The notes under the pieces were generated by a model, which searched no databases, was not told the origin of the DNA, and saw only the letters and a list, made by a program, of their open reading frames with translations. A DNA stretch of 64,000 bases. Origin: Arsukibacterium perlucidum DSM 18276. GTDB taxonomy: Bacteria; Pseudomonadota; Gammaproteobacteria; Enterobacterales; Alteromonadaceae. The stretch covers positions 124,001 to 188,000 of the forward strand of contig NZ_KB907704.1 in the NCBI RefSeq assembly GCF_000382165.1, written 5' to 3'. Made by a program: the position numbers and the translations under genes. This document shows positions 1 through 64,000 of this stretch, piece by piece; within the stretch, counting starts at the first letter, position 1, and each line of letters begins with the position of its first letter.

Positions 1-139
1 TGTTTGGCGTAGCGCTATGGATGGTGCTGGGGTAAAACCACTACTTCACCAGCGCCTCGGGCTCTGAAAAGGCCCGATACACCCGCTCTGGCGTGGCTTC
101 GAAAGGAGCAAGGGAATTTTTTATGGCAATATTTTGCAT
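1..139 (-). pseudogene. 5' part of a broken AHSA1/SRPBCC-domain gene
   Basis: Reading leftwards from an ATG at 137-139 the translation begins MQNIAIKNS and contains TPERVYRAFSEPEALVK, the start of the AHSA1/SRPBCC (START-like) fold, where a WWGP-like motif normally follows. Codon 33 is TAG (41-43), after which the same frame continues WFYPS. I read this as a nonsense mutation in a recognisable gene. The gene runs off the left edge, so I cannot see whether downstream parts are also damaged. No ribosome-binding site is evident before the ATG, and the vapBC promoter region overlaps its start. Family assignment rests on a short motif only. Confidence 0.5.
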
Positions 140-170
140 TTGATATAAGTGCAATTATACTTGCACTTAT
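134..170 (+). promoter_or_regulatory. vapBC promoter with overlapping palindromic operator
   Basis: A perfect inverted repeat with 10-bp arms, ATAAGTGCAA (145-154) and TTGCACTTAT (161-170), is separated by 6 bp. A plausible -35 TTGCAT (134-139) and -10 TATACT (156-161) lie 16 bp apart, so the -10 box sits inside the palindrome. This is the arrangement expected if the ribbon-helix-helix antitoxin represses its own operon. Promoter assignment is by eye. Confidence 0.6.
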
Positions 171-190
171 ACGCTTGGGTGGAGGTGGTT

Positions 191-421
191 ATGGCACAAA
201 TTACTATTTATCTTGATGACGAGCTAATCCAGCAGGTAAAGCAATCTGCGGCACAAGCGAAGGTATCGCAAAGCCAGTGGATCGCTGACCTTATCCGCCA
301 GAATTTTCATAATGACTGGCCATTAGCTGTGCGAGAAATGGCTGGCAGCTGGCAGGTATTTCCGCAGCAGGCGGAAATCCGTGTCGAACAGGGTAAAGAC
401 ATCCCGCGAGAGCCGCTATGA
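191..421 (+). CDS. VapB-type ribbon-helix-helix antitoxin
   Basis: A 76-residue protein beginning MAQITIYLDDELIQQVKQSA. This is a typical ribbon-helix-helix (CopG/Arc-like) N-terminus: a short beta strand followed by two helices, used for DNA binding as a dimer. The C-terminal half (about 45-76) would wrap the toxin. The start at 191 is chosen because GGAGGTGG lies just upstream (181-188); an in-frame start at 149 would fall inside the operator palindrome. Its stop overlaps the toxin start (ATGA at 418-421), so the two are translationally coupled. It is expected to neutralise the PIN toxin encoded next and, with it, repress the promoter at 134-170. The subfamily name is by context. Confidence 0.85.
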   Translation: MAQITIYLDDELIQQVKQSAAQAKVSQSQWIADLIRQNFHNDWPLAVREMAGSWQVFPQQAEIRVEQGKDIPREPL

Positions 422-816
422 AATATGCGCTTGATACCAACACCCTGATTTATTTTTTTAAAGGTATGGGTAGTGTGGAGCAAAAGCTGTTAGCAAAAAT
501 ACCAGGTGATATTTTATTACCAGCGGTGGTGTTGTACGAGCTGGAAACAGGTATTGCTAAATCGCAGGCTCCGGCTAAAAGGCGTGATCAGCTCAATGAG
601 CTATTGAAGGTTATTCAGGTTATTCCATTTGATGCCAAAGCCGTACGTATTGCCGCAGATGTCCGGGCCGATCTGGAGCAACAAGGCCTTATGATTGGCC
701 CATTGGATAACCTTATAGCGGCCAGTGCTAAAGCAGCTGGGGCCATACTGGTAACCCGTAATGTCAGTGAGTTTTCCAGAATTGCTGGGTTGAACGTAGA
801 AAATTGGTTTGAATAA
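418..816 (+). CDS. vapC: VapC-type PIN-domain toxin ribonuclease
   Basis: 132 residues with the PIN-domain layout: LDTNTLIYF at the N-terminus (Asp6), LYELETG (Glu41), GPLDNLIAA (Asp97) and TRNVSEF (Asn115). These acidic residues would bind Mg2+ or Mn2+ for endoribonuclease action, usually on initiator tRNA or rRNA in VapC proteins. The gene overlaps the antitoxin by 4 bp. All catalytic positions are present, so it looks active. The RNA target cannot be predicted from sequence. Confidence 0.9.
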   Translation: MKYALDTNTLIYFFKGMGSVEQKLLAKIPGDILLPAVVLYELETGIAKSQAPAKRRDQLNELLKVIQVIPFDAKAVRIAADVRADLEQQGLMIGPLDNLIAASAKAAGAILVTRNVSEFSRIAGLNVENWFE

Positions 817-986
817 GAGCTATATACCCACCGGCATTTCAATTGCGCATGCAATAAAGACAAGAATGGGGACTGATTACTTCGGATTATTCCCGCCTTA
901 TTTCGGTTTGCTCCTAACTTAGGTAATGCTTATTTCTGGCATTGTTACAACCAGCCAGAATAGCGCTATAACTGCAAAAAAAGGGC

Positions 987-1017
987 TTGACCCTGACGTG
1001 GCGTAATAGCGCAGGCT
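987..1017 (+). promoter_or_regulatory. Possible MerR-type promoter before the TipAS regulator
   Basis: TTGACC (987-992) is followed by CTGACGTGGCGT, which contains a small dyad (ACG TGG CGT). A weak -10 candidate CAGGCT (1012-1017) lies 19 bp downstream of the -35. A long spacer carrying a dyad is the hallmark of promoters controlled by MerR-family proteins, so autoregulation of the next gene is plausible. The -10 match is poor. Confidence 0.3.
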
Positions 1018-1060
1018 GGTGCTCGCGGGTTTAGCTTAACAATATAAGGCAGGTATCAGG

Positions 1061-1900
1061 GTGGCAACACACAACACTTTCTCGGTTAGTCAGGTAAGTC
1101 AGATGGCTGGTGTCAGTATCCGTACTTTACATCATTACGACAATATCGGTTTGCTGTCACCAATACGACGGCAAGATAACGGTTATCGTGAATACACGGA
1201 GCAGCATCTTGCCAGATTGCATCAGATTTTGGTGTACAAGCAACTGGAATTCAGTCTGGATAAAATAAGAGACGTGATGTGCAGTCAGCATTTTGATGCC
1301 TACAGCGCACTGGCAGAGCAGCGCGATGTACTGTTACGCAAACTCGACAAAACTCAGTTAATTATCAACCATATCGAGGTGGCTATGAGCATTGCGCAAG
1401 GTGAAAAAAATCTGGACATACTGTTTACTGGGTTACCAGCGGAAAAAACGGCACGCTGGAAAAGCCAGTTTGCCGAAATGGCGTCAGACCAAAGTGACTA
1501 CAAAGATGTAATGCAGTCGTTGGGTAATTTAACGCAGCAGGAGTCTGAACAATTTCAGCAGGTGCTGGAGCATTGGCTGCAGGAGTACTTGCAGGTTCTG
1601 TCGCTACCGGTTCATGCGGAAGACGTACAGCAATTGGTGTTAGAGCATTTAAAACTGCAAAATCGGTTTTTGCGTCAAATGTGTAAAGGTGAAGAATTTT
1701 CGGGTATTGGTTATCAGGGCTATCTGACGTTGGCCGATGCTATAATTCAAGAACCGTTAGCTTATGAATTGTTTGCGCACTATGCACCGTCACTGCCGGA
1801 GCATCTGCATGAAGCAATGATGTATTTTGCCGAGCATAAGTTTAAAGGTAATATTGATAAGTACCGGCAAGTGGCTGTTGGCTCTTTATCTTCTGAGTAA
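1061..1900 (+). CDS. MerR-family regulator with C-terminal TipAS domain
   Basis: 279 residues. Residues about 6-75 form a MerR winged helix (FSVSQVSQMAGVSIRTLHHY, then GLLSP and the wing). A coiled-coil dimerisation helix follows, then a C-terminal helical region (about 170-270) resembling the TipAS/antibiotic-binding domain of TipAL, SkgA and Mta. Such proteins activate by twisting a promoter with an over-long spacer when the TipAS domain binds a hydrophobic ligand. The start is GTG with AAGGCAGG 8 bp upstream. No obvious target gene (efflux pump or resistance gene) is adjacent, so it may regulate itself or distant genes. The ligand is unknown. Confidence 0.8.
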   Translation: MATHNTFSVSQVSQMAGVSIRTLHHYDNIGLLSPIRRQDNGYREYTEQHLARLHQILVYKQLEFSLDKIRDVMCSQHFDAYSALAEQRDVLLRKLDKTQLIINHIEVAMSIAQGEKNLDILFTGLPAEKTARWKSQFAEMASDQSDYKDVMQSLGNLTQQESEQFQQVLEHWLQEYLQVLSLPVHAEDVQQLVLEHLKLQNRFLRQMCKGEEFSGIGYQGYLTLADAIIQEPLAYELFAHYAPSLPEHLHEAMMYFAEHKFKGNIDKYRQVAVGSLSSE

Positions 1901-1980
1901 TACCTCAGGGCCGGTCGGCGTTCTAGCCTCGGTGAGTAGCATCGGGGCTTTTCGCTTTCTGGCGACGTAAATTTTATTGT

Positions 1981-2526
1981 TCAACGATACTGCGCCAGCT
2001 CTTCCTGAATTTGCATAAACTCCTGGCGGGTGTCGGGTTGCAGTTCGCTTAGTGATCTGGCGATATTTACCTGCATGGTTACCTGAGCCACTTCGCTGAT
2101 CTCGGCCGCTACAACTTTGTTTTGCTGTTTGCTAAACCAGCTAAGCACTTTGGCCAAATGCCAGATACTGGTGCTGCCGCTGTGCAGCGGAGCGGGAAAG
2201 CTTTGGCTATGGTTGAGCATAAGCTTTCGCATATTTTGCCGGCTAAAGCCGAGTAAGTCGGCAATATATGTTAAGCCAACCAAATCCGGAGTAGCTTCAA
2301 TAAGGGCGGCGCGTGGAATGGCAGCTTTAACATCTTTAATGGCTGAGGTTATTGCAGCGAAAGCACTGTTGGCTTCACGGCTAAATTGCAGTGCAATGCG
2401 GCCTGGTTGGCCAATACCAATAAGGGCATCGTCGCAGCCAGATTGCGCCAGTGCCGCAACATAATTTTCGGCATTATGGTCACCATCAGGCAGGTTGAAC
2501 TTTAAGGTAAACTCATATAATTTCAT
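1981..2526 (-). CDS. DNA-binding protein, putative antitoxin partner of HicA-like gene
   Basis: 181 residues from ATG at 2526, chosen because AAGGAG lies 7 bp upstream; an in-frame start further upstream would read through the preceding gene. The N-terminal ~75 residues (MKLYEFTLKF...) look like a small alpha/beta domain. Residues 82-104 (LVGLTYIADLLGFSRQNMRK) form a clear helix-turn-helix, followed by a wing-like segment to about residue 131 (SIWHLAKVLSWF), similar to excisionase/MerR-like DNA-binding domains. It directly follows the frameshifted HicA-like gene in the same orientation, so by analogy with hicAB it may be the antitoxin and autorepressor. That role is inference; I do not recognise a named family. 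Confidence 0.6.
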   Translation of the reverse strand: MKLYEFTLKFNLPDGDHNAENYVAALAQSGCDDALIGIGQPGRIALQFSREANSAFAAITSAIKDVKAAIPRAALIEATPDLVGLTYIADLLGFSRQNMRKLMLNHSQSFPAPLHSGSTSIWHLAKVLSWFSKQQNKVVAAEISEVAQVTMQVNIARSLSELQPDTRQEFMQIQEELAQYR

Positions 2527-2530
2527 CGGC

Positions 2531-2790
2531 TTACTCCTTAAAGTTATGGTTTCGTTGAGCGGTGCAGTTATCAACCACCCGCTTAACTTGCCGGGCATGG
2601 TTGGCTGGGCTTTTTGGTGTACTCCAGATACTGGCAATACAAAATTCACCGCAGCGGCAGCTATTATCGTTATAGGGGCAATACATTCTCCCCCAGGCAT
2701 GGCTGCCGCCTACTTCAATAACCCAGCCGTGCTGCTCGGCATATTGCAAAGCATCTTCAATGTCTTTTTAGGATGCTTTTTCCTTGGCAT
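2531..2790 (-). pseudogene. Frameshifted HicA-like small protein
   Basis: Two reading frames together make a coherent ~86-residue protein. ATG at 2790 (with AAGGAT upstream) reads MPRKKHPKK. The frame then shifts within AAAAAG (2764-2769) and continues DIEDALQYAEQHGW and then GGSHAWGRMYCPYN, CRCGEFC and STPKSPANHARQ. GW-x5-GGSH-x5-CP resembles the HicA mRNA-interferase core (GW...GSH...P, His catalytic); the Cys-rich part is a distinctive extension. One extra A in the run would restore a single frame. Without it, only a TTG start at 2749 (72 codons) is available. It could be a dead toxin, a sequencing error or a low-level frameshift product. The gene precedes the DNA-binding partner by 4 bp. 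Confidence 0.55.
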
Positions 2791-2808
2791 GCAATGAAAT
2801 CCTTGTCG

Positions 2809-2850
2809 ATCCTAGTTGTAAATATTAAGGTTGTCAAATGACAACTTTAA
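2809..2850 (-). promoter_or_regulatory. Promoter and palindromic operator of HicA-like pair
   Basis: A 12-bp inverted repeat with one mismatch (TTAAGGTTGTCA at 2825-2836, TGACAACTTTAA at 2839-2850) has a 2-bp centre. On the minus strand a consensus -35 TTGACA (2832-2837) lies 17 bp from a -10-like TAGGAT (2809-2814), pointing at the HicA-like start at 2790. The palindrome overlaps the -35 box, as expected for an autorepressed toxin-antitoxin promoter. The short loop and low GC argue against a terminator. Confidence 0.6.
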
Positions 2851-2865
2851 TGGGTCGAAAGTGAA

Positions 2866-3153
2866 TTAGGCGCTACATAGCCGCTGTAGCTTAGAGGTAT
2901 CAATTTTCTGCCTGGCATGCCATAGATCATAAGCATCCTGCATGCCCATCCAGACTCGCTCGGAACTGCCGATTACTGCTGAGAGACGAATAGCCATTTC
3001 CGGTGAAATATCAGACTTACCGCTGATCAGCCTTTGCACAGTCGAAGGGGCCACATTCAGTGCTAATGCCAGTTTGCGGGCACTGACCCCCAGAGCCTCC
3101 ATGGTTTCTTTAATCAGTTCGCCTGGATGAGGCGGGTTATACATGGTAACCAT
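2866..3153 (-). CDS. higA: HigA-family antitoxin (XRE helix-turn-helix)
   Basis: 95 residues: MVTMYNPPHPGELIKETMEAL at the start is the HigA/VapI family signature, followed by an XRE helix-turn-helix at about 21-62 (VSARKLALALNVAPSTVQRL, then ISGKSDISPEMAIRLS). It neutralises the HigB toxin encoded immediately upstream (toxin first, as usual for higBA). Its start codon overlaps the toxin stop by one base (TAATG at 3151-3155). HigA proteins repress their own operon, and two matching palindromes lie upstream of higB at 3456-3495. Confidence 0.92.
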   Translation of the reverse strand: MVTMYNPPHPGELIKETMEALGVSARKLALALNVAPSTVQRLISGKSDISPEMAIRLSAVIGSSERVWMGMQDAYDLWHARQKIDTSKLQRLCSA

Positions 3154-3431
3154 TAGTGGTAATCCTCATAATTTACGATGTACACATCGCCATCAGTAAG
3201 CTCAAAAGTAATCCGCCAGTTGCCAGTGACGGCTATCGACCATTGGCCTTTGCGATCCCCGGTTAACGGATGCAGAGAAAAACCAGGCAGATCTATATCG
3301 TTAATTTCTTTGGCCAAATCTAGTACGCTAAGGCGGGTACTGATTTTCTTTGCTTGTTTTGGGTCGATGCCGACCGTAGATCCGGTTTCAAAGTACTTTT
3401 TTAACCCTTTGTGCTTAAAGCTTTTAATCAT
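3153..3431 (-). CDS. higB: HigB-family ribosome-dependent mRNA interferase
   Basis: 92 residues, RelE/HigB fold. Recognisable features are MIKSFKHKGLKKYFETGS, the mid-protein LPGFSLHPLTGDRKGQWSI and the C-terminal NWRITFELTDGDVYIVNYEDYH. These match the short HigB proteins that cleave mRNA in the ribosomal A site. The gene is full length with no damaged motif and is translationally coupled to higA. Together with the paired operators upstream this looks like an intact, regulated addiction module. Confidence 0.92.
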   Translation of the reverse strand: MIKSFKHKGLKKYFETGSTVGIDPKQAKKISTRLSVLDLAKEINDIDLPGFSLHPLTGDRKGQWSIAVTGNWRITFELTDGDVYIVNYEDYH

Positions 3432-3455
3432 AGAGTCTATAGTATTATTTGGTGT

Positions 3456-3495
3456 TGCGTTATACGCAGCATAGCAGTGTGGTGCGTGTAACGCA
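3456..3495 (-). promoter_or_regulatory. Twin palindromic operators upstream of higBA
   Basis: TGCGTTATACGCA (3456-3468) and TGCGTGTAACGCA (3483-3495) are two copies of one palindrome, TGCGT-N3-ACGCA, centred 27 bp apart and lying 25-64 bp upstream of the higB start. Two tandem dyads at such spacing are typical for XRE-type antitoxin repressors that bind as pairs of dimers. The actual promoter boxes are not clear. Confidence 0.6.
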
Positions 3496-3545
3496 ACAGT
3501 GCAGCAGCGTTCAGTAAAGATAGTTCTGGCATTGGCGTTTATCAG

Positions 3546-3695
3546 CTATGCCAATCGCAGCACCGTATCAATCCCCAACTGTTCAATAAAATACTGATCA
3601 TGGCTGACGACCACAAAACCTGCCGGGTATTGCGATAGCGCTGTTGCCAGCAGTTGTTTGGCGTCCAGATCCAGGTGGTTGTCAGGTTCGTCCAT
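3546..3695 (-). pseudogene. 3' relic of an ABC-F family ATPase gene
   Basis: Only 49 residues remain, reading MDEPDNHLDLDAKQLLATAL, then GFVVVSHDQYFIEQL and ending VLRLA. This is the Walker B/D-loop region (DEPxNHLD) and H-loop (SHD) of the second ATPase domain of an ABC-F translation factor such as Uup, EttA or YheS. Everything upstream of Walker B is missing: the frame meets a stop directly before it, and the DUF502 gene begins at 3717. No ribosome-binding site precedes the ATG. A longer open frame on the same strand here is a shadow. Confidence 0.75.
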
Positions 3696-3716
3696 ATGGT
3701 AACGGCTAGAGTCGTG

Positions 3717-4325
3717 TTACCAGCCTTTACCCGGTGCTTTAGTGTTCCCCAGGCCACCACTTAATACCAGTTGCAACGCCTCGGCAGGTTTCATCTCAAT
3801 GTTTCTGGTACAGCTTCGGGGAATGATAATGGTATAACCGCCAACGTTATAAGCCATGGGAATAAATACTGCCAATTGCTCTTCCTGCATCAATGACGAC
3901 ATGCGGTCATGCGGTTGGCCGCCGTGCTTAGTGACAATGCCAATTAATTCAATTTCAGACGAAGGTAACTTAACCATAACTACCGAGCCATCGGTAAAGT
4001 TTTTACCAGACATCAGGTCGATAATGTCCTGCAGCATGCCATATACCTGTTTGGTACCCGGAAGCTTCATTAACACCTTGCCTGGCAATTGCCAAAACCA
4101 GTTAAAGTTCGGCCATTTTGAACTGTAACCTACTGCAATACATACCAGAATAAAGGCCAGAATTGCCATGCCGGGTAAATACCATCTCTCTGGCAGCACC
4201 AACTGCAATACGGGTGTTAGCACAGTTTCAACCGTATGCAGCAGCCAGCGCAGCAACTCAAGGGTGATAACCAGTGGCAGAATAATAGCCAGGCCTTTTA
4301 ATAAGCTTTTAACAATAATCTTCAT
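3717..4325 (-). CDS. DUF502 family membrane protein
   Basis: 202 residues with two N-terminal transmembrane helices (about 9-27 and 50-70) and a soluble domain with the DUF502 pattern (PGTKQVYGMLQDIIDL, LIGIVTKHGG, VFIPMAYNVGGYTIIIP). DUF502 proteins are widespread in bacteria; the family's role is not established, and plant relatives (LCV) are linked to membrane trafficking. The start has a purine-rich site upstream. It appears monocistronic; the leftward neighbour is the ABC-F relic. Confidence 0.85.
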   Translation of the reverse strand: MKIIVKSLLKGLAIILPLVITLELLRWLLHTVETVLTPVLQLVLPERWYLPGMAILAFILVCIAVGYSSKWPNFNWFWQLPGKVLMKLPGTKQVYGMLQDIIDLMSGKNFTDGSVVMVKLPSSEIELIGIVTKHGGQPHDRMSSLMQEEQLAVFIPMAYNVGGYTIIIPRSCTRNIEMKPAEALQLVLSGGLGNTKAPGKGW

Positions 4326-4500
4326 GGGGGATCTTTATATATGGGGCAAACAAACGGAAGAGCTCAAGCATAACAGTTATGCAAGGTAATGCACTAGCTA
4401 CTTGCGAAAGCTGGCTTTGTATTTTTAACGTGCGCAGCATGGCAATGACCACGCTTTCTGTCTACCTTTAACTGTGGCTAGTTAACGGGAAAGCAAAGCG

Positions 4501-5673
4501 ATGGCAAACTCTATTCAGCCAGGTGTTTATCGACAGAACTCAACCATTATTGGTAAGCCGGTAACGGCGGCTACCACAGCCACAGTAGCGTTTGTCGGTA
4601 ATGCTGCGTGGGGGCCGGTAGCCGAGCCTGTGTTAATTAGCAGCTTTGCTGAATACCAACAGCAGTTTCAGCACCCGGAGCAACAACCTGGCCAGTCTGA
4701 TACTGATGCCCCGGATGAGATGACCCGGGCCGTAATGGCTTATTATGGCAATGGTGGTAGAAGTGCTTATATCTGCCGGGTAACAGATGATGACTATCCG
4801 TCGTTTTTTCAGAATGTACTAAGCAGCTGCCATGATGTCAGCCTGTTGGTGCTGCCTGGTCATTATTGGGGGGCCATGGCCAGCAACGCTGCTTTTAGCA
4901 GCGCTCTGGCATTTTGTCAGCAGGTGCGTCGTTGTATGTTATTGCTGGATATTGCACCTGACCAGCAGCTTAACAACGCGGCCAGTGTTACCGCATTAAA
5001 TTTGCCAGTCTCAAGTTATGCCGCGCTGTATTATCCCTGGTTAATAATGGCAAATCCGCTATACCACGCCACCACTAACCCGCTGGTAGCCAAAACGCTG
5101 ACAATAGCACCTTCGGCGGTCGCGGCGGCGGTGTATGCCCGAACCGACACTAGCCACGGTGTCTGGAAAGCGCCAGCTGGAGTATCTGCAAAAGTTTTGG
5201 GGGTAACGGGTTTACAGTTTACGGTTGAGAACACCAGCCAGCAGCAGTTAAATCCACTGGGGGTAAACTGTATCCGCAGCTTGCCCAGAGTGGGCACTGT
5301 GTTATGGGGTGCTCGTACCCTGGCAGCCCAGACTGATCCTGAGTGGCGCTACATCTCAGTGCGCCGCACTGCCATATTTCTGGAGCAAAGTATATGCCAA
5401 AGCCTGCAGTGGACGGCTTCTGAGCCCAATGCCCAGCCGCTCTGGCAAGCGGTGCGTCGTAATGTCAGTAACTTTTTAAGTACGCTGTATCGCGCTGGCG
5501 CTATGCAGGGGGCCTCGCCAAAAGAGGCGTTTTTTGTGCGCTGTGACTGGGGTGATACTATGACGCAGCACGATATTGACCAACAGCAGCTGGTAATTCT
5601 GCTGGGCTTTGCTCCGGTTAAACCGGCAGAGTTTGTGTTGATACGTATCGTTTATAAACTCAGCCCGCCCTGA
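4501..5673 (+). CDS. Orphan contractile-tail sheath protein
   Basis: 390 residues. The N-terminus (PGVYRQN, then TATVAFVGNAAWGPVAEPV and a SFAEYQQQF motif) and especially the C-terminal ~130 residues (NPLGVNCIRSLPRVGTVLWG, WRYISVRRTAIFLEQSI, LWQAVRRNVSNFLSTLYRAG, FVRCDWG, EFVLIRI) match the sheath of contractile phage tails, R-type bacteriocins and extracellular injection systems. A sheath polymerises around an inner tube and contracts. No tube, baseplate, spike, AAA+ ATPase, terminator protein or other phage gene is near; neighbours are a DUF502 gene and pepD. It is shorter than most sheaths, and the middle (about 100-260) is reduced. The ribosome-binding site is weak. It may be a relic or a component encoded apart from its partners. 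Confidence 0.8.
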   Translation: MANSIQPGVYRQNSTIIGKPVTAATTATVAFVGNAAWGPVAEPVLISSFAEYQQQFQHPEQQPGQSDTDAPDEMTRAVMAYYGNGGRSAYICRVTDDDYPSFFQNVLSSCHDVSLLVLPGHYWGAMASNAAFSSALAFCQQVRRCMLLLDIAPDQQLNNAASVTALNLPVSSYAALYYPWLIMANPLYHATTNPLVAKTLTIAPSAVAAAVYARTDTSHGVWKAPAGVSAKVLGVTGLQFTVENTSQQQLNPLGVNCIRSLPRVGTVLWGARTLAAQTDPEWRYISVRRTAIFLEQSICQSLQWTASEPNAQPLWQAVRRNVSNFLSTLYRAGAMQGASPKEAFFVRCDWGDTMTQHDIDQQQLVILLGFAPVKPAEFVLIRIVYKLSPP

Positions 5674-5807
5674 CACCCTGGCAGCACTTCTTTACATTAC
5701 CAACTGGCAGCGTCGCCATTCGCCGGAGCGGCGCTCAACTCTGCGTGCCGCTTATGCTAAACTGGCACAAATTTTCTGCGTAGTTAACCCATTTTTCAGG
5801 AGTATTT

Positions 5808-7268
5808 GTGGCTGCTTTAAGTACTTTATATCCGCAACCATTATGGCAATGGTTTGAACAAATTTGTGCCATTCCTCACCCATCAAAACACGAACAGGCG
5901 TTAAGTCAGCATATTCAGCAGTGGGCCCGCAGGCAGGGTTTAAATGTAGTTGAGGACAAGGTAGGCAATCTTATTATCAAGAAACCGGCCACGCCGGGTA
6001 TGGAAAACCGTAAACCTGTGGTTATTCAGGCGCATTTAGATATGGTGCCGCAGAAAAATGCCGACAAAGTACACGACTTCAGCAAAGATCCTATCGAGGC
6101 CTATGTTGATGGTGACTGGGTAACAGCCAATGGCACTACCCTGGGTGCCGATAATGGCATTGGCATGGCCTCAGCGCTGGCGATTTTAGGCAGCCCGGAT
6201 GTTAAACATGGTCCGTTAGAGGTGCTGTTAACCATTGACGAAGAAGCCGGTATGACCGGCGCCTTTGGCCTGGAACCTGGCGTGTTGGAAGCTGAAATAC
6301 TCATTAATACCGATTCTGAGCAGGAAGGTGAAATTTATATGGGGTGTGCCGGCGGGGTAGATGCTGAATTCAGCGTACCTGTCAGCTGGCAGGATGCACC
6401 GGCAGGCAGCGAAGCCGTTACCCTCAGTTTAAGCGGCTTAAAAGGCGGCCATTCCGGGGTCAATATTCATTTAGGCCGGGGTAATGCCAACAAATTGCTG
6501 GCCCGCTTTTTAGTGGCTGAAGCGCGTGAGCTGGAACTGCAGCTAAGCGACTTATCTGGTGGTTCGCTCCGCAATGCCATTCCACGGGAAGCTTCTGTAA
6601 GCTTGTGTTTGCCGGCGGCGAAGCTGGATTTGCTGCAGCAGAAAATCACTATTTTTGAGCAGCTAGTACAGCAGGAACTGGCCGCAGTAGAGCCCGCAAT
6701 TAAATTCAGCCTGCGCCAAACCAGCCTGCCACAGCGGGTGATGACTCTCGCCAGCCAGCTAGCACTGTTAAACCTGTTACACGCCTGTCCTAATGGCGTA
6801 ATGCGCATGAGCGATGATATTCCCGGAGTTACCGAAACGTCGCTCAATATGGGGGTAATTCACACTGCAGCTGATCAGGTGCAGGTGCTGTGTTTAATTC
6901 GTTCGCTGATTGATTCAGGCCGGGAGCAGGTTGAAACCATGTTGGCTTCGCTGGCAGAACTGGCCGGGGCTGAAGTGAGTTTCAGTGGGGCTTATCCGGG
7001 CTGGAAGCCTGAGCCTGAATCGGCAGTGATGAAAATCGTAAACGATACCTACCAGGATATTTACCACAAACAACCGGTAATTATGGTGATCCACGCTGGT
7101 TTGGAATGCGGCTTATTTAAAAAGCCTTACCCGGATATGGACATGGTTTCGATTGGCCCGACTATTCGTTACCCACATGGCCCGGACGAAATGGTCAATA
7201 TTGAAACGGTTGGTCAGTACTGGCAATTGCTGTTGGCCGTGCTGGAACGGATCCCCGTGAAAGCCTGA
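5808..7268 (+). CDS. pepD: Cytosolic nonspecific dipeptidase (aminoacyl-histidine dipeptidase)
   Basis: 486 residues, the usual PepD length. It is an M20-family dinuclear zinc peptidase that splits Xaa-His and other dipeptides in the cytoplasm. Metal and catalytic motifs are all visible: QAHLDMVPQ (His76, Asp78), GADNGIGMA (Asp115), IDEEAGMTGA (Glu145/Glu146), NTDSE, LKGGHSGV in the lid domain and HAGLECG near the C-terminus. The start is GTG at 5808 with TCAGGAGT upstream. It appears to be a single-gene unit ending in the long hairpin at 7290-7321. Confidence 0.95.
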   Translation: MAALSTLYPQPLWQWFEQICAIPHPSKHEQALSQHIQQWARRQGLNVVEDKVGNLIIKKPATPGMENRKPVVIQAHLDMVPQKNADKVHDFSKDPIEAYVDGDWVTANGTTLGADNGIGMASALAILGSPDVKHGPLEVLLTIDEEAGMTGAFGLEPGVLEAEILINTDSEQEGEIYMGCAGGVDAEFSVPVSWQDAPAGSEAVTLSLSGLKGGHSGVNIHLGRGNANKLLARFLVAEARELELQLSDLSGGSLRNAIPREASVSLCLPAAKLDLLQQKITIFEQLVQQELAAVEPAIKFSLRQTSLPQRVMTLASQLALLNLLHACPNGVMRMSDDIPGVTETSLNMGVIHTAADQVQVLCLIRSLIDSGREQVETMLASLAELAGAEVSFSGAYPGWKPEPESAVMKIVNDTYQDIYHKQPVIMVIHAGLECGLFKKPYPDMDMVSIGPTIRYPHGPDEMVNIETVGQYWQLLLAVLERIPVKA

Positions 7269-7289
7269 GGAATAATGCAGCAGGAACGT

Positions 7290-7321
7290 TCTGGCCATTT
7301 ACCTGACGGTAAATGGCCAGA
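7290..7321. terminator. 14-bp perfect hairpin after pepD
   Basis: TCTGGCCATTTACC (7290-7303) and its exact complement (7308-7321) flank a 4-nt loop. The stem is strong but lacks a T-run on either side, so it may be a transcript-end protector or a weak terminator rather than a classical intrinsic terminator. Confidence 0.5.
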
Positions 7322-7385
7322 CTCAGCAAAGGTTAAGTTTATTACGAACATACTGAGCTCATTCTGTTTAACCAGGGAGTGATTA

Positions 7386-8045
7386 ATGTCAGCACCAGCC
7401 GACAACACGCACAATACAGATATAACAGATGATCCTTTAGCTACTCACCACACCCCCGCCAATATATCTGATCGCATAGCTTTTCGTCTGACCAGGATGC
7501 TGCGCTTTTGCGCTGATACTTTTTTTGCCAAACGTTATGGCCACCGGGCCGTCATCCTGGAGACTGTCGCAGGTGTGCCGGGCATGGTAGCAGGAATGCT
7601 GCGCCATATGCGCAGTTTGCGGCGCATGGAACAAGACAATGGCTGGATCCGTACCTTGCTGGATGAAGCAGAAAATGAGCGGATGCACCTGATGACTTTT
7701 ATTGAAATTGCCAAACCAAACTGGTTTGAGCGGTTTCTGATCCTGCTGGCCCAGGGGCTGTTTTTTACCGGTTTCCTGTTGCTGTATATTATTTCGGCAA
7801 AAACCGCTCACCGCCTGGTAGGCTATTTTGAAGAAGAAGCAGTGTACAGCTATAGCTGTTACCTGCAGGAAGTAGACAATGGCGCTATCGATAATATACC
7901 CGCGCCAAAGGTTGCGATTGATTACTGGAACTTAGCAGCTGATGCCCGTTTACGTGAGGTTATTATTGCGGTACGGGCTGATGAAGCAAATCATCGCGAC
8001 GTGAATCACGATTTTGCTAACCAGCTGGCGACTGAGCAGAGCTAG
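7386..8045 (+). CDS. aox: Alternative oxidase (cyanide-insensitive ubiquinol oxidase)
   Basis: 219 residues with the full di-iron signature of alternative oxidase: LET (Glu59), NERMH (Glu98, His101), FEEEA (Glu149) and [12 protein letters not shown] (Glu200, His203). A hydrophobic segment at about 117-137 provides monotopic membrane attachment. The enzyme oxidises ubiquinol and reduces O2 to water without proton pumping. Bacterial copies occur sporadically in marine proteobacteria; in Vibrio fischeri the gene is nitric-oxide responsive. I see no convincing NsrR site upstream. The start has CCAGGGAG upstream. Its stop lies in a CTAG shared with the convergent amidase gene. Confidence 0.93.
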
Positions 8046-8707
8046 GGCAGAGGTTTTAGCGACAATTTGCTTAACTTATTGCGCAGCTGGTTCATAAAGG
8101 CGATATCCGGGTCGTTCTTTTCGGTAAAATAATTGGCATCGGTTTCCCTCCACCAACTGGTATCTCTGAATCTGTGGCACTCGCTGTGGCCCAGCACATA
8201 CTCTATCGGATACTTTTTTGCTAAATAAGTAATCAGTCTGGTATTGGCGTCTAACTGTGCTTCAGTCATTGGTAAGGTGTCGCCATCAGCAATATTTTCA
8301 ATACCGATAGCGGTGTAATTCAGGCCGATGGTATGGCGTGCCATGGTCGTTTCGGGCATCAGCTGATAAATGGTGCCATCTCTGTCTATTACAAACTGGC
8401 TGGAGACATTTAAATCGCCGCCAGCTCTGATGCCAGCGCGGGCTGCCGGCAATTGTGGCGGGTTAAAGGCGGCAAAGGTTTGCGCAAAAGTCGGGATCAC
8501 TGTCCAGTGCACCACCACCATCCGCGGTTCTATGGTGGGTTCATCCTGCAGCATACCGTAGCGCTGCTGCATATATTGCAGGGTCAGTGCTTTACGCGTC
8601 TCATCAAAAATAATCGGCTTTTGAATAATCACCACATCGTCGGGCGTCGGCTCGGTGGCATACAAAGGCGAGCTTAGTCCCAGCAGACATAACAGTAGTT
8701 TTTTCAT
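8042..8707 (-). CDS. Exported N-acetylmuramoyl-L-alanine amidase (Amidase_2 fold)
   Basis: 221 residues with a signal peptide ([17 protein letters not shown], cleavage about 17/18). The Amidase_2/PGRP zinc-site pattern is present: VVVHWT (His67), [15 protein letters not shown] and LGHSECH (His174), with a distal KNDPD (about 198-201) where the family has its third ligand region. It should cleave the amide between muramic acid and the peptide stem in the periplasm. It is encoded alone, convergent with aox, sharing 4 bp at the stop codons. AAGGAG precedes the ATG. Confidence 0.85.
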
Positions 8708-8788
8708 AAGAACTCCTTATTGCCAGCGCTGTAAATATTACCGTTTTTTGTAAAACGTACTGGTGATTATGACCTGATCTTGATGCTG

Positions 8789-8800
8789 CTGGTTAACCAG
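8789..8800. promoter_or_regulatory. 12-bp palindrome upstream of the sulfur operon
   Basis: CTGGTTAACCAG is a perfect palindrome in the 228-bp divergent region between the amidase gene and the YeeE/YedE operon, with GCTG/CAGC continuing on either side. It could bind a repressor (such operons are often controlled by BigR/ArsR-type or CstR-like sensors), but no regulator gene is adjacent. The rest of the region shows nothing I can assign. Confidence 0.3.
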
Positions 8801-8935
8801 AACAGCCTAATGATGCCTGATTATGGCGCCGCAGACCAGGGGGGTATCAATTATGCATAGATGAGGATGAGCTTGCAGAAGAGAGCAGGTTTAAGCAAAG
8901 CGTTTCCCTGAGCGGCCGTTATATAAGGAGTAAAA

Positions 8936-9364
8936 ATGAACACATGGGCTACTACACCTTTTGAACCGTGGGCTGGTTTGGCTGGCGGCATATTAATAGG
9001 CACGGCAGTGGTGCTGTTACAGCTAACTATTGGCCGTATTGCCGGCATTTCCGGGATAACCGCCGGGGCATTCACTAAACGTCGCTTCGGCCAGCATTGG
9101 CGACTCGCCTTTTTAGCCGGCTTGCTGCTGGCCTCGCCACTTTACCTGCTGTTCGCAGGTCCGTTTCCGGTGCAAACGCAGGTTAGTTCTTTATGGATGA
9201 GGGTTGCAGGTTTAATGGTGGGGTTTGGTACCCGTCTGGGTAGCGGCTGTACTTCTGGCCATGGCGTAGCAGGAATAGCACGTTTCTCACCCCGGTCACT
9301 GGTCGCCACTTTGGTATTTTTCGGTGCGGCAGTAATAACGACCAATACGATCCGCTATTTCTAA
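8936..9364 (+). CDS. YeeE/YedE-family sulfur-transport membrane protein, first half
   Basis: 142 residues with four hydrophobic segments and the conserved LGSGCTSGHGVAG motif carrying the family cysteine. YeeE/YedE (PmpA/PmpB) proteins move sulfur species such as thiosulfate or persulfide across the inner membrane; here the transporter is split over two genes. A strong AAGGAG precedes the ATG. It is the first gene of an operon with the second half at 9387 and an MBL-rhodanese fusion at 9881. Confidence 0.85.
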   Translation: MNTWATTPFEPWAGLAGGILIGTAVVLLQLTIGRIAGISGITAGAFTKRRFGQHWRLAFLAGLLLASPLYLLFAGPFPVQTQVSSLWMRVAGLMVGFGTRLGSGCTSGHGVAGIARFSPRSLVATLVFFGAAVITTNTIRYF

Positions 9365-9386
9365 TAACAGGCAAGGGAGTTTGCTT

Positions 9387-9818
9387 ATGAAAAAAATTAC
9401 TATTTCTTTGTTCTGCGGCGTGATATTCGGCCTGGGTTTAATTGTGTCCGGGATGAGTAATCCTGCCCGGGTTTTAAACTTCCTCGACTGGGGCCAGCGC
9501 TGGGATGCAACGCTGGCCCTGGTAATGGGCGGCGCTATCGCCGTGGCAATACCTGGTTTTTATTGGGTGCGCAAACGTAGCAGCCCCCTTTTAACTGACA
9601 AATTCGATACTCCATCAAACAAAACGATTGACCCGAAATTGGTTATTGGCGCCAGCATTTTTGGTATTGGCTGGGGGGTTGCTGGTTTTTGCCCCGGGCC
9701 TGGCATTGTTGCTGTGACCACGCTCCAGCCGGATGTGTTGCTGTTTGTCGTGGCAATGATTATTGGCATGTTGGCGCAGCATTGGCTTAGCGCTAAAGCT
9801 AAGGCCACAGACGGCTGA
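9387..9818 (+). CDS. YeeE/YedE-family (DUF6691-like) membrane protein, second half
   Basis: 143 residues, four hydrophobic segments, with GLIVSGMSNPARVLNFLD near the N-terminus and WGVAGFCPGPGIV later, the typical motifs of the second half-protein. The start is placed at ATG 9387 because AAGGGAG lies 7 bp upstream; an in-frame TTG at 9381 is less likely. It presumably assembles with the preceding gene product to make one sulfur channel. Confidence 0.85.
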   Translation: MKKITISLFCGVIFGLGLIVSGMSNPARVLNFLDWGQRWDATLALVMGGAIAVAIPGFYWVRKRSSPLLTDKFDTPSNKTIDPKLVIGASIFGIGWGVAGFCPGPGIVAVTTLQPDVLLFVVAMIIGMLAQHWLSAKAKATDG

Positions 9819-9880
9819 CAACAGGACTACCGAACTAACGCAGAATTGATAGCGAACTGGCTTACAAGGGAGATGAAATT

Positions 9881-11244
9881 ATGGAACTTCGACGTATTGA
9901 AACACCGGGCATTGCCCACTACGCCTGGCTGCTGGCAGATGGAGATCAAGCCATGCTGGTTGACCCCAGCCGGCATGTGCAGCAATACCTGGATACCGCC
10001 CGGACATGGCAACCCGGATTACTCACATTGTAGAGACCCACCGCCATGAAGATTTTGTAATGGGGACGGCATGGTTAGCAAAGCGCAGCGGCGCCAGAAT
10101 TTACAATGGCAAGCATGAGACCTTTGGTCATGGTGATTGCAGGCTTGAAGACGGCGATACGTTTTATGTCGGCAAGCTGTTGGTTCGTGCATTCCATACG
10201 CCTGGTCATACACCTGAGAGTATGTGCTACGCCGTTTATAAAGATGACGATGCAAAGGCCGCCTGGGCGATATTCAGCGGAGATACCTTATTTTTTGGTG
10301 ACACCGGCCGTTCGGATTTGCCGGATGAACATAAATCTGTAGAAAATGCCGGCCGTATTTATGATTCAGTGCATAACAAGCTGGCTGGCCTGGGTGATAC
10401 CGCACTGATACTTCCTGCTCATGGCCCGGGCTCGGTCTGCGGTAGTGGCATGGCCGAGCGCTCCTGGTCAACGCTTGGCGATGAGAAAACCTATAATGAC
10501 GTATTTACGCTGTCGCGCGAACAGTTTGCCCGGAAGAAAGGAGGCGAGCGCCTGCCCCGGCCTCCTTATTTCCGGCATATGGAGCAGGTTAATTTGCAGG
10601 GTGGTTTAGCCCCTGCATTAAGAAATGGTGACGTGGCTTTACTTAAAGCAGAAGATTTTGCCAAAGAGTCTGAAAACGAACGCATTTACGATACCCGTTT
10701 GCCCGAGGCGTTTGCCGGCGGCCATATCCCAGACAGTTACAGTATCTGGCATGGCGGCTTACCGGTATTTGGTGGATGGATGGGCAATGCCGATAGCCCT
10801 ATCTATTTGGTGACAGATCGCGATGACGATATAGATCCCGCGGTACGTTATTTAAGTATTATTGGTCTGGATAAGGTGCGTGCTGCTCTGGCCGGTGGCT
10901 TTGAAGCGTGGCGGGACGCCGGACAGGAATTGCAGCATAGTGGCGCGATCACCCCCGGGGCATTAAAAGAAATGGCTAATATGCCGCAAGTACTGGATGT
11001 GCGCGAGATTGACGAATTCGACAGTGGTCACATCCGGGGGGCGGTGCATTGTTATGTGGGTGTGTTGTCTGAGCGGCTCAGTGAGCTGGCTCTGGATAAC
11101 CAACGGCCAGTGGTAGTGACCTGTGGAGTCGGGCACAGAGCCGGTTTGGGCGTCAGTATTTTGCTAAGAGCGGGCTTTTCGGATGTCAGAAATCTGTTAG
11201 GTGGCATGAAAGCCTGGCAAGCGCTCGGGTTTCCCGTTGAGTAA
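9881..11244 (+). pseudogene. MBL-fold / double rhodanese sulfur-metabolism protein, frameshifted
   Basis: ATG 9881 (AAGGGAG upstream) reads MELRRIETPGIAHYAWLLAD, the expected start of the beta-lactamase fold, but this frame stops at 10030. The rest of the protein continues in another frame from about 10004 (MATRITHIVETHRHEDFV onward, 412 codons). One missing base near 10003 explains this. Later features: GHTPES, FSGDTLFFGDTGRSDL and PAHGPGS (metal site); a first rhodanese domain without cysteine; and a second with CGVGHR (active Cys). The THxHxDH motif ends in Phe, as in some relatives. With the YeeE/YedE pair it suggests persulfide or thiosulfate handling. An ATG at 10006 could give a product lacking the first 40 residues. 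Confidence 0.75.
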
Positions 11245-11249
11245 AATCG

Positions 11250-11314
11250 GCAAGAGGGAATAGTCCGCTGAGGGCTAACATGAGAGCGAAGCTTGAAATG
11301 GTGGCCCCAGCTGG
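11250..11314 (-). repeat. Direct repeat copy A, carrying a tRNA-Ile2 3' fragment
   Basis: This 65-bp block matches 11377-11441 with about four mismatches. On the minus strand its first 16 nt (11314-11299) are CCAGCTGGGGCCACCA, the exact 3' end of the neighbouring tRNA, followed by the same flanking sequence. It is therefore the tail of a former tandem tRNA copy whose body has been lost, or the footprint of an integration at the tRNA 3' end. Confidence 0.75.
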
Positions 11315-11376
11315 GTGAAACGAGCGTAGTAACAAAGCATTGCTTTGGGCGAGTTGAACGCGTAGCAACTTTAGTT

Positions 11377-11441
11377 GCAAGAGGGAATAGTCCGCTGAGG
11401 GTCAACATGGGGGCGAAGCTTGAAATGGTGGCCCCAGCTGG
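11377..11441 (-). repeat. Direct repeat copy B (3' end of intact tRNA and flank)
   Basis: Second copy of the 65-bp direct repeat. It begins inside the intact tRNA-Ile2 (last 16 nt) and runs into its downstream flank. The 62 bp between the copies contain two small hairpins: CAAAGC-ATT-GCTTTG at 11333-11347 and GCAACT-TT-AGTTGC at 11364-11377. Confidence 0.75.
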
Positions 11442-11502
11442 ACTCGAACCAGCGACCGATCGATTATGAGTCGAGCGCTCTAACCAACTGAGCTATGGGG
11501 CC
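11426..11502 (-). tRNA. tRNA-Ile2 with CAT anticodon (lysidine-modified)
   Basis: A 77-nt cloverleaf including an encoded CCA. The acceptor stem GGCCCCA pairs with TGGGGCC, the D-arm is GCTCAGTTGGTTAGAGC, and the T-arm is CTGGTTCGAGTCCAG. The anticodon loop CTCATAA has CAT at 11466-11468. The sequence closely resembles E. coli ileX rather than elongator or initiator Met tRNAs, so this should read AUA after TilS converts C34 to lysidine. The top pair of the anticodon stem is a C-T mismatch. It lies downstream of rpoD on the same strand. Confidence 0.88.
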
Positions 11503-11526
11503 AAGTTAAACTTTCTACTGAGGTGT

Positions 11527-11633
11527 CAGGGTACATCCTGTAGCCTCGTTCCGGCTCGACCATCCACGGTCTCGCCTTCGTGTCTTTCGGCGTGACGTTA
11601 AGTCACCCCTCATCGCCTTATGGCGACCACCCC
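11527..11633 (-). repeat. Small multi-hairpin element inserted in a tRNA copy
   Basis: Between the truncated tRNA and the intact one lies ~107 bp with a series of short hairpins: CAGG/CCTG (11527-11540), AGCC/GGCT (11542-11556), GACC/GGTC (11558-11571), CGCC/GGCG (about 11573-11594), GTGAC/GTCAC (about 11592-11606) and TCGCC/GGCGA (about 11613-11626). It interrupts a tRNA after the D-arm. The compact, GC-rich structure suggests a small non-autonomous repeat; I cannot name a family. Confidence 0.5.
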
Positions 11634-11656
11634 TCAGCCAACTGAGCTATGGGGCC
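11634..11656 (-). pseudogene. 5' fragment of a second tRNA-Ile2
   Basis: On the minus strand this reads GGCCCCATAGCTCAGTTGG followed by CTGA, identical to the acceptor and D-arm of the intact tRNA for the first 19 nt and then diverging into the multi-hairpin element. Without anticodon, T-arm or acceptor partner it cannot be functional. Confidence 0.8.
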
Positions 11657-11774
11657 ATTCACAGTTTCCTATTGATACCTAAATAGGAAGCGGCGTGCAG
11701 TATAAGAAGTTTTACTGGCTTTGTCATCTTGCTTATCAGTATGCAGCGGTTCAACTGCTTAATTTTTGGCCGTT

Positions 11775-11803
11775 AAAACAAAAAGGCGCCGTTTGGCGCC
11801 TTT
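11775..11803 (-). terminator. Intrinsic terminator of rpoD
   Basis: AAAGGCGCC and GGCGCCTTT form a 9-bp stem (11782-11790 with 11795-11803) around a 4-nt loop. On the minus strand it is followed by TTTTTGTTTT, a classical Rho-independent terminator 27 bp after the rpoD stop. Confidence 0.9.
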
Positions 11804-11829
11804 ATCTGTATAGCTGATGCAGCCGGTAC

Positions 11830-13671
11830 TTACTCGTCCAGGAAGCTTTTTAATACTTCTGAGCGGGACGGGTGACGCAACTTGCGCAGGGCCTTGGCTT
11901 CAATTTGGCGGATCCGCTCACGGGTTACGTCAAATTGTTTGCCTACCTCTTCCAGGGTGTGGTCGGTATTCATATCAATACCAAACCGCATCCGCAGTAC
12001 TTTGGCTTCGCGGGCAGTTAAGCCGGCCAGTACTTCGTTAGTGGCGTTTTTCAGGCTTTCCATGGTGGCCGAGTCGAGTGGTGATTCACCGCCGGCATCT
12101 TCAATAAAGTCGCCTAAGTGCGAATCTTCATCATCGCCAATCGGGGTTTCCATGGAGATAGGCTCTTTTGCTATTTTTAACACTTTACGAATTTTGTCTT
12201 CCGGCATTTGCATCCGCTCTGACAATTCTTCCGGTGTTGGCTCGCGCCCCATTTCCTGCAGCATCTGGCGGGAAATCCGGTTCAGCTTGTTGATGGTTTC
12301 AATCATATGCACCGGGATCCGGATGGTGCGGGCCTGGTCAGCAATAGACCGGGTAATCGCCTGACGGATCCACCAGGTGGCATAGGTTGAAAACTTATAA
12401 CCACGACGGTATTCAAATTTATCAACGGCTTTCATCAAGCCGATGTTGCCTTCCTGAATTAAATCAAGGAATTGTAAGCCGCGGTTGGTGTACTTTTTGG
12501 CGATAGAAATAACCAGACGTAAGTTGGCCTCGACCATTTCTTTCTTGGCGCGACGGGCTTTGGCTTCGCCTATCGACATCCGGCGGTTAATGTCTTTAAT
12601 CTTAAAGATGCTTAAGCCGGTTTCTTCTTCAACTTTTTTCAGTTTTTCCACGCTACGAACTAAATCTTCGCGCATTTCCTCTAAGCGAACTGAATAGCCT
12701 TTGCCTGCTTTAATTTCAGCATCGATCCAGGCGCTGGAGGTTTCATGGCCGGTAAAGGCTTTAACGAATGTTTTCTTCGGCATTTTGGCGTATTCAACGC
12801 AATGCTTCATTAACAGCCGTTCTTGCACCCGCACCCGGTCCATCATTTCGCGCATGTTTTTAACCAGGCGGTCGAATTGCTTAGGCACCAGACGGAAGCA
12901 ACGGAATACTTCGCTTAATTTCTCAATTTCTGCTTTGGTGGTGGCGTGTTCGCGGCCATTTTGTTCGATGGAGTTGCGGGTAACGTCATACTGGCTTCGC
13001 AACTCACCAAACTTGATCCGGGCTTCTTCCGGATCCGGGCCAGTGTCGGCTTCAGCATCGTCGTCACTGTCGTCGTCATCGTTGTCGTCGCTGTCATCAT
13101 CCTGTTTATCTGCCGGCACATCAGAGCCAATATGGCTGGCAATGACTGGCGCTTCATCAATCTCGTTCGGGTCGATAAAGGCAGAAACAATGTCGCTTAA
13201 GCGAATTTCTTCAGCTTCAAATTTGTCCCATTGCTCCAACAGGTAGGTAATCGCTTCCGGATATTCAGCTACCGAGGTTTGCACCTGGTTAATACCGTCT
13301 TCAATCCGTTTCGCAATGTCAATTTCACCCTCGCGGGTTAACAGCTCGACGGTACCCATCTCCCGCATGTACATCCGTACCGGGTCTGTAGTGCGGCCAA
13401 GCTCTTTGTCGACACTGACCAGCGCCTGGGCGGCTTCTTCCGCGGCATCTTCATCTGTAGATGCATCGGCCATTATCAAATCATCGGCATCAGGGGCGTT
13501 TTCAAACACCTGAATACCCATATCATTGATCATTCGAATAATATCTTCGATTTGATCAGAGTCGATAATGTCTTGTGGAAGGTGATCGTTAACTTCGGCA
13601 AAAGTAAGATACCCTTGCTCTTTACCTTTAATGATCAGGAGTTTTAACTGCGACTGAGGACTTTGCTCCAT
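11830..13671 (-). CDS. rpoD: RNA polymerase primary sigma factor (sigma-70)
   Basis: 613 residues, the usual length. It has region 1.1 at the N-terminus ([20 protein letters not shown]), a non-conserved region with a long Asp-rich stretch (about 190-220), region 2 ([38 protein letters not shown] recognises the -10 box), region 3 and region 4.2 ([20 protein letters not shown], -35 recognition). It is the last gene of the macromolecular-synthesis order rpsU-dnaG-rpoD, all on the minus strand. An 86-bp gap to dnaG may hold an extra promoter. A terminator follows. Confidence 0.98.
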
Positions 13672-13757
13672 AGAGACTTATCTTCCACCAATGTTGATTA
13701 ATATAAAAATGCGAACTAGCGATTATAACAAACCGAAGCTTTTCTAGCCAGTCGGAG

Positions 13758-15515
13758 TTAGCTTGCTGGTCGCGGTTTTTTGCTTTTCAGTGCTTTTAGC
13801 AACAGCACATATTCATGTTGTTCGGCCTGGGACAGCTGTTTTAGTTTATCTTTTCGTTCCAGGGCTTCCAGCCGTTGTTGCAGGTATTGGTCTTCAATAG
13901 AGTGGAACGTATCCAGAAATTCGGCTGACAACTGCTCTGGTTCAATCTGATGTTGCCAGGCTGCCAGTTTCAAAAGGATGGCATGCTCTGGCAGATCCCG
14001 CCAGTATTCCAGCAGTTGTGCTGTGGTAAGCCCGGGCTTATCCAGTAAATGCTGCTGTACAGCCAGCAACAGATTAATGCCTGGGATCTCAGCACTGGCT
14101 AATTCGGGTGCGTATGGCATCACATTAACCAGTTCTGGTGTTTGCAGTAGCAAAGCAATAGCCCGGCGCATTGGCGTCATTTTAATGCTGGCTGGCGCTG
14201 GCCTTGCTTGCGACCGGTTAGTTACCGGTTTTAGCCGCTCACTAGGGCGGCCCAGTAAATTATCCAGTTTTTGCTGCAGGGTTTCCTGATAAAAGCTACT
14301 GGGGATCTGTTTGATTAGCTCACTGCCTTTGGCCATTAATGCCGATTTGCCACCGTCACTATTGGCATCAAACTCCTGCAATAAGTGCTCAAATAAATAC
14401 TGGCTTAGCGGTAGCGCTTGCTCTAAGCGCGCCATAAAGGCAGCTTTGCCTTCTTTTTGTACTAGTGAATCCGGGTCTTCGCCGTCAGGTAAAAATACAA
14501 AATTAAGTTCTACTCCGTCTTTTAACTGCGGCAGGGCGTTTTGTAAAGCCCGCCAGGCGGCATCGCGGCCAGCACGGTCGCCATCATAACAGCAAATTAC
14601 TTTCGGGCTGTAGCGGAACAGGGTATGCATTTGATCAGAGGTAGTAGCAGTACCTAGGCACGCCACGGCAAAGCGAATATCATGCTCGGCCAGTGCTACT
14701 ACATCCATATACCCTTCAACCACCAGCAGTTGTTTCAGATGACCAGGTTGCTGGCGCACCTGATACAGGCCGTAAAGTTCGCGACCTTTGTGAAATAGCC
14801 GGGTTTCCGGCGAGTTCAGGTATTTTGGCTGGCCATCATTTAAAATACGGCCACCAAAGGCGATAACCCGGCCACGTTTATCGTGAATAGGAAACATCAG
14901 CCGGTCGCGGAAAAAGTCATACTCGCGGCCGTTATCGTTACGGTTAACCAGCTTCAGCTCAATTAACTGCTCCCGTACCGCTTTGGGTTTGCCATTGCTA
15001 AGTTGCTTTAACACACCGTCCCAACCATCCGGGGCATAACCCAGCTGAAAGTCGCTGATGGTTTGCGGTGACAGGCCCCGTTTTTGCAAATATTGCTGCA
15101 CATTTGGGCCATTGGCATGTTGCTGCAGTTGCTGCTGGTAAAAATCAGCAGCTTGTTGCATCAGGCTGTAATCGTCGGCCTGGGCAGCCGGGCGGGCCGG
15201 GCCTTTACCTTGCTCGCGGGGCACGTCCATATGCAGCTGTTTGGCCAGCTCTTCAATGGCTTCGACAAATTCCAGTTGCTCAAATTCCATCATAAAGCTG
15301 ATGGCGTTGCCGTGTGCGCCACAACCAAAACAGTGATAAAACTGTTTATCCGGGCTGACAGTAAACGACGGGCTTTTTTCGTTATGGAACGGGCAACAGG
15401 CAGAGTAGTTTTTACTACCTGCTTTTTTAAGCGGTACACGTTGGTCGATCAGTTCGACGATATCTGTTCTGGCGAGCAGATCATCAATAAACTGACGGGG
15501 TATTTGTCCTGCCAC
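13758..15515 (-). CDS. dnaG: DNA primase
   Basis: 585 residues. An N-terminal CHC2 zinc finger (Cys41, His44, Cys62, Cys65 within CPFHNEKSPSF and YHCFGCG) precedes the catalytic core with its TOPRIM domain (VVEGYMDVVAL, then CYDGDRAGRDAAWRAL). The C-terminal ~150 residues form the helicase-binding domain that docks on DnaB. It makes RNA primers for lagging-strand synthesis. It lies between rpsU and rpoD; the two hairpins upstream of it are likely to lower its expression relative to rpsU, as in E. coli. Confidence 0.97.
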   Translation of the reverse strand: MAGQIPRQFIDDLLARTDIVELIDQRVPLKKAGSKNYSACCPFHNEKSPSFTVSPDKQFYHCFGCGAHGNAISFMMEFEQLEFVEAIEELAKQLHMDVPREQGKGPARPAAQADDYSLMQQAADFYQQQLQQHANGPNVQQYLQKRGLSPQTISDFQLGYAPDGWDGVLKQLSNGKPKAVREQLIELKLVNRNDNGREYDFFRDRLMFPIHDKRGRVIAFGGRILNDGQPKYLNSPETRLFHKGRELYGLYQVRQQPGHLKQLLVVEGYMDVVALAEHDIRFAVACLGTATTSDQMHTLFRYSPKVICCYDGDRAGRDAAWRALQNALPQLKDGVELNFVFLPDGEDPDSLVQKEGKAAFMARLEQALPLSQYLFEHLLQEFDANSDGGKSALMAKGSELIKQIPSSFYQETLQQKLDNLLGRPSERLKPVTNRSQARPAPASIKMTPMRRAIALLLQTPELVNVMPYAPELASAEIPGINLLLAVQQHLLDKPGLTTAQLLEYWRDLPEHAILLKLAAWQHQIEPEQLSAEFLDTFHSIEDQYLQQRLEALERKDKLKQLSQAEQHEYVLLLKALKSKKPRPAS

Positions 15516-15548
15516 TGATGTCCTTTATATGATTTCCAGAAAAAGACA

Positions 15549-15570
15549 AACCGTGCTCAAAGAACACGGT
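15549..15570 (-). terminator. Terminator-like hairpin between rpsU and dnaG
   Basis: ACCGTG (15550-15555) pairs with CACGGT (15565-15570). On the minus strand the stem is followed by TTTGTCTTTTT. The position matches the known partial terminator that separates rpsU from dnaG in E. coli and reduces primase expression. Confidence 0.65.
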
Positions 15571-15600
15571 GTGCAGATATCGGCCTGACGCCTGAGTGCG

Positions 15601-15642
15601 AACCTGCTTGCTGGAACCGCTATTGTGCGGTTGAGCAGGTTT
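15601..15642. repeat. Nested hairpin in the rpsU-dnaG spacer
   Basis: Outer arms AACCTGCT and AGCAGGTT enclose inner arms AACCGC and GCGGTT, giving a two-storey stem just after the rpsU stop. It may act as an RNA-processing or protection structure at the rpsU 3' end. Confidence 0.6.
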
Positions 15643-15660
15643 ACGCCGGTTGACTGTAAC

Positions 15661-15876
15661 TTAGTACAGGCGGATCCGACGTGCATTCTCGCGAGAAAGC
15701 TTTTTAGCGTGGCGTTTTACCGCTGCTGCTTTCTTGCGCTTACGAACCCAGGTAGGCTTCTCGTAAAATTCTTTTGCGCGTACATCAGCTAATACGCCAG
15801 CTTTTTCACAAGAGCGCTTAAAACGACGTAATGCAACGTCAAAGGGTTCGTTTTCTTTTACTTTAACAACAGGCAT
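15661..15876 (-). CDS. rpsU: 30S ribosomal protein bS21
   Basis: 71 residues, [20 protein letters not shown] at the start and a very basic C-terminal half ([20 protein letters not shown]), identical in length to E. coli S21. It binds near the anti-Shine-Dalgarno end of 16S rRNA and is needed for initiation. It is the first gene of the rpsU-dnaG-rpoD operon, divergent from tsaD across 238 bp that must contain both promoters. Confidence 0.98.
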
Positions 15877-16114
15877 TAAATTCTCACCTCGGTCAAACTT
15901 GGTTATCAGTAACCAATTACGATTAAAAATGGTGCGGCATTTTACGCAAAAACCCCCACCAATGTAAAGCGAATAAGTGATCTTAAATCAGATCTTCTGG
16001 CTCTGACAGGGGGAAGTCGTTACAATGCGCGCGTTAAAGGCCGGCAAGTGTACCTGAAGTTCCCGGCCAGATCCTACTATTTGCTGATTATTTAACACGA
16101 TTTTTAGGAAAGCG

Positions 16115-17128
16115 ATGCGCGTATTAGGTATAGAAACATCTTGTGATGAAACCGCAATTGCTGTCTATGATGGCGAAAAAGGCTTATTAAGCCATGTTTT
16201 GTACAGCCAAATTCCGCTGCATGCCGATTACGGTGGCGTGGTGCCTGAGCTGGCATCGCGCGATCATGTTAAAAAAACCCTGCCGTTAATAAAGCAAGCG
16301 CTGCAGCAGGCTGGCCTTAATGCCAGCGATATCGACGGCGTTGCCTATACCGCCGGGCCCGGTTTAGCCGGTGCGTTGTTAGTGGGGGCCACGATAGGCC
16401 GCAGTCTGGCTTATGCCTGGCAAAAACCGGCTTTGGCAGTGCACCATATGGAAGGCCACCTACTGGCACCGATGCTGGAAGATAACCCGCCACCCTTTCC
16501 GTTTTTAGCGCTGCTGGTATCTGGTGGTCATACCCAGCTGGTGGGGGTAGAGGGAATTGGCCGTTATCAGTTGCTGGGCGAATCGATAGATGATGCGGCC
16601 GGTGAGGCTTTTGATAAAACCGCAAAACTGATGGGTCTGGATTACCCCGGTGGCCCGCTGCTGGCTAAGCTGGCGTTAAAGGGGGACAGTAAAAAATATA
16701 AGTTTCCGCGGCCGATGACCGACCGGCCCGGGCTCGACTTCAGTTTTAGCGGCCTGAAAACCTCTGCTGCCAATGTTATTGCCAAAGAAGGCAACAGTGA
16801 GCAGGTGCAGGCTGACATTGCTGCGTCATTTCAGCAGGCAGTGGTTGATACCTTAGTAATTAAATGCGAGCGGGCACTGGAGCAAACCGGTTATCAGCGT
16901 TTGGTTATTGCCGGCGGGGTAAGCGCTAATATTTCGCTGCGCGAGCAACTGGCGGTGCTGTTAAAGCAGCGCGGTGGCGAGGTGTATTATCCGCGCAAAG
17001 AGTTTTGTACAGATAATGGCGCAATGATTGCCTATGCCGGCTATCAGCGGTTACAAGCCGGTCAGCAACAAGACCTGACCATCGGGGTAACGCCGCGCTG
17101 GCCAATGCAGGATTTAGCGCCGGTCTGA
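16115..17128 (+). CDS. tsaD: tRNA N6-threonylcarbamoyladenosine transferase TsaD
   Basis: 337 residues, ASKHA-fold enzyme. It transfers threonylcarbamoyl from TC-AMP to A37 of ANN-decoding tRNAs, working with TsaB and TsaE. The family metal site HMEGH is at His111 and His115; a third ligand lies in FCTDNGAM near residue 297. [19 protein letters not shown] is the canonical N-terminus. It is divergent from rpsU, a widely conserved arrangement. Downstream, before convergent plsY, is the long hairpin repeat at 17141-17270. Confidence 0.98.
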
Positions 17129-17140
17129 ATAGAGAAAGAG

Positions 17141-17270
17141 CTATTAAAATAGGGGGGGTGGCTTCGGTTGCAACTCCCGCTTTGGCTCGCCACAGCAACT
17201 CGCTCGCGCTGGCGCACTCACTCAGACACTCTGTGGCGCCCAAATCGGGATTCCAACCTTGCTTTAATAG
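17141..17270. repeat. Long structured hairpin repeat, copy 1 (tsaD/plsY junction)
   Basis: Nested complementary arms span the whole convergent junction: CTATTAAA/TTTAATAG outermost (17141-17148, 17263-17270), GGTTG/CAACC (17166-17170, 17254-17258), CCCGCTTTGG/CCAAATCGGG (about 17177-17186, 17240-17249) and CGCCACAG/CTGTGGCG (17188-17195, 17231-17238). The central part contains AGCAACTCGCTCG and CACTCACTCAGACACT. A second copy at 56122-56214 shares the core but differs at paired positions in a compensatory way. It probably forms a bidirectional transcript-end structure. I do not recognise the family. Confidence 0.7.
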
Positions 17271-17292
17271 ATTTGTGTAGGGCTACTTAAAA

Positions 17293-17898
17293 TCACTCTC
17301 GAATGCGTTTGGACTTATCCCATACTTTGCTTTCTTTGCCCTGATACAGCCGGACAATATTCTGGCGGTGGCGGGCGATAATCAGAATGCTTAGCATCAG
17401 TACCGGCACGGTATATAAAGGTTTAATCCACCAGGTAAACAACGGCGCCAGCGCTACGGTAATAATAGCGGCTAACGATGAGTAACCACTTAACGCCACT
17501 AACAGCACCCAGCTGGCAATCAGCAAGCCGGCTAAATCCAGGCCAATTGGCATCATGGCACCAAAGGCGGTAGCAACCGCTTTGCCACCTTTAAAACCAA
17601 AAAATACCGGGTATATATGACCTAGACAGGCACAGATGGCGATAGCACCCAGCCAGAGGGGCTCGATTTGCAGAAAATACGAGCCCCAAACCGGAATAGT
17701 GCCTTTTAAAATATCGAACAGTAATACCAGTACGGCCGGGAAAGCACCGCCAAGGCGCAGCACATTGGTGGCGCCGGGGTTACCCGAGCCATGAAAACGC
17801 GGGTCGGGCAGGCGAAATAACTGACAAACCAGTACTGCTGATGACACCGAGCCTAATAAATAGGCGGCGAACATCATAATAACAATCAGCAGGGTCAT
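17293..17898 (-). CDS. plsY: Acyl-phosphate:glycerol-3-phosphate acyltransferase PlsY
   Basis: 201 residues, integral membrane with about five helices. The family motifs are present: [13 protein letters not shown], the glycine-rich [12 protein letters not shown] and [12 protein letters not shown] loops that bind acyl phosphate and glycerol-3-phosphate. It makes lysophosphatidic acid, the first step of phospholipid synthesis; PlsC at 40611 performs the next acylation. It lies convergent to tsaD and divergent from folB. Confidence 0.97.
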
Positions 17899-18035
17899 TT
17901 CGACGGTTCCTCAGCACCAGTTTTTGCGATAAGATTGCGGCTCGCTATACGGCAGCAGAATAAAGGCTTGGTGGCTTTTTACCTATCCGACCAGCCTACC
18001 TGAAACGAAAAATAACGCAATCCGGATTTAACTGA

Positions 18036-18425
18036 ATGGACATAGTTTTTATAAAACAGCTACAAGTCGATACCGTTATTGGGGTATACGACTGGGAGAA
18101 ATCCATTCAGCAGCGGTTGTTGCTTGATTTGGCCCTTACCGCAGACCAACGCGTTGCTGCAGCCAGAGATGATATCAGCCTTACTCTGGATTACGCCGTA
18201 ATTGCAGAAAAAGTAACAGCGCTGATTACTGCCCAGCCGATAGAACTGATTGAAACCGTTGCTGAAAAGGTGGCTACTATGTTGTTGACTGAATTTGCTA
18301 CCAGCAAAGTGGAGGTGACAGTCAGCAAGCCCGGTGCGGTCGCGCAGGCGCAAACGGTCGGGGTACATATTGTCCGCAGTGCGCCAGTGGCACCCGCTGC
18401 AACAGACTCGCAGGGACCCGCCTGA
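18036..18425 (+). CDS. folB: Dihydroneopterin aldolase
   Basis: 129 residues. MDIVFIKQLQVDTVIGVYDWE at the N-terminus and LTLDYAVIAEKVTALI with ELIETVAEKVA in the middle are the FolB pattern (catalytic Lys near residue 103, VTVSKPGA). It converts dihydroneopterin to 6-hydroxymethyldihydropterin plus glycolaldehyde in folate synthesis. Its stop overlaps the folK start (TGATG at 18423-18427), so consecutive pathway enzymes are co-translated. The C-terminus carries an Ala/Pro-rich tail of about 12 residues. Confidence 0.96.
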   Translation: MDIVFIKQLQVDTVIGVYDWEKSIQQRLLLDLALTADQRVAAARDDISLTLDYAVIAEKVTALITAQPIELIETVAEKVATMLLTEFATSKVEVTVSKPGAVAQAQTVGVHIVRSAPVAPAATDSQGPA

Positions 18426-18916
18426 TGGCCCGTATTTTTATCAGTATTGGCAGTAATACTGAGCGTGATCACTATATCAGGGCCGGTGTATTGTCGTTGC
18501 AGCAGTATTTTGGTGAAGTGCAACTCTCTTCAGTATATGAAAGCGAAGCCGTCGGCTTTAATGGTGATGCTTTTTATAATCTGGTAGCCGCCACTGACAC
18601 CGAATTAACTATTGCTGATTGTGTACAAGTGCTAAAACAAATTGAAGACAGCAACGGCCGCATTCGTGGTGCTGAGAAATTCTGTGGCCGCACTCTCGAT
18701 TTAGATTTGCTGACCTACGATCAAGTGGTGTGTCAGCAACCTGTTATCCTGCCGCGTGGTGAAATTACCGAAAATGCCTTTGTATTATGGCCAATGGCTG
18801 AACTGGCGCCGCACGCCATTCATCCGTTAACCAAACTAAGCTATGCCGAGATGTGGCAGGCTTACCCCAAAACAAAACAAAAAATCTGGCCAGTGCCTTT
18901 TCCATGGAGTGAATAA
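18425..18916 (+). CDS. folK: 6-hydroxymethyldihydropterin pyrophosphokinase
   Basis: 163 residues. [33 protein letters not shown] and the [12 protein letters not shown] loop (Mg2+-binding Asp residues) identify FolK, which transfers pyrophosphate from ATP to hydroxymethyldihydropterin for the FolP reaction. It overlaps folB by one base and is followed two bases later by uppP, forming a folB-folK-uppP operon. Confidence 0.96.
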
Positions 18917-18918
18917 CG

Positions 18919-19725
18919 TTGAGTACAGTGGAAGTTATTATTTTAGCGATAATTCAGGGTATTACAGAGTTTTTACCTATTTCGTCTTCTGCGCACCTTA
19001 TTTTGCCGTCAGCCATTTTTGGCTGGCAGGATCAGGGTATTGCATTTGATGTGGCAGTGCATGTTGGCACCTTACTGGCCGTGATGCTGTACTTCCGGCA
19101 GGATATAGGCCGTTTAACCGTGGGCTGGTTGCAAAGCCTTGGCGGCAGGCACAGCACCGACAGCAAACTGGCCTGGTGGGTTATTCTGGCGACGATACCC
19201 GCCGGTTTGGCGGGTCTGCTGGCGGCAGATTATATTGAAACTTACTTACGTTCACCCTGGGTGCTGGCTGCAACCACCATCATATTCGGTCTGGCGCTAT
19301 GGTGGGCCGATGCTACCGCAAAACAACAACAAAGTATGGAGCAGCTAAGCTGGCAGCAGTCACTGTTTATCGGGGTTGCGCAGGCTATCTCTTTGATCCC
19401 CGGCACCTCACGTTCCGGCATTACCATGACTGCGGCTATGTTACTTGGGTTGGATAAAGTCAGCGCCGCCCGTTTCTCGTTTTTATTGTCGATTCCAATT
19501 ATCGTGTTAAGTGGCGGCTATCAGGCCAGCAAATTGCTGGCGGAGCCTGAGCGCTTTGACATCGCCGGTATTTTGCTGGGGATGGGTCTGGCCTTTATCA
19601 GTGCCATAATTTGTATTCACTTCTTTTTGAAAATTATCAGCCGGATGGGCATGCTGCCCTTTGTTATTTACCGGCTGTTGTTAGGGATAGGGCTGATAAT
19701 TTTCCTAAGCTGGTATCCCGTTTAA
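18919..19725 (+). CDS. uppP: Undecaprenyl-diphosphatase UppP (BacA)
   Basis: 268 residues, polytopic membrane protein. [15 protein letters not shown] and the later [20 protein letters not shown] are the two BacA motifs whose Glu, Ser and Arg residues form the active site. It dephosphorylates undecaprenyl pyrophosphate to recycle the peptidoglycan/O-antigen lipid carrier and gives bacitracin tolerance. The start is taken as TTG 18919 (GGAGTG upstream; family proteins begin MSTxE), with GTG 18928 as an alternative. Confidence 0.97.
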
Positions 19726-19729
19726 GGTA

Positions 19730-20971
19730 CTACCCGCTGTGAGCATCCTGCCAGGCCCGTTTTGCTGTGCTGATAGCAGCTAAACGGGCCTTTTGTAATT
19801 CAGCGCCAATGGCTTCGCCCTGCAGGCCCTTGGCGACTATTTCCCGGACATTAACCGCCAGTGCAGCTGTCGCCAGTTGTTGCAGGTAATCCGCTTGTGG
19901 ATACTGTGCTTGTTCAAAGCCGGTGCGGCCGCGCAAGTCTGCTGTGCAGCATAACAACATATCATCTAACCGCTGTGGTTTGCGCCACAGATCAATACCA
20001 TTAAACAGTTTTAATACGGTTGCCGGTTTTAATTCACGGGCTTTATGCACCAGCTGATGATACTCGCAGACTAACAGTGCCAATTCTTTGCAATCGTTGG
20101 GTACCCGCAGCCGCTGACACAGCTGGTTAATTAACGCCAGGCCAGTATATTCGTGGCCATGATGCGACGGTAATAGTTCAGCTTTGGTTACCCCTTTACC
20201 TAAGTCATGCACCAGCGCAGCAAAGCGGATGTCCAGTCTTTCAGACAGCGCGGCTGCCTGCTTAAGCACCAGCAGGGTATGAATGCCGGTATCAATTTCC
20301 GGATGCCATTTTTCTGGTTGCGGTACGCCCCACAGCGCAGCCAGTTCGGGCATTAAAGCTTTGAGCGCACCGCAGTCATATAACAGCTTAAAATAAGCAG
20401 TGGGGCTTTGGCTGCTAAGTGCTTTGGCGGTTTCCTGCCACACCCGCTCCGGGCTTAAGGTATTAAGCTCGCCGCTATCACTTAGCTTAGCCATCAACGC
20501 CAGGGTTTCATCTGCCACGCTAAAACCTAAATGGGCATAACGGGCATAAAAGCGGGCAACCCGCAGTACCCTGAGCGGATCTTCAGCAAAGGCGTCTGAG
20601 ACATGGCGCAAAATTTTCTGCTGTATATCCGCCCGGCCGTTATAAGGGTCGATGAAGTTGCCATTGCTGTCCTTAGCGATAGCATTAATGGTTAAATCAC
20701 GCCGTTGTAAATCCTGCTCCAGCGTAACATCCGGTGCGGCATAGACGCTAAAGCCGGTATAGCCTTTACCATTTTTGCGCTCGGTACGGGCCAGTGCATG
20801 TTCTTCTTTGGTTTTTGGGTGCAGGAATACCGGAAAGTCTTTACCCACCTGCTGATAGCCTGCGGCCAGCATTTGCTCTGGGGTAGCACCTGTTACTACC
20901 CAGTCCCGTTCATGAAATGGATAGCCTAACAGCTCGTCCCTTACGGCACCGCCCACAAGATATATCTGCAC
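19730..20971 (-). CDS. cca: CCA-adding tRNA nucleotidyltransferase with HD domain
   Basis: About 413 residues. The class II nucleotidyltransferase head ([13 protein letters not shown], then [14 protein letters not shown]), the [10 protein letters not shown] and template-like [16 protein letters not shown] segments, and an HD phosphohydrolase domain (ALVHDLGKG) match the multifunctional gammaproteobacterial Cca, which builds and repairs tRNA 3' CCA ends. I place the start at GTG 20971 because AGGAAA lies just upstream and E. coli Cca begins at the same place ([12 protein letters not shown]); ATG 21001 would add 10 residues with no clear ribosome-binding site. It is convergent with uppP, 4 bp apart. 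Confidence 0.96.
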
Positions 20972-21050
20972 ATGCTTTCCTGATTGCTTATTTTTTGCCA
21001 TTATAGCGCCGTCAGTCTAATTTGCAGCGCTATTAACGCAGGATGCTTTG

Positions 21051-21986
21051 ATGTATACCGGTTTTTTCGGTTTAACCAGCCCCCCTTTTTCCATTGCCCC
21101 GAATCCGGACTTTATGTATCTGGGCGCGCGGCATACCGAGGCATTGGCGCATTTACGCTATGGTTTGGGCGATGCAGGAGGCTTTGTGCTGCTTACCGGC
21201 GAAGTGGGTACCGGCAAAACCACGGTGTCCCGCTCGTTGTTGCAAGAGCTGGATACTGATACTGATGTGGCTTTTATTCTTAACCCGACCTTATCTGAGT
21301 TGGAGCTGCTGGCCGCCATTTGTGATGAACTGAAAATTCGCTATAAAAAAGCCGATGCCAGTTTAAAGTTGCTGGGCGATAAAATTACCCAACGCTTACA
21401 AAAGAATCATCAGGCGGGTAAAAAAACCATTTTAATTATTGATGAAGCGCAGCACCTGCAACCGGCAGTACTGGAGCAGCTCAGGCTGTTAACTAATCTG
21501 GAAACCAATACCAAGAAGTTACTGCAGGTAATTTTAATTGGCCAGCCAGAACTGCAGCAGCTGCTGCAGCGCAATGACCTGCGCCAGTTAGCACAGCGGA
21601 TCACTGCCCGTTATCATCTGCTACCGCTGGATTTAAACGAAGTGCAGCACTATTTAAAATATCGCCTGCAGGTAGCGGGCTGCAGCCGGCCAGTGTTCAG
21701 CAGTAAAGCGGTTACTGCGCTGTATCAGCATAGCGGCGGCATCCCCAGATTACTGAATTTACTGGCTGACCGCGCCATGCTGGCCGCCTACAGCCAGCAA
21801 AAGCCAATGGTAGAAGTGGCTCAGGTACAACGCGCGGCTACTGAAGTGTTGCCACTGAACCAGCAAGCTGCCAGTGGTGTCGGCCGTCTTGCCGTACCCG
21901 GTTGGTTTTGGCCGTTGCTGGCAGGCACCGGTATTGTCGTTGGGTTTTTGCTGGCAATGGTACTACTGCCAATAATCAGAGGTTAA
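21051..21986 (+). CDS. gspA: GspA/ExeA-type AAA+ ATPase, short form
   Basis: 311 residues. Walker A GEVGTGKTT at about 50-58, Walker B ILIIDEAQHLQP, sensor and arginine-finger motifs of the ExeA/GspA family, and a C-terminal transmembrane helix (about 280-305). ExeA couples ATP hydrolysis to insertion of the type II secretion secretin through peptidoglycan. Unlike Aeromonas ExeA (about 550 residues), this protein ends right after the membrane helix, so the periplasmic peptidoglycan-binding domain is absent. The ATG at 21051 has AGGA upstream. The next gene is gspB, 2 bp downstream. Confidence 0.88.
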   Translation: MYTGFFGLTSPPFSIAPNPDFMYLGARHTEALAHLRYGLGDAGGFVLLTGEVGTGKTTVSRSLLQELDTDTDVAFILNPTLSELELLAAICDELKIRYKKADASLKLLGDKITQRLQKNHQAGKKTILIIDEAQHLQPAVLEQLRLLTNLETNTKKLLQVILIGQPELQQLLQRNDLRQLAQRITARYHLLPLDLNEVQHYLKYRLQVAGCSRPVFSSKAVTALYQHSGGIPRLLNLLADRAMLAAYSQQKPMVEVAQVQRAATEVLPLNQQAASGVGRLAVPGWFWPLLAGTGIVVGFLLAMVLLPIIRG

Positions 21987-21988
21987 CA

Positions 21989-22744
21989 GTGTCAATTTTA
22001 ATGGATGCATTGAAACAACAGGTAGAGCCAAACGCTGGCATAGTGGCTGCACCTGCGGCTAAAGGTTGGCGCAATCTGGCGTTATTGCTGGGGTTTATGC
22101 TGGCGCTGGTGCTGGGCTTTGTGTTGGCCAGTTGGTGGCAAAGCGTCGCTGTGCCAAAGGCCAGCACGTTGCCAACGGCCAGTGTACAGCCTGCACCTGA
22201 ACTTGCTGATAGCAGCACTATTGTCGCGGCACTGGTCAGCGCCGAACCAGAACCCGAATCTGTAGCAAAAATTACCTTACAGCGACCTGTACAGGAACAG
22301 TTGCAACCGCAACCCAGGGTTGTCAGCGTTACCGCGCCGGCAGCAGAACAAGCATCTCATCAAGTTACAGCACAACCTGCTGCGACAACACAGCCCGAGG
22401 TTGAGGTGTCCGATGAGTTGCGTCAGCGTTTTGCCTCTGCGATGGCTGCCAGCGAGATTGACAGGCGCCAGCCACAGCCAGCACTGCGCGCAATGGGTGC
22501 CCCGGCCAAAGATATCAGTGAGCTGCCACCAACATTGCAACGGCAAATTCCGCCACTGCGCTTTGAAGCCCATGTGTATGCGACCCAAAGCTCACAGCGC
22601 TGGATTAAGGTTAATGGTAAAAGCTTACAGGAAGGGCAGTGGGTAACTGCGGATATCCGGTTAAAGGAAATAACTCCTCAATTCGTGTTGCTGGAAATGG
22701 GCTCTGAACTGTTCAGCATGCCGGCGCTAACCGACTACAACTGA
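21989..22744 (+). CDS. gspB: GspB/ExeB-type secretin-assembly protein
   Basis: 251 residues from GTG 21989 (AGAGG upstream; MSILMDALKQQ is the family start). One transmembrane helix (about 29-47), a long Pro/Ala/Gln-rich periplasmic linker, and a C-terminal GspB_C domain (about 190-250: PPLRFEAHVYATQSSQRWIK, then VNGKSL, EGQWV, LLEMGSELFSMPAL). With GspA it helps build or stabilise the type II secretion outer-membrane channel. No other gsp genes are in the window. Confidence 0.88.
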   Translation: MSILMDALKQQVEPNAGIVAAPAAKGWRNLALLLGFMLALVLGFVLASWWQSVAVPKASTLPTASVQPAPELADSSTIVAALVSAEPEPESVAKITLQRPVQEQLQPQPRVVSVTAPAAEQASHQVTAQPAATTQPEVEVSDELRQRFASAMAASEIDRRQPQPALRAMGAPAKDISELPPTLQRQIPPLRFEAHVYATQSSQRWIKVNGKSLQEGQWVTADIRLKEITPQFVLLEMGSELFSMPALTDYN

Positions 22745-22766
22745 TTAGTCGTCCTTACTAAACCGG

Positions 22767-23909
22767 TTATAAATAGTTACGGACATCCAGGCCATATTTC
22801 TTAAGATCGACACAGCCTTCGATATGTTCTTCCTGTTGGCGTGATAAATCCATAACCTTCGGGGTGATATGGTGTTGGTGGACACTGTGGTAAAACAATT
22901 TCACCTTGGGCAGAGTGGGTTTTTTCGGGTTATTTTCCAGCACCAGCGCTAACTTGCCAGTAGTAAGTTTAACCACGGTACCCGGTGGGTAGACGCCAAT
23001 ACATTTAATAAACAACTGCAGCAACTCTGGGTCCAGTTGCATTGGCGTAAGGCTTAACAGGTGGCGTGATGCTGCTAATGGGCTTTGATTACTGTTAGCC
23101 GGGTTAGTCAGCTTTTCATACTGGTTAACGATCCCCAGCATCTGGCTGCCTTTAGCGATTTGGTTACCTTTAATTGGGGGCGAACCACTGCCGTCGAGTA
23201 AGGCACAGTGCTGACTTATCCACAGCGATACCTGACCAGCTAAATCTTTATTGCGTTGCAATGCCGCCAGACTGGCACTAATGGCGGCGGCATCGGGCTG
23301 GTTCAGTAGTTCCGGCTTCAGTGCTTTGCCGACATCATGCAGTAAGGCAGCGGTGATCAGAGTTTTACACCGATCGCTGGGTAAATTAATAAATTTAGCA
23401 AAAGCAGCGATGTAAACTGCGCAGTTTACGCTGTGCTGTAACAGACTGTCGCTTTGCTCTGCAATGCGGGTTAAACACAGTAAAACATCCTGGTTACGAC
23501 TGACCGAGTCAGATAAACCAGCGCTAACTTCATGTACCAACATTAAATCGATGGGTTGCTGGCTGCGGGTGGCTTCTAACACCAACTGCTGCACCCGCTG
23601 GCTTTGTAACAGGGCTTTTTCGGCCCGTGGCCATTCGTCAGCGAATAAATGGCGTGCCGTAGTGTCGGGTTCGGCGGTAACAGTTGTGGTTTTTTCAGGT
23701 GCCGGCGCCTCGCTGGTGTCTTCGCCACTTAAAAATCTGGCGGGATCAACCAGAACGGTCAGCACCCCTTTGGCTTGCAATTGGCCAATAGCCTGCTGAC
23801 TGCGAACCCAGCCGGCATGCTTAACGATAATACCACCGCGTTGCTCTAATACTTCAACAACATAGCTGCCTGGTTGCAGCTCAGTGACTGAGACCTTTTG
23901 ATATGCCAT
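22767..23909 (-). CDS. DUF3391/HD-GYP-type protein with degenerate GYP motif
   Basis: 380 residues. N-terminal DUF3391 domain (about 1-60), then an HD-GYP-like domain with the HD pair intact in LLHDVGKA (His191, Asp192). The diagnostic HHExxDGxGYP is altered to a single His with DGSGSP (about 233-244), and the following DxxDAL motif is lost (VNQYEKLTN). HD-GYP enzymes linearise cyclic-di-GMP; with these changes activity is doubtful, and the protein may be a c-di-GMP sensor or an inactive scaffold. It is monocistronic and divergent from the Lrp-type gene across 271 bp, in which I see no clear promoter. Confidence 0.82.
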   Translation of the reverse strand: MAYQKVSVTELQPGSYVVEVLEQRGGIIVKHAGWVRSQQAIGQLQAKGVLTVLVDPARFLSGEDTSEAPAPEKTTTVTAEPDTTARHLFADEWPRAEKALLQSQRVQQLVLEATRSQQPIDLMLVHEVSAGLSDSVSRNQDVLLCLTRIAEQSDSLLQHSVNCAVYIAAFAKFINLPSDRCKTLITAALLHDVGKALKPELLNQPDAAAISASLAALQRNKDLAGQVSLWISQHCALLDGSGSPPIKGNQIAKGSQMLGIVNQYEKLTNPANSNQSPLAASRHLLSLTPMQLDPELLQLFIKCIGVYPPGTVVKLTTGKLALVLENNPKKPTLPKVKLFYHSVHQHHITPKVMDLSRQQEEHIEGCVDLKKYGLDVRNYL

Positions 23910-24180
23910 CCAATTGCCAGCTTAAACCTATGCCAAGAAAAAAGTATTGTAATTATACGCTAAACTACTTAACCGGACGTTAACGCTTCGATTAAAAGTC
24001 CTTATTATGCGGTTAAGTGCGCAGATTAAACGATGTATATATTGTGTACTAAAGCATAGCAAAAGCTGGTAGCTTTGTTGTTTTAGTTTGTTATTGACCG
24101 GCGGCAGGCCTGAAAGGTTATTTTTGACAATTATCGGTATATAATCAGCCGATGAGTTCCTGAGCCTGACAGCCTTTACC

Positions 24181-24678
24181 ATGACATTACCTTTAAAACC
24201 AAAAAGCCTGGATCGGATTGATCTTAATATTCTTGATTCGCTGCAAAAAGAAGGGCGGATTGCTAATGTCGATCTGGCAAAAAAAGTGAATTTAAGCGCC
24301 AGCCCTTGCATCGACAGGGTGAAACGACTGGAAAAGAGTGGGTATATTGAGGGTTATGGTGCCCGCTTAAACGCCGCTATGTTGGGGTTTGGTACTACTG
24401 TATTTATTGAGATAACGCTGGATAACACCACCAGTGCAGTGTTTGATCGCTTTAAGGACGAGGTATTAAAAGTACCCCATGTGGTGGAGTGCCATATGGT
24501 CGCCGGTGGTTTTGACTACCTGTTAAAATTGCGGCTGCCAAATATGGATGCATACCGGATTATTCTGGAGCAAATTGTTGATTTACCGGGGGTAGTTAAA
24601 AATCACACTTACGTAGTGATAGAGCAGGTAAAACGCGATACCGGGCTGCCGCTGAAAGCCAACGACAGCCTGGGCTGA
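24181..24678 (+). CDS. Lrp/AsnC-family transcription regulator
   Basis: 165 residues. Helix-turn-helix at about 10-60 (LDRIDLNILDSLQKEGRIAN, NLSASPCIDRVKRLEKSGYI), followed by the RAM ligand-binding domain (about 70-155; VVECHMVAGGFDYLLKLR and DLPGVVKNHTYVVIE). It resembles the Lrp subgroup more than AsnC, so it may be the global leucine-responsive regulator or a close paralogue responding to an amino acid. It forms octamers in known members. A TATAAT-like box lies at 24140-24145. Confidence 0.9.
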   Translation: MTLPLKPKSLDRIDLNILDSLQKEGRIANVDLAKKVNLSASPCIDRVKRLEKSGYIEGYGARLNAAMLGFGTTVFIEITLDNTTSAVFDRFKDEVLKVPHVVECHMVAGGFDYLLKLRLPNMDAYRIILEQIVDLPGVVKNHTYVVIEQVKRDTGLPLKANDSLG

Positions 24679-24679
24679 T

Positions 24680-25297
24680 TTACATCCAGCGCTCGCTTTC
24701 ACGGCGTTTCGGCCACAAGGCCGGTAGCACTAAGCCAAAAATAAGGCCGATTAACAAGATGGCTGAGCCGATAACCATCGGATTTTGCCAGATACTGGTT
24801 TGGGTTGCTTCCAGTTGTGTTTTAAGCTGCTCATATGAGCGGTTTGCCTGGGCTAACTGCTCCTGCGCGTTTTCCCGTTCTGCAATAGCGGTGTTAAGCT
24901 TGTCACTTAAGTCATCACGCTGCTGCCCCAATTGCTGTAGCTGATCGCGCTGACTGTTAAATTTCTCAGTCAGGGTTTCCAGCTGCGTTACCAGACCAGG
25001 AGTGTAACTAACATATTCTTTTGGTAACCAGCCGGTTTTATTGCCTTCATATCTAATTTGCGCATAACCACTGTCGCTGTCTTCGCTAAGAAAAGTCACG
25101 TCCTGACCTGCGTTAATAGTGCCAACTATCCGGTATTGATTACCCGGTCCGGAATGCAGATAAACAAAGAGGGCATCACTGATAAATGCTGGTTTCTCTG
25201 CAGCAGATTGCTGAGCCAGCACTGGCCAGCCAAGGGTTATTAATATGAACGGCAGGAAAAATATCCGGGAAACAGAGCTGCGAAATAATCTAAACAT
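24680..25297 (-). CDS. ygiM: SH3-domain membrane protein YgiM-like
   Basis: 205 residues: signal peptide (to about residue 29), a bacterial SH3 domain (about 40-95, DALFVYLHSGPGNQYRIVGT and GYAQIRYEGNKTGWLPKEYV), a coiled coil (about 102-168) and a C-terminal transmembrane helix (about 173-193) with a basic tail. This is the TIGR04211/YgiM layout, an inner-membrane anchored periplasmic protein of uncertain role. As in E. coli it neighbours ygiF-glnE. It lies convergent to the Lrp-type gene with one base between the stop codons. Confidence 0.9.
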   Translation of the reverse strand: MFRLFRSSVSRIFFLPFILITLGWPVLAQQSAAEKPAFISDALFVYLHSGPGNQYRIVGTINAGQDVTFLSEDSDSGYAQIRYEGNKTGWLPKEYVSYTPGLVTQLETLTEKFNSQRDQLQQLGQQRDDLSDKLNTAIAERENAQEQLAQANRSYEQLKTQLEATQTSIWQNPMVIGSAILLIGLIFGLVLPALWPKRRESERWM

Positions 25298-25439
25298 AGG
25301 TATCCTAATTCATTCTAAGCAAGGGTTACGCTTGTGCAGTGGTTAACACGATACTCCGGATGATAGGGAGTTGTCAGCAAATTGACAAGTGTAAAAGTTG
25401 GCTGGGCGGGCCGCACCTTAACACAGAGGATAGCCTAAT

Positions 25440-26417
25440 ATGAGTATGGAGCTGGAATTAAAGTATTTATTGGCCTCGCCTGACAGCAATCAGTTGCCAG
25501 AGCTGTTAGCTACCTTAGGCTCAGTTACTGACAAGGGGCCGGCGGCCTTATTGAATGCTTACTATGACACACCAGACAATTGGTTTCGCCGTCATAATAT
25601 GGGGCTGAGAACCCGCCAGAAAAATGGCCGCTTTGAACAAACTCTTAAACTGGCCGGACAGCAACATGGTGCGCTGCAGGCGCGGCCGGAATTTAACGTG
25701 CCGGCGGCAGATATCGTCCCGGTATTAGCGGATTTTCCTGGGGATGTCTGGCCTGCCAATACTGATATTGCCAATTTACAACAACAACTCACTGAGATCT
25801 TTCGCACCGATTTTATCCGTCAGAGCTGGCAGCTTACCTGCGAAGGCACCCTGCTGGATGTAGTATATGACAGTGGCGAAGTGATAGCGGGCGATAAAAC
25901 TGAGTTAATTGCCGAACTCGAGCTGGAGCTGCTTAGTGGCAGTGTTAATCCGCTATTTGGTGTGGCCGGGTATTTAATTGGTAAACTGCCGCTGCGCACG
26001 GGCTGGCTTAGTAAAGCGGCGCGTGGATACTTATTGGCAGAAAAGCAACAACTGCAGATGCCGCTGGCTGAACAACAGGGGGTGATTGCCAACCTGAAAG
26101 CACTGCAGTGTGCAGAAGCCTTATATTACCGGGCTGCTGGGAATACAGCTAATCAGCTGGCGCAGTTGCCAGTACTGGAGCAGGCCGGTCATTACCTGCA
26201 GGCGCTGAGTGCTGAGCTCGCTGCACTGCAATATGGCGGATACAGTGAACAAAGCGTAGCCTTGGCCCGGCAGCTAGAGCAAGGGGTTGTGGTGTTTGCA
26301 CATCCTGCTTACAACCAGTTGCTGCTCGACCTGACGGTATTATTGTTGCAGCAAAGTAACCCGTTAACAATAAGTGGCGCAGTAACTGATGCAACTGCCA
26401 GGCAGGAACGGTCATGA
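25440..26417 (+). CDS. ygiF: CYTH-domain inorganic triphosphatase (YgiF-like)
   Basis: 325 residues. The CYTH signature ExExK is at residues 4-8 (MSMELELKYLL), and the tunnel residues TRQKNGRFEQTLKL and ELELELLSG follow. The family hydrolyses inorganic triphosphate. E. coli YgiF is about 433 residues with a full CHAD domain; here only ~120 residues follow the CYTH domain, so the CHAD part is reduced. It overlaps glnE by 4 bp (ATGA at 26414-26417), the conserved ygiF-glnE pairing. Confidence 0.93.
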   Translation: MSMELELKYLLASPDSNQLPELLATLGSVTDKGPAALLNAYYDTPDNWFRRHNMGLRTRQKNGRFEQTLKLAGQQHGALQARPEFNVPAADIVPVLADFPGDVWPANTDIANLQQQLTEIFRTDFIRQSWQLTCEGTLLDVVYDSGEVIAGDKTELIAELELELLSGSVNPLFGVAGYLIGKLPLRTGWLSKAARGYLLAEKQQLQMPLAEQQGVIANLKALQCAEALYYRAAGNTANQLAQLPVLEQAGHYLQALSAELAALQYGGYSEQSVALARQLEQGVVVFAHPAYNQLLLDLTVLLLQQSNPLTISGAVTDATARQERS

Positions 26418-29215
26418 GCGACACTGATAACTACTGGCAGGATACCTACCAGCAACTTGGTGGCGCTGAGCTGACTGCCGGGCAGCAACAGCAACTCGTT
26501 AGCTTGCTAAAAGCCAGTTTATTTTTAGGTCGCACATTAATTCAGCAGCCGGAGCTGGTAAGCCTGTTGCTGGATAAAAACGCGGTGGCGCAACAAATTA
26601 GCCAGCAGTGGGGTGATCCGCTTACTGCGGTTGAGTCAACAGATGAGGCAACGGTATTCAGCTGTTTACGGCGCTACCGCAACCGGGCGCTGGTGTTGCT
26701 GCTGACAGCCGATATTTATCAGCTGCAGACTACTGAGCAGGGGCTTACCAGGGTGTCCAGTCTGGCAGATTGCCTGATTAACAGTGCCTACCGCTGGGCG
26801 TATCAGCTGCAACAGCAACAAAACGGTACGCCATTTGATGAGCATGAAGAACCCATGCCAATGCTCATTCTGGGAATGGGTAAATTGGGCGGTAAAGAGC
26901 TTAACTTCTCATCTGATATTGATCTGATTTTCACCTACCCCGGCCATGGGGAAACCCTCGGTGGTCGTCGCTCACTGGAGCATCAGCAATTTTTCACCAA
27001 AGTCGGTCAGAAACTTATTGCCGCCTTACATCAGGCAACGGCCGATGGTTTTGTTTATCGGGTAGACATGCGGTTACGGCCGTTTGGCGACAGTGGCCCC
27101 CTGGTACTGAGCTTTGCTGCGCTGGAAGATTATTATCAGGAGCAGGGGCGCGACTGGGAACGCTATGCGTTGTTAAAGGCCAGAGTATTAAACCCCGACC
27201 AGCGTCATGCAGAGGAACTGCAAAAATTATTAAAACCTTTTATTTACCGGCGTTATATCGATTTTTCAGCCATTGAGTCGCTGCGGCGAATGAAACAGTT
27301 GATAGAGCAGGAAAACCGGCGGCGTAACCGGGTAGATAATATTAAGCTGGGCGCAGGTGGTATTCGCGAAGTGGAGTTTGTGGTGCAGACATTGCAGTTA
27401 ATCCGCGGCGGGCGCATACCACAATTACAGCAACAAAGCCTGTTAACAGCGCTGGAGGGGTTGGTGCAGCATGAGATGTTGACAGCCAGCCAGGCCGCAG
27501 AATTAAAAAACGATTACTTATTATTACGCCGGGTTGAGCAAGCGCTGCAGGGGATTGATGATAAACAAACCCAAACGCTGCCAGCGGATAACACCGGACG
27601 CAGACAATTGCTGGCGTGTCTGAATATTGCTGACTGGCCAAGCCTGCTGCAACAGGTAACTGATGCGATGAGCAGGGTGCATCAGCAATTTAAGCTGGTA
27701 ATTGATCATGAAGACAGCCCGGAGCAGGAAGAATTAGGTGTCGGGCGTTTACTTTGGGGCAGCCAGTTACCAGCTGTGGAGCTGGCCGAACAACTGGACT
27801 GGCTGGACACCGAGGCTGCTATTGCCATGATTGAGCATATACAGGCGTTCCGCCAGGATTGTCAGAAGCGCAGTGTCGGGCCGCGCGGCCATGACTTTTT
27901 AAGTAAGCTGATGCCGATTTTGCTGCATTTATTGCAAACTGAACAGGCTGACAGTTTAGTGCTAAGCCGGGTATTGGGCGTGTTCCGGCAAATTATGACC
28001 AGAACCGCCTACCTGGAACTGCTGTTTGAAAACCCCGCAGCACTGCAACAATTGGTGCTGCTGTGTACCCAGAGTGGCTGGCTGGCCGAGCAACTGGCGC
28101 GCTATCCAATGCTGCTTGACGAGCTGATTGACCCGGAGCAGCTCTATCGGGTGGCCGATAAGGCCGATTATCAGGACCGGTTGCGCCAGTACTTATTGCG
28201 GGTGCCGGAACATGACTTAGAGCTGCTGATGGAAACGTTGCGCCAGTATAAACAGGCACAACAACTGCGGATAGCGGCGGCTGATATCAGCGGTGCCTTA
28301 CCATTAATGCAGGTCAGTGACCATTTAACCTGGTTAGCAGAAGTGGTGATGGAGCAAGTGGTTGCCCTGGCCTGGCAACAAATGACTGCGCGTTATGGCC
28401 TGCCAGAGGGGGCAACTGACACTGATCGCGGTTTCGCCGTTATTGCCTATGGCAAAATGGGGGGGCTGGAGCTGGGTTATGGCTCTGATCTTGATCTGGT
28501 GTTTTTACACCACTGCGACAGCCTGGCCAGTACCAGTGGCGATAAGGCAATAGATTCGCGCCAGTTTTATCTGAAATTAGCACAGCGGGTGCTGCACCTG
28601 GCAACCACCCGCACTAACAGTGGCGTATTGTACGATATAGATACCCGGCTTCGTCCTTCCGGTAATTCCGGCCTGCTGGCCATTCATATTGATACCTATT
28701 TTCAGTATTTGCGGGACGAGGCCTGGACCTGGGAGCATCAGGCGCTGGTAAGAGCCAGATTAATTATTGGCTCTGAACGAATGGCTGCATGCTTCAGTAA
28801 AATCCGGGCAGACATTATTGAGCTGGAACGTGATCCTGCGCAATTACGCCATGATGTAACAGCGATGCGCCAGAAGTTGCGCAGCCATCATGGTAATGCT
28901 GACGATGATGTCAAACATAGTATTGGTGGCATTGTTGATCTTGAGTTTATTAGTCAGTATCTGGTGCTGGCGCATGGTAAAGCCTATCCGGCACTGTATC
29001 GGTTCAGTGATAATATCCGGATCCTTGACGCCGCGGCTGCAGTGGGTTTACTGGTGGCGCAACAGGTAACTGAGCTGCAGCAAGCTTATCAGTTACTGCG
29101 TGGCTGGGGCCATCGGCTGACGCTGGCGCCGGCCAGAGTGCCCACCGAAAGCCGGCTGGTCGCTGCCCGGGCAACGGTAGAGGACGTTTGGCAGCAATTA
29201 TTTGCGACTGATTAG
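26414..29215 (+). CDS. glnE: Glutamine synthetase adenylyltransferase/deadenylylase
   Basis: 933 residues, close to the E. coli 946. Two nucleotidyltransferase domains are visible: the N-terminal deadenylylating domain (MGKLGGKELNFSSDIDLIF, about 155) and the C-terminal adenylylating domain (AYGKMGGLELGYGSDLDLVF, about 690), joined by a helical regulatory region that binds PII. It switches glutamine synthetase off (AMP added) or on according to nitrogen status. Translationally coupled to ygiF; its stop overlaps that of the convergent next gene by 4 bp. Confidence 0.97.
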   Translation: MSDTDNYWQDTYQQLGGAELTAGQQQQLVSLLKASLFLGRTLIQQPELVSLLLDKNAVAQQISQQWGDPLTAVESTDEATVFSCLRRYRNRALVLLLTADIYQLQTTEQGLTRVSSLADCLINSAYRWAYQLQQQQNGTPFDEHEEPMPMLILGMGKLGGKELNFSSDIDLIFTYPGHGETLGGRRSLEHQQFFTKVGQKLIAALHQATADGFVYRVDMRLRPFGDSGPLVLSFAALEDYYQEQGRDWERYALLKARVLNPDQRHAEELQKLLKPFIYRRYIDFSAIESLRRMKQLIEQENRRRNRVDNIKLGAGGIREVEFVVQTLQLIRGGRIPQLQQQSLLTALEGLVQHEMLTASQAAELKNDYLLLRRVEQALQGIDDKQTQTLPADNTGRRQLLACLNIADWPSLLQQVTDAMSRVHQQFKLVIDHEDSPEQEELGVGRLLWGSQLPAVELAEQLDWLDTEAAIAMIEHIQAFRQDCQKRSVGPRGHDFLSKLMPILLHLLQTEQADSLVLSRVLGVFRQIMTRTAYLELLFENPAALQQLVLLCTQSGWLAEQLARYPMLLDELIDPEQLYRVADKADYQDRLRQYLLRVPEHDLELLMETLRQYKQAQQLRIAAADISGALPLMQVSDHLTWLAEVVMEQVVALAWQQMTARYGLPEGATDTDRGFAVIAYGKMGGLELGYGSDLDLVFLHHCDSLASTSGDKAIDSRQFYLKLAQRVLHLATTRTNSGVLYDIDTRLRPSGNSGLLAIHIDTYFQYLRDEAWTWEHQALVRARLIIGSERMAACFSKIRADIIELERDPAQLRHDVTAMRQKLRSHHGNADDDVKHSIGGIVDLEFISQYLVLAHGKAYPALYRFSDNIRILDAAAAVGLLVAQQVTELQQAYQLLRGWGHRLTLAPARVPTESRLVAARATVEDVWQQLFATD

Positions 29216-29793
29216 CCGGCTTTAGGGCTAACAATTGGCCGGCAATGCTGCTGCAGGTAGGGGGTAAGCCGGTTGGTAATAACCGCCGCGCGTTCGTTCG
29301 GGCAAAAATAGGTTAATACCGGTTCAGCAAAATCAGGTGCTATTGCTTTACCAATGGTATGCACTGTACCAAGTAAGGTAGTGTCGGTTTGAAAATATTG
29401 CTTAATTACGTAATCCCGTGGAAGGGTCCAGTATAATTCAATGCCTTCGCTTCGCGCATAGTCGCTGAGGGTGGTTTTTAAGCTCTCACCAGCCCGGAAC
29501 CGCCGGTCAGTCACCAGCCCTTGCCAGTTCGCCGGGGCTGGCAGTACTTCACGGCCGCGCTGCGCCAGGTTACGGCTTAACTGGCCGCTGGTGTCGGGCA
29601 AAGTAATATGAAATTCACTCTGATCCCTGCTGCCAGCCTGATTGCCGCGGATTTTACTGTAAAACTCACTGAAACCCCGCGCCGCGGTATTAACGGTTTC
29701 TTTTTGAAATATCATATCTGCTTTGGTCAGCAGCAAGTAACCAGCGGCCAGCAGTATCCCCAGAATAACTAAAGTGCGAACCCAGTACCACAT
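29212..29793 (-). CDS. TcpQ-C-like periplasmic protein
   Basis: 193 residues with an N-terminal signal anchor (about 5-24). The C-terminal half (about 90-190: LVTDRRFRAGESLKTTLSDY, then ELYWTLPRDYVIKQYFQTDT) resembles the TcpQ C-terminal/Toxin co-regulated pilus Q domain, often found in proteins that assist secretin or cell-envelope assemblies. Precise role unknown. It is two bases downstream of the lipid A acyltransferase gene on the same strand, so they are likely co-transcribed. Confidence 0.65.
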   Translation of the reverse strand: MWYWVRTLVILGILLAAGYLLLTKADMIFQKETVNTAARGFSEFYSKIRGNQAGSRDQSEFHITLPDTSGQLSRNLAQRGREVLPAPANWQGLVTDRRFRAGESLKTTLSDYARSEGIELYWTLPRDYVIKQYFQTDTTLLGTVHTIGKAIAPDFAEPVLTYFCPNERAAVITNRLTPYLQQHCRPIVSPKAG

Positions 29794-29795
29794 GA

Positions 29796-30755
29796 TTATT
29801 GTCTCCCGTTAGCGCTGGCCGGTGTTTCAGGCTTATACAGCGACGGATCATCCGGCTGCGGCCGGGTTTTAAAGCGGCGGTGCAGCCACATATATTGTTC
29901 AGGATGTTTCAGTACCGCTTGCTCAACCCACTGATTAACCCGGGTTACATCGGCTTTATCATCGCCACTGGGGAAATGGTCAAATGCGGGCAACACCTCA
30001 ACCTGATAGCCCTGATAGCCAGGTAAGCGATAAGTATAGACCGGGATCACCACGCAGTTCGCGGCATTGGCAAATAACAGGGTACCGGTAGTGGTCGCAG
30101 TTTCTGCTACGGCAAAAAATGGCACAAATTCGGCGCGGTTGCGGCCATAGTCTTGATCTGGCAAGTAAAAACACACCTCTTGCTGATCAAGTGCCTGGAT
30201 TAATCCTTTCACATCGCGTTTGCCTACCATATATTTATTGGCACGATTGCGGCCATGGTATTGCAGGTAATCCATTAACGGGTTGTTATGTGGCCGGTAA
30301 AAACCAACACTCGGATGGGTTAAGCCAAATACCCGGCAGGCCGCTTCCAGGTGCAGAAAATGGCCTGCCAGCAACAACACACCTTTACCCTGGGCCAGCG
30401 CTGCCTCAATATGTTCGTAGCCGCTGAAATGAGCCAGTTTTCGTATCCGCCAATTTGGCCACCACCAGCCAATAATGGTTTCAAACAACGCTTTACCTGA
30501 TTCGGCAAAGTTTGCTTTTAGCAGCCTTTGTTGCTCTTCGGCAGGCATTTGCGGAAAACACAGGGCAATATTGCGGGCTGCCACTTTGCGCCGTGAGCCC
30601 AGCAGTTGATAGAGCAAGGCGCCAAAAGCACTGCCCAGCAGCATTAATACCCGGTACGGCAACCAGCTGATTAGCCACATCAGGCCCACACCTAACCACA
30701 GTAACCAATATTGGGGAAGCAAAAAGCGCCAGCTAAAACGGGGAGCATTAACCAC
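29796..30755 (-). CDS. lpxL: Lipid A late acyltransferase (LpxL/LpxM family)
   Basis: 319 residues. N-terminal membrane helix (about 15-48) and the HtrB/MsbB catalytic motif H-x4-E in GHFLHLEAAC (His132, Glu137, the same numbering as in E. coli LpxL). GFYRPHNNP, FYLPDQDYG and the C-terminal MWLHRRFKTRP are family motifs. It transfers a secondary acyl chain from acyl-ACP to Kdo2-lipid IVA at the inner membrane. LpxL versus LpxM or LpxP cannot be settled from sequence alone, so treat the symbol as approximate. Confidence 0.88.
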   Translation of the reverse strand: MVNAPRFSWRFLLPQYWLLWLGVGLMWLISWLPYRVLMLLGSAFGALLYQLLGSRRKVAARNIALCFPQMPAEEQQRLLKANFAESGKALFETIIGWWWPNWRIRKLAHFSGYEHIEAALAQGKGVLLLAGHFLHLEAACRVFGLTHPSVGFYRPHNNPLMDYLQYHGRNRANKYMVGKRDVKGLIQALDQQEVCFYLPDQDYGRNRAEFVPFFAVAETATTTGTLLFANAANCVVIPVYTYRLPGYQGYQVEVLPAFDHFPSGDDKADVTRVNQWVEQAVLKHPEQYMWLHRRFKTRPQPDDPSLYKPETPASANGRQ

Positions 30756-30795
30756 TATGGCTGTCTCGGTAGTAAATTATGCGGCTATTGTAACG

Positions 30796-30818
30796 AAAAA
30801 AACCGGCCAGAAAAGGCC
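30796..30818 (-). terminator. Intrinsic terminator after tolC
   Basis: On the minus strand GGCC-TTTTCT-GGCC followed by GG and a run of seven T residues. A second, stronger 11-bp hairpin (30830-30855) lies between it and the tolC stop. Confidence 0.75.
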
Positions 30819-30829
30819 AAACTGGTAAG

Positions 30830-30855
30830 AGGTTCACCGCAAACGCGGTGAACCT
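30830..30855 (-). terminator. 11-bp hairpin at the tolC 3' end
   Basis: AGGTTCACCGC and GCGGTGAACCT pair perfectly around an AAAC loop 10 bp after the tolC stop. It lacks an immediate T-run and probably protects the transcript end or works with the terminator at 30796-30818. Confidence 0.65.
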
Positions 30856-30864
30856 TAAGCGAAG

Positions 30865-32223
30865 TTACTCTGTTAACCCTTGATTAATCGCCAGTAAGTC
30901 CTGCTCGGACAAATTACCCGCCGCCTGTTTCAGCGACAAAATAGCGATAACATAGTTGTAACGGGCACCTGATAAATTGCGCCGGGCTTCAAACAGGTTG
31001 CGGGTACTTTGCAGTACGTCAACAATAGTGCGGGTACCTACTTCAAAGCCTGCTTCGGTAGCATTTAACGCACTTTCGGCAGACACAACCGCTTGCTCCA
31101 GCGCCCGAATGGTGGCGATATTGGCGTTAATATCATTAAATGATACCCGGACCTGGCGCACTGCAGTACGGTAGCTTTGCTCTAAATCCTGGCTGGCTGC
31201 CACATAGTTAGCGCGGGCTACTTCTGTTGCTGCAACCGTGCCACCACCGCTGTACAGTGGCACCCGTAAATTCAAACCAATACTATCGCTGTCAAAACGT
31301 GGAGGATTACTGCGTTGGCTGTTGCCACTAAAGGTTCGTTTCGTTTCAAAATCGTCAGTACCGTAGCTGGCATCAAGACTCAGCGTCGGGTAATGACCAG
31401 CTTTGGCGTTGTCGATATCGTTCTTGGCAATATCTAATGCCAGTTTATTAGCTTTAATATTAAGATTTGTTTCTTCAGCAATGCTAACCCAGCCATCGGC
31501 TGTGGCTGGTGACGGTTGCACCGTATCAAACTTATCGGTATCTAAACTGGCCAGTTCACTATGATACTGGCCGGTAATTTCACGTAACGTTTCGCGGGCG
31601 GTTTCCAGATTATTCTGGGCAGCTATTTCCCGTGCCACGGCACTGTCATACTGGGCCTGGGCTTCGTGCACGTCGGTTATGGCGGTTAAACCTACCGCAA
31701 AACGCTGTTTGGTTTGCTCGAGCTGGCGCTCAATTGCCGTTTTCTCTGAACCGGCAAAACCTAAATCATCTACTGCTTTTAGGACATTGAAATAGCTTTG
31801 CGATACCCTGACAATCAGGGCCTGAGCTTCGGCGTCCAGGATAGTCTGGCTTTGCATAGCCTGTTTTTCAGCAGTATTGAGGTTTTTCCAGTTGGTCCAG
31901 TCGAATATCGATTGGCTTAGTCCGATCTGAGCATTCCAGCCGGTAGTTTCACTTTGCACGGTAACCAATTCATCGCCAATAAAAGACTGGCCTTCACCAT
32001 TTCGCCGGCTATACCCGGCGGTCAGGTTGATTTGCGGCAGTAAACGGGCTTTGGAAATATCAATCCGTTCTCTGGCAGCATTGCGGATTGCTTCTGCCCG
32101 CAACAACTGCGGATCTTTCTGGGAAGCAAGCTGATAGACAGTAGCCAAGTCTTCCGCAAACACAGTGGCGCTGAATACAGTGAGCGAAGACAATATTAAA
32201 GTACTTAAAAGCGTTTTTTTCAT
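30865..32223 (-). CDS. tolC: TolC-family outer-membrane channel
   Basis: 452 residues from ATG 32223, where a signal peptide begins (MKKTLLSTLILSSLTVFSAT, cleavage after VFA); the longer open frame upstream has no signal. Two outer-membrane efflux repeats carry TolC signatures (ATVYQLASQKDPQLLRAEAI, SQSYFNVLKAVDDL, YVAASQDLEQSYRTAVRQVR, GFEVGTRTIVDVLQSTRNLF). It should form the trimeric beta-barrel/alpha-tunnel exit duct for tripartite pumps and type I secretion. It is the only such channel in the window and could serve the CusBA pump at 50-56 kb. Divergent from nudF, as in E. coli. Confidence 0.95.
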   Translation of the reverse strand: MKKTLLSTLILSSLTVFSATVFAEDLATVYQLASQKDPQLLRAEAIRNAARERIDISKARLLPQINLTAGYSRRNGEGQSFIGDELVTVQSETTGWNAQIGLSQSIFDWTNWKNLNTAEKQAMQSQTILDAEAQALIVRVSQSYFNVLKAVDDLGFAGSEKTAIERQLEQTKQRFAVGLTAITDVHEAQAQYDSAVAREIAAQNNLETARETLREITGQYHSELASLDTDKFDTVQPSPATADGWVSIAEETNLNIKANKLALDIAKNDIDNAKAGHYPTLSLDASYGTDDFETKRTFSGNSQRSNPPRFDSDSIGLNLRVPLYSGGGTVAATEVARANYVAASQDLEQSYRTAVRQVRVSFNDINANIATIRALEQAVVSAESALNATEAGFEVGTRTIVDVLQSTRNLFEARRNLSGARYNYVIAILSLKQAAGNLSEQDLLAINQGLTE

Positions 32224-32339
32224 AATCACCAAGTCCTGGCTTAAAGGAAATTGCCCAAATGATAACCTGTTACGGTAAACTAAGTCAGAATTAAACCGTA
32301 AACTTATGGTCAAGAGTGTAACAAAATGTGAGGGCAGTC

Positions 32340-32987
32340 ATGTCTGAAAGCAATAATGATGATTATCCATCATTTACGGCACAAGATGTAAAGATAAGCG
32401 ATAAAAGCACGGTTTTTCAAGGCTTTTTCCGGGTGGAACGCTGCCGGTTGCGTCACAAACTCTACGCTGGCGGCTGGAGCAGCACTATGGTGCGGGAGAT
32501 ATTTGAACGGGGCCACGCTGTTGCGGTATTACCTTATAACCCGGCAACTGATGAACTGGTATTAATTGAACAGTTCCGGGCCGGCGCCATGGTTGATAAC
32601 CGCAGCCCCTGGTTGCTGGAAATTATTGCCGGTATGATAGACAAAAATCAGAATGCCGAGCAAACCGCCAGACGTGAGGCGCTGGAAGAAGCCGGGCTTG
32701 AGCTTGGCGAACTGTGGCCTATGCTTAGTTACTTTTCCAGCCCGGGTGGCAGTACTGAGCGGGTGCAGTTGTTTCTTGGCCAGTTAACCGGGCCGGTTCA
32801 GCCAGGTATTTATGGCCTGGCGGCGGAGCATGAAGATATAAAAGTACAGTTGTTACCTCGTGCTGACGCCCTGCAACTTTTGGCAGAGGGTAAAATTGAC
32901 AATGCTGCCACGGTAATTGCACTGCAGTGGCTAAGTTTACATTTAACCGAGGTGCGTAGCGCCTGGAGTACTAATGCTGTTGACTAA
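32340..32987 (+). CDS. nudF: ADP-ribose pyrophosphatase (Nudix)
   Basis: 215 residues. The Nudix box G-x5-E-x7-REUxEExGU is seen as GMIDKNQNAEQTARREALEE followed by AGLE. LIEQFRAGAM and SYFSSPGGSTERVQLF are NudF motifs. It hydrolyses ADP-ribose to AMP and ribose-5-phosphate. The start at ATG 32340 has TGAGGG upstream (GTG 32328 is an alternative). It leads the nudF-DUF1249-cpdA-yqiA-parE cluster, the same order as in E. coli. Confidence 0.95.
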   Translation: MSESNNDDYPSFTAQDVKISDKSTVFQGFFRVERCRLRHKLYAGGWSSTMVREIFERGHAVAVLPYNPATDELVLIEQFRAGAMVDNRSPWLLEIIAGMIDKNQNAEQTARREALEEAGLELGELWPMLSYFSSPGGSTERVQLFLGQLTGPVQPGIYGLAAEHEDIKVQLLPRADALQLLAEGKIDNAATVIALQWLSLHLTEVRSAWSTNAVD

Positions 32988-33432
32988 ACCGCGGCAATAT
33001 CAGCCGCAGTTACCCGATTTTCTCAGTTTGTGTGAGCGTAATTATGCCCGCCTGAACCGTTTGTTGCCAGCCAGTTTTGCGCCTGGTTTGCAGTGGTTTA
33101 TTGCCATTAATCCGCAGCAGCACTATCAGTTAAGCGTGCTGGAATGTGGTCCTTTTACTACCCGGTTACAAATTGAACTTGTTATGACAAGCCAGCCTGC
33201 GGCTGCCAGTAATTTTACCAGCCCCAGTTTTGATGTGCAGCTATACCATGATGCTCAGTTGGCTGAAGTAGTGCGGGTGGCCAGGCACCGCAAGTTTGCA
33301 GCGCGCTATCCCTATCCTAACCCCCAGATGATGCAGCCGGATGAAAAGCGGCAGATAAACCTGTTGCTCGCAGACTGGCTGAAGTTATGTGTTGACCAGG
33401 GATATAGTGTGGCCGCAGCGGACCTGAACTAA
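32974..33432 (+). CDS. yqiB: DUF1249 family protein (YqiB-like)
   Basis: 152 residues: FLSLCERNYARLNRLLP at the N-terminus, YQLSVLECGPFTTRLQIEL in the middle and NPQMMQPDEKRQINLLLADW near the C-terminus are the DUF1249 pattern. The family role is unknown. It overlaps nudF by 14 bp and cpdA by 1 bp, so expression is tightly coupled to both. Confidence 0.9.
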   Translation: MLLTKPRQYQPQLPDFLSLCERNYARLNRLLPASFAPGLQWFIAINPQQHYQLSVLECGPFTTRLQIELVMTSQPAAASNFTSPSFDVQLYHDAQLAEVVRVARHRKFAARYPYPNPQMMQPDEKRQINLLLADWLKLCVDQGYSVAAADLN

Positions 33433-34202
33433 TGGCAGTGTTGCAGTTAGCCGCCAAAGCGCGATATCAAATAATACAGTTAAGCGATTGTCACCTGCTG
33501 GCTGACATCGATGGTATTTATCAGGGGGTAAAGCCCGGTCGCTATCTGGAACGGGCAATCGAGACCATTGCCAGCAGTGACTACCCGCCGGATGCGGTTA
33601 TTCTCAGTGGTGATTTAAGTCAGGATCACAGTGCGGCATCTTATCAGCTGCTGGCCCGGCTGCTGGCGCCATTATGCTGCCCGGTACTGGTGCTACCCGG
33701 CAATCATGACGACTACAGTCAGCTGCATTGGTTAACCGGCCAGGCGCCGCTGGTAGCTGCGACAAGTTTGCAACTGGCTTGCTGGCAATTGCTGCTGCTT
33801 GATACCAAAGGTGATACGCCGGCAGGTTTCTTTGCAGCCGGCAGGCGCAGCGAGCTGGCAGGGCGTTTTGCTGCAAGCAGCGCCAGCCACTTCTGGCTGT
33901 TCAGCCATCATCACCCATTACCCCTTGGCAGTGCTATTGATAAACATGGCTGGCAGGATGCCGCACCTTTCTGGCAGTTACTGGCAACTGAATCCCGGGT
34001 GCGGGGCCTGGCACATGGCCACTGTCATCATGCCTACAGCAAACAGCATCAGGCTATTCAGCTGGTGGGGTGTCCGGCCAGTTCCGTGCAATTTTGCCAG
34101 CAAGACAGCTGGCACACCCTGGACCAGGGCCCGATGTATTGCCAGTGGCAATTTACGGCTGATGGTCAGGTAGACTGGCAATTTATTAGCGTCAGCCCTT
34201 GA
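33432..34202 (+). CDS. cpdA: 3',5'-cyclic-AMP phosphodiesterase CpdA
   Basis: 256 residues, calcineurin-like metallophosphoesterase: LSDCHLLADIDG (Asp, His), SGDLSQD, LPGNHDDYSQ, FSHHHPLPLG and HGHCHHAY supply the dinuclear metal site. It degrades cAMP and thereby tunes CRP signalling. The first motif reads DCH rather than the commoner DTH. Overlaps DUF1249 by one base (TAATG). Confidence 0.93.
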   Translation: MAVLQLAAKARYQIIQLSDCHLLADIDGIYQGVKPGRYLERAIETIASSDYPPDAVILSGDLSQDHSAASYQLLARLLAPLCCPVLVLPGNHDDYSQLHWLTGQAPLVAATSLQLACWQLLLLDTKGDTPAGFFAAGRRSELAGRFAASSASHFWLFSHHHPLPLGSAIDKHGWQDAAPFWQLLATESRVRGLAHGHCHHAYSKQHQAIQLVGCPASSVQFCQQDSWHTLDQGPMYCQWQFTADGQVDWQFISVSP

Positions 34203-34224
34203 CAGGCATAACAGGAGAGCACGC

Positions 34225-34815
34225 TTGACCCTTTATTATTTACATGGCTTTGCCAGCTCGTCGCAGTCAGTGAAAGCGGTGCAGGCCAGCCGGTTTTTTG
34301 CTACGTATTATCCATCGCAGCCCTTTGTCGCACTGGATTTAGCTTATACCCCGGATGAGGCGATGGCGCATTTAACGGCGGCCATGCACAAGGCACCGCC
34401 TACGGCTATTATCGGCAGTTCGCTCGGCGGTTTCCTGGCAACGGTGATGGCCGAGCGCTATCAATGCCGGGCCTGCTTGATTAACCCGGCGGTAGCACCG
34501 CATCAGGTGCTGGCAGATTATCTGGGACACTATCATCATCCGGTACTGCAGCAAGATTTTACTGTACAGCATTGTCATATGGCACAGCTGGAACAACTGA
34601 TGCCAGCGCAGTTGCAACAGCCTGCCAACTATTTAGTACTGTTGCAAAGCGGCGACGAAGTGTTAGATTACCGCAAAGCCGTTAGCTATTATCGGGGCGC
34701 CCGGCAACAGGTGATTAATGGTGGTGACCACAGCTTTATCGGTTTTGCCGATTATCTGCCGGCCATTGCCGCATTTTGCCAGTTAGTGCCGCCTGCGATC
34801 GCGGGCTCCCAGTGA
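34225..34815 (+). CDS. yqiA: YqiA-family alpha/beta-hydrolase esterase
   Basis: 196 residues. TLYYLHGFASSSQSVKA is the family start and IIGSSLGGFLATVMAERYQ holds the nucleophile Ser; Asp in LLQSGDEVLDY and His in NGGDHSFIGF complete the triad. It has esterase activity on short acyl substrates in E. coli. The start is TTG 34225 with CAGGAGAG upstream. Next to parE, as in other gammaproteobacteria. Confidence 0.92.
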   Translation: MTLYYLHGFASSSQSVKAVQASRFFATYYPSQPFVALDLAYTPDEAMAHLTAAMHKAPPTAIIGSSLGGFLATVMAERYQCRACLINPAVAPHQVLADYLGHYHHPVLQQDFTVQHCHMAQLEQLMPAQLQQPANYLVLLQSGDEVLDYRKAVSYYRGARQQVINGGDHSFIGFADYLPAIAAFCQLVPPAIAGSQ

Positions 34816-34834
34816 CCAGACAGTGACAAAAACT

Positions 34835-36727
34835 ATGACAGAACAACTGTATAACGCCGAATCAATTGAAGTTTTAACCGGGCTTGAACCCGTGCAACGC
34901 CGTCCGGGCATGTATACCGATACCACCCGCCCCAACCACCTTGCGCAGGAAGTGATCGACAATAGTGTTGATGAAGCACTGGCGGGCCATGCCGACTTAG
35001 TGCAGGTTATTTTGCATGATGATCAGTCACTGGAAGTGATCGACAACGGCCGCGGTATGCCGGTTGATATTCACCCGGAGGAAGGGGTGTCCGGGGTTGA
35101 ACTTATTATGTGCCGCTTGCACGCCGGCGGTAAGTTCTCTAATAAAAACTATCAGTTTTCCGGTGGTTTGCACGGGGTGGGTATTTCTGTTGTTAACGCG
35201 CTGTCGAGCCGGGTTGATGTCAGTATCCGCCGCGATGGCAACGTATATGATATTGCCTTTGAGCATGGCAATAAAGTAACAGAACTGGCCATTACCGGCA
35301 CGGTTGGTAAACGTAACACCGGTACCCGCCTTCGCTTCTGGCCAACCCCGAGCTATTTTGATTCACCAAAATTTTCAGTCAGCCGGCTGCTGCATGTGCT
35401 AAAAGCCAAAGCAGTATTGTGTCCGGGGTTAACGGTAAAGTTTGACGACAAAATTAACCAGCAGCAGTACAGCTGGTGTTATCAGGCGGGGATCCGGGAT
35501 TACCTGGCTGAGGCTGTGCAAAATTATGTTGCCTTGCCGGAGCAACCTTTTGTCGGTAATTTCAGCGGCTCACAGGAAGCGGTGGAATGGGCTCTGTTAT
35601 GGTTACCAGAAGGGGGTGAGCTGGTCACCGAAAGTTATGTGAACTTAATTCCTACCGCTCAGGGAGGGACTCATGTTAATGGTTTGCGCCAGGGCTTACT
35701 GGAGGCGTTGCGCGAATTTTGTGAGTTTCGCACCTTACTACCCCGAGGTATTAAGTTGTCGCCGGAAGATGTCTGGGACCGCTGCAGTTATGTGCTGAGC
35801 GTTAAAATGCAGGATCCGCAATTTGCCGGCCAGACTAAAGAGCGGTTGTCATCGCGTCAGTGTGCTGCCTTTGTCTCGGGGATTGTTAAAGATGCCTTTA
35901 GCCTGTGGTTAAATGAGCATACCGACATTGCGCTGGCTCTGGCCGATTTCTGTATTAATAATGCCCAGAAACGCTTAAAAGCAGCGAAAAAGATTATCCG
36001 CAAAAAAGTGACGTCGGGCCCTGCATTACCCGGCAAGTTAACTGATTGTTCGGCGCAGGACTTAAATCAGACTGAATTGTTTCTGGTCGAGGGTGACTCG
36101 GCCGGTGGCAGTGCCAAACAGGCACGGGACCGGGAATTTCAGGCAGTAATGCCGCTGCGTGGCAAAATTTTGAATACCTGGGAAGTAGAGTCAGGCCAGA
36201 TCCTGGCATCTCAGGAAGTGCACGATATCTCAGTAGCAATTGGTATCGACCCGGATAGCCAGGATTTAACCGGGCTGCGTTATGGCAAAATTTGTATTCT
36301 GGCCGATGCTGACTCAGACGGCCTGCATATCGCAACCTTACTTTGCGCATTATTTATGCGCCATTTCAGCACCCTGGTTGCAGCTGGCCATGTCTATGTA
36401 GCGATGCCGCCTTTGTACCGGATAGATATTGGTAAGGATGTATATTACGCGCTGGATGAAGATGAAAAAAACGGTGTGCTGGATCGGATAGAAGCGGAGA
36501 AGAAGCGCGGTAAGGTTAACGTGCAGCGTTTTAAAGGACTGGGTGAAATGAATCCATTACAACTGCGTGAAACGACGATGGACCCTAACACCCGGCGTCT
36601 GGTGCAATTAACCATTGATGATCTGGCTCAGACCATGGAGTTAATGGATATGTTGCTGGCGAAAAAGCGGGCTACCGACCGGCGCGACTGGCTGGAGTTA
36701 AAGGGAGATCGGGCGCTGATTGCCTGA
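34835..36727 (+). CDS. parE: DNA topoisomerase IV subunit B
   Basis: 630 residues from ATG 34835 (GTG 34823 would add four), the same length as E. coli ParE. GHKL ATPase domain (VIDNSVDEALAG, IDNGRGMPVD, GGLHGVGISVVNAL), transducer domain, and TOPRIM domain (LVEGDSAGGSAKQARDREFQ, LADADSDGLHIA). With ParC it decatenates daughter chromosomes. A TPR gene sits between it and parC. Confidence 0.97.
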   Translation: MTEQLYNAESIEVLTGLEPVQRRPGMYTDTTRPNHLAQEVIDNSVDEALAGHADLVQVILHDDQSLEVIDNGRGMPVDIHPEEGVSGVELIMCRLHAGGKFSNKNYQFSGGLHGVGISVVNALSSRVDVSIRRDGNVYDIAFEHGNKVTELAITGTVGKRNTGTRLRFWPTPSYFDSPKFSVSRLLHVLKAKAVLCPGLTVKFDDKINQQQYSWCYQAGIRDYLAEAVQNYVALPEQPFVGNFSGSQEAVEWALLWLPEGGELVTESYVNLIPTAQGGTHVNGLRQGLLEALREFCEFRTLLPRGIKLSPEDVWDRCSYVLSVKMQDPQFAGQTKERLSSRQCAAFVSGIVKDAFSLWLNEHTDIALALADFCINNAQKRLKAAKKIIRKKVTSGPALPGKLTDCSAQDLNQTELFLVEGDSAGGSAKQARDREFQAVMPLRGKILNTWEVESGQILASQEVHDISVAIGIDPDSQDLTGLRYGKICILADADSDGLHIATLLCALFMRHFSTLVAAGHVYVAMPPLYRIDIGKDVYYALDEDEKNGVLDRIEAEKKRGKVNVQRFKGLGEMNPLQLRETTMDPNTRRLVQLTIDDLAQTMELMDMLLAKKRATDRRDWLELKGDRALIA

Positions 36728-36777
36728 TACTTCAGGCTTACTTGCCAAGGTAACTGAGTAAAGGATGTGAAACTGTT

Positions 36778-38172
36778 TTGATTAAATTCTGCCGCTACTT
36801 TTTGCTGCTGTTATGTTTGAGTATGGCTGTTCTGATCCGGGCCGAGCCAATTCCTGACTGGTTGCTGGAGCTGGACAGCCTGAAACATCGTCAGCCCGAG
36901 CAAAGTCTGGCAATGCTTACTGCGCGCCAGGCTGAGTTTGCCAGTCAGCCAGATGTCGTTAAGGCTTATTGGTTGCGGCAACAAGCGGCATTGTTCAGCG
37001 CAGTTGGTCGTCATCAACAGCAGCTGCAGGCCGCGCGTCAGGCACTGGAGTTGCTGCAGAATACTGAGTCGGCACTTAAGGTCGAGGTGTGGTTTGAGCT
37101 TGGGTACGCCCTGGAAATGCAGGTGCAGCTAGCTGAAGCACTGGAACATTATCAGCAGGGAACCGCTTTGGCTACCCTGCTGGATAACGAAAAACTTATC
37201 TTACGCGGCCAGATTAATCAGGCTGCGATTATGAGTGAACAAGACAATGATCAGCAGGCCCTGACCTTACTAAAAGAGGTGTATCAGCGTGCTGAGCTGC
37301 TGCAGGACCCGGAAATACTGGCAGAAGTATACGCCCAGCTTGGCTTAATGTATTCCTCTCTGGCTTTTGAAGATGATGCACTGGAATTTCTGCAGCGGGC
37401 TCTGGTGTTGTATCAGCAATTAGGCTGGGTCAAAAATGAAATAGCGGTATTGTTTAATCTGGCCCGGACCTTTAGTTATCAGGAAAAATATCAGCAGGCG
37501 CTGGATCATTATAATCAGATGTTGCAACGCAGTCTGGCCGCCAATGACAACTTCAATTTATATCATGCCTACCTTGGGCTGGCGATCACCAGCGCAGAAA
37601 TGAGCCGCACTGCGGCGGCGCTGGGTTATATTGAGAAAGCCGAGCAATATTTAGCAAATTTACAGTCCAGTTATCATTTGCAATCGCATCATTATGAGAA
37701 AGCGTTAATTTACCGTGACTTAGAGCAGACATCGCTAGCCATGCAACAAGTGATACTGGCTGAACAAGCGGCCAGGCAGCCGGCTGAGCAAGCAGGCCAT
37801 GTCGGTTTGGCGATTAAACTGTTGCGAGCCGAGTTATTGGCCCAGCAAGATCAGTATCAGAAAGCCTACTTTGCGCTGCATGATTTTATTGACGGTTTTC
37901 AGCAGCTGCGTAATAAAGAGAATGAACTGGCGCTGGAGCATATGCGGCTGGAGTTTGACAGTGAACGGCAACAGGTTCGCACCAGCTTACTGGAAGCAGA
38001 AAACGAATTAAAAGCACTGCGGTTGCAGGAAGTAGAGCGTAAGCGACAAATCCAGTTGTTGTGGCTGGCTATTCTGGGTTGCACCAGCCTGATTTTACTT
38101 GGCATAGTGTTATGGCAATTTACCCGGCGTGCCGGTAAAACCAGCCACAACAAAACCGACGTGCTGCTGTAA
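36778..38172 (+). CDS. Exported TPR-repeat protein with C-terminal membrane anchor
   Basis: 464 residues. Signal peptide (cleavage about IRAEP, residue 22), roughly eight tetratricopeptide-like helix pairs (about 60-370; for example ALEHYQQGTALATLL, ALEFLQRALVLYQQL, ALDHYNQMLQRSL), a coiled coil (about 375-420) and a transmembrane helix (about 421-443) with a short basic tail. This is the sensor half of TPR-GGDEF and TPR-histidine-kinase proteins common in Alteromonadales, but no output domain follows. The start is TTG 36778 with AAGGATG upstream. Function unknown; periplasmic protein-interaction role likely. Confidence 0.78.
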   Translation: MIKFCRYFLLLLCLSMAVLIRAEPIPDWLLELDSLKHRQPEQSLAMLTARQAEFASQPDVVKAYWLRQQAALFSAVGRHQQQLQAARQALELLQNTESALKVEVWFELGYALEMQVQLAEALEHYQQGTALATLLDNEKLILRGQINQAAIMSEQDNDQQALTLLKEVYQRAELLQDPEILAEVYAQLGLMYSSLAFEDDALEFLQRALVLYQQLGWVKNEIAVLFNLARTFSYQEKYQQALDHYNQMLQRSLAANDNFNLYHAYLGLAITSAEMSRTAAALGYIEKAEQYLANLQSSYHLQSHHYEKALIYRDLEQTSLAMQQVILAEQAARQPAEQAGHVGLAIKLLRAELLAQQDQYQKAYFALHDFIDGFQQLRNKENELALEHMRLEFDSERQQVRTSLLEAENELKALRLQEVERKRQIQLLWLAILGCTSLILLGIVLWQFTRRAGKTSHNKTDVLL

Positions 38173-38258
38173 CACACTAGCCAAATATTAAATTGTGTAA
38201 AAATTGGTTTTAATAACGACTTATATAACGAATTAGCTTACTAACAACAGGAACCGGC

Positions 38259-40568
38259 ATGACAGAAACGGTGTTATCCCAGGACGGCATAGAGCAGTTA
38301 CCGCTGCGCCGCTTTACTGAAGAAGCCTACTTAAATTATTCAATGTACGTCATTATGGACCGGGCTTTGCCGCATATTGGCGATGGCTTAAAACCAGTGC
38401 AACGGCGAATTATCTACGCCATGTCAGAGCTGGGCTTGTCACATCTGGCCAAATATAAAAAGTCAGCCCGTACCGTCGGTGATGTGCTGGGTAAGTTTCA
38501 CCCGCACGGCGACAGTGCCTGTTATGAGGCTATGGTGCTGATGGCACAGCCGTTTTCGTATCGCTACCCGCTGGTTGACGGCCAGGGTAACTGGGGTGCC
38601 CCGGATGATCCGAAATCCTTTGCGGCCATGCGTTACACCGAAGCCAAATTATCCCGTTTCAGCGAAGTGCTGTTATCTGAGCTTGGCTCAGGTACCACCG
38701 ACTGGTCACCGAACTTTGATGGCACTCTGGAAGAGCCAAAAGTATTGCCAGCCCGTTTACCCCACATCCTGCTAAATGGTATTACCGGTATTGCGGTTGG
38801 GATGGCGACGGATATTCCGCCACATAATGTGCGGGAGGTTGCTAATGCCTGCGCCGCGTTACTGGACAACCCGCAAAGCTCAGTTACTGATTTAATGCAA
38901 TACGTACAAGGGCCGGATTATCCGACAGACGCTGAGATTATCAGCCCGGCCAGTGATATTGCGGCGATTTATCAGAGCGGCCGCGGCAGTATTAAAATGC
39001 GGGCGGTATACCAGCTGGAAGACGGCGACATTGTACTGACGGCACTGCCACACCAAACCTCGGGTGCAAAAATTCTGGAGCAAATTGCCGGCCAGATGCA
39101 GGCGAAAAAGCTGCCTATGGTAAGTGACTTACGTGATGAGTCAGATCATGAAAACCCTACCCGGATTGTTATCGTGCCGCGCTCAAACCGGGTCGATATT
39201 GAGCAGCTGATGCAGCATTTGTTTGCCACTACCGATTTGGAGCGCAGTTACCGGGTTAACTTAAATATTCTGGGGTTGGACCAGCGGCCGCGGGTTAAAA
39301 ACCTGCTGGAAATTCTCAGCGAATGGCTAAGCTTCCGCCGTGATACGGTGCGCCGCCGCTTGCAATATCGCTTAGATAAAGTACTCGACCGCTTGCATGT
39401 ATTGGAAGGTTTATTAATTGCCTTTTTAAATATCGATGATGTTATCCGGATTATCCGCACTTTTGATCAGCCCAAGCCTGAGCTGATTGCATTTTTCGGG
39501 ATTAGCGAGCGCCAGGCCGAAGCTATTTTAGAGCTGAAACTACGCCATTTAGCCAAGCTGGAAGAAATGAAGATCCGTGGTGAGCAGGACGAGCTGGCCA
39601 AAGAGCGTGACAAACTGCAAAGCATTTTAGGCTCAGAGAAAAAACTGACCAAACTTATCCGGGATGAACTACTGGCCGATGCTGAAAAATATGGTGACGA
39701 TCGCCGCAGCCCGCTGGTGACCCGCGGCGAGGCTAAGGCACTAAGCGAAAAAGAGTTATTGCCAAGTGAGCCGGTGACGGTGGTGCTGTCTGAAAAAGGC
39801 TGGGTACGCTGTGCCAAGGGCCATGATGTCGATGGCAACGCTTTAAGCTATAAAGCCGGTGATGCCTTTAAAGCGATGGCCAGTGGCCGCTCTAATCAGC
39901 AGGCGGTGTTTATTGATTCCAGTGGCCGCAGCTATGCCACTGAAGCGCATGAACTGCCATCGGCCCGCGGTCAGGGCGAGCCGTTAAGTGGCCGCTTTAC
40001 CATTGTTGCCGGTGAAACGGTCGACCATGTACTGCTGGGCGATGACAAGCGCGCACTGTTGTTAGCCAGCGACGCTGGCTATGGTTTTGTAGCCGAATAC
40101 AGTGATTTACTCAGCCGTAATAAAGCGGGTAAAGCGGTACTCAGCCTGCCGGTCGGTGCTAAAGTATTGCCGCCGCTGGTGGTAAAACAACCCGAAACAG
40201 ATTTACTGTTGTGTATCTCGAATGAAGGCCGGATGCTGGTGTTTCCGGTCAGTGAGTTACCGAAACTCAGTAAGGGTAAGGGCAATAAGCTGATGTCTAT
40301 TCCATCTGCCCGGGCTGCCAGCCGTGAAGAGTATGTGTGTCAGTTGGCGGTAGTGCCGGCTGATGGCGGCGTTACTCTGGTAGCCGGTAAACGCAAACTT
40401 AGCTTAAAAACAGCTGATTTAGAGCATTATATGGGTGAACGCGGCCGGCGGGGTAATAAACTGCCACGTGGTTTACAGCGGATTGACGAAGTGCAGTTGC
40501 AACAGGGAAATGCAGCCAGCCCGCTAACTGACGAAACCGCCAGTGATCAAACCAGCAATGACAACTAA
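38259..40568 (+). CDS. parC: DNA topoisomerase IV subunit A
   Basis: 769 residues. The catalytic Tyr lies in AMRYTEAKL (Tyr126), the quinolone-resistance region [10 protein letters not shown] has the susceptible-type Ser86 and Glu90, and the C-terminal half is the DNA-wrapping beta-pinwheel. It forms the ParC2ParE2 decatenase. It is separated from parE by the TPR gene. A hairpin without T-run follows (40584-40604). Confidence 0.97.
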
Positions 40569-40583
40569 AGCCGCTATACTGTG

Positions 40584-40604
40584 CCCCTTTTATTCAGAAG
40601 GGGC
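40584..40604 (+). promoter_or_regulatory. Hairpin covering the plsC ribosome-binding site
   Basis: GCCCCTT (40583-40589) and AAGGGGC (40598-40604) form a stem with an 8-nt loop. The right arm is the purine-rich stretch AGAAGGGG that would serve as Shine-Dalgarno for the plsC GTG at 40611. It may damp plsC translation from the parC read-through transcript. Confidence 0.4.
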
Positions 40605-40610
40605 CTTAGG

Positions 40611-41354
40611 GTGATAGCTGTCGTTCGTTTAATATTGCTGACGTTATTTTTTATTCTCAGTACCCTGGCAGGGTTAATTGTTTGTTTGTTCAGGCCTTTT
40701 CATCCTGACAACGTCGCACTTTTCAGCCACTGGTATGGCAAGGTTTCCTGGATACTGGGTATTGAAGTTGAAGTGCGGCGCGACCCGGCGATAGTTGTCG
40801 GTGAGCCCTACGTTTTTATCGCCAACCATCAGAACAACCTAGATTTATTTACGCTCAGTGGCACTGTGTTGCCTCGCACGGTTACGGTTGGCAAGAAAAG
40901 CCTGAAATATATTCCGTTTTTTGGCCAGTTATATTGGTTAAGCGGTAATATCATGATTGATCGTAACGATAAAAATAAGGCATTAACTACTATGCTGGCT
41001 GCAGCCGAGCGCATTTCGCAGCATAAAATTTCAGTATGGATGTTTCCCGAGGGTACCCGTAGTTATGGCCGCGGCCTGCTGCCTTTTAAAATGGGAGCCT
41101 TTCATATTGCCCTGGAAGCAAATGTGCCGCTGGTACCGGTAACAATGAGCAGCACCCATGGTCAGTTCAAACTTAACCGCTGGAATAACGGCAAGGTTAT
41201 CGTCCAGTTTGCCGCGCCAGAGCCGTTTAGCAAACAAGATAACCTGCGCCAGTTTGCCAAAAATATCCGCTTACAGATGGCTGAACAAATTCAGCGGCTT
41301 GATGAAGAGCTCGGCAACGACTACACTGCGCGAAACAGCAAATTAAAAGAGTAA
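40611..41354 (+). CDS. plsC: 1-acyl-sn-glycerol-3-phosphate acyltransferase
   Basis: 247 residues. Start GTG 40611 chosen since the protein then begins with its membrane helix (MIAVVRLILLTLFFILSTLA) as in E. coli PlsC. Motifs: NHQNNLD (HX4D catalytic), GKKSLKYIPFFGQLYWLSGN, FPEGTRSYGRGLLPFKMGAF and VPLVPVTMS. It converts lysophosphatidic to phosphatidic acid, following PlsY (17293). An upstream in-frame codon at 40581 would fall inside the hairpin at 40583-40604. Confidence 0.95.
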   Translation: MIAVVRLILLTLFFILSTLAGLIVCLFRPFHPDNVALFSHWYGKVSWILGIEVEVRRDPAIVVGEPYVFIANHQNNLDLFTLSGTVLPRTVTVGKKSLKYIPFFGQLYWLSGNIMIDRNDKNKALTTMLAAAERISQHKISVWMFPEGTRSYGRGLLPFKMGAFHIALEANVPLVPVTMSSTHGQFKLNRWNNGKVIVQFAAPEPFSKQDNLRQFAKNIRLQMAEQIQRLDEELGNDYTARNSKLKE

Positions 41355-41358
41355 TTGC

Positions 41359-41730
41359 ATGGAAAACTGGCAGGAATTTACTGAAGATACCATAGGCGCA
41401 TTGCTGGAAGATGGCAGCGATCCGGATGCACTTTATACCGTAGAGCATCACTTCTACGATAAAGACTTTAACAAGCTGGAAAAGCTGGCCGTTGAGTTAT
41501 TTAAACTGGGTTACGAAGTAACCGATGCCGAAGAAGTCGAGTTTGAAGACGGCAGCAATGCCTGGGTGTTTGACGCCATTCGCGAGCAATCGCTGGAAGT
41601 TGAACCTATCGTTGCCGATGCGATTAAGCTGGAAGAACTGGCCCACAAACACGGCGTGGAATACGATGGCTGGGGCACGTACTTTGAAGGCGACGAAGAA
41701 GATTTTGAGCTGGATGATGACGAAGAGTAA
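41359..41730 (+). CDS. rraB: RNase E inhibitor protein RraB
   Basis: 123 residues, very acidic. VEHHFYDKDFNKLEKLAVEL and the end GVEYDGWGTYFE followed by an Asp/Glu tail are the RraB pattern. RraB binds the C-terminal part of RNase E and modulates the degradosome. It follows plsC by 4 bp. Confidence 0.92.
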   Translation: MENWQEFTEDTIGALLEDGSDPDALYTVEHHFYDKDFNKLEKLAVELFKLGYEVTDAEEVEFEDGSNAWVFDAIREQSLEVEPIVADAIKLEELAHKHGVEYDGWGTYFEGDEEDFELDDDEE

Positions 41731-41736
41731 CAACTA

Positions 41737-42459
41737 TTATCTATAGCGCTGCATGATGGTATCTAACGTGCCATCTTGTTTGCTTAGTTGCAGCGTGCGA
41801 TTAAGATTGTCGATGACGGCTTCAGGCACCTGCATATTGCAGGCCATCCAGAGTTCGAAGGCTTTATCACTGGTAGCAACCGGATAGATAGCAAGGTCTT
41901 TTTGCGAGGCAATAAAAGGGCCGCCAATTGAACCGGCCAGCCATAAATCAATGCGCTTTAACTGCAGCATTGCCAGGTTTACCGGGATCTCAGCAATACG
42001 CTCAATTTTCAGGCCCTGTTCAACCCCATAGTCGGTAAAAGCGTCGGCGGTTTGGCCGCCGATCCTTAACTTGCTTGCCTCAGCTAAGTGATTAAATTTG
42101 GGCTGGTTGGGGTCTGTCGAAAATAACTGAACATATTCTTTGCTTAACGGGCCAACCCATCGATATAGTTCTTCGCGTTCAGTTGTTCTGACGGCTGAAA
42201 AAAAACAGGCGTTAGATTGCGTTTGGGTAAACAGCTGGGCGCGACCCCAGGGCATAATTTCAAAACGTCCGCGGTAGCTTAGTTTATCCAGCACCTGTTG
42301 GATAAGCTCGGTATTTAGCCCCGAAACTTCACCATCCCGGGTAAAGTTCCAAGGGGCATATTCTTCGGTATACAAACGCAAGAAAATTGAATCGTCAGGC
42401 TTTGCATAAGCAGGCAGCTGCCACAAAATAGCCAGCATAAAAATTAAAGCCTGACGCAT
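41737..42459 (-). CDS. Periplasmic solute-binding protein (SBP_bac_3 type)
   Basis: About 240 residues. Signal peptide MRQALIFMLAILWQLPAYA (from ATG 42459; ATG 42477 adds six residues and neither has a strong ribosome-binding site). LYTEEYAPWNFTRDGEVSGL, LNTELIQQVLDKL and MPWGRAQLFTQT are the family-3 amino-acid-binding-protein pattern; the later LAMLQLKRIDLWLAG is also typical. No transporter permease or ATPase is adjacent. Such orphans in Alteromonadales are numerous and their ligands are unknown. Confidence 0.82.
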   Translation of the reverse strand: MRQALIFMLAILWQLPAYAKPDDSIFLRLYTEEYAPWNFTRDGEVSGLNTELIQQVLDKLSYRGRFEIMPWGRAQLFTQTQSNACFFSAVRTTEREELYRWVGPLSKEYVQLFSTDPNQPKFNHLAEASKLRIGGQTADAFTDYGVEQGLKIERIAEIPVNLAMLQLKRIDLWLAGSIGGPFIASQKDLAIYPVATSDKAFELWMACNMQVPEAVIDNLNRTLQLSKQDGTLDTIMQRYR

Positions 42460-42543
42460 ACCAATACCATCATTCAAAAACTACTTATGTTACTTAGTGT
42501 AGGTTAGAAATACGTTACAGCAACCAGTCTTGGTAGCAGATGG

Positions 42544-44295
42544 TTAGCCTCCGCCGCCAAGCCGGTCGCGTAGTTTATCTTTTAATTTGTCAGCGGCCTG
42601 CTCTTTTACGCCGGCCAGTTTGGCATTAAGCATTTGCTCAATATTGCCCTCTAGCGCTTTGGCTTCGCTGTCCTGTGTATTCAGCGTAGTTAGCCAGTCG
42701 CTCTGGCCTGCCAACTGTTGTTGCAGTTCGTTGTCGAGTTTGCTGCGTAAATCTGTTTGTAGCGCTGCAATTTTCGCTTTAGCTTCACCCAGCACGGCGT
42801 CAGCCAGCAGTTTATCCAGTGGTGAGCGAATGCTAACTTCAGGCGCGCTGATTAAGCCGCTGGCAGTTAAGTTTAGGGAGATTTCTGCCTGCTGGTTCAG
42901 CAGGGCAGCCAGTTGCTGAATATATTTGTTAGGGCTGGCGCTAAACTCAGCCTGGCGCAACACCACCTGTGCCTGCTGCTTAACCTGGTTGTCGACCAGA
43001 TTAAGCTTACCGGTGGTGCTCAGGCTGGCACTGGCCAGCTGTAGCAGGGTGTCGCCACGGCCAATATCCATACTGTCGACATTAATGCCCTGGAGCTGCC
43101 AGTTTAGATTAGTAACCATTTGCTCCAGCACGGCAAAGTCGCCATCCAGTTTCAGCAATGACAGCTGCGGTAAGCCGGTTACCTCGGCATTAAAACGGGT
43201 TGCAGCGTTTATAATCTCATGCTGGGCAGTAATATCCTGCAGCTCAATTAACGCTTCACCCCCACATATCAGCCAGTTGACCCGGGCATTTTTAATCCAG
43301 AAATCCGGATAAGGCTGGCTGGGAAGCGGCAAAATGCGGTTTGGCAGGCTGAGTTTCGCTTGGTTATTCTGCTCCTTGCCCGGTAAACTTTCCGGAATAT
43401 AAGGCTGTGCCAGCCGGTATACGGCCTCCAGTTGGCCAATCCGCTCACCCCAGAAATCGCCGAGTAAGATTTGGCTGATTGGCGCCAGGCCACCATCGCT
43501 GATGTTGGCCAAATCCTGCAGTTTTTGCCAGTCACTGCTGCTGGCATCACGCAGGGCGCCAACTGCCTGCTGCAGCTGTTGCCGACTCTGGCTTAACTGT
43601 TGCTGCACGGCTGTGAGTTTATCCCGTTCGGCCCGCAGGGTATCCTGCAGCTTTTTAAGCTCGGCTGCTTTAGCGGCTAAGTCGGCCGGGTTGGCAATTT
43701 GGCTGTCGGTTAATGCCTTAATATCTGCCTGAATTTGTTCCAGCCTGGCTTTGTCTGGCAGTTGTGATGGTAAATCCTGCAGCACTTGTTGCTGGTTCTT
43801 AGCCAGCTGCTGTAACTCTTCGCCACGGGCCACGGTTTGTAAATCGGCCCGGGCCAGTAGTTCTTCGGCATTGGGTAAATCGAGGCGCAGTAATTGCTGT
43901 AAATCAACTTTGTCTGCCGGGTCAGCATGTGGCCCGCGAAACACCTTGCCCGGACTGCTGCGCTCGGTACCATAGGCCAGGCCATCGACGGCTAAATCAT
44001 TAATAACATAGTAACCCAGTAAAGCGGGCCACAGTTCCAGGGCAGCGCGGGCGTTACTAAAACTGATGGTGTTGTGACTGGGTTTAGCGTTGTCGGTAAT
44101 TTGCAATTCACTAACGTTAAGGGTCAGCGGCGCCAGGCTTACCGATACGTCGCTGATATTTACTTCGGCGCCTACGGCTTTTTCCAGGCTGTATACCATG
44201 CCAAGCCGGATGGCGGTGCCAAGAAACAGATAAACCAGAGCCAGGATGGCAGCCAGCATTGCAAGAAAAATTAACCAACCGGATTTACGGATCAT
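42544..44295 (-). CDS. TIGR03545 family AsmA-like envelope protein
   Basis: 583 residues. One N-terminal membrane helix (about 7-28), then an AsmA/DUF748-like beta-rich start (EVNISDVSVSLAPLTLNVSE, FSNARAALELWPALLGYYV), a helical coiled-coil section (about 140-250, rich in Gln, Leu and Lys) and a C-terminal beta region ending in a helical tail (about 500-583). It is paired with the TIGR03546 protein 10 bp upstream, the usual arrangement. The pair's role is not established; lipid transport or envelope maintenance is a guess from the AsmA-like fold. Confidence 0.82.
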   Translation of the reverse strand: MIRKSGWLIFLAMLAAILALVYLFLGTAIRLGMVYSLEKAVGAEVNISDVSVSLAPLTLNVSELQITDNAKPSHNTISFSNARAALELWPALLGYYVINDLAVDGLAYGTERSSPGKVFRGPHADPADKVDLQQLLRLDLPNAEELLARADLQTVARGEELQQLAKNQQQVLQDLPSQLPDKARLEQIQADIKALTDSQIANPADLAAKAAELKKLQDTLRAERDKLTAVQQQLSQSRQQLQQAVGALRDASSSDWQKLQDLANISDGGLAPISQILLGDFWGERIGQLEAVYRLAQPYIPESLPGKEQNNQAKLSLPNRILPLPSQPYPDFWIKNARVNWLICGGEALIELQDITAQHEIINAATRFNAEVTGLPQLSLLKLDGDFAVLEQMVTNLNWQLQGINVDSMDIGRGDTLLQLASASLSTTGKLNLVDNQVKQQAQVVLRQAEFSASPNKYIQQLAALLNQQAEISLNLTASGLISAPEVSIRSPLDKLLADAVLGEAKAKIAALQTDLRSKLDNELQQQLAGQSDWLTTLNTQDSEAKALEGNIEQMLNAKLAGVKEQAADKLKDKLRDRLGGGG

Positions 44296-44305
44296 CTCAC
44301 GCTCC

Positions 44306-44797
44306 TTAATTTAATTTTTCATACAGTTGCACCAGCTTGCTGGCTTTTAACATCTGCACTACTTTCCACTGTTGCAGTTTGCTCATTACCCGGCCGCGGT
44401 ATTGTTTCACCAACACTGTGCCAAGCCAGGCCACCGGCAACAGTAACAGCATACCCAGCACAAAGGCCCCTAATACCAGAGTATGGTGCAAATGAAACAG
44501 TTGCAGCGTTTCACTTTGCGCCAGCAGCTGCAGCAAGCCGGGGCTTTGAGCATACTGCCAGGTAACGGCTTCCAGCGCGTCACCGAAAATAAACATCAGA
44601 CCGCTACACAGGCCCCATACCAGCAGAAAAGTAGCCAGGTTAATGGTAAACAGACATACCAGCAAAATAATGAACAGGGTGAGTAAGCCAAAAGGTAGTA
44701 AACCCGCCAGCAGACCCAGGCCAATGGCCCAGCCAATTTGCCAGGGTGAGGCTTCAGAGTTCAGTACTTTAAGAATTCGGGCAAGCAGGGTTAGCAT
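44306..44797 (-). CDS. TIGR03546 family membrane protein
   Basis: 163 residues. SPWQIGWAIGLGLLAGLLPF is the DUF2062-like motif, with four hydrophobic segments (about 20-45, 50-72, 105-130 and a partial one). It is encoded just upstream of the TIGR03545 gene and almost always occurs with it. Role unknown; probably an inner-membrane partner of that protein. Confidence 0.82.
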   Translation of the reverse strand: MLTLLARILKVLNSEASPWQIGWAIGLGLLAGLLPFGLLTLFIILLVCLFTINLATFLLVWGLCSGLMFIFGDALEAVTWQYAQSPGLLQLLAQSETLQLFHLHHTLVLGAFVLGMLLLLPVAWLGTVLVKQYRGRVMSKLQQWKVVQMLKASKLVQLYEKLN

Positions 44798-44846
44798 AGG
44801 ACATCCTTCATAGTCACAATGTTTGCTACTTTATAAGGTAACAGGC

Positions 44847-44873
44847 GCACCGGCGTTTGTCAGCCGCCGGTGC
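44847..44873. terminator. 9-bp GC-rich hairpin after the Cu/Zn permease gene
   Basis: GCACCGGCG (44847-44855) and CGCCGGTGC (44865-44873) pair perfectly around a 9-nt loop, 38 bp beyond the permease stop at 44911. No T-run follows, so it is a likely transcript end rather than a textbook terminator. Confidence 0.5.
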
Positions 44874-44910
44874 TTGAAACAGTGACAATAAAAGGAATTA
44901 AAGCAGGGTT

Positions 44911-46017
44911 TTACTGCAATTGGTGGTTAAGCCGACGTTGGCTAAGTTGCTGCCAGATAATGCGCAGGATTAAACCCGCCAACAGCAACGCGGCAGCCAG
45001 TTCCAACCAGCCTGGCAGCACAGAATGCTGGTGTTGCATGGCGCCCTGTACAGAGATATCAAAATAGGCCAGCCCCTTATCCAATAACCAGCCAAACAAT
45101 ACTGACATAACAATAACCCCGAACAAATAAGCGGCCAGCGCCCGTTTGCCCAATTCTTTATAAACAACACTGATAGTGGCAATATTAGTCGCAGGGCCTG
45201 CCTGCATAAATACCAGGGCTGCGCCCGGCGAGATACCTACCAGCATCATCGCGGCGGCAATCGGGGTGGAGGCGGTGGCACACACGTACATTGGCACTGA
45301 AATCAGCACCATTAATAGCATGGTCCAGATACTGCTGCCATATTGGCTCAGGAAATCCATCGGTACCAGGGTTTGCACCAGGGCAGCGAAAAATAACCCT
45401 ACCATCAGCCACAGATAAAAATCACTTAATAGCTTGCCGGTACTATACTGCATGCCATCTTTAGCTTGTTGCCATAGCGTCAATTTTGCCTGTACCGTGT
45501 TTTTTGAACCGCAGCATGAAGCTTTAACCGGTTCGCTGACAACTGCCTCGCTGACCGCAGGCACTGCTTTGGAGGCACAACAACTTTTTAGCGGCGCGCC
45601 GGCCGGGCCTGACTGTTCGGTGGCTTTGCCTACCAGTAAACCTGAGGTAATAGCGCTTAAAATAGCAGCAACTGGCCGGACAATAGCCATCACCGGCCCC
45701 AGTAGCACATAGGACACGGAAATAGAGTCGACTCCGGTTTCCGGGGTGGCGCTTAGAAAGGCGACAGTAGCGCCTTTGCCTGCGCCACCGCGACGTAACT
45801 GCATGGCAGCCGGGATAACCCCGCAGCTGCAAAGTGGTAACGGTGCACCTAACAGCGCCCCTTTGATTACCGGTTTTATCCCTTCGCCGCCCAGTTGTTT
45901 CTGCAGCCAGTCCATCGGGATCCAGGCTTTCATCACTGCGGCGACCACTAAACCAACCAGCAGCCAGGGCGCTGACAGCACAAACAGCTGCCAGAAATTA
46001 TCGATAAAGCTCAGCAT
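44911..46017 (-). CDS. SO_0444-type Cu/Zn efflux permease
   Basis: 368 residues, PF03773-like permease with about 8-10 membrane helices. PLCSCGVIPAAMQLRRGG and ATPETGVDSISVSY are family motifs; a central cytosolic loop (about 135-175) has two CC pairs (KSCCASK, ASCCGSK) likely to bind thiophilic metal. SO_0444-family proteins are linked to copper and zinc efflux. The gene overlaps its MerR regulator by one base (TGATG), so regulator and permease form one operon. Confidence 0.85.
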   Translation of the reverse strand: MLSFIDNFWQLFVLSAPWLLVGLVVAAVMKAWIPMDWLQKQLGGEGIKPVIKGALLGAPLPLCSCGVIPAAMQLRRGGAGKGATVAFLSATPETGVDSISVSYVLLGPVMAIVRPVAAILSAITSGLLVGKATEQSGPAGAPLKSCCASKAVPAVSEAVVSEPVKASCCGSKNTVQAKLTLWQQAKDGMQYSTGKLLSDFYLWLMVGLFFAALVQTLVPMDFLSQYGSSIWTMLLMVLISVPMYVCATASTPIAAAMMLVGISPGAALVFMQAGPATNIATISVVYKELGKRALAAYLFGVIVMSVLFGWLLDKGLAYFDISVQGAMQHQHSVLPGWLELAAALLLAGLILRIIWQQLSQRRLNHQLQ

Positions 46018-46469
46018 CAGTTATGCTCCTTATTATGTTGCTCAGCAGCATGTTGCTCTGGTTTAACGGCGCTGCCTTGCTCCAGCGCGGCCAGAATAGA
46101 GCACTCGGTGGCGCTAATGTTGCCACCACAGCAGGCATCATCGAGTTGCTGCAGCGCCTGCCGGAACTGCTGCAGTTCAGTCAGTTGTCTGTCAATTTCC
46201 CGGATCTTTTGCTGCACTTTGTTTTTGACATCACTGCACTGCCACTGGCTTTTATTATCTTCAATTTGCAGTAACTCGCTAATTTGCTGCAAACTAAAAC
46301 CGACACTTTTTGCCCGCAGGATAAACGCCAGTCGCTGACTATCCGCTTCAAGGTACAACCGGTAGCCTGCTGCAGAGCGGGCGCTGGGATTTAGCAGCTG
46401 CTGTTTCTCGTAGAAGCGGATGGTATCAACACTGACACCGTGCCGTTTAACCAGCTCACCAATTTTCAT
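46017..46469 (-). CDS. MerR-family heavy-metal regulator (ZntR/CadR-like)
   Basis: 150 residues from ATG 46469 (AGGAG upstream). MKIGELVKRHGVSVDTIRFY and GYRLYLEADSQRLAFILRAK are the MerR winged helix; a dimerisation helix leads to a metal loop region with QCSDVKNKV (Cys about 79) and DDACCGG (CC about 110-111) and a His-rich tail (AAEQHNKEH). Cysteine placement resembles ZntR/CadR/PbrR sensors for Zn, Cd or Pb. It should activate the promoter at 46511-46542 and hence itself plus the permease. Confidence 0.88.
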   Translation of the reverse strand: MKIGELVKRHGVSVDTIRFYEKQQLLNPSARSAAGYRLYLEADSQRLAFILRAKSVGFSLQQISELLQIEDNKSQWQCSDVKNKVQQKIREIDRQLTELQQFRQALQQLDDACCGGNISATECSILAALEQGSAVKPEQHAAEQHNKEHN

Positions 46470-46510
46470 TTTATTACTCCTGAAATCTGCTAACACTTTG
46501 CTATTCGCTT

Positions 46511-46542
46511 AGTATAAACCCTTGAGCTTACTCCAGAGTCAA
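46511..46542 (-). promoter_or_regulatory. MerR-type promoter/operator for the metal regulator operon
   Basis: On the minus strand, -35 TTGACT (46537-46542) and -10 TATACT (46511-46516) are 20 bp apart, the over-long spacing typical of MerR promoters. The spacer holds a dyad, ACTCTGGAG and the near complement of it (46531-46539 with 46518-46526, 7 of 9 pairs), like ZntR and CadR operators. Confidence 0.75.
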
Positions 46543-46572
46543 GCAGCCGCTAAAATAAGCAGGCGCCAACCC

Positions 46573-47508
46573 TCAAAGTGTGTCAGTACCCAGCAATAGC
46601 TGAATGCTAATACCTGTCACGACAGCGGTGCCCAGTACCACCAGAACAAAGGCAATCATCAGCGGCCACTGAAATAGCCGTTTTAGAATAATCATTTCTG
46701 GCAGGCTGGCGCCGGCACCACCAATGGTCAGCGCCATGACAGTACCCAAACTGACTCCTTTCGCAACCAGGGTGGCGGCCAGCGGTAACATGGTACTGGC
46801 CCGCACATATAATAAGATGCCGCTAAGTGCTGCACCAGGGATCAGCCACCATGGGTTAGTGCTGCTTAAGCCCGCCAGCAATGATGCTGGCACATAGCCA
46901 TGAATAACGGCCCCGACTGCAACGCCCAATGCAATATGGGGTAAAAAGCTGCGGGTTTCTTTAATTGCCTGCTGCAGTAATGCTTTTAGTGACACTCTGC
47001 TTACCGCCTGCACTGCCGGTGCAGTATTAGCATTGCCACAGCAGCTGTTTGCGGCGGCTGGTAAAGTTACAAAACGCTGAAAATTAAATGCTTGCAGAAA
47101 CATGCTGCTGGTAATTGCCACCCCTAGTACTGCCACGCTATATATCAGTAACAGCTTTAAGCCGAAAATAACCCACAGCATGGCGATTAAATACGGATTT
47201 AACAGCGGTGAAGTAAACAGGAACGTCATTACCGGACCAAAAGCGGCGTTGGCTCGTAACAAGCCAACCATCATCGGCAGGGTTGAACAGCTACAGAAGG
47301 GGGTTATAGCACCCAGGCCCGCCGCCAGCATATAGCCACTTTTACCAGATAACAGCGCCTTGACCCGTGCCTTTGGAATTTTTAACTGCAGCCAGCTGAC
47401 CAGCATACTGATTAGCACGAATAACAGCAGCAGTTCACTGAACACGATGACGAAGAACTGCAGGCTGGCATAAAGCGCATTTTGATTAAGGTTGGTTAAA
47501 TCCGGCAT
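46573..47508 (-). CDS. Metal-resistance-type permease (PF03773 family)
   Basis: 311 residues from ATG 47508 (AGGAG 7 bp upstream; a TTG at 47514 abuts that site). About eight membrane helices. ITPFCSCSTLPMMVGLLRA carries the CSC motif, NSCCGNA sits in the central loop, and GGAGASLPEMIILKRLF is near the end. This family (DUF318/ArsP_1) includes exporters of arsenicals and other thiophilic compounds. It is divergent from an ArsR-family gene across four shared operators. Substrate unknown. Confidence 0.85.
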   Translation of the reverse strand: MPDLTNLNQNALYASLQFFVIVFSELLLLFVLISMLVSWLQLKIPKARVKALLSGKSGYMLAAGLGAITPFCSCSTLPMMVGLLRANAAFGPVMTFLFTSPLLNPYLIAMLWVIFGLKLLLIYSVAVLGVAITSSMFLQAFNFQRFVTLPAAANSCCGNANTAPAVQAVSRVSLKALLQQAIKETRSFLPHIALGVAVGAVIHGYVPASLLAGLSSTNPWWLIPGAALSGILLYVRASTMLPLAATLVAKGVSLGTVMALTIGGAGASLPEMIILKRLFQWPLMIAFVLVVLGTAVVTGISIQLLLGTDTL

Positions 47509-47531
47509 TTTCAAACTCCTAATTTTTATTA

Positions 47532-47654
47532 TTCCGCAAATATCGAAATAATAGTTAATAAAAAAGCCCGCTTGGGCACTTACATTTCCATCATTGTGGA
47601 ATCATTTTATTTCGATCAATATGGAATTGTCAATATGCTTCGATAAATATAGAA
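47532..47654. promoter_or_regulatory. Four matching 16-bp operators between permease and arsR
   Basis: TTCCGCAAATATCGAA (47532-47547), TTCCATCATTGTGGAA (47586-47601), TTCGATCAATATGGAA (47611-47626) and TTCGATAAATATAGAA (47639-47654). All are 16 bp, begin TTC and end GAA, and are imperfect dyads of TTCNAT...ATNGAA type. They fill the 190-bp divergent region and are best explained as ArsR-dimer sites controlling both genes. Confidence 0.7.
47560..47580 (-). terminator. Terminator-like hairpin in the permease leader
   Basis: On the minus strand GCCC-AAGC-GGGC is followed by TTTTTTATT, about 60 bp before the permease ATG and downstream of three of the four operators. The stem is only 4-6 bp. It may attenuate leader transcription or end antisense transcripts. 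Confidence 0.4.
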
Positions 47655-47698
47655 TGATTTTATTTTCTGACGAAAGTCAGTAGCGAAGGGAGTGAACA

Positions 47699-48037
47699 AT
47701 GGAACTTGAAATGGCTGCAGCCAGGCTGGCTGAGCTGGGTCACAGTACCCGGCTGGCAATATTTCGTATTTTGGTTAAAGCCGGCAGGCAGGGCGTAAGT
47801 GTTGGTGATATCCAGCAACAGCTGGATATTCCGGGCTCTACCTTATCGCATCATTTAGCCCGAATGATCAAGGTAGACTTACTGCAGCAACGGCGCGAGG
47901 GCCGAACACTTTATTGTCAGTTGCAGTTTGCAGTTGTTGAGGCGTTATTGGGCTACTTATATGCAGAGTGTTGTGCGGCTGACGGTCAACCACTGTTAAC
48001 AATCAGCAAAGCGGCGCTTAGCAGCGACAGGTGTTGA
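47699..48037 (+). CDS. ArsR-family transcription regulator
   Basis: 112 residues, winged helix: LGHSTRLAIFRILVKAGRQG, IPGSTLSHHLARMIKVDLLQ and RREGRTLYCQLQ. The C-terminus has ECCAADG and a final Cys (residue 112), candidate metal or metalloid ligands; the classical CxC in the recognition helix of ArsR is absent. It should repress itself and the divergent permease by binding the operators between them. AAGGGAG precedes the ATG. Confidence 0.9.
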   Translation: MELEMAAARLAELGHSTRLAIFRILVKAGRQGVSVGDIQQQLDIPGSTLSHHLARMIKVDLLQQRREGRTLYCQLQFAVVEALLGYLYAECCAADGQPLLTISKAALSSDRC

Positions 48038-48136
48038 TGCTTTTGCGAACAACAGCCTGTGGTATGCGATAAAAGGTAGCAGAAAACTAACTTAAAACAG
48101 TTAGGATGAACCATTACTGATAAGTAAGGAATGCCA

Positions 48137-49720
48137 ATGCGCCATTTAATTCTGAGTTTAAGCCTGCTGATTACACTTAGCGGTTGCAGCAGTGGTGGTT
48201 CAGCCACTTCGGAGCAAATTTCCGCTGAAAACGGGTTCAATCCGGCCTGGCTCTCCACCGAAGCAGCTCAGCAGGCATTGGCGAGCGGCGAGCTAAGTTC
48301 AGAGCAGCTGGTAGCCTATTATTTGCAGCAAATTGAAAGGCATAACCAAGCCGGTTATCAGTTAGCGGCGATTAGTGATATTGACCCTGACGCCCTGGCG
48401 CAGGCCCGGCAGCTTGATGCCGAGCGCCAGCAGGGTACATTACGCTCTGCGTTGCATGGCTTACCGGTGGTGCTTAAAGCCAATATCGCTACTAACGACA
48501 GTATGCCGACCACCGCAGGCGCGCTGGCGCTACAAGGCCACCTAACCCGGGCTGATGCAGCACTGGTGAGCCAGTTACGCTCGGCGGGTGCCATCATTCT
48601 GGCTAAAACTAACTTATCGGAATGGGCTAATTTTCGCGGTGAAAAATCGGCCAGTGGCTGGTCGGCCCTCGGCGGCCAGGTTCGAAACCCGCACTTGTTG
48701 AGCCATACACCCTGTGGTTCCAGCTCTGGCTCGGCGGTTGCTGTCGCGGCCGATTTAGCGCTGCTGGCAGTGGGTACTGAAACCGATGGCTCTATCATGT
48801 GTCCGGCATCGATTAACGGCATTGTCGGTATTAAACCTACCCGTAGCGCAGTGTCTGGTGCAGGTATTATTCCGATTGCTGCCGCACAGGATATTGCCGG
48901 GCCCATGGCCAGAACCGTCTATGGTGCCGCTTTGTTACTGGATGAAATGCTGACGCCGGCTGCGAAAAGCCAGTTTAAATTGCCTTTGAGTACGGCAGCG
49001 TCGCAGGCTACGTCCGCCCGAAAAGTGCTGCTGGTGCGCGCATATGATAAACAAGATGCGGCGTTAGCGCCGATGTTGGATAAGCTGACAGCGGAGCTGA
49101 CTGCTGCCGGAATTGAGGTGGTTAGTACAGATCAGTGGCAACTGCCGGCGGCTTTATATCAGGCTGAACTGAAAGTACTAATTTATGAGTTTAAACGTGA
49201 TTTAGAGCGTTGGTTAACGGAATATCAGGTGCCTGCAGAGCGGGATACCCTGGCAGAGATTGTTGAATTTAACCGGGAGCAAGGCGAAGCTGCGCTGGCT
49301 TTTTATGGCCAGGAGTATTTGGAGCAGGCCGCTGCTGTTGATTTAGCTGCTGACTATGCCGGTTATCAGCAGGCACTTGCCGATAGTCGTAAACTGGCAG
49401 AGCAGGCACTCGATCAGCATCTGCGCGGGCAGGGCTTTGCTGCGGTTATTTTGCCCTCGTATGGCCCGGCCTGGCCAATTGATCATGTCGATGGTGATGC
49501 CTTTAATTTTGGTACCTCAACCGCTGCGGCGGTAGCCGGTTACCCGTCAATCACCTTGCCAGCAGGCTATAGCGGTATTTTGCCATTGGGTGTTAGTCTG
49601 GTTGGCTTACCCTGGTCTGAACCACAATTACTGGCGCTGGCCAGCCTGCTGGAACAAAAACTGGCAGCTTATCAACGTCCGGGGTTTATGGCAGAGCTTA
49701 ATGATCAACCATCAAGATGA
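48137..49720 (+). CDS. Amidase-signature lipoprotein
   Basis: 527 residues from ATG 48137 (AAGGA 7 bp upstream). Lipobox LSGC with the lipidated Cys about residue 17. The amidase-signature triad region is clear: LPVVLKANI (Lys), PCGSSSGSAVAVAA (cis-Ser) and TDGSIMCPASINGIVGIKPT (nucleophile Ser). These enzymes hydrolyse a range of amides; this subgroup with a signal is common in Alteromonadales and Bacteroidetes. Its place in a metal cluster seems incidental. Substrate unknown. Confidence 0.88.
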   Translation: MRHLILSLSLLITLSGCSSGGSATSEQISAENGFNPAWLSTEAAQQALASGELSSEQLVAYYLQQIERHNQAGYQLAAISDIDPDALAQARQLDAERQQGTLRSALHGLPVVLKANIATNDSMPTTAGALALQGHLTRADAALVSQLRSAGAIILAKTNLSEWANFRGEKSASGWSALGGQVRNPHLLSHTPCGSSSGSAVAVAADLALLAVGTETDGSIMCPASINGIVGIKPTRSAVSGAGIIPIAAAQDIAGPMARTVYGAALLLDEMLTPAAKSQFKLPLSTAASQATSARKVLLVRAYDKQDAALAPMLDKLTAELTAAGIEVVSTDQWQLPAALYQAELKVLIYEFKRDLERWLTEYQVPAERDTLAEIVEFNREQGEAALAFYGQEYLEQAAAVDLAADYAGYQQALADSRKLAEQALDQHLRGQGFAAVILPSYGPAWPIDHVDGDAFNFGTSTAAAVAGYPSITLPAGYSGILPLGVSLVGLPWSEPQLLALASLLEQKLAAYQRPGFMAELNDQPSR

Positions 49721-49816
49721 TCGGGTTTTGACTTCTTTGCCGCCGGGGCGTAATCTTAGCGGCAATTTCATCTGGTAAGATAAACTTAAAATAACACGGC
49801 AGCTGACACAGACCCT

Positions 49817-50248
49817 ATGTTAAGCACTTTGGTACAACAGCAAAAATACTGGACTATCCCGCTGATGGTCAGCCTTGCTTTGTCCTGGTGTTTACTGCTG
49901 TGCAGTGGTTTAGTGAATCAGGCACATGCCAAGGTCAATGACCATCCGCAGCAGTCTGTCGCGCAGCTTGCAACAACGCCGCCTTGTCATGGTCAACTGC
50001 CCGTATCCGGCATTGACGACACCGAACTGCCAACGCTGACAGCCCAGCACGATAATTGTTCCGGTTGCGATACTCAGGCCACTCAGCTGGATCCGCTGTC
50101 GCTACCGGCTATGGTGCTTTTAGTCAGTTGGTTGCATGTTGCCGAAATCTGGCCAGTTAACCAACCTGCTAATAATTGGTTTGCTCAGGCGCCACCGCCA
50201 CGACCCTCAGTTCCACTTTATTTGCGCAAGAACCTGCTGCTGATTTGA
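49817..50248 (+). CDS. Exported Cys/His-containing protein preceding cusB
   Basis: 143 residues. Signal-like segment (about 14-36, cleavage near AHA), then PPCHGQLP (about 55), HDNCSGCDT (about 78-86) and a second hydrophobic stretch (about 95-110). The CH and CxxC motifs and its position ahead of cusB resemble CopL/DUF2946-type small proteins of copper clusters, which I suggest only as an analogue. It likely shares the cusBA transcript. Confidence 0.6.
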   Translation: MLSTLVQQQKYWTIPLMVSLALSWCLLLCSGLVNQAHAKVNDHPQQSVAQLATTPPCHGQLPVSGIDDTELPTLTAQHDNCSGCDTQATQLDPLSLPAMVLLVSWLHVAEIWPVNQPANNWFAQAPPPRPSVPLYLRKNLLLI

Positions 50249-50282
50249 TACCAACCGTTTTCGCTACGGTTATTTTTGGTAT
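50248..50282 (+). promoter_or_regulatory. Nested hairpin between the exported protein and cusB
   Basis: ATACCAA/TTGGTAT (50248-50254, 50276-50282) enclose AACCGT/ACGGTT (50253-50258, 50266-50271), the inner stem followed by ATTTTT. It could be a weak terminator trimming read-through into cusBA. Confidence 0.45.
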
Positions 50283-50303
50283 GTCAAAAGCAGAGGTTTT
50301 ACT

Positions 50304-52133
50304 ATGTTTATCCCGGTTAAAAGCGCCATACTGGCCAGCTTGCCAGTATTATTATTTCTCCATAGCAATGTTATGGCAGCTCCTGCCCAGCAAAGCCCTG
50401 TTACAAAGCAAAGCCCACTGCAGCAATTAACTGCGTCTGCTGAACAAGCAACGGTGTATACCTGCTCAATGCACCCGCATGTGCGCTCTACTAACCCTGA
50501 CGACCGTTGCCCTATTTGTGGCATGGCGCTGATTCCGGTAACCGTAGACGAAGCAGAAAATCACTCTGACCCATTTTCTGGCGAGCTTAGATTAAGTCCG
50601 CGTGCTTATGCGATGTTGCAACCTGAACTGACGCCGGTACGCCGGCAGCGGGCCGAGGGCAGTATTGCGCTGGTCGGGATGCTGGCGGCCGATCAGAGCC
50701 GGTTAAAAACCATCAGTGCCTGGACAGCCGGCCGGATTGACCAATTTTATCTCAGGAGCAGCGGGGTAGATGTTAAAGCCGGCGAGCCGATGGTAGAGAT
50801 TTTTAATCCTGATTTAATTGTTATTCAGCAGGAACTGGTGCAGGCCAAGCAGCTTGGCGCGGCCCGCGGCACCAGCCTGGCTGCCGACAGCACCCTTGCG
50901 GCGGCACGGCGGCGCCTGCGCTTACTGGGGGTGCCTGCTACTCAGATTGACGCTATTTTACAAAGTGAAGATTTGCAGGATACAGTGACGATTAGTGCAC
51001 CGGTGTCGGGCCGGGTGCTGGATAAACTGGTGAATGAGGGCGCTTATGTCAGTGCCGGCCAACCGCTGTTTACGGTGCTTGAGCTGGATAAAGTCTGGCT
51101 GGAACTGGAAGCGTTTGAGCATCAGCTGGCCGCAATTTATCCGGGACAGGCGCTGAGTGTGGAATTACTGGCACTGCCGGGCGAGCAACTGCAAGCTGAA
51201 GTATTGCTGCTGGAGCCGGTGGTGGATACCAACAGGCGTACTGTAAGGGTCCGGGCGTTGCTCGATAACCCGGATGGGCGCTTAAAGCCGGGCATGCTGG
51301 CCCGCGCAAGACTGATCGATAGCCTGGACGATGTCTTGCTAATCCCGGCATCAGCCGTGCTGCAAACCGGCCAGCGGGCGCTGGTGTATGTGCAATTGGC
51401 TGCAGACAACCCGACGTTCATTAGCCGTGAAATCACTCTCGGCCGGCGTTTTAACGGCCAGTATCAGGTGCTGTCCGGTCTTGCTGAAGGCGAGTTGGTC
51501 GTCAGTAAAGGCGCGTTCCGGCTGGATAGCGAGCTGCAAATACGTGGCCTGCCAAGTATGATGGCGCCGGATGGAGTAAGTTATGATCCGCATGCTGCGC
51601 ATCTACCTAATCAAAGCCCTGGTGCTAGCAACGAGGCAGATACCCCTGAAAATGCCAGCACACCGCAGCCAGCAGAGGATGATTTTCGCTTAACCGCAGC
51701 AGAAGAAACAACATTGCTGGCCGCTTATCAGCAGGCATATCTGGCATTGACAGAAGATAATCTGAAGGCGTGGCAACAGGCCATGGCAGCGTTTCACCAG
51801 CAGGTGGTAGCGATTAACTGGCCGGAAAACTTCCCTGGTATAGTGCGGGCACTGACCGTGGGCGCCGACCAGCTACAGCAGGTGACCAGCCTGGCTGAGG
51901 CAAGGCAACAGTTTTACCGGCATAACCTGGGGTTATTAAGGCTGGCCGAGCTTGGCGTACTGGCTGCGGGCTGGTATCAGGCCTATTGCCCGATGGCCCG
52001 CGACGGCGAGGGCGCTGCCTGGTTGCAACCGCAGGCTGAGCTGTTAAACCCGTATTTTGGCCCGGCGATGCTGCGTTGCGGTGATATCCAGCAGCGGTTC
52101 GATGCTAAGGAGCACGATCATGCCGGCCACTGA
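50304..52133 (+). CDS. cusB: RND periplasmic adaptor CusB with metal-binding N-terminus and DUF3347-like tail
   Basis: 609 residues. Signal peptide (about 1-25). Heavy-metal-binding domain with YTCSMHPHV (Cys54, His57) and RCPICGMALIPV (Cys69, Cys72). Membrane-fusion core (about 110-420): barrel-sandwich lipoyl halves VGMLAADQSRLKTISAWTAG and DTVTISAPVSGRVLDKLVNE, and beta-barrel RTVRVRALLDNPDGRLKPGM. The C-terminal ~140 residues (about 465-605; LAAYQQAYLALTEDNLKAWQ and similar helices) resemble DUF3347, another copper-linked domain. It would hand Cu(I) or Ag(I) to CusA. Overlaps cusA by 14 bp. Confidence 0.92.
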   Translation: MFIPVKSAILASLPVLLFLHSNVMAAPAQQSPVTKQSPLQQLTASAEQATVYTCSMHPHVRSTNPDDRCPICGMALIPVTVDEAENHSDPFSGELRLSPRAYAMLQPELTPVRRQRAEGSIALVGMLAADQSRLKTISAWTAGRIDQFYLRSSGVDVKAGEPMVEIFNPDLIVIQQELVQAKQLGAARGTSLAADSTLAAARRRLRLLGVPATQIDAILQSEDLQDTVTISAPVSGRVLDKLVNEGAYVSAGQPLFTVLELDKVWLELEAFEHQLAAIYPGQALSVELLALPGEQLQAEVLLLEPVVDTNRRTVRVRALLDNPDGRLKPGMLARARLIDSLDDVLLIPASAVLQTGQRALVYVQLAADNPTFISREITLGRRFNGQYQVLSGLAEGELVVSKGAFRLDSELQIRGLPSMMAPDGVSYDPHAAHLPNQSPGASNEADTPENASTPQPAEDDFRLTAAEETTLLAAYQQAYLALTEDNLKAWQQAMAAFHQQVVAINWPENFPGIVRALTVGADQLQQVTSLAEARQQFYRHNLGLLRLAELGVLAAGWYQAYCPMARDGEGAAWLQPQAELLNPYFGPAMLRCGDIQQRFDAKEHDHAGH

Positions 52134-55100
52134 GCAAAAGGTTAAATCATTGTTCGACCGTATGCTGGCTGGCTGCTTGAAACAGAAACTGCTGGTGGTA
52201 CTGCTAACTGGCTTGCTGTTAGTTGTTGGTGCTGCCTATGCGCCTTTCGGCTGGCACAGCGGTATGCCGCTTAGCCCGGTGGCGGTGGATGCCATTCCGA
52301 ATTTGGGTGAAAACCAGCAAATCGTTTTTACCGACTGGCCCGGCCGCTCGCCGCAGGATGTGGAAGATCAGCTTAGCTATCCGCTTAGTGTCGCCTTAAT
52401 GGGCGTGCCGGGCGTAAAAGACGTTCGAACCCTGTCGATGTTCGGCTTTTCCAGCATTGCCGTTATTTTTGATGAAGATATTGAGTTTTACTGGGCGCGC
52501 AGCCGCTTGCTGGAAAAACTGGCCAGTTTACCGGCCGATACCCTGCCAGACGGGGTGCAGCCTGCGCTCGGGCCCGATGCTACCGCCCTGGGTCAGGTGT
52601 TCTGGTACACCCTGGAAGGGCGCGACCCGGCCGGCAACCCTACCAGCGGCTGGGATTTGGAAGAAGTTCGCTCGGTGCAGGACTGGTACCTGCGCACCGG
52701 CTTACTGGCAGCAGAAGGTATCAGCGAAGTGGCCTCGATTGGTGGCTATCAGCGGGAATACCAGATTGAAGTCGACCCGGACTTACTGCGCATTCATCAG
52801 GTAACCCTGGCTGAGGTTAGCGCCGCGGTTATGGCGGCTAATCTGGATGTCAGTGCCGGCAGCCGGGAAATCAATGGCGTTGAATACCTTATTCGTGGCG
52901 TTGGTTTTATTAAAAACTTGCAGGATATCGAGCAGGCGGTGGTGCGGTTAGCTGCCGATCTGACCCCTATCCGGGTAGCCGATGTGGCCCGGGTGCAGTT
53001 CGGGCCGGCGGCCAGACGCGGTGCGCTGGATGTTAACGGTGCCGAAGCCGTTGGTGGCGTGGTGACGGTGCGCGAAGGCTACAACCCGCGCCAGGCAATT
53101 AGCAATGTGAAACAACGCTTGCAGGAAGTTAGCCGCGGCTTACCGGCCAAAGCCGTGATTGACTGGCAGCACACTTCCGTGGCCGAGGTTGATGCCTTTG
53201 CCCGCAGCCGGAAACTGCCGGTGTGGCAGGGGCGGGATGAGGCAGTGCAACAGGCCTGGCAGACTTTTTTACGCAGTGAGCCGCCCCAGGCCTGGCCTGC
53301 CTGGTTAACCCTGAGCCAGCTAACGGTAGTACCCTTTTATGATCGCAGTGAGTTAATTGCCGAAACCCTGGGTACCCTGCAGGACGCACTAACTCAACAG
53401 CTGTTGATCACCATGGTGGTAGTGCTGGCGATGCTGCTGCATTTACGGGCAGCGCTGGCGGTAAGTTTAATGCTGCCTGCAGCAGTGCTGCTAAGCTTTA
53501 TTGCCATGAAGCTGCTGGCAATAGACGCTAACATCGTCGCGCTGGCCGGTATTGCCATTGCGATTGGTACCATTGTCGATATGGGGATTATTGTCAGCGA
53601 AAACCTGCTGCGCCAACGCCAGCGTCAGCCGGATTTGCCAGCCACTGAGGCAGTGTTACTGGCAGGCAAGGAAGTGGGGCCGGCTATTCTTACTGCCATT
53701 AGCACTACCGTAATCAGCTTTTTGCCGGTATTTACCATGACCGGCGCTGAAGGCAAGCTATTTGGTCCGTTAGCCTACACTAAAACCTTTGTGTTGCTGG
53801 CGGCGGCGTTACTGGCGTTAACGGTGTTACCGGTGCTGCTAAACTCATTATTCAATTGGCGTAAGCAGGATGTAAGCCATGGCTGGCGCTACTGGCTGCT
53901 GAACAGCCGGCGTTGGTGGTTATTAGCGGCACTGGTTGTGCTTGTTGTCTGGCTGGGTTCAGCGCTGCTGTGGCTGGCGACAACACTGTATGCCCTGGTG
54001 TTGTTGTGGCAACAATATAAGGCGCCGTTACTTACCAGGTTTAGTGAGCAGTGGCCGGCTTTTGGCCGCTATCGCAGCCACTGGCAGCAGCTTGCTGGCC
54101 GTTTACCGCTAACGGCCTGGCGGTTCGGCCACGGCTTACTGGTAATAGCGGTACTGTTGAGTGTGGTGACCTTGCTCAGTCAGGTCTGGTTGCCACTCGG
54201 GCCGATGCAAGGTGCCCTGGCGAACTGGGGCTTTGTGCTGTTGCTGCTGGCTTTGGTGCTCGGGTTTTTCTTCGTTTTTCTATGGGTTTACCCAACTTTA
54301 CTTAAGGGCTGTTTACGGCTGAAGTGGTTATTTCTGCTGCTGCCACTGCTGTTAGTGGGGTATGGCAGTACCGTTTGGCTTGGTGCGCAGCATACCTTAA
54401 GCTGGCTGCCCGGGCTTTCTGAAAAACTGACCCAACGCTACCCTGGCCTGGGCCGTGAGTTTATGCCGGCGCTGGACGAGGGGGCGTTTTTGTTAATGCC
54501 AAGCCTGATGCCACATGCCTCGATAGCGGAAGCGCTGGCGGTATTGCAGCAACAGGACAAGGCCATCGCGGCCATACCTGAAGTGCGTTCGGTGGTCGGG
54601 AAAATTGGCCGGGCTGATACAGCGCTGGACCCGGCGCCACTGGGCATGATTGAGACGGTGATCCAGTATCACAGCGAATTTAAAACCGATGCCAATGGCC
54701 GCCGGCTGTACTTTCGCTTTGATAAGCTCAGCAATGACTTTGTGCGCGATGACGCTGGCGAACTGATTGCCGATAGCAGGGGCAGGCCTTACCGACAGTG
54801 GCGTGAACACATCAGCTCGCCAGATGATATCTGGCAGGAGATTGTGCAGGCTGCGCGGCTGCCGGGGGTAACCTCGGCACCGAAGCTGCAGCCAATAGAG
54901 ACCCGCTTACTGATGCTACAAACCGGTATGCGGGCGGCGATGGGGGTTAAGTTGTCGGCGCCGGATCTGGCGACACTTGACCAGTTGGCGCAGCAGCTGG
55001 AAGTATTACTGCGCGAAGCACCAGGCGTGCAGCCCGCTTCGGTTAGTGCCGAGCGGGTAGTCGGCCAGCCATATCTGGAAATTCACCCTGACCGTGAAGC

Positions 55101-56109
55101 CATTGCCCGCTATGGTCTGAGTATGCAGCAAGTGCAACAAACACTGGCCAGCGCTATTGGTGGCATGGACGCCGGACGCTCGGTTGAAGGGCGCGAGCGT
55201 TATGGAATTACCGTGCGTTATATGCGGGAGCGGCGCGATACGCTGGAACAGCTGTCGGAGGTACTAATCGATACCCCGGCCGGCTACCCGGTACCGCTAA
55301 CCCAACTGGCCGACATTCGCTATCAGCGTGGCCCGCAGATGATCCGCTCAGAGAACACTTTTTTAACGGCTTATGTTACTTTTGGTAGCAAACCAGGCTG
55401 GGCAGAAGTAGAGGTGGTTGACGCGGTGGCGGCGTATCTGGACAGTACCCTGCAAGCGGGTGACTGGCAACTGCCCGCTGGCGCCAGTTACAGCTTTGCC
55501 GGCAGCTTTGAAAACCAACAGCGGGCGGCTACCACCTTGCTATGGGTGGTGCCGCTGTCGTTACTGCTGATTTTTATGCTGCTGTATCTGCAGTTCCGGC
55601 GGGTGAGTAGCACCCTGATTATCTTCAGCAGCATCGCTGTCGCCTGGGCCGGCGGCTTTATTATGCTCGACTGGTTTGCCCAAAGCTGGTTTTTAAATTT
55701 CAGCCTGTTTGATACTAACCTGCGCCAACTGTTTCAGTTGCAGTCGTACAATTTAAGCATTGCGGTATGGGTCGGCTTTCTGGCGCTATTTGGCATCGCG
55801 GTGGATGATGGTGTGGTGATGGCCAGTTATCTGAAACAGCAATTTGCCGATGCCAGGCCGGCAAACCGCTCTGAGGTAAGAACCCTGGTAATACAGGCCG
55901 CCATGAAACGTATTCGCCCTTGCCTAATGACCTCGGCTACCACCATTTTGGCGCTGTTGCCGGTGTTAACCGCTACTGGCCGTGGTGCGGATTTAATGAT
56001 CCCCATGGCGATACCAACCTTAGGTGGCATGCTGTTTGTGCTGCTTAGTGTGCTGATGGTACCGGTGTTGTATTGTGCGGTGGAAGAGAGGAGGGTTTCC
56101 CCTGAGTAA
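52120..56109 (+). CDS. cusA: CusA-family heavy-metal RND pump, enlarged
   Basis: 1329 residues from ATG 52120 (TAAGGAG upstream; the frame stays open further left inside cusB). Typical CusA/CzcA motifs: ENQQIVFTDWPGRSPQDVED, LSYPLSVALMGVPGVKDVRT, GIAIAIGTIVDMGIIVSENL, FALLGIAVDDG-like LFGIAVDDGVVM, and GREFMPALDEGAFLLMPSLM. E. coli CusA has 1047 residues; here ~200 residues between the first membrane bundle and the second periplasmic half (about 575-775) carry several extra hydrophobic segments, and further insertions follow. It exports Cu(I)/Ag(I) or divalent metals with proton antiport. The outer-membrane partner is not adjacent. Confidence 0.93.
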   Translation: MPATEQKVKSLFDRMLAGCLKQKLLVVLLTGLLLVVGAAYAPFGWHSGMPLSPVAVDAIPNLGENQQIVFTDWPGRSPQDVEDQLSYPLSVALMGVPGVKDVRTLSMFGFSSIAVIFDEDIEFYWARSRLLEKLASLPADTLPDGVQPALGPDATALGQVFWYTLEGRDPAGNPTSGWDLEEVRSVQDWYLRTGLLAAEGISEVASIGGYQREYQIEVDPDLLRIHQVTLAEVSAAVMAANLDVSAGSREINGVEYLIRGVGFIKNLQDIEQAVVRLAADLTPIRVADVARVQFGPAARRGALDVNGAEAVGGVVTVREGYNPRQAISNVKQRLQEVSRGLPAKAVIDWQHTSVAEVDAFARSRKLPVWQGRDEAVQQAWQTFLRSEPPQAWPAWLTLSQLTVVPFYDRSELIAETLGTLQDALTQQLLITMVVVLAMLLHLRAALAVSLMLPAAVLLSFIAMKLLAIDANIVALAGIAIAIGTIVDMGIIVSENLLRQRQRQPDLPATEAVLLAGKEVGPAILTAISTTVISFLPVFTMTGAEGKLFGPLAYTKTFVLLAAALLALTVLPVLLNSLFNWRKQDVSHGWRYWLLNSRRWWLLAALVVLVVWLGSALLWLATTLYALVLLWQQYKAPLLTRFSEQWPAFGRYRSHWQQLAGRLPLTAWRFGHGLLVIAVLLSVVTLLSQVWLPLGPMQGALANWGFVLLLLALVLGFFFVFLWVYPTLLKGCLRLKWLFLLLPLLLVGYGSTVWLGAQHTLSWLPGLSEKLTQRYPGLGREFMPALDEGAFLLMPSLMPHASIAEALAVLQQQDKAIAAIPEVRSVVGKIGRADTALDPAPLGMIETVIQYHSEFKTDANGRRLYFRFDKLSNDFVRDDAGELIADSRGRPYRQWREHISSPDDIWQEIVQAARLPGVTSAPKLQPIETRLLMLQTGMRAAMGVKLSAPDLATLDQLAQQLEVLLREAPGVQPASVSAERVVGQPYLEIHPDREAIARYGLSMQQVQQTLASAIGGMDAGRSVEGRERYGITVRYMRERRDTLEQLSEVLIDTPAGYPVPLTQLADIRYQRGPQMIRSENTFLTAYVTFGSKPGWAEVEVVDAVAAYLDSTLQAGDWQLPAGASYSFAGSFENQQRAATTLLWVVPLSLLLIFMLLYLQFRRVSSTLIIFSSIAVAWAGGFIMLDWFAQSWFLNFSLFDTNLRQLFQLQSYNLSIAVWVGFLALFGIAVDDGVVMASYLKQQFADARPANRSEVRTLVIQAAMKRIRPCLMTSATTILALLPVLTATGRGADLMIPMAIPTLGGMLFVLLSVLMVPVLYCAVEERRVSPE

Positions 56110-56121
56110 GAAGTCGCGATC

Positions 56122-56214
56122 GACTGCAATACCCCATTTGGCTTGCCACAGCAACTCGTTCGAGCTGACGCCCTCACTCAGACACTCTGTGGCAACCAAA
56201 TCGGGTTTCCAGTC
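56122..56214. repeat. Long structured hairpin repeat, copy 2 (cusA/nhaC junction)
   Basis: Same architecture as 17141-17270: GACTG/CAGTC (56122-56126, 56210-56214), CCATTTGG/CCAAATCGG, TGCCACAG/CTGTGGCA (56144-56151, 56187-56194), with the core AGCAACTCG and CCTCACTCAGACACT in the same places. Pairs that differ from copy 1 change on both sides. Also located between two convergent genes. Confidence 0.7.
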
Positions 56215-56273
56215 TCACGCTTCAGCTAGCAAGCGAGAACCGGATTACCCTAAGCCGACTGAACAACGCTAAA

Positions 56274-57737
56274 CTAAGCCAACAGCACAAAGCCAAAGAA
56301 CGCCAGTATCGCTGCCATTAACGCATAAGGGAACTGGGTTAGCGCGTGGCTCATCAGGTTACAGCCTGAGCCTTGCGCAGCCAGTACCGTTGAATCACTG
56401 TAAAAGCAAGCCTGACTGCCAAAAGAGCTGGCTGACAACAGGGCGCCGATTACCAGTGGAATATTGGCATCCACCGCGATGGCCAATGGCATAACAATTG
56501 GAATAGACACCGCAAAAATACCCCAGCTCGAGCCGGTAACAAACGCCAGCAATGCCATGGCGACAAATACCAGCGCCGGTAACATCTGAGCTGTCATATA
56601 CGGCGACAGGTTTTCGATGACATAAAGCGGCAAGCCCAATTGATCACATACATCTTTAAAGGTAAAGGCCGCAATTACCGTACAAATAGCCGGCAGCATG
56701 GTTTTAAAACCGTGCATCATCAGCTCCATCATCTCGGTGAAGGGCATCAGCCGCTGCGCCATATACATCGGAATAGTTACAATAAAGGTCAGGATCAGCG
56801 CCGGCCATATTTCGGCTTCAAACCAGATGGTAAAGCCAATCAGCATTAGCATCGGCAGTAAAAAGTTATATAGCTTGCCGCCTTTTTTGTCCGAAGCATC
56901 AAACTCCTCTTCAAAAGCCTCCATCGCAAAATCATCGCTGATGTGGGTATGGGAGGCTGCTGTTTCGGCCGGCGCATCGATATTACCACTGGACAGTTGG
57001 GCAGCCAGTTCGGCTTTTTTCATTGGGCCTACTAAAGGCACTACCCCTAAAATGACCAACGGCACCAGGATCAGCGCCAGCCAGGCGTAAATCATATAGG
57101 GAATGGCCGAGATATAGGTTTTAATGCCGTTCGGATCGGTCTCCGGCGCTATACCATTGGCCACCAGTAAGCCGCCAAAAAAAATCGCCCAGGTAGAAAT
57201 AGGCACCAGCACGCACATCGGGGCGGCAGTCGAGTCGACTACGTAGGCCAGCATTTCCCGCGATACCTTGTATTTGTCGGTAATACGTTTCATGGTTTCG
57301 CCTACGGTCAGGGCATTTAAGTAATCATCAATAAAGATAATTAGCCCCAGCAAGTAAGTCATAAACAGGGAAGGTTTGCGGCCACTGGCATATTGCTGCG
57401 CCATCCGGCCAAAGGCAAAGGCACCGCCGGTGTGCACCAGCAGGGCAATTAAGGCACCAAATCCGCCACAGACTAAAATTAACCAGCCAATGGTTTCATC
57501 CTGCATTACCCGCACTGAGGTTTCGCCTAAATTAAATAAGGCGTCCGAGGGCGATATCAGCACCAAGCCCGCTGCTGCGCCCAGAACTAATGCCAGAATA
57601 GGGCGTTTTAACCAGATAGCAAAAGCTAATACGACAAAGGCAGGAACTAAACTTAACGCACTGGGCGCAATCGCGGCCGCTTCGACCGCCGCAGCAACGG
57701 GTTCGGCAAGACTTTCCATTGGGTTATCTGCTGACAT
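56274..57737 (-). CDS. nhaC: NhaC-family Na+/H+ antiporter
   Basis: 487 residues, 11-13 membrane helices. LLGLIIFIDDYLNALTVGET with its acidic pair, VVDSTAAPMCVLVPISTWA and FVTGSSWGIFAVSIPIVMPL are motifs of the NhaC/Na+:H+ antiporter superfamily; a soluble acidic loop lies at about 240-285. It would exchange Na+ (or a paired organic acid) for protons, suiting a saline habitat. A foldable leader (57757-57817) precedes it. Confidence 0.9.
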   Translation of the reverse strand: MSADNPMESLAEPVAAAVEAAAIAPSALSLVPAFVVLAFAIWLKRPILALVLGAAAGLVLISPSDALFNLGETSVRVMQDETIGWLILVCGGFGALIALLVHTGGAFAFGRMAQQYASGRKPSLFMTYLLGLIIFIDDYLNALTVGETMKRITDKYKVSREMLAYVVDSTAAPMCVLVPISTWAIFFGGLLVANGIAPETDPNGIKTYISAIPYMIYAWLALILVPLVILGVVPLVGPMKKAELAAQLSSGNIDAPAETAASHTHISDDFAMEAFEEEFDASDKKGGKLYNFLLPMLMLIGFTIWFEAEIWPALILTFIVTIPMYMAQRLMPFTEMMELMMHGFKTMLPAICTVIAAFTFKDVCDQLGLPLYVIENLSPYMTAQMLPALVFVAMALLAFVTGSSWGIFAVSIPIVMPLAIAVDANIPLVIGALLSASSFGSQACFYSDSTVLAAQGSGCNLMSHALTQFPYALMAAILAFFGFVLLA

Positions 57738-57756
57738 TTTTTATTCTCTAATAACA

Positions 57757-57817
57757 ACTCCGTTAAACCGGAGCCGGGTTGGTAAACCGTTGCAGCAGAT
57801 CTGACAACGCAACGGAG
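57757..57817 (-). promoter_or_regulatory. Leader with alternative pairings upstream of nhaC
   Basis: The 5' region of nhaC can fold in exclusive ways: CTCCG/CGGAG locally (57759-57763 with 57768-57772), or CTCCGTT with distant AACGGAG (57811-57817), or CCGTTGC with GCAACGG (57787-57793, 57809-57815). Alternative pairing hints at a cis-regulatory RNA. I cannot match it to a known Na+ riboswitch class. Confidence 0.35.
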
Positions 57818-57907
57818 CGCACAATTATTACAGTCTGATTATAGATATCGCGATGATGGTTTCAGTTAGCAGAAAACCACGGCGCAATAATATCAAAAAA
57901 TTACTTT

Positions 57908-57931
57908 TCTACCAGAAAATTGTCTGGCAGA
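57908..57931 (+). promoter_or_regulatory. Inverted repeat upstream of sigma-54 promoter (possible enhancer)
   Basis: TCTACCAGA (57908-57916) and TCTGGCAGA (57923-57931) are 9-bp arms with one mismatch, 6 bp apart, about 110 bp upstream of the sigma-54 promoter at 58030. Distance and symmetry fit an activator-binding site. No clear copy precedes the second PEP-CTERM gene. Confidence 0.4.
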
Positions 57932-58029
57932 ACTACTTGCAGGGAGCAAACCAGCAGTAACTGTCATGAAAATTTACAAGGTCTGGTAGTGTTCAGCAGA
58001 AAAACCTTTAAAAACATATTGATAAAAAT

Positions 58030-58045
58030 TGGCCTGGAAAATGCT
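58030..58045 (+). promoter_or_regulatory. Sigma-54 (RpoN) promoter of the first PEP-CTERM gene
   Basis: TGGCCTGGAAAATGCT matches the -24/-12 pattern TGGCAC-N5-TTGC, with GG (58031-58032) and GC (58043-58044) exactly 12 bp apart. Transcription would start near 58056, leaving a leader of about 54 nt. The same box precedes the paralogue at 59163. Confidence 0.7.
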
Positions 58046-58061
58046 TTATATCGGGAGGAAA

Positions 58062-58101
58062 GCGAATATAAGCGGTTATTCGCCCTTTTGTTCCAACAAG
58101 G
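58062..58101 (+). promoter_or_regulatory. Leader hairpins, including one over the ribosome-binding site
   Basis: A first hairpin with arms GCGAATA/TATTCGC (58062-58068, 58077-58083) is followed at once by CC..TTG/CAA..GG (58084-58090 with 58097-58101), whose right side contains AAGG of the AAGGAG site (58099-58103). Matching hairpins occur in the paralogue's leader. Confidence 0.5.
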
Positions 58102-58109
58102 AGATTAAT

Positions 58110-58901
58110 ATGAACAAATTATGTAAGGGTATGTTGGCGGGTGCCGCACTACTGGTTGCGCCATTTACTCAGGCAGCAGTAATAGAGTGGACTTATGAAG
58201 TAAGTATTGAATGGACAGGCGCAGATTTTAGTACAGGCAATGGTGATGCTTCGTGGGATGATACGCTGATAAGCTGGGGTGCAGCCGGCGGTAATTTTAA
58301 TAGTGCTCCAAACAACCGTAGTGCATTGCAAATTAGCGACTCTCCAGCCGTGGGAAATATATTTACAAACGATATGACCCCAACACAAACTAACACTATT
58401 ACCCATTTTAACAATTCGATTTCCAATACTTTTTCTACGTTAGAGCAAGCAAGCTTATTGGCAACATTAAACTTAACGGCGATAAATCCTTTCGTTGGTG
58501 ATCCGATTGAGTTTACTACAACCTTCGCAATAGATTTTATTGAAACACCTAACACCAGTCCTTGTGGTTTCCCGGTAGATACCGTGTGTGATGATATTTT
58601 CGTTATTCAATTTGGTGCGTTAAACACTGAGTTTGTTTACGATGGCGTGACTTATTTCGCCAGTATCGTTGAGTTATCAGGTAACTTAACTGCGCTGCCT
58701 GATGCTACTTGTGCCACTGCCGGTGTTGCTAATGGTTGTTTAGGTTTTACTACTCCGGAAAATACTTTTACTCCGGCACAGTTTGGTTTCTTTATTACCA
58801 CGCGTCCGGTAAATGTACCTGAGCCAGCTATGTTAGGTTTGTTTGGTTTAGGTTTGTTAGGTTTAAGAGCTTTCGGTCGTCGCCGTTCAGCTAAAAAATA
58901 A
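58110..58901 (+). CDS. THxN family PEP-CTERM sorting-domain protein, paralogue 1
   Basis: 263 residues from ATG 58110 (AAGGAG upstream). Signal peptide MNKLCKGMLAGAALLVAPFT-QA; mature domain with NTITHFNNS (the THxN motif) and two cysteine pairs (TSPCGFPVDTVCDD, and CATAGVANGC) probably forming disulfides; C-terminal VPEPAMLGLFGLGLLGLRAF plus Arg/Lys tail, the PEP-CTERM signal recognised by an exosortase. Such proteins are exported and processed, often with exopolysaccharide or biofilm production. No exosortase gene is in the window. It is followed by its own terminator. Confidence 0.92.
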   Translation: MNKLCKGMLAGAALLVAPFTQAAVIEWTYEVSIEWTGADFSTGNGDASWDDTLISWGAAGGNFNSAPNNRSALQISDSPAVGNIFTNDMTPTQTNTITHFNNSISNTFSTLEQASLLATLNLTAINPFVGDPIEFTTTFAIDFIETPNTSPCGFPVDTVCDDIFVIQFGALNTEFVYDGVTYFASIVELSGNLTALPDATCATAGVANGCLGFTTPENTFTPAQFGFFITTRPVNVPEPAMLGLFGLGLLGLRAFGRRRSAKK

Positions 58902-58960
58902 GTGCTTAAGCTTTTAACTAAACACAGTACTCAGATTTAGTTAAGACATAAGTAGATAAA

Positions 58961-58987
58961 AAACCGGAGCTTGCTCCGGTTTTTTTA
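58961..58987 (+). terminator. Intrinsic terminator of PEP-CTERM gene 1
   Basis: AAACCGGAGC and GCTCCGGTTT form a 10-bp stem around TT, followed by further T residues. The stem core is the same as that after paralogue 2. Confidence 0.92.
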
Positions 58988-59162
58988 TGTCTAAACATCA
59001 TATTACTTCGTTAACATTTTCGATATAGAGCAGTTGTCGGGCGCGCTATAAGGTTGTAACTCAAGCAACTGCCTTTGCCGATATGCTATTTGGGTGTCAC
59101 TATGGTTTACATCTATTTAATTTTTTTTATAAAAATTCGTTACAAAACATGGGGGTGAAAAC

Positions 59163-59178
59163 TGGCCCGGATAATGCT
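59163..59178 (+). promoter_or_regulatory. Sigma-54 (RpoN) promoter of the second PEP-CTERM gene
   Basis: TGGCCCGGATAATGCT has GG (59164-59165) and GC (59176-59177) 12 bp apart and matches the box at 58030 at 13 of 16 positions. The predicted leader is again about 53 nt. Confidence 0.72.
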
Positions 59179-59193
59179 CTGGTTATGTTGGAT

Positions 59194-59233
59194 GCGAATA
59201 CCGACCGGTGTTCGCGCCTTTGTTCTAACAAGG
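59194..59233 (+). promoter_or_regulatory. Conserved leader hairpins of PEP-CTERM gene 2
   Basis: GCGAATACC/GGTGTTCGC (59194-59202, 59207-59215) form the upstream hairpin; CC..TTG/CAA..GG (59217-59222 with 59229-59233) again covers the AAGG of the ribosome-binding site. Positions relative to promoter and start codon match gene 1. Confidence 0.5.
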
Positions 59234-59241
59234 AGATTAAT

Positions 59242-60045
59242 ATGAACAAATTATATAAGGGTATGTTGGCAGGTGCGGCTTTATTGGTTGTGCCATTTGC
59301 TCAGGCTGCAGTAATAGAGTGGGATTTCAATGTTACTACGGAGTGGACCGGGGCTACCTTTGATGGTGGCAACGCCAATGAAATCGTCAACGCGTCACTG
59401 GTTAGTTGGGGTGCGCTTGGTGGTGATCATACTGATACCACCCAAAACGCTTCAAACTCACGTAGTGGGTTGCAAATTACTGATTCACCGGCAACGGGTA
59501 ATATTTTTACCAACGATATGACACCATCGCCAACCAACACGATAACGCATTACAACAACACACTTGCTAATACTTTCGGCACGTTGCTTACTGCTGGTGT
59601 CAGAACGACCCTGAACTTAACACCGACTAACCCGGCGGGCCCTGCTGCACCAACCTTTATGACGGACTTTTTTGTTGATTTTATTGAAACCCCAAACACA
59701 AGTCCCTGTAACTTCCCAAGTGCTACGATTTGCGATGATATCTTCGTAATTCAGTTTGGTTCTTTAAACAGTGAGTTCATTTATGATGGTGTAAGTTACT
59801 TTGCCAGTATCGTCGAATTATCTGGTAATTTAACGCCACAGCCTGACGCGACTTGCGCCAGAGCTGGTGTGGCAAATGGTTGTTTAGGTTTTACTACCGC
59901 TGAGAGTACTTTAACCCCAGCTCAGTTCGGTTTTATTATCACTACCCGTCCGGTTAATGTTCCTGAGCCAGCCATGTTAGGTTTGTTCGGTCTGGGCTTG
60001 TTAGGTTTAAGAGCTTTCGGTCGTCGCCGTTTAGTTAAAAAATAA
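59242..60045 (+). CDS. THxN family PEP-CTERM sorting-domain protein, paralogue 2
   Basis: 267 residues from ATG 59242. Same design as paralogue 1: signal peptide MNKLYKGMLAGAALLVVPFA, THxN motif (NTITHYNNT), the two Cys pairs (TSPCNFPSATICDD and CARAGVANGC), and an almost identical PEP-CTERM tail ending RRRLVKK. The differences cluster in the N-terminal third and around residues 110-130. Tandem duplication of the whole unit (promoter, leader, gene, terminator) is the simplest explanation. Confidence 0.92.
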   Translation: MNKLYKGMLAGAALLVVPFAQAAVIEWDFNVTTEWTGATFDGGNANEIVNASLVSWGALGGDHTDTTQNASNSRSGLQITDSPATGNIFTNDMTPSPTNTITHYNNTLANTFGTLLTAGVRTTLNLTPTNPAGPAAPTFMTDFFVDFIETPNTSPCNFPSATICDDIFVIQFGSLNSEFIYDGVSYFASIVELSGNLTPQPDATCARAGVANGCLGFTTAESTLTPAQFGFIITTRPVNVPEPAMLGLFGLGLLGLRAFGRRRLVKK

Positions 60046-60066
60046 TTAACCAAAGCCTTAAAAAAA

Positions 60067-60094
60067 CAAAACCGGAGCATGCTCCGGTTTTTTG
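60067..60094. terminator. Bidirectional terminator between PEP-CTERM gene 2 and valS
   Basis: AACCGGAGCATGCTCCGGTT is a perfect 20-bp palindrome flanked by A-rich sequence on the left and TTTT on the right, so it can end both the PEP-CTERM transcript and the convergent valS transcript. Confidence 0.92.
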
Positions 60095-60119
60095 TTAAAT
60101 GTACAGTGATAACCTGGTG

Positions 60120-62987
60120 TTAAAGTGCCGTTATTTCAGTATGCTGAGTCTGCAGCTTCACTATAGCTTGCTCTAACTCAGTTTGTTTAGCACGCTCTTT
60201 GACAAGCACAGCCTCCGGTGCTTTAGCCACAAACCCAGGGTTGTTCAGCTTGCCGCTAACCCGCGCCAGTTCCTGATTGGTTTTTTCCAGTTGCTTGTTA
60301 ATCCGGCTAAGTTCTGCCTCTTTATCAATTAAGCCAGCCATCGGGATCAGTAAATCCATGTTGCCAACTAACTGGGTAGCACTGGCCGGGGCTTTCTCAT
60401 CGGTCGCTAACACGTTAACCGTTTCCAGTTTCGCCATTACCATTAAAAAGTTTTGGTTTTGCTGTAAACGGCGCTGCTCTTCGCTGTTCAGATTACGTAG
60501 CAGCACATTGAGCGGCTTGCTGGGCGCTATGTTCATTTCGCCGCGCACATTGCGAATGGCAGTGATCACCGCTTTTAACCATTCCAGATCAGCCATGGCG
60601 GTATCATCGGCTAAGCTTTCATCGAACTGTGGATATGCCTGCAGCATTATGCTGTCTGCAGTGCTTTCGATAACAGCGCCGGCCAGCGGTTTTACCGACT
60701 GCCAGATGGTTTCGGTAATAAACGGCATGATCGGGTGCATTAAACGCAACAAACTTTCCAGCACAGTAATCAGGGTATGGCGGGTACCGCGCTGCTCCGC
60801 CTCATTACCTTTGAATAATACCGGTTTGGTCAGCTCAAGATACCAATCGCAGAATTGATTCCAGGTAAACTCATACAAGGCGGTTGCTGCTAAATCAAAG
60901 CGATAGCTGTCGATATAGTGGCCAACTTGTTTTACCGTTTGCTGATACTGCGCCAGGATCCACTTATCGGCCAGTGACAGCACTTTGGGCTCGCTGCCAA
61001 AACCGCAATCTTTGTCTTCGGTATTCATCAGCACATAACGGCTGGCGTTCCAAAGCTTATTGCAGAAGTTACGATAGCCCTCCAGCCGTTTCATGTCCCA
61101 GTTGATATCACGGCCGGTGGAAGCAAGAGAGGCCAGGGTAAAGCGCACGGCGTCAGTGCCGCTGGCGCTAATGCCATCCGGAAACTGGTTGCGGGTGCGT
61201 TCAGCAATTTTTTCGGCATCTTTTGGTTGCATCATATTGCTGGTGCGTTTAGCCAGCAAATCGGCCAGGCTGATACCGTCAATCATATCCAGCGGGTCAA
61301 TCACGTTGCCCTTGGATTTAGACATCTTGTCGCCATTTTCGTCACGAATAAGCCCGGTGACATACACAGTTTTAAACGGTACCTGCGGCTTACCATTTTC
61401 ATCTTTAATAAAGTGCATGGTCATCATGATCATCCGGGCAACCCAGAAGAAAATAATGTCAAAACCGGTTACCAGTACATCGGTTGGATGAAAGGTTTTT
61501 AAATCGTCTGTTTGCCTGGGCCAGCCCAGGGTGGAAAAGGTCCACAAGGCCGAGCTAAACCAGGTATCAAGTACGTCGTCATCCTGACGCAGTGGTAAGT
61601 CAGCTGCTAATTGGTAAGTGCTGCGTACTTCTTGCTCGGTGCGGCCAACATATACTTTGCCATTGTTATCGTACCAGGCTGGAATGCGGTGGCCCCACCA
61701 AAGCTGACGGGAGATACACCAATCCTGAATGTCACGCATCCAGCTGAAATACATGTTTTCGTATTGCTTGGGTACAAACTCAATCTGGCCGGTTTCAACC
61801 GCTTCAACTGCGGTTTTAGCCAGTGGTGCTACCCGGACATACCATTGATCAGTTAGCAACGGCTCTATGACCACACCACTGCGATCGCCGTAGGGCAGGG
61901 TATTAGTTAAGTTCTCAACTTTTTCCAGTAAGCCGGCTTCTTCGAAAGCCGTGACGATAGCTTTGCGGGCAGCATAACGATCCAGCCCCTGATAAGCCTG
62001 TGGAATAGCGGCCGTCATTGCCGGGTTAAGTTCACCGTTACTATGGAAACATTCACCGTCACTGCGAATAGTTGCGTCCGGAGTAAGAATGTTAATCATT
62101 GGCAGCAGGTTGCGTTTGCCCACTTCATAATCGTTAAAATCGTGCGCCGGAGTAATTTTTACGCAGCCGGTGCCTTTGTCTTTATCGGCATGTTCATCAG
62201 CGATAATCGGAATACTGCGGTTAACAAGAGGCAGCAGTATCTGTTTACCAATCAATGCCAGATAACGCTCATCAGCCGGGTTTACCGCCACGGCAGTATC
62301 ACCCAGCATGGTTTCCGGCCGGGTAGTGGCCACTACCAGATAGTTTTTACCATCTTCGGTCAGGGCACCATCGGCCAACGGGTAACGCAGGTGCCACATC
62401 TGGCCTTGCTGTTCTTTGTTTTCTACTTCCAGATCAGAGATAGCGGTGTGCAGTTTCGGGTCCCAGTTAACCAGACGCTTGCCACGGTAAATTAAGTCGT
62501 CCTGATACAGCCGGACGAACACTTCCTGCACCGCTTCAGATAAGCCTTCGTCCATGGTAAAGCGTTCCCGCTCCCAGTCGACAGAGTTACCTAAACGACG
62601 CATTTGCGAGGTAATAGTACCACCGGACTGGGCTTTCCAGTCCCAGACCTTCTCAATAAAGGCTTCACGCCCCAGTTCGTGGCGGCCCGGTAAGCCAGCG
62701 GCCGCTAATTGGCGCTCTACCACCATCTGGGTGGCAATACCGGCGTGGTCACTACCAACCTGCCATAAGGTATTTTTACCGCGCATCCGCTGATAGCGGG
62801 TCATTGCATCCATGATGGTCTGCTGGAAAGCATGACCCATATGCAGGCTGCCGGTAACGTTTGGTGGCGGGATCATAATGCAGTAACTGCCGTTACCGGT
62901 ATCGCCGGCCGGTTTAAAATAGCCTTTACTTTCCCATGCGCTGTACATGGCTTGTTCTATCTGACTGGGATTAAATGTTTTTTCCAT
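60120..62987 (-). CDS. valS: Valyl-tRNA synthetase
   Basis: 955 residues. Class I signatures: [20 protein letters not shown] (HIGH) and [12 protein letters not shown] (KMSKS); an editing domain for misactivated threonine lies between them, and a C-terminal coiled coil (about 880-955, [20 protein letters not shown]) contacts tRNA. It charges tRNA-Val. Last gene of pepA-holC-valS, an order conserved in gammaproteobacteria. Confidence 0.98.
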
Positions 62988-63002
62988 GAGAGTACCTGTT
63001 GT

Positions 63003-63451
63003 TCAGTCGGCGTTGACGGTAGCTGGAGTAATACCCGACTGACGATATTGCTTATAACGTTGCCGTGCCTGCGCTTTATCAGCGGCCCCGGCCGGAACAA
63101 ATTCGATGATGTCGGCAAACCGGTTGGCAAAAGCCGGTATATCAGATGCCAGATTAATTAATACCTGCCTGCTTTGTTTCGGTGGCTGCCAGCTTATTTC
63201 AACTGGCGCACCACGCGCCGGACCTTCACCGCTAAGGTTATGCGGCACAAAGCTGTCGGCGTCAAACTGCCATAGCAACTGGTCAATTAGTTCGGCATCT
63301 TGCTGGCTGGCAGTATAAACAAAAACCCGCTGGTTAGCGCGGTAAAAGTTAGCGCACAGCTGGCATGCCAAAGTAAAATGAGCTGGCGGGTCGCTCAGCT
63401 CATTTTCGGGTAACTGCTGGCTATCAGCCAGCACATAAAAGGTAACCGCCA

Positions 63452-63452
<1 letters not shown>
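63003..63452 (-). CDS. holC: DNA polymerase III chi subunit
   Basis: 149 residues. VTFYVLADSQQLPENELS, ACQLCANFYRANQRVFVYTA, LLWQFDADSFVPHNLSGEGP and the PVEISW motif are HolC features. Chi links the clamp loader to SSB on the lagging strand. It overlaps the pepA stop by one base (TGATG) and precedes valS. Confidence 0.95.

Positions 63453-64000
<548 letters not shown>

Follow-up and report, generated by a model that had tools for sequence, protein, structure and literature searches.

A dispersed palindrome family with varied arms and a nearly invariant, strand-specific tip in Rheinheimera and Arsukibacterium

In the window, i.e., the whole stretch of 64,000 nucleotides from Arsukibacterium perlucidum analyzed here, a long palindrome lies at two junctions of convergent genes: between a tsaD-like and a plsY-like gene (copy 1), and between a CusA-like and an NhaC-like gene (copy 2). 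These gene names are readings of the translations, not results of a family search. M denotes the minus strand of the window copies and P the opposite strand, while R1 is a covariance model of the ~95-nt palindrome built from 32 copies.

16115..17128, plus strand: tsaD-like ORF, convergent with copy 1; orthologues in 31/31 genus genomes
17141..17164, no strand: tsaD-side outer flank of copy 1 (from sequence and fold)
17165..17259, minus strand (M strand = minus): palindrome copy 1; R1 match of 111.9 bits
17192..17202, minus strand: 3' half of the copy 1 tip motif on M, CGAGTTGCTGT (from sequence and alignment A2)
17203..17220, minus strand: variable apical hairpin of copy 1, loop c(GCCA)g
17221..17235, minus strand: 5' half of the copy 1 tip motif on M, CACAGAGTGTCTGAG (from sequence and motif count)
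17260..17270, no strand: plsY-side outer flank of copy 1, complementary to 17141-17148 (from sequence and fold)
17293..17898, minus strand: plsY-like ORF, convergent neighbour of copy 1
52057..56109, plus strand: CusA-like ORF, convergent with copy 2 (start codon taken from the mechanical ORF list)
56121..56215, minus strand (M strand = minus): palindrome copy 2, loop c(GTCA)g; R1 match of 102.2 bits
56274..57737, minus strand: NhaC-like ORF, convergent neighbour of copy 2

On the plus strand, the outer arms of copy 1 are GGTTG (17166-17170) and CAACC (17254-17258) and its inner arms CGCCACAG (17188-17195) and CTGTGGCG (17231-17238); those of copy 2 are GACTG (56122-56126) and CAGTC (56210-56214) outside and TGCCACAG/CTGTGGCA inside. 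The sequence is thus as the original prediction had it, with two copies, the same arms, paired differences and a convergent tsaD/plsY junction. The extent proposed for copy 1 (17141-17270) has to be narrowed: the palindrome itself spans 17165-17259, and the remainder consists of locus-specific outer flanks, of which CTATTAAA at 17141-17148 is complementary to TTTAATAG at 17263-17270. Likewise, the sequences predicted to be kept as loops are indeed conserved, but they form an internal loop specific to one strand (AGTGTCTGAG / GAGTTG, minus strand) and not the apical loop, which belongs to a variable hairpin above it. Fold z-scores over 200 dinucleotide shuffles were -2.13 (plus strand) and -4.40 (minus strand) for copy 1 with its flanks, and -4.78 and -4.88 respectively for copy 2. 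Half of another palindrome (AACCGGATTACCCTAAGCCGAC) adjoins copy 2 at 56234-56256, and two relatives (G007 and G009) hold longer forms of that palindrome at this site, with a GGTAATCCGGTT partner.

The two copies belong to a real dispersed palindrome family. R1 matched the window's genome 27 times at E<=1 (24 of them at E<=1e-4), and the 14-mer CACAGAGTGTCTGA, allowing up to 1 mismatch, occurred 26 times in the 4.0 Mb genome, always inside an R1 match (reversed control: 0). Copies in relatives, chosen beforehand as a test of the prediction, were found as well: 26 of the 31 genomes searched in the genus (Rheinheimera/Arsukibacterium) carry R1 matches at E<=1e-4, and 22 of the 31 have at least 12-31 each, these counts being lower bounds because the search scores a limited number of candidates. 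At the same threshold R1 found no match in G003, G004, G010, G019 and G023; despite this, blastn located two places in G023, one of them a copy with the long apical domain described below. Outside the genus, blastn of the element against 16 genomes of other genera gave 0 matches. A scan of named genome contigs matched at least 114 stretches, and the 80 matches listed all came from Rheinheimera, Arsukibacterium, one Alishewanella jeotgali contig and MAGs named only Gammaproteobacteria. Searches of viral contigs, plasmids, phages and E. coli genomes returned no match, and spread via plasmid or phage was rejected on the first three of these. Among 26 copies of the window's own genome, the closest pair is 89% alike (median 67%); thus no recent transposition is visible in this genome. 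The open-access literature yielded no description of this repeat or its motif strings, and no published name for it.

At the level of the fold, 94.3% of 654 paired cells in 24 copies of this genome (matches at E<=1e-10) form standard pairs and 22 of the 28 pairs show double changes, figures that lean towards the structure since related copies were aligned by fitting them to the model. Double-change cells numbered 90, against 23.7+-4.0 in shuffles (0/500 as high), so the paired positions do not vary independently; control structures slid by 1-3 columns gave only 31-53% pairing. Even the stem beside the tip changes together with its partner, from CACAG/CTGTG to CGGGG/CCCCG in one copy. Pairing is thus kept, as predicted; on their own, however, the paired substitutions fail to demonstrate that the fold is selected, since they can also arise when replication switches template from one arm to the other (PMC8604942 and PMC8794818).

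Strand asymmetry and a fixed tip are better evidence of selection. M was more stable than P in 26/26 copies, by a mean of 9.4 kcal/mol (random windows, sd 5.5), and with DNA energies in 25/26. G.T cells outnumbered A.C cells by 39 to 13 (p 0.0004 if cells were independent). The contig C25 copy, which has lost half its tip, was left out of these counts as well as of the flank/skew and copy-similarity counts, while E25 and E26, two matches cut short by the model, were kept in the stability count and dropped from the flank test.

The tip, AGTGTyTGAG ... GAGTTr, is nearly invariant while the arms vary. Its closing purines were A..G in 184 and G..A in 5 (mixed in 0) of the 189 distinct instances counted, all of them standard-length tips with 5/7 arm pairs (the shorter tip of L045 in G018 was left out). 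Above the tip, 117 distinct apical sequences gave loops of the types GNA (32), GNYA (31), GNRA (27) and other (27) under RNA energies, and 35, 27, 25 and 30 respectively under DNA energies; a c(GN(N)A)g loop with at least 2 flanking pairs was present in 84 of the 117, compared with 5.5 in shuffles. RNA tetraloops of the GNRA kind want a purine at the third position, while cGNAg and cGNNAg are unusually stable DNA hairpin loops. The loop statistics and the orientation data below fit a DNA fold better than an RNA fold, short of proof, the argument drawing on related copies and on a general stability rule for DNA loops.

Some copies (L014, L021, L023, L027 and L046; L123 and L142 at tsaD) hold a long (~80 nt) apical domain, ACAAATTCGTCwGGAACGAATTTGAACAGCTTTAGCTGGC, which can be present or absent between orthologues of a single locus. 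A nested REP as the source of this domain was rejected: its motif matched twice in the scanned stretches of this genome, both times within elements, and 0 times in 50 Y1 loci. A hairpin in one Y1 locus (L058) is similar to part of the domain.

Copies favour convergent gene ends, as predicted: of 98 scorable named loci, 43 were convergent and 5 divergent, while the corresponding numbers among 155 background gaps were 27 and 39 (p 7e-6 and 3e-5, values that are too small because gene calls were longest ORFs, the background was this genome only and the named loci include orthologues; 2 of the 27 own copies were left out of the scoring). This enrichment would suit an element that works as RNA, its M-strand transcript being a structured 3' untranslated element or a small RNA (e.g., in mRNA-end protection or processing) with pairing selected at the RNA level. 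The M polarity, with its G.U pairs and covarying purine-purine positions, is as compatible with RNA as with DNA, and in Yersinia transcript levels are reported to change where ERIC has inserted at the 3' ends of genes (PMC10969869). Yet in tandem gene pairs M was the sense strand of the upstream gene in just 28 of 63 (20 of 50 named loci and 8 of 13 here; p 0.45), the flips at one locus described below would swap the transcribed strand, and the third loop base is a pyrimidine as often as a purine, unlike in GNRA loops. Membership of a structured RNA family in Rfam was rejected: the element itself stayed below the gathering threshold, with chance-level hits alone (mir-312 at E 0.18 and SNORD56 at E 3.8), and 8 loci with relatives gave 0 matches. 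Without an Rfam match, an orientation bias to neighbours or apical loops that follow GNRA, the small RNA-like nature once proposed is unsupported, and a role as RNA appears rather unlikely overall. The only tRNA in the window, and its only Rfam family over threshold, is a tRNA-Met (CAT) at 11426-11502 on the minus strand. The strand of the element showed no preference relative to GC skew (54/107).

The convergent enrichment would also be expected of a bidirectional intrinsic terminator that multiplied, and an ordinary terminator hairpin can replace the element in relatives: at the copy 2 site G001 has a plain terminator hairpin where the element stands in G046 and G007, oriented as it is here, and in G009, reversed, and after frmB such a hairpin stands in G003, G016 and G010, where the element is absent. 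However, only 6 of 24 copies have a T-run (6 T among 8 bases) no farther than 24 nt from one of their ends, and no terminator-like site was found at either window copy, for which reasons an intrinsic terminator was rejected; moreover intrinsic termination needs no fixed tip. We consider this reading very improbable.

At single loci the element is present or absent, and lies in either orientation. In 30 of the 31 genus genomes the tsaD-plsY locus could be fetched: 11 had the element in M orientation, seven in P (one degraded), two held remnants and 10 were empty. For frmA-frmB (also 30/31), the main subfamily was in M orientation in 11 genomes and in P in nine, another subfamily was present in four, and six were empty. 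M and P copies were 95% alike in their arms at tsaD (11 M and 6 P) and 85% alike at frmA (15 M including other subfamilies, and 9 P), against 75-80% for other loci; thus, judged by sequence, opposite orientations at one locus look like flips of a single lineage rather than separate insertions. On a tree of two neighbouring genes in 29 genomes, at least five and at least seven orientation changes plus four presence changes were required, minima for orientation that could be lower if species exchanged genes. Half-element remnants adjoin full copies. The tsaD and plsY stop codons are 164 bp apart here and 0-1 bp apart in close relatives (G044, G005 and G022). Occupied and empty tsaD sites could not be aligned in their flanks, and no target-site duplication was identified. 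Such presence and absence between relatives would reflect movement of the element, though not recently in this genome.

Several features at these loci recall template switching. The outer flanks, specific to each locus, are nevertheless complementary: over 24 copies the mean duplex energy was -6.2 kcal/mol, against -3.9+-0.39 kcal/mol for permuted pairs (0/10,000 as low). Insertion into the loop of a pre-existing terminator, which such flanks suggested, was rejected since at tsaD the element-free relatives (G044, G005 and G022) have no palindrome. At frmA, G000 has AGAGAC/GTCTCT where G014 has GGAC/GTCC, which looks like the copying of one arm onto its partner. When it acts on inverted repeats, template switching is reported to homogenize arms and invert spacers (PMC8604942) and to create and perhaps maintain hairpins (PMC8794818, whose authors regard loop inversions as rare and the part it plays in maintaining short stems as less clear). 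Template switching would account for the paired substitutions and the flips; the fixed tip and the strand polarity would need another explanation.

Indeed pairing and flips could be explained by template switching alone, with no binding protein. A neutral quasi-palindrome of this kind, devoid of function, would draw support from the frmA arm homogenization, the complementary locus-specific flanks, the flips and the published template-switch signatures (PMC8604942 and PMC8794818). It leaves unexplained ~27 dispersed copies, a fixed unpaired tip amid changing arms, the strand asymmetry, and tips common to another genus, which makes it quite improbable in our judgement.

Some loci hold more than one element. 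Inside an apparent frmA-frmB operon, in several species and in both orientations, a frmB-like gene has an element on either side (L101, 9563-9657 and 10553-10643). A gene cassette between copies ~990 bp apart was considered and rejected, as the placed pairs (G000, G007, G014, G015 and G046) proved to be this frmB-like gene flanked by elements. In L108, inverted copies at 6526-6616 and 6647-6745 are 30 bp apart, and close inverted pairs occur also in G016 (L044) and, ~330 bp apart, in G545.

Such close inverted pairs would fit a REP/BIME mobilized by a RAYT (TnpA_REP) transposase. REP/BIME/REPIN elements are likewise dispersed palindromes at gene ends, recognized strand-specifically on folded single-stranded DNA with mismatches (PMC8266576), and Y1-transposase (PF01797) matches were found in 14 of the 16 genus genomes searched, with 1-6 matches each. 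RAYT genes, on the other hand, are said to have their REPs on either side in every case (PMC2817692), yet not one of 30 Y1 loci retrieved out of 40 places, with 1.5 kb to each side, held the tip motif CACAGAGTGTCTGAG within 2 mismatches, and three carriers of the element (G006, G012 and G082) had no PF01797 match, while other carriers do have one; G006 and G012 hold at least 21 and 15 R1 matches respectively. RAYT mobilization was rejected on these two grounds. Furthermore, the element is ~95 nt long, against 20-40 nt for REPs (PMC3733652), has no GTAG/GTGG-type head at either end (alignments A1-A3, by eye) and no adjoining RAYT. The REP-like character once suggested is apt only in the loose sense of a dispersed palindrome, and a RAYT-driven REP is among the least probable readings, with hardly any weight left to it.

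ERIC is similar in kind: it too is a dispersed, intergenic, non-coding imperfect palindrome of ~100-130 bp, with tens of copies (copy numbers from PMC10969869) and no known mover. By sequence, membership of ERIC was rejected, since blastn in distant mode against 20,395 E. coli records gave 0 matches to the element at E<=0.01. Unlike ERIC, the element has arms of any sequence around a fixed tip and flips in place. ERIC makes a TA target duplication, which was not seen for the element, and we know of no mover for palindromes of the ERIC kind. MITEs are similarly short, non-coding and dispersed, with inverted repeats; for the element no fixed terminal repeat, target duplication or parent IS/transposase with the same ends was found (only Y1 transposases were sought). 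By way of analogy, integron attC sites would share with it a structure conserved over sequence, one folded strand and a variable terminal structure, whereas the element occurs as dispersed single copies.

We give roughly even chances to the following reading: the element would be a non-autonomous dispersed DNA palindrome, ERIC- or REP-like in kind but a separate family, whose arms are homogenized and flipped by template switching and whose tip is kept for a putative binding protein. The M strand, single-stranded or extruded as a cruciform, would fold into one long hairpin, the arms being able to take many sequences provided that they pair, and template switching at replication would homogenize, extend and flip them in place. 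The tip would be the internal loop AGTGTyTGAG / GAGTTr, capped by a mini-hairpin of the c(GNA)g or c(GNNA)g type and retained because a putative DNA-hairpin-binding protein recognizes it; that protein might occasionally move or maintain the element, and copies would build up at gene 3' ends. No mover was found among the Y1 transposases looked for.

Within one clade, the family shows which part of a palindrome is kept (the tip), which is free (the arm sequence) and on which strand, and its copies change orientation in place within that clade. The M-strand tip hairpin offers a concrete bait for the putative protein, with the P strand as a built-in control. It also advises caution, as compensatory changes in bacterial hairpins may stem from template switching and need not mean RNA function.

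Beyond the genus, relatives of the tip are few. R1 run on 295 genomes sampled in the order had matches in three, two of them in the genus; the third, G082, from another genus of the family, has three weak places (~32 bits by R1) with, on reading, the same tip and other arms. Across 369 genomes of the class, the bare tip pattern matched 19 times in G000 and 19 times in 17 others, against 14 control matches outside G000 (368 genomes); therefore most outside matches are chance. Those judged otherwise were in G559 (3 copies) and, by fold or eye, in G425 and G325. A tip-only model, R2, built with G082 and G559 sequences included, found 7 of the 369 class genomes at E<=0.001 (~0.4 false genomes expected), six of them outside the genus: G545 (eight places), G475 (five), G345 and G425 (two each), and G541 and G482 (one each). 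These matches are weak (best E per genome 1.6e-5 to 5e-4, as rough E-values), and the repeated copies within genomes argue against chance. G559 was missed by the strict R2 filter; on direct search its copies scored 43-45 bits, two of them being in the model. A Variovorax replicon (Betaproteobacteria) has the tip by eye, but at only 14.7 bits (E 0.14), and matches in Burkholderia and Aeromonas cover only a T-rich hairpin. At the outside loci a c(GN(N)A)g loop is present in every one of 20 distinct apical sequences (flanking pairs not required; no shuffled control), and the neighbours of the tip relatives are, by eye, ordinary chromosomal genes, with no transposase noticed.

The outside tips may share descent with those of the genus. 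A broader reading, tentative and in our view somewhat unlikely, would make the Rheinheimera palindrome the short version of a proteobacterial superfamily not yet described, whose defining feature is a DNA-hairpin tip (GTGTyTGAG / GCGAGTT, topped by a cGN(N)Ag mini-hairpin) that would be the site of a putative non-RAYT single-strand or cruciform DNA enzyme tolerating almost any arms, with copies inverting in place as part of their life. We lowered our estimate of it because the bare tip pattern outside the genus was barely above control. Several tip relatives are of greater length, with a CTTTCTTTTGGTTACTTTTCTTTGG-like hairpin at their end. For other genera, open-access papers containing the strings of their composite palindromes were not found; these long composite palindromes (L335-L337, L362, L377, L380 and L382) end in a T-rich GGTTACTTTTCTTTGG hairpin and are repeated in several genomes.
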